DNA of 5,260 nt from assembly GCA_021805485.1 (NCBI GenBank), contig JAJZFF010000559.1, positions 1 to 5,260 of the forward strand, in the 5' to 3' direction. The DNA is from Pseudomonadota bacterium (lineage in GTDB: Bacteria; Pseudomonadota; Alphaproteobacteria; Acetobacterales; Acetobacteraceae). This document shows, in pieces, positions 1-5,260 of this stretch. Numbering within the stretch: the stretch's first letter is position 1; each line of letters begins with the position of its first letter. A program made the position numbers and the translations under genes. The notes under the pieces were generated by a model that saw nothing but the letters and a program-made list of their open reading frames with translations, was not told where the DNA came from and did no database searches.

Positions 1-1
1 G

Positions 2-661
2 GTTCGGCGCGACCTCGCGGCGCTGCGCGCCCGGTGGCGGCGCCGGGCCTTCGCGGCGGACTGGCGCCGGCTCGCGCGCCGGTATCCCGCGCCGGGCAAC
101 CGGGATTTCATCGTCGTCGACATCGCGCGCGAGCGGCTGGACCTGTTTCGCGACGGGCGGTATCGCGCCGGCTGGCGGGTTTCGACCTCCCGCTTCGGGA
201 TCGGCCAGCGCCGCGGCAGCGACCGGACGCCGGTCGGGGTATTCCGCGTCGTCGGCGAACTCGGGCGGGGCGGGCCGGCGGACCAGGTCCTGAATGCCGC
301 GGGCCCCACCGGCCGGTTCGCGAAGCCGGTCCTCGCGCCGGGCCACCTGGCCGCGAGCCGGCTGATCGTCGGACGGATCCTGCTGCTGGAGGGCTTGCAG
401 CCCGGCTGGAACCGGGACGGCGATGTCGACACGCTGGCACGCGATATCTTCATCCACGGAACGGCCAATGTCGGCATGCTCGGCCGGCCGGCGTCGCGGG
501 GCTGCGTGCAGATGGCGCCCGGGGCGGTCATTCGCCTCGCGCGGATGATCCCGCCGGGCGCGCTGGTGATGATCACGCGGGGGGCGGGCAGTCTGCGCCG
601 CATTCCCGGCCCCGGCACGGGGCCGGACAATCTTGATTTTTCAGAAATTGCTAAAAAATGA
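2..661 (+). CDS. L,D-transpeptidase, YkuD catalytic domain (5' partial)
   Basis: The frame is open from the window edge to a TGA at 659-661, giving 219 visible residues; the start codon and any signal peptide lie outside. L,D-transpeptidases use a catalytic cysteine to make or edit peptidoglycan cross-links, or to attach proteins to peptidoglycan, in the periplasm. The YkuD domain begins near visible residue 36 with the strand FIVVDIARERLDLFRDGR. It continues with STSRFGIG (61-68) and SDRTPVGVF (73-81), and ends with the active site: His152 in IFIHGT (codon 455-457) and Cys168 in SRGCVQM (codon 503-505). The 16-residue His-Cys spacing and S-x-G-C signature fit the family; the residue before the Gly is Arg where His is common. 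The 35 residues before the domain are Arg-rich. The last residues (DNLDFSEIAKK) are encoded by unusually AT-rich DNA. The family call is firm; the cellular substrate is unknown. A functional link to the downstream genes is not evident. Confidence 0.9.
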   Translation, partial: VRRDLAALRARWRRRAFAADWRRLARRYPAPGNRDFIVVDIARERLDLFRDGRYRAGWRVSTSRFGIGQRRGSDRTPVGVFRVVGELGRGGPADQVLNAAGPTGRFAKPVLAPGHLAASRLIVGRILLLEGLQPGWNRDGDVDTLARDIFIHGTANVGMLGRPASRGCVQMAPGAVIRLARMIPPGALVMITRGAGSLRRIPGPGTGPDNLDFSEIAKK

Positions 662-682
662 TAATGATTGTTTCAAAGTTAA
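629..682 (+). promoter_or_regulatory. AT-rich island with candidate promoter for the coq4 gene
   Basis: This stretch is strikingly A/T-rich in an otherwise GC-rich window. It covers the last codons of the transpeptidase gene and the gap before the Coq4 gene. A candidate sigma-70-like pair is TTTTCA (638-643) and GATAAT (660-665), separated by 16 bases; both are imperfect matches to TTGACA and TATAAT. The stretch also contains AATGATAATGATT (657-669), which resembles part of a Fur box. The position suggests that coq4 has its own promoter instead of relying on read-through. The exact elements are uncertain. Confidence 0.35.
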
Positions 683-709
683 CACCTGCCCCGTTCGCGG
701 AGGACAAGC

Positions 710-1531
710 ATGACCGCCAGCATCATCGGGCCCGACGACATCGACTCCGTTCTGGCGACCGTCCCGCGCCAGCGCATCCGGCCGCTCGATGCGCTGCGGG
801 CGCTGATCCGCCTGGCCCGCGATCCGGAGGATACCCAGCAGGTGGCGCTGATGGGAATCGCGCTGGCCGGGCGTTCGCAACGCCGGGTGTTCCGCCGCTT
901 CGTGTCGTTCCCCGCCGGGCAGGCGGTGATCCGCGAGAAGCGGTCGCTCGCCCGCACGCTCGACGACCATGACTACCTGCGCACCCTGAAGCCGAATTCG
1001 CTCGGGCGGCGCTATCTCGCCTTCATGGAGCGCGAGGGGCTGTCCGCGCGCGGCCTGATCGAGGCGACGCCGGCGGTGACCCGGAAGCTCGGCGAACTGC
1101 CCGAGCCGATCAGGCTGTTTTCCAGCTACACCTCGCGCGACATGCATGATCTGTATCATGTCCTCACCGGTTATGGCCGCGACGAGCTGGGCGAGGTCTG
1201 TGTGCTCGCGGTGAGCTACGAGCAGCTTCGCATCCGCGCCTTCCGCCTGATCAGCGCGACCGGCCCGTTCGTGGTGCGGCGCTATCTGCGCAAGGCCGGC
1301 CTCGGCGGCGAGGGCGTGTTCGCCGCCGTGCGCGAGGCGCGGCGGATCGGGCGCGCGGCGGCGTGGATCCCGAGCCAGGATATCGAGGCGCTGCTGGCCG
1401 AGGATCTCGACGAACTGCGCGCCCGGCTCAACCTCGCCGAACCGGTGGCCTATCGCGCGGTGATCGCCCGCATCCGAACGGCGACGGGTTGGAACAGCGG
1501 GCCGTTCTCCGCGCTGGCGCGGACGGTCTGA
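710..1531 (+). CDS. Coq4-family ubiquinone biosynthesis protein
   Basis: A 273-residue protein of the Coq4 family. In mitochondria and alphaproteobacteria this family belongs to the ubiquinone (coenzyme Q) pathway; Coq4 organises the biosynthetic complex and has been tied to C1 ring decarboxylation/hydroxylation. The signature metal motif HDxxHx11E is intact in HDLYHVLTGYGRDELGE: His146, Asp147, His150 and Glu162. The flanking segments (RYLAFMEREGLS near 101-112, LGELPEPIRLF near 128-137) also fit the family. The chain is mostly helical and shows no signal peptide or clear membrane span, consistent with a peripheral membrane or soluble protein. The ATG at 710 is supported by GGAGG at 699-703, six bases upstream. 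The gene is separated by 48 bases from the transpeptidase and by about 356 bases from the hydrogenase-4-like operon, so it is probably a separate unit. Eukaryotic Coq4 proteins are of similar length. The family call is firm; the precise step is inferred from the family. Confidence 0.88.
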   Translation: MTASIIGPDDIDSVLATVPRQRIRPLDALRALIRLARDPEDTQQVALMGIALAGRSQRRVFRRFVSFPAGQAVIREKRSLARTLDDHDYLRTLKPNSLGRRYLAFMEREGLSARGLIEATPAVTRKLGELPEPIRLFSSYTSRDMHDLYHVLTGYGRDELGEVCVLAVSYEQLRIRAFRLISATGPFVVRRYLRKAGLGGEGVFAAVREARRIGRAAAWIPSQDIEALLAEDLDELRARLNLAEPVAYRAVIARIRTATGWNSGPFSALARTV

Positions 1532-1744
1532 TTTCTGATCCGCCGGTGCTGGCGCGGCCTCCCGCGGAAGCGATGGGTGCGCAGCCGACCGGGCTGATCG
1601 CGGATCCGCCACGTCGATGACGGTGCGTTTCGGTAGAGGACCGGCCAAGAGACTGCGCCGTCCGCCCCCTGTGCTTCGGCCTCGACGATTCCGATTGACA
1701 GGCGTGGGCGAACAGGCGAGGTTTGGATTGTATTGCATTCCGAT
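1532..1744. other. Non-coding stretch between coq4 and the riboswitch
   Basis: I see no convincing gene here. All forward frames are interrupted or lack family resemblance, and the reverse frames look like shadows of GC-rich DNA. The octamer GATCCGCC occurs at 1537-1544 and again at 1603-1610; the second copy lies in a 10-base palindrome, GCGGATCCGC (1600-1609). No hairpin followed by a T-run is visible, so I cannot point to a rho-independent terminator for coq4. I looked for a relic of a NuoL-like hyfB gene and found no hydrophobic segment in any forward frame. Confidence 0.6.
1695..1723 (+). promoter_or_regulatory. Candidate promoter for the riboswitch leader
   Basis: A perfect -35 hexamer TTGACA lies at 1695-1700. 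With a 17-base spacer the -10 position would be GAGGTT (1718-1723), a poor match to TATAAT. Transcription would then start near 1730, just ahead of the riboswitch, which is the expected geometry. The -35 match may be chance, and an activator-dependent or alternative-sigma promoter remains possible. I found no good -24/-12 (sigma-54) match around TGGATTGTATTGC (1724-1736): the GG-GC spacing is two bases too short. Confidence 0.28.
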
Positions 1745-1795
1745 GCCGGTGATGGAGTTCACCGTGTAACCGCCCGTGGGGCCGATGACTCCTGT
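1745..1795 (+). promoter_or_regulatory. Fluoride riboswitch aptamer (crcB motif)
   Basis: This RNA element binds fluoride through magnesium ions and controls genes in cis. The conserved architecture can be read directly. The first stem is CGGUGA (1747-1752) paired with UCACCG (1759-1764), closing the loop UGGAGU (1753-1758). Next comes the joining segment GUGUAACC, whose conserved AAC is at 1768-1770. The second stem is GCCC (1772-1775) with GGGC (1779-1782), loop GUG. The conserved-type tail CGAUGACUCCUG spans 1783-1794, with C at 1783 where U is commoner. Loop bases GGAGU (1754-1758) are exactly complementary to ACUCC (1788-1792), giving the pseudoknot typical of this class. The pieces GAUGGAGUUC and AUGACUCCU closely resemble fluoride riboswitches I remember from Bacillus and Thermotoga. 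It lies in the leader of the hyfC-like operon on the same strand, ending about 35 bases before the first strong start codon. Identification is by motif reading; a covariance-model search has not been run. Confidence 0.92.
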
Positions 1796-1801
1796 TCATA
1801 T

Positions 1802-1819
1802 CCGCTACAGCGGAGGAGG
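1802..1819 (+). promoter_or_regulatory. Riboswitch expression platform: small hairpin and strong Shine-Dalgarno
   Basis: CCGCT (1802-1806) and AGCGG (1809-1813) form an inverted repeat around AC, and the Shine-Dalgarno GGAGGAGG (1812-1819) overlaps its 3' arm. It lies nine bases before the ATG at 1829. The aptamer strand CUCCU (1789-1793) is complementary to AGGAG (1814-1818). The same CUCC bases take part in the pseudoknot when fluoride is bound. The likely logic is translational: without fluoride the Shine-Dalgarno is masked, and with fluoride it is freed. No U-run suggests a transcription terminator. The mechanism is inferred from base pairing. Confidence 0.6.
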
Positions 1820-1828
1820 ACGGGTGCC

Positions 1829-1891
1829 ATGGTGCGTATTGGCCGGAACTGCCTGCGTTCAACCCGCCAGACAAGTGCGTCGCGATCATGA
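1829..1891 (+). CDS. Putative 20-residue leader peptide coupled to hyfC
   Basis: This short ORF starts at ATG 1829, nine bases after the GGAGGAGG Shine-Dalgarno under riboswitch control. It encodes MVRIGRNCLRSTRQTSASRS and stops at TGA 1889-1891. Its stop overlaps the hyfC start as ATGA (1888-1891), a classic coupling arrangement. The hyfC start itself has no recognisable Shine-Dalgarno in the 20 bases before it, so ribosomes loaded at the leader ORF are the obvious source. The peptide is basic and Ser/Arg-rich, resembles no family I know, and its third-position base use is unlike the neighbouring genes. It is therefore more likely a translation-delivery device than a functional protein. Alternatively, it could be a degraded gene end: the same frame is open back to 1637, but that stretch looks nothing like a protein. 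Confidence 0.5.
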   Translation: MVRIGRNCLRSTRQTSASRS

Positions 1892-2841
1892 CCGCGCGCG
1901 ACGTCGTTCTGCAGTTCTGCCAGGTGACGTTCACGATCGCGGCGGCGCCGTTCATCCAGGGCTGCATCGTCCAGTTCGAGGAGCGCATCCAGCGCGGGCG
2001 CGGGCCGGGGGTGCTGCAGCCCTACCGGGATCTGTGGAAGCTGTTCCACAAGGACATCGTCGTGCCGGAGACCGCCTCCTGGCTGTTCTGGGTAACGCCC
2101 GTCGTCGCCTTCACCTGCATGATGACGGTGCCGATCCTCATTCCGGTGCTGACGAACTTTCCGCTGCCGCTCTCGAACATGGGGGACATTCTCGGCGGCG
2201 GGCTGATCCTGACGCTCGGCTCCTTCATGATCACCCTGGCCGGGCTCGATGCCGGCAGCGCCTATGGCGGGATCGGATCGAGCCGCGCGGCGGTCATCGG
2301 CATTCTCGCGGAGCCGACGCTGATCCTCGTTTTCGTCGGCATCACCCTGTTCGCGCGCTCGATGCTGCCCTTCGTGGTGAACCACCTGCTGGTGGCGAGG
2401 CCGGCGGTCTATCTCGGTCCCGCGCACCTGTTCCTGGTCGCCGCGTTCTTCATCCTGCTGACGGTCGAGACCGACAAGCTGCCGATCCATTCGAGCACGC
2501 ATATCGAGGTCTACATGATCGAGGAGGCGCGGGTGCTCGAATATGCCGGCCCCCTGCACGCCCTGCTCAAATGGGCGTCGATGATGAAGCAGTTCATCCT
2601 CTACACGATCTTCTGCAACGTGCTGACGATGCCGTGGTTCCTCTCCGCGCGCGGGCTGGCGCCGGGCGTGCTCGGCAGTGCCGCCGGCGTGATCGTGAAA
2701 TTCGTCATCGTCGCCGGCGCCATCGTGACGGTCGACACGATCCAGGCGCGGTTGCGCTTCTACCGCTACCAGGAACCGCTCGCGGTTTCGTTCCTGCTGG
2801 CGGTCCTCGCCATCATCGGCACGCAGATCGGACTCGGGTGA
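1888..2841 (+). CDS. hyfC: Hydrogenase-4 component C-like membrane subunit (NuoH/HycD family)
   Basis: A 317-residue, strongly hydrophobic protein of the NuoH/HyfC/HycD family. This subunit anchors the peripheral arm to the membrane arm in complex I and group 4 hydrogenases. Family marks are the first helix followed by RGRGPGVLQPYRDLWKLF (36-53), the segment SSRAAVIGILAEPTL (131-145) with conserved-type Glu142, and the cytoplasmic acidic loop with VETDKLPI (193-200), THIEVYMIEEARVLEYAG (204-221) and KWASMMKQ (228-235). Roughly eight membrane segments can be seen. Length is normal for HyfC. The acidic loop differs somewhat from what I remember of related proteins: His201 stands where Asp is usual after the Pro, and Glu212 where His is common. 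The start ATG overlaps the leader ORF stop; no other standard start exists in this frame after the in-frame stop at 1786-1788. The stop overlaps the next start (TGATG). Whether the partner is a true hydrogenase or an Ehr-type complex is unresolved. Confidence 0.9.
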   Translation: MTARDVVLQFCQVTFTIAAAPFIQGCIVQFEERIQRGRGPGVLQPYRDLWKLFHKDIVVPETASWLFWVTPVVAFTCMMTVPILIPVLTNFPLPLSNMGDILGGGLILTLGSFMITLAGLDAGSAYGGIGSSRAAVIGILAEPTLILVFVGITLFARSMLPFVVNHLLVARPAVYLGPAHLFLVAAFFILLTVETDKLPIHSSTHIEVYMIEEARVLEYAGPLHALLKWASMMKQFILYTIFCNVLTMPWFLSARGLAPGVLGSAAGVIVKFVIVAGAIVTVDTIQARLRFYRYQEPLAVSFLLAVLAIIGTQIGLG

Positions 2842-3521
2842 TGCACGGGTTTCACGCCACACCGGTCGAAGCCTCGCTGTTCGGCGTTCTCGCCATCGCC
2901 AGCCTGCTGCTCGCCTTCGTCATGCTCGGCTCGCGCTGGCTGCGGCATTACCTCATCGCCTTCGCCGCGGAATCGTGGGCGATCGCGGCGCTCTCGGCGG
3001 CGGTCGGGTATATCGACCATTATCCCGAACTCTATGTCATCGCGCTGCTGACCCTGGCGTTCCGCGGAACGCTGCTGCCCTACCTGCTGCTCCGCATCAT
3101 CCGGCGGCTGACGATCGAGCGGGAGCTCGAACCGCTGCTGCGACCGGGGTCGAGTCTGGTGCTGGGCGCCGGCGCCGTCGTGTTCTCGCTCGTCGTCGCC
3201 GCGCGGATGACGCAGGCGCTGCACCTGACGGCCGAGGTCGTCGTGCTGGCGCTGACGGTCATGCTGTCGATGAAGCTGATCGGCTATCTGATGCTCGCGG
3301 TGCGGCACGAGGCGGTCAGTCACGTTCTCGGGCTGCTGGTCCTCGAGAACGGCATTTTCCTCGGCACGCAGATTCTCGTGCCCGGCATGCCGATGCTGCT
3401 CGAACTCGTGATCCTGTTCGACCTGCTCATCGTCGTCGTCTGCTTCGGCGTGCTGGTGCGTTATCTCGTCGGGCAGGTCGGCAGCACGAGTGCCCTGCAA
3501 CTGCGGCGGCTGGTGGGCTGA
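2841..3521 (+). CDS. hyfE: Hydrogenase-4 component E-like membrane subunit (contains NuoK-like domain)
   Basis: A 226-residue membrane protein, close to the usual HyfE length of a little over 210. It has about seven predicted helices: a short N-terminal set (about 10-29, 36-57, 62-86) and a C-terminal NuoK-like portion (about 104-122, 131-155, 160-180, 184-210). The NuoK-like part carries acidic membrane residues in GLLVLENGIFLGTQ (164-177, Glu169) and in LLELVILFDLL (186-196, Glu188 and Asp194). These resemble the buried carboxylates used for proton translocation in complex I. A basic loop, RIIRRLTIERELEPLLR (85-101), separates the halves. The ATG at 2841 shares its A with the hyfC stop (TGATG), so translation is probably coupled, and no strong Shine-Dalgarno precedes it. 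In the complex it would sit in the membrane arm between the HyfC anchor and the antiporter-like subunit. Context and sequence agree; sequence alone is less diagnostic than for the neighbours. Confidence 0.87.
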   Translation: MHGFHATPVEASLFGVLAIASLLLAFVMLGSRWLRHYLIAFAAESWAIAALSAAVGYIDHYPELYVIALLTLAFRGTLLPYLLLRIIRRLTIERELEPLLRPGSSLVLGAGAVVFSLVVAARMTQALHLTAEVVVLALTVMLSMKLIGYLMLAVRHEAVSHVLGLLVLENGIFLGTQILVPGMPMLLELVILFDLLIVVVCFGVLVRYLVGQVGSTSALQLRRLVG

Positions 3522-3522
3522 G

Positions 3523-5043
3523 ATGACCGGGATCGCGACATCGGTCCTGATCGGCGCGCCGGCGCTGGCGGTGCTGGCGATGCTGGCCGTGCCGCGGCCG
3601 CGTCTCGCGGAGCGGCTGAACCTCGCCGCGGCCGGGCTCTGCTTCATCGCCGCGGTCGCGATGACGGTTTCCGCCCCCGCCGCCGGGGTCCGCTATCTCG
3701 GGCGCTACCTGATCGTCGATCCGCTCGGCGCCTGGATCATCCTGTGCGCCGCGGTGGTCTACCTGCTCGCCTCGATCCATGCCTGCGGCTACATGCGGAT
3801 GCTCGGCGAGGAGGCGCGGCTGCCGCGGTTCTACCAGCTCTTCGCCCTGTTCGCGCTGACCATCTTCATCGCGCCGCTAATGAACAATCCCGGGCTTTAC
3901 TGGATCGCGATCGAGATGACGACGGTGGTCAGCACCTTCCTCGTCGCGTTCGAGCGGGCGGCGGAGGCGATCGAGGCGGGGTGGAAATACATCATCATCG
4001 TCTCGGCCGGGATCACGCTGGCGCTGCTCGGCACGGTGATCTTCTACTGGGCCGGGACGTTCAGCCTGGGGCCGACCTACGACATGACCTGGCGCGTCCT
4101 GCGGCATGCCGCGCCGCACATGGACCGCGCGCTGCTCGTGCTCGGGTTCCTGCTCGTGCTGGTGGGCTACGGCACCAAGGTCGGGCTGGCGCCGATGCAC
4201 ACCTGGCTGCCGGATGCGCACAGCGAGGGGCCGGCGCCGGTCTCGGCGATGCTCTCCGGCGCGCTGCTGAACGCGGCGATGGCGGGCATCGTGCGCTATC
4301 TCGCGGTGCTGCACCGGGCCGGGCTGTTCATGCTGCCCGACCAGATCCTTGCGGTGTTCGGCACCGCCTCGCTCCTGGTGGCGGCGCTGTTCATCGTGCG
4401 CCAGCGCGGGGTGAAGCGGCTGATGGCGTATTCCAGCGTCGAGCACATGGGCATCGTCGCCCTCGGCTTCGGTTTCGGCGGGCCGTTCGGCGTCGCGGGC
4501 GCGATGTATCACATGCTCAACCACAGCCTGAACAAGTCGCTGATGTTCTTCGGCGCCGGCAACGCGATGCGCAGTTTCGGCACCCGGTCGATGACGCGGA
4601 TCCGCGACTATGCGCGCCACTTTCCGGTCGCCGCAGCACTCTGGCTGGCCGGTGCCGTCGCGATCACCGGCGCGCCGCCCTTCGGCCTGTTCGCCAGCGA
4701 GCTGACCATCCTGCGCGCCGGTTTCCGCGGCGCCGGGCTCTGGGCGGCGATCGTGATGCTGGTTCTGCTGATCCTGATCTTCATCGGCTTCCTCGATCAT
4801 TTTCGCGTCATGTATTTCGAGCCGGCCGGGGATGACGCGCCGAGGCCGGCGCGGCTCGGGGCCTGGACCGTCGCGCCGATGTGGCTCGCGCTGATCCCGT
4901 TGCTGGTGCTGGGCCTGTGGTGGCCGCGCGCGATGTGGCGCGATTTCCAGACGGTCGAACAGGTGATCGAGCGTCCGGCCGCCGCGCCGGCGCCTGCCGC
5001 GCGCGCCTCGGCCCGCATGCCGGATGCGCGGAGGGCGTCGTGA
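3523..5043 (+). CDS. hyfF: Hydrogenase-4 component F-like proton-translocating subunit (NuoN/NuoM/MrpD antiporter family)
   Basis: A 506-residue polytopic protein with the Proton_antipo_M core, about 14 helices, close to the usual HyfF length. Key ion-path residues can be placed: Glu131 in WIAIEMTTVVS, Lys219 in GYGTKVGLAPMHTWLPDAHS (216-235), Lys299 in VKRLMAYSSVEHMG, and His330, His334 and Lys338 in MYHMLNHSLNKSLMFF. Glu393 in GLFASEL takes the place of the acidic residue of the NuoM twelfth helix. Asn250 in LSGALLN sits where NuoM and NuoN have a central lysine; this may be normal for the HyfF branch. The C-terminal tail (about 485-506) is Ala/Pro/Arg-rich and probably exposed. The ATG at 3523 follows the hyfE stop by one base. 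An upstream in-frame GTG at 3490 would add 11 unlikely residues (PCNCGGWW) inside hyfE. It would pump protons or sodium ions, driven by the redox reaction of the peripheral arm. Confidence 0.93.
   Translation: MTGIATSVLIGAPALAVLAMLAVPRPRLAERLNLAAAGLCFIAAVAMTVSAPAAGVRYLGRYLIVDPLGAWIILCAAVVYLLASIHACGYMRMLGEEARLPRFYQLFALFALTIFIAPLMNNPGLYWIAIEMTTVVSTFLVAFERAAEAIEAGWKYIIIVSAGITLALLGTVIFYWAGTFSLGPTYDMTWRVLRHAAPHMDRALLVLGFLLVLVGYGTKVGLAPMHTWLPDAHSEGPAPVSAMLSGALLNAAMAGIVRYLAVLHRAGLFMLPDQILAVFGTASLLVAALFIVRQRGVKRLMAYSSVEHMGIVALGFGFGGPFGVAGAMYHMLNHSLNKSLMFFGAGNAMRSFGTRSMTRIRDYARHFPVAAALWLAGAVAITGAPPFGLFASELTILRAGFRGAGLWAAIVMLVLLILIFIGFLDHFRVMYFEPAGDDAPRPARLGAWTVAPMWLALIPLLVLGLWWPRAMWRDFQTVEQVIERPAAAPAPAARASARMPDARRAS
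5030..5035 (+). promoter_or_regulatory. Shine-Dalgarno for the hyfG-like gene
   Basis: GGAGGG lies inside the last codons of hyfF. It is four bases before the GTG at 5040 and ten bases before the ATG at 5046. The spacing is tight for the GTG and somewhat long for the ATG, so it does not decide the start; the ATG is slightly favoured by spacing and codon, the GTG by the GTGA overlap with the hyfF stop. Confidence 0.5.
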
Positions 5044-5260
5044 ACATGCCGTCGAGGCGCGGCATGGACCCCTCGTCCCTCGAGGCCGCGGCCGGCGCGC
5101 TGGGCGCTGCGGGGGGCCGGATGATCATGGTCTATGCGGCCCCGGAGGCTGACGGGCGGCAGACGCTGCGCTACGTGTCGTCGCGCCCGGGGATCGCCGG
5201 CTTCGAGGTCTGGAGCGTTCCGGCCGGGGGAACGGTGCCGAGCATCGCCACGATCTGGCC
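5040..5260 (+). CDS. hyfG: Hydrogenase-4 component G-like large subunit, N-terminal NuoC-like part (3' partial)
   Basis: The frame is open from GTG 5040 (overlapping the hyfF stop as GTGA) to the window edge, 73 full codons. An ATG two codons in, at 5046, and another at 5064 are alternative starts. The visible chain matches the N-terminal NuoC/30-kDa-like domain of HycE/HyfG proteins: a short variable start, a strand RMIMVYAAPE (27-36), then QTLRYVSSRPG (41-51), FEVWSVPAGG (55-64) and VPSIATIWP (66-74; the last residue is implied by CC), which lines up with the PS-[IL]-A-x-x-W(P) segment just before the family's acidic WxEREx(D/H)xFGI region. That region and the NuoD-like domain with its nickel-ligand CxxC pairs lie beyond the window. 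So it cannot be seen whether this is a functional [NiFe] hydrogenase or an Ehr-type protein lacking the cysteines. It would form part of the cytoplasmic arm docking on HyfC. The call rests partly on operon position. Confidence 0.78.
   Translation, partial: MNMPSRRGMDPSSLEAAAGALGAAGGRMIMVYAAPEADGRQTLRYVSSRPGIAGFEVWSVPAGGTVPSIATIW

What the first reader, a model, noticed from the sequence alone, without database searches (positions are those of the whole stretch)
1745..1795. Fluoride riboswitch heads a hydrogenase-4/formate-hydrogenlyase-like operon
All parts of the crcB-motif aptamer can be read: two stems, the AAC joint, the AUGACUCC tail and the exact GGAGU/ACUCC pseudoknot. The expected targets of this riboswitch are fluoride exporters (CrcB/Fluc, CLC-F); here the next genes encode a complex-I-like membrane module. 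I recall that crcB motifs were noted near formate-hydrogenlyase genes when the class was described, but the role of such complexes in fluoride stress is, to my knowledge, not explained.
Basis: partly seen in the sequence, partly recalled or inferred. Interest (0 to 1): 0.88.

Follow-up and report, generated by a model that had tools for sequence, protein, structure and literature searches.

The report
Fluoride switch on a hydrogenase-like pump
A fluoride-sensing RNA switch stands in front of a membrane pump that databases call a formate hydrogenlyase, but the pump's close relatives have lost the parts that bind nickel, so it is probably a fluoride-stress ion pump and not a hydrogen-making enzyme.

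Summary
The fluoride riboswitch is real: RF01734 at 1739-1801 (+), 48.5 bits, E 1.8e-11. An aptamer of this kind lies upstream of hyfC in 80 of the 80 loci kept from 201 relatives, median gap 107 nt. Among 150 genomes of one family, 6 of 6 orthologous operons carry it against 2 of 95 other large subunits. That 'formate hydrogen lyase' genes follow this motif has been in print since 2010. The label is what fails. In relatives, 0 of 69 large subunits have a first-motif Ni-Fe cysteine, 67 of 67 complete C-termini lack the second CxxC, and 41 of 57 genomes show no HypD. Iron-sulphur motifs (62 of 67) and antiporter-type charged residues remain. It is an energy-converting-hydrogenase-related (Ehr) complex, often among fluoride genes. 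A short leader ORF overlaps the hyfC start (ATGA); masking of its ribosome site by the aptamer's 3' strand is predicted in many leaders but weak in the window and absent in its closest relatives. That the pump energises fluoride export is inference. The window ends before the diagnostic motifs.

The parts
1739..1801 (+). fluoride riboswitch aptamer (RF01734, crcB motif)
   Evidence: cmscan 48.5 bits, E 1.8e-11, model 1-64; own model R1 70.2 bits, built with this sequence among 28
1748..1763 (+). stem P1, GGTG 1748-1751 with CACC 1760-1763
   Evidence: read from sequence and cmscan alignment; 90.1% of cells paired in 53 aptamers, one pair with changes on both sides
1754..1758 (+). 5' pseudoknot strand GGAGT, pairs with 1788-1792
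   Evidence: 53 of 53 aptamers pair, two pairs with changes on both sides
1772..1782 (+). stem P3, GCCC 1772-1775 with GGGC 1779-1782
1788..1792 (+). 3' pseudoknot strand ACTCC; its last two bases also lie in the predicted hairpin that partly masks the ribosome-binding site (possible switching strand)
1812..1820 (+). strong Shine-Dalgarno GGAGGAGGA of the leader ORF (duplex -12.1 kcal/mol with anti-SD, against -0.2 for the region before hyfC)
   Evidence: unpaired probability 0.04 without and 0.47 with the pseudoknot strands held out, but the cost of opening it hardly changes, 9.3 to 9.0 kcal/mol
1829..1891 (+). leader ORF of 20 codons (MVRIGRNCLRSTRQTSASRS); its TGA overlaps the hyfC start codon (ATGA)
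   Evidence: a leader ORF ending near hyfC in 43 of 67 distinct leaders with an SD call, window included; peptide not conserved
1888..2841 (+). HyfC/HycD-like (NuoH-like) membrane subunit, PF00146
2841..3521 (+). HyfE-like membrane subunit
   Evidence: NCBIfam NF008556 4.1e-12, under its curated cut-off; no Pfam match
3523..5043 (+). HyfF-like antiporter-type subunit, PF00361
   Evidence: charged residues invariant in relatives
5043..5260 (+). start of the large subunit (NuoCD/HyfG-like); first 72 codons only, motifs L1 and L2 lie beyond the window
   Evidence: reading frame, no family match of its own; shares GGRMIM-YA...LRYVS...PS-A-IW with L003:13148-14581, compared by eye (sequences)

Best explanation
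A fluoride ON switch controls a nickel-free, hydrogenase-derived ion pump (an Ehr complex). Without fluoride the 3' aptamer strand and the bases after it help to mask the Shine-Dalgarno of a short leader ORF. Mg-bound fluoride stabilises the pseudoknot, frees the site, the leader ORF is translated, and ribosomes ending at ATGA start on hyfC and the rest of hyfC-E-F-G-(H/I)-B. The complex has kept its iron-sulphur wire and antiporter-type arm but lost the Ni-Fe site, so it should pass electrons from a low-potential cytoplasmic donor to an acceptor that is not a proton, and export H+ or Na+. This would counter the acidification and loss of proton-motive force caused by HF and energise CrcB/CLC-F. 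Shown by computation: aptamer, linkage, loss of Ni-Fe ligands in relatives, conserved charged residues, fluoride-gene neighbours. Inferred: direction of switching, coupling, redox partners, physiological role.
For: Aptamer. Linkage: 80 of 80 loci; 6 of 6 orthologues (3 of them also among the 80) against 2 of 95 other large subunits in one family, both exceptions being a second NiFe-less type. Not a hydrogenase: 0 of 69 with a first-motif Cys, 67 of 67 complete C-termini without CxxC in the last 40 residues; HypD in only 16 of 57 operon-bearing genomes. Arm retained: HyfF E131, K155, K219, K298, K338 and E393 in 73 of 73 (their pump role is recalled from NuoM-type subunits). Redox wire: N2-type motif in 62 of 67, ferredoxin and NuoB domains in L003. 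Fluoride context: MutS_V, enolase, DUF190, CLC, CrcB and phosphatase genes follow other switches; Burkholderia and Mycobacterium plasmids. CrcB in 23 of 23 genomes tried, of the 57; in Acidiphilium iwatense the two switches found stand before CrcB and before this operon. Platform: the 3' pseudoknot strand is predicted to pair in the SD region in 38 of 62 leaders, 35 of 44 with ACTCC or ACACC and 3 of 18 with ATGCC.
Against: No expression, binding or phenotype data. The window lacks the diagnostic part of the large subunit and its genome is not held. Switching is the weakest step here: the window's masking hairpin is only modestly better than shuffles (z -1.78, 12 of 200 shuffles as good), the SD opening cost hardly changes (9.3 against 9.0 kcal/mol), and the window's closest relatives L001, L002, L003 and L005 do not pair the 3' pseudoknot strand with the SD (0.0-1.0 expected pairs), three of them having the SD mostly open already (0.64-0.67 unpaired). 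The mean drop in opening cost (11.5 to 6.6) is partly built in, because ten bases are forced open. Leader-ORF coupling exceeds shuffles only moderately (43 of 67 against 0.33) and the leader peptide is not conserved. Some relatives have a good SD of hyfC's own. In L070 a 109-codon ORF lies between aptamer and hyfC. Electron donor and acceptor are unknown. The N2-type motif was not matched in 5 of 67 small subunits, one of them a fragment.
Confidence: 0.5

Rival explanations
1. It is a true formate hydrogenlyase or hydrogenase-4, induced because fluoride blocks enolase and shifts cells to fermentation (the published reading).
For: Sequence kinship: HycE is the best PDB match, E 2.1e-39; sources name several relatives 'formate hydrogenlyase subunit 5'; the 2024 review treats the gene so (PMC11139923, passages seen).
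Against: No first-motif Cys in 69 and no second CxxC in 67 relatives; HypD not found in 41 of 57 genomes; no formate dehydrogenase among the annotated features of two plasmid regions, whose gene tables are incomplete; the one intact-NiFe paralogue read has no switch over the gathering score (L083); the E. coli control genome does not ring for RF01734.
Confidence: 0.03
2. The complex itself moves fluoride: an antiporter-type arm redirected to export F- or HF, driven by redox or by the H+ gradient.
For: Co-regulated with fluoride exporters, kept as a full membrane arm, tightly linked to fluoride switches.
Against: The 23 genomes tried all have CrcB as well; HyfF keeps cation-pump-type Glu and Lys; no fluoride-site signature was looked for.
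Confidence: 0.1
3. The complex is a repair or redox module, for example supplying or disposing of low-potential electrons when fluoride harms metal enzymes or DNA repair; ion pumping is secondary or reversed.
For: MutS_V-type genes follow the operon in L003 and head other switches; the iron-sulphur motif is retained in 62 of 67.
Against: Two antiporter-type subunits kept with near-invariant charged residues argue for coupling.
Confidence: 0.22
4. The switch controls only the leader ORF or a small RNA, or has another platform, and hyf expression is not fluoride dependent through masking of the leader SD.
For: Some relatives have a good SD of hyfC's own (L006, L031, L039); only 43 of 67 called leader ORFs end at hyfC; masking is not predicted in the window's closest relatives.
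Against: All six genes are found in 66 of 80 loci, 13 of the rest running off the contig; almost no SD before the window's hyfC; terminator-like hairpins in 8 of 79 leaders that would stop the whole operon.
Confidence: 0.15

Closest known systems
Fluoride riboswitch (RF01734, crcB motif)
   Same: All stems, the joining AACC and the pseudoknot; 48.5 bits against a cut-off of 34
   Different: Nothing seen in the aptamer; the expression platform here acts, by prediction, on a leader ORF coupled to the first gene
[quoted passage not shown]
   Same: Group-4-like large subunit without Ni/Fe-coordinating residues plus Mrp-type subunits, the definition given in PMC6349859 (passages seen)
   Different: This clade is tied to fluoride switches and fluoride genes; that paper considers formate-dehydrogenase partners, none was seen in the two annotated regions here
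Formate hydrogenlyase / hydrogenase-4 (Hyc/Hyf)
   Same: Membrane arm, fused large subunit; HycE is the best PDB match
   Different: Relatives lack the L1 cysteines, the second CxxC and any C-terminal tail beyond it
Archaeal MBS (sulfane reductase)
   Same: A hydrogenase-derived complex; MBH differs from it by additional cysteines in the [NiFe] motif (PMC12401011 passage)
   Different: Archaeal and sulphur-linked; our invariant C-terminal Cys lies one residue beyond the last ligand position of the intact paralogue L083 and its role is unknown
Fluoride operon of Enterobacter cloacae FRM (PMC5533749)
   Same: One switch over ppaC, uspA, eno, gpmA, crcB; similar genes neighbour our operon
   Different: 'formate' and 'hydrogenlyase' do not occur in its main text; no Ehr genes named in the passages seen

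Membership tests
Fluoride riboswitch RF01734 | covariance score over the gathering cut-off | tested here: met
   48.5 against 34 bits, E 1.8e-11
Fluoride riboswitch RF01734 | P1, P3 and pseudoknot with covariation | tested here: met
   95.5% of cells paired, 44 double changes against shuffled 11.3; pairs with a double change 4 against 3.8, not above shuffles; known structure placed by eye on a MAFFT alignment of 53 of 81 aptamers
Fluoride riboswitch RF01734 | binds fluoride and changes expression | not testable with these tools
   needs in-line probing and a reporter
Group 4 [NiFe] hydrogenase / formate hydrogenlyase | CxxC motif L1 in the large subunit | tested here: not met
   0 of 69 relatives have Cys at either position, 57 are S..G, one further row truncated there; the window itself ends before the motif
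Group 4 [NiFe] hydrogenase / formate hydrogenlyase | C-terminal DPCxxC and cleaved tail | tested here: not met
   67 of 67 complete C-termini end in G-C-(D/A)-R with no CxxC in the last 40 residues; in relatives, not in the window
Group 4 [NiFe] hydrogenase / formate hydrogenlyase | NiFe maturation machinery (HypD) in the genome | tested here: not met
   found in 16, not in 41 of 57 operon-bearing genomes, by my count in 8 of the 22 named-isolate genomes's list; many others are drafts or MAGs; the window's own genome is not held
Group 4 [NiFe] hydrogenase / formate hydrogenlyase | formate dehydrogenase partner gene | tested here: inconclusive
   none among the annotated features of L095 and L096, whose tables are incomplete; not searched in the other loci
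Ehr complex | group-4-like large subunit without Ni/Fe-coordinating residues | tested here: met
   in relatives, not in the window
Ehr complex | Mrp antiporter-like membrane subunits | tested here: met
   PF00361 in the window's HyfF and in HyfB of L003
Ehr complex | couples a redox reaction to charge translocation | not testable with these tools
   residues conserved, function untested
Respiratory complex I | quinone-site Tyr of Nqo4 (role recalled) and NADH module | tested here: not met
   the Tyr of Nqo4 RMDYLHS aligns with Ala in RVSAVGS of L003; no NuoE/F/G-type gene annotated in L095 and L096 (tables incomplete); not searched elsewhere
MBS / Mbx | sulfane or ferredoxin:NADP activity | not tested
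   6u8y_L (MBS by recall) is a weaker match, E 9.5e-21

The most novel reading that the evidence does not exclude
A lineage of nickel-free, hydrogenase-derived pumps has become a dedicated arm of the bacterial fluoride response, spread as part of fluoride islands across proteobacteria and into actinobacteria. 'Formate hydrogenlyase' in the fluoride-riboswitch regulon is then a misannotation, and its real job is a redox-driven ion pump that keeps fluoride export energised. It is switched on through a riboswitch-gated leader ORF coupled to the operon.
Probability: 0.42. Interest if true: 0.8.

Novelty: new variant of a known kind. Interest (0 to 1): 0.62.

Why it matters
A 2024 review lists formate hydrogenlyase among the commonest fluoride-switch genes and sets it beside shifts to anaerobic fermentation (PMC11139923, passages). 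The motif losses and missing HypD oppose that reading and replace it with a testable one: a fluoride-induced, nickel-free ion pump. It would give a bacterial Ehr complex a known inducer and a physiological setting, and offer a handle on why export alone does not explain fluoride tolerance.

Tried and rejected
Own genome search: none held. Consensus promoter and terminator scans of 1530-1900 found nothing. A strict aptamer regex found only 31 of 80 loci because pseudoknot variants escape it; model R1 and RF01734 found the rest. R1 was built from 28 aptamers, the window and 27 of these loci, so those matches are by construction; RF01734 was the independent check (9 of 9 loci; 57 of 57 genomes with at least one match over cut-off, whose match lists were cut short, so not every one of the 80 sites was seen under RF01734). 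A first platform script used the wrong pseudoknot register and was redone (of 79 distinct leaders 7 failed to parse and 10 over 200 nt were left out, leaving 62). In one search the L1 regex matched nothing and it gave two wrong readings; one search replaced it by alignment columns. AlphaFold model of the large subunit: mean pLDDT 73, under 50 in residues 101-160 and 443-478, not used; no fold search was run. Wide Pseudomonadota sample: 3 of 398 genomes at E<=1e-60, one being the centre itself; the other two loci (38% identity) have no switch over the gathering score. The idea that all Ehr complexes are fluoride-linked is rejected: 11 of 11 class C paralogue loci (L084-L094, 11 of the 95 non-orthologous matches, chosen from the best-scoring) show no RF01734 over the gathering score. 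The tree's sister placing of class B rests on long branches. The idea that the retained C-terminal Cys is the fourth Ni-Fe ligand was dropped: in the alignment it sits one residue further on. Baker 2012 is not held and is known to me by recall and through the review. Searches of the held library; none listed a paper that, by title or the parts seen, joins fluoride riboswitches with energy-converting-hydrogenase-related complexes (0 papers). PMC12595759, the only paper with 'fluoride riboswitch' and 'formate hydrogenlyase' or 'hydrogenase', was seen as a listing only and not read. Confidence was lowered slightly on re-checking (best explanation 0.55 to 0.50, novel case 0.45 to 0.42), because masking is not predicted in the window's four closest relatives.

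Full report
What is there. The window holds one Rfam match at E<=1, the fluoride riboswitch RF01734 at 1739-1801 (+), 48.5 bits, E 1.8e-11. Behind it come a 20-codon leader ORF (1829-1891), then HyfC-, HyfE- and HyfF-like genes and the first 72 codons of the large subunit. Upstream lie a YkuD-type and a Coq4-like gene with no evident link to fluoride. DNA similarity to L001 and L002 (77%) begins at base 1742, inside the aptamer; to L003 (81%) it begins at hyfC, base 1888.

Is the link real? A scan with the window's HyfC confirmed 201 relatives and kept the best 80 loci. In all 80 an aptamer lies upstream of hyfC on the same strand: 74 by our model R1 at E<=0.05 and 6 by RF01734 in whole-genome searches (coordinates converted by me), compiled. 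The gap is 63-534 nt, median 107, and 77 of 80 lie within 260 nt; in L070 a 109-codon ORF stands between. R1 was built from 28 aptamers, 27 of them from these loci, so independent weight rests on RF01734: 9 of 9 loci and 57 of 57 operon-bearing genomes with at least one match over cut-off (match lists cut short). A sample of 150 genomes from one family gave 101 large-subunit matches (my count). The 6 orthologues (61% identity or more; one is the query itself and two more hold L033 and L052 of the 80) all have RF01734 about 3.2 kb upstream, while 2 of the 95 others have a match 3.5-3.9 kb upstream, at 36.0 bits (over) and 31.1 bits (under the cut-off). Those two form a second NiFe-less type (class B, L081 and L082). 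In 398 genomes spread over the phylum, 3 match at E<=1e-60: the centre itself and two at 38% identity, whose loci carry no switch over the gathering score. The operon is therefore rare.

What the complex is. All six genes hyfC-hyfE-hyfF-large-small-hyfB are found in 66 of 80 loci; 13 run off the contig end and one, L054, lacks the middle genes; with at least 9.5 kb of room the order holds in 55 of 56. The best PDB match of the large subunit is HycE of formate hydrogenlyase, E 2.1e-39; HycE's RVCGICGFAH aligns with RVSAVGSAAH. Large subunits were found in 70 of 80 loci. By alignment columns 0 of 69 have Cys at either L1 position (57 S..G; one further row is truncated there). All 67 complete C-termini end in G-C-(D/A)-R with no CxxC in the last 40 residues. 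Of the 120 best public homologues 119 read S..G and one was not parsed; 118 of 120 have the G-(C/S)-(D/A)-R end. The sources call several of them formate hydrogenlyase subunit 5 or Ni,Fe-hydrogenase III large subunit. HypD, without which no [NiFe] cofactor is built (recalled), is found in only 16 of 57 operon-bearing genomes; many are drafts, but the 41 misses include 14 of the 22 named-isolate genomes's list, Acidiphilium iwatense and Ancylobacter dichloromethanicus among them. The small subunit keeps an N2-type cysteine motif in 62 of 67 (5 not matched, one a fragment) and, in L003, ferredoxin domains. HyfF keeps E131, K155, K219, K298, K338 and E393 in 73 of 73; that such residues carry ions is recalled from NuoM-type subunits. 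This fits the published definition of Ehr complexes (PMC6349859, passages seen). The window ends before L1 and L2, so for this copy the loss is inferred from orthologues.

Fluoride context. A script found 203 aptamers in the 80 loci (R1: 211, window included) and took the longest ORF behind each. Apart from the operon itself (81 ORFs in two clusters, recognised by eye), clusters were named by Pfam from one representative each: MutS_V (18), enolase (10), DUF190 (10), CLC (10), no family (7), cyclopropane synthase (5), AAA ATPase (5), CrcB (5), MFS (4), histidine phosphatase (3); 35 of 50 clusters are singletons. A Burkholderia cenocepacia plasmid carries 11 RF01734 sites around the operon, with eno, ppa, crcB and CLC genes. 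A Mycobacterium branderi plasmid has a switch, a NUDIX gene and a distant Ehr operon whose large subunit reads ERVEGIAS and ends CYAGVAM, among mismatch-repair, enolase, DUF190 and phosphatase genes. CrcB is present in 23 of 23 genomes tried, of the 57. In Acidiphilium iwatense the search found two switches: one about 320 nt before CrcB, the other before this operon. By contrast 11 of 11 class C Ehr loci read and one intact-NiFe locus of the same family show no switch over the gathering score.

How it may work. The pseudoknot covaries. In 38 of 62 leaders its 3' strand is predicted to pair in the Shine-Dalgarno region: 35 of 44 of the ACTCC or ACACC type, 3 of 18 of the ATGCC type. Holding the pseudoknot strands out lowers the cost of opening that site by at least 1 kcal in 48 of 62 and raises it in 1 (partly built in by the constraint). 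In the window the site GGAGGAGGA is unpaired with probability 0.04 without and 0.47 with the pseudoknot, but the opening cost hardly moves (9.3 to 9.0) and the hairpin's z-score is only -1.78. The window's closest relatives speak against masking: L001, L002, L003 and L005 show 0.0-1.0 expected pairs, and in L001, L002 and L005 the site is about half or more open in both states. The leader ORF stop overlaps the hyfC start as ATGA; hyfC and the next base read NTGA in 61 of 79 distinct leaders. The called leader ORF ends near hyfC in 43 of 67 against 0.33 in shuffles, 12 leaders giving no call. In 31 of 55 short leaders the leader SD is stronger than that of hyfC by 2 kcal or more. The peptide differs between close relatives, so its translation and not its sequence would matter. 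Coupling by overlapping stop and start codons is a known mechanism (PMC6728339, abstract start seen). In 8 of 79 leaders, seven of them Paraburkholderia or Caballeronia, a terminator-like hairpin uses the same strand.

Function. From here it is inference. HF acidifies cells and fluoride export depends on proton-motive force or membrane potential (PMC11139923 passages). A redox-driven pump induced by fluoride would restore that force. The donor and acceptor are unknown; the Cys kept at the C-terminus in 67 of 67, one residue beyond the last ligand position of the intact paralogue L083, may matter.

What is known and what is new. Weinberg 2010 (PMC2864571, crcB passage) already listed formate hydrogen lyase genes behind the motif, and the 2024 review sets them beside fermentation. 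New here, as far as the held library shows, are the evidence that these operons are not [NiFe] hydrogenases, the quantified linkage with paralogue controls, the mycobacterial case, and the leader ORF. Searches joining fluoride switches with hydrogenase or Ehr terms gave nothing that I saw to report this (PMC12595759 was listed and not read); most subscription papers, Baker 2012 among them, are not held.

Noticed in passing
L039 (genome G013, contig C49:15628-71019): Ancylobacter dichloromethanicus has 24 fluoride switches over the genome; 19 of the 20 listed lie on one contig within about 55 kb, on both strands (4 not listed): a fluoride mega-island.
   Followed up: partly
L018:1815-1892 and L045:719-802: Aptamers with a duplicated AACCGC...P3 element between P1 and the 3' pseudoknot strand.
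   Followed up: no
L095:15691-16948: A conjugative Burkholderia cenocepacia plasmid carries an 11-switch fluoride island including this operon.
   Followed up: partly
L096:8404-16458: A Mycobacterium branderi plasmid carries a distant, NiFe-less Ehr operon behind a fluoride switch and a NUDIX gene.
   Followed up: partly
L003:17517-20617: Two tandem MutS domain V proteins follow hyfB in the operon direction; similar genes head separate fluoride switches elsewhere. Function in fluoride stress unknown.
   Followed up: partly
L054:7749-18693: The only locus with room that lacks hyfF, large and small subunit between hyfE and hyfB: a deletion or an assembly join.
   Followed up: no
L084-L094: A second Ehr type in the family (C-terminus C(S/A)YSGHDL in 10 of 11, NAGYSGCDL in L086) without a fluoride switch over the gathering score.
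   Followed up: partly
window 2-661 and 710-1531: YkuD-type L,D-transpeptidase-like gene and a Coq4-like gene upstream, not evidently part of the fluoride unit.
   Followed up: no
leaders of L004, L019, L022, L024, L061: A C-rich run (CCCCCC) shortly after the leader ORF start recurs in several leaders.
   Followed up: no
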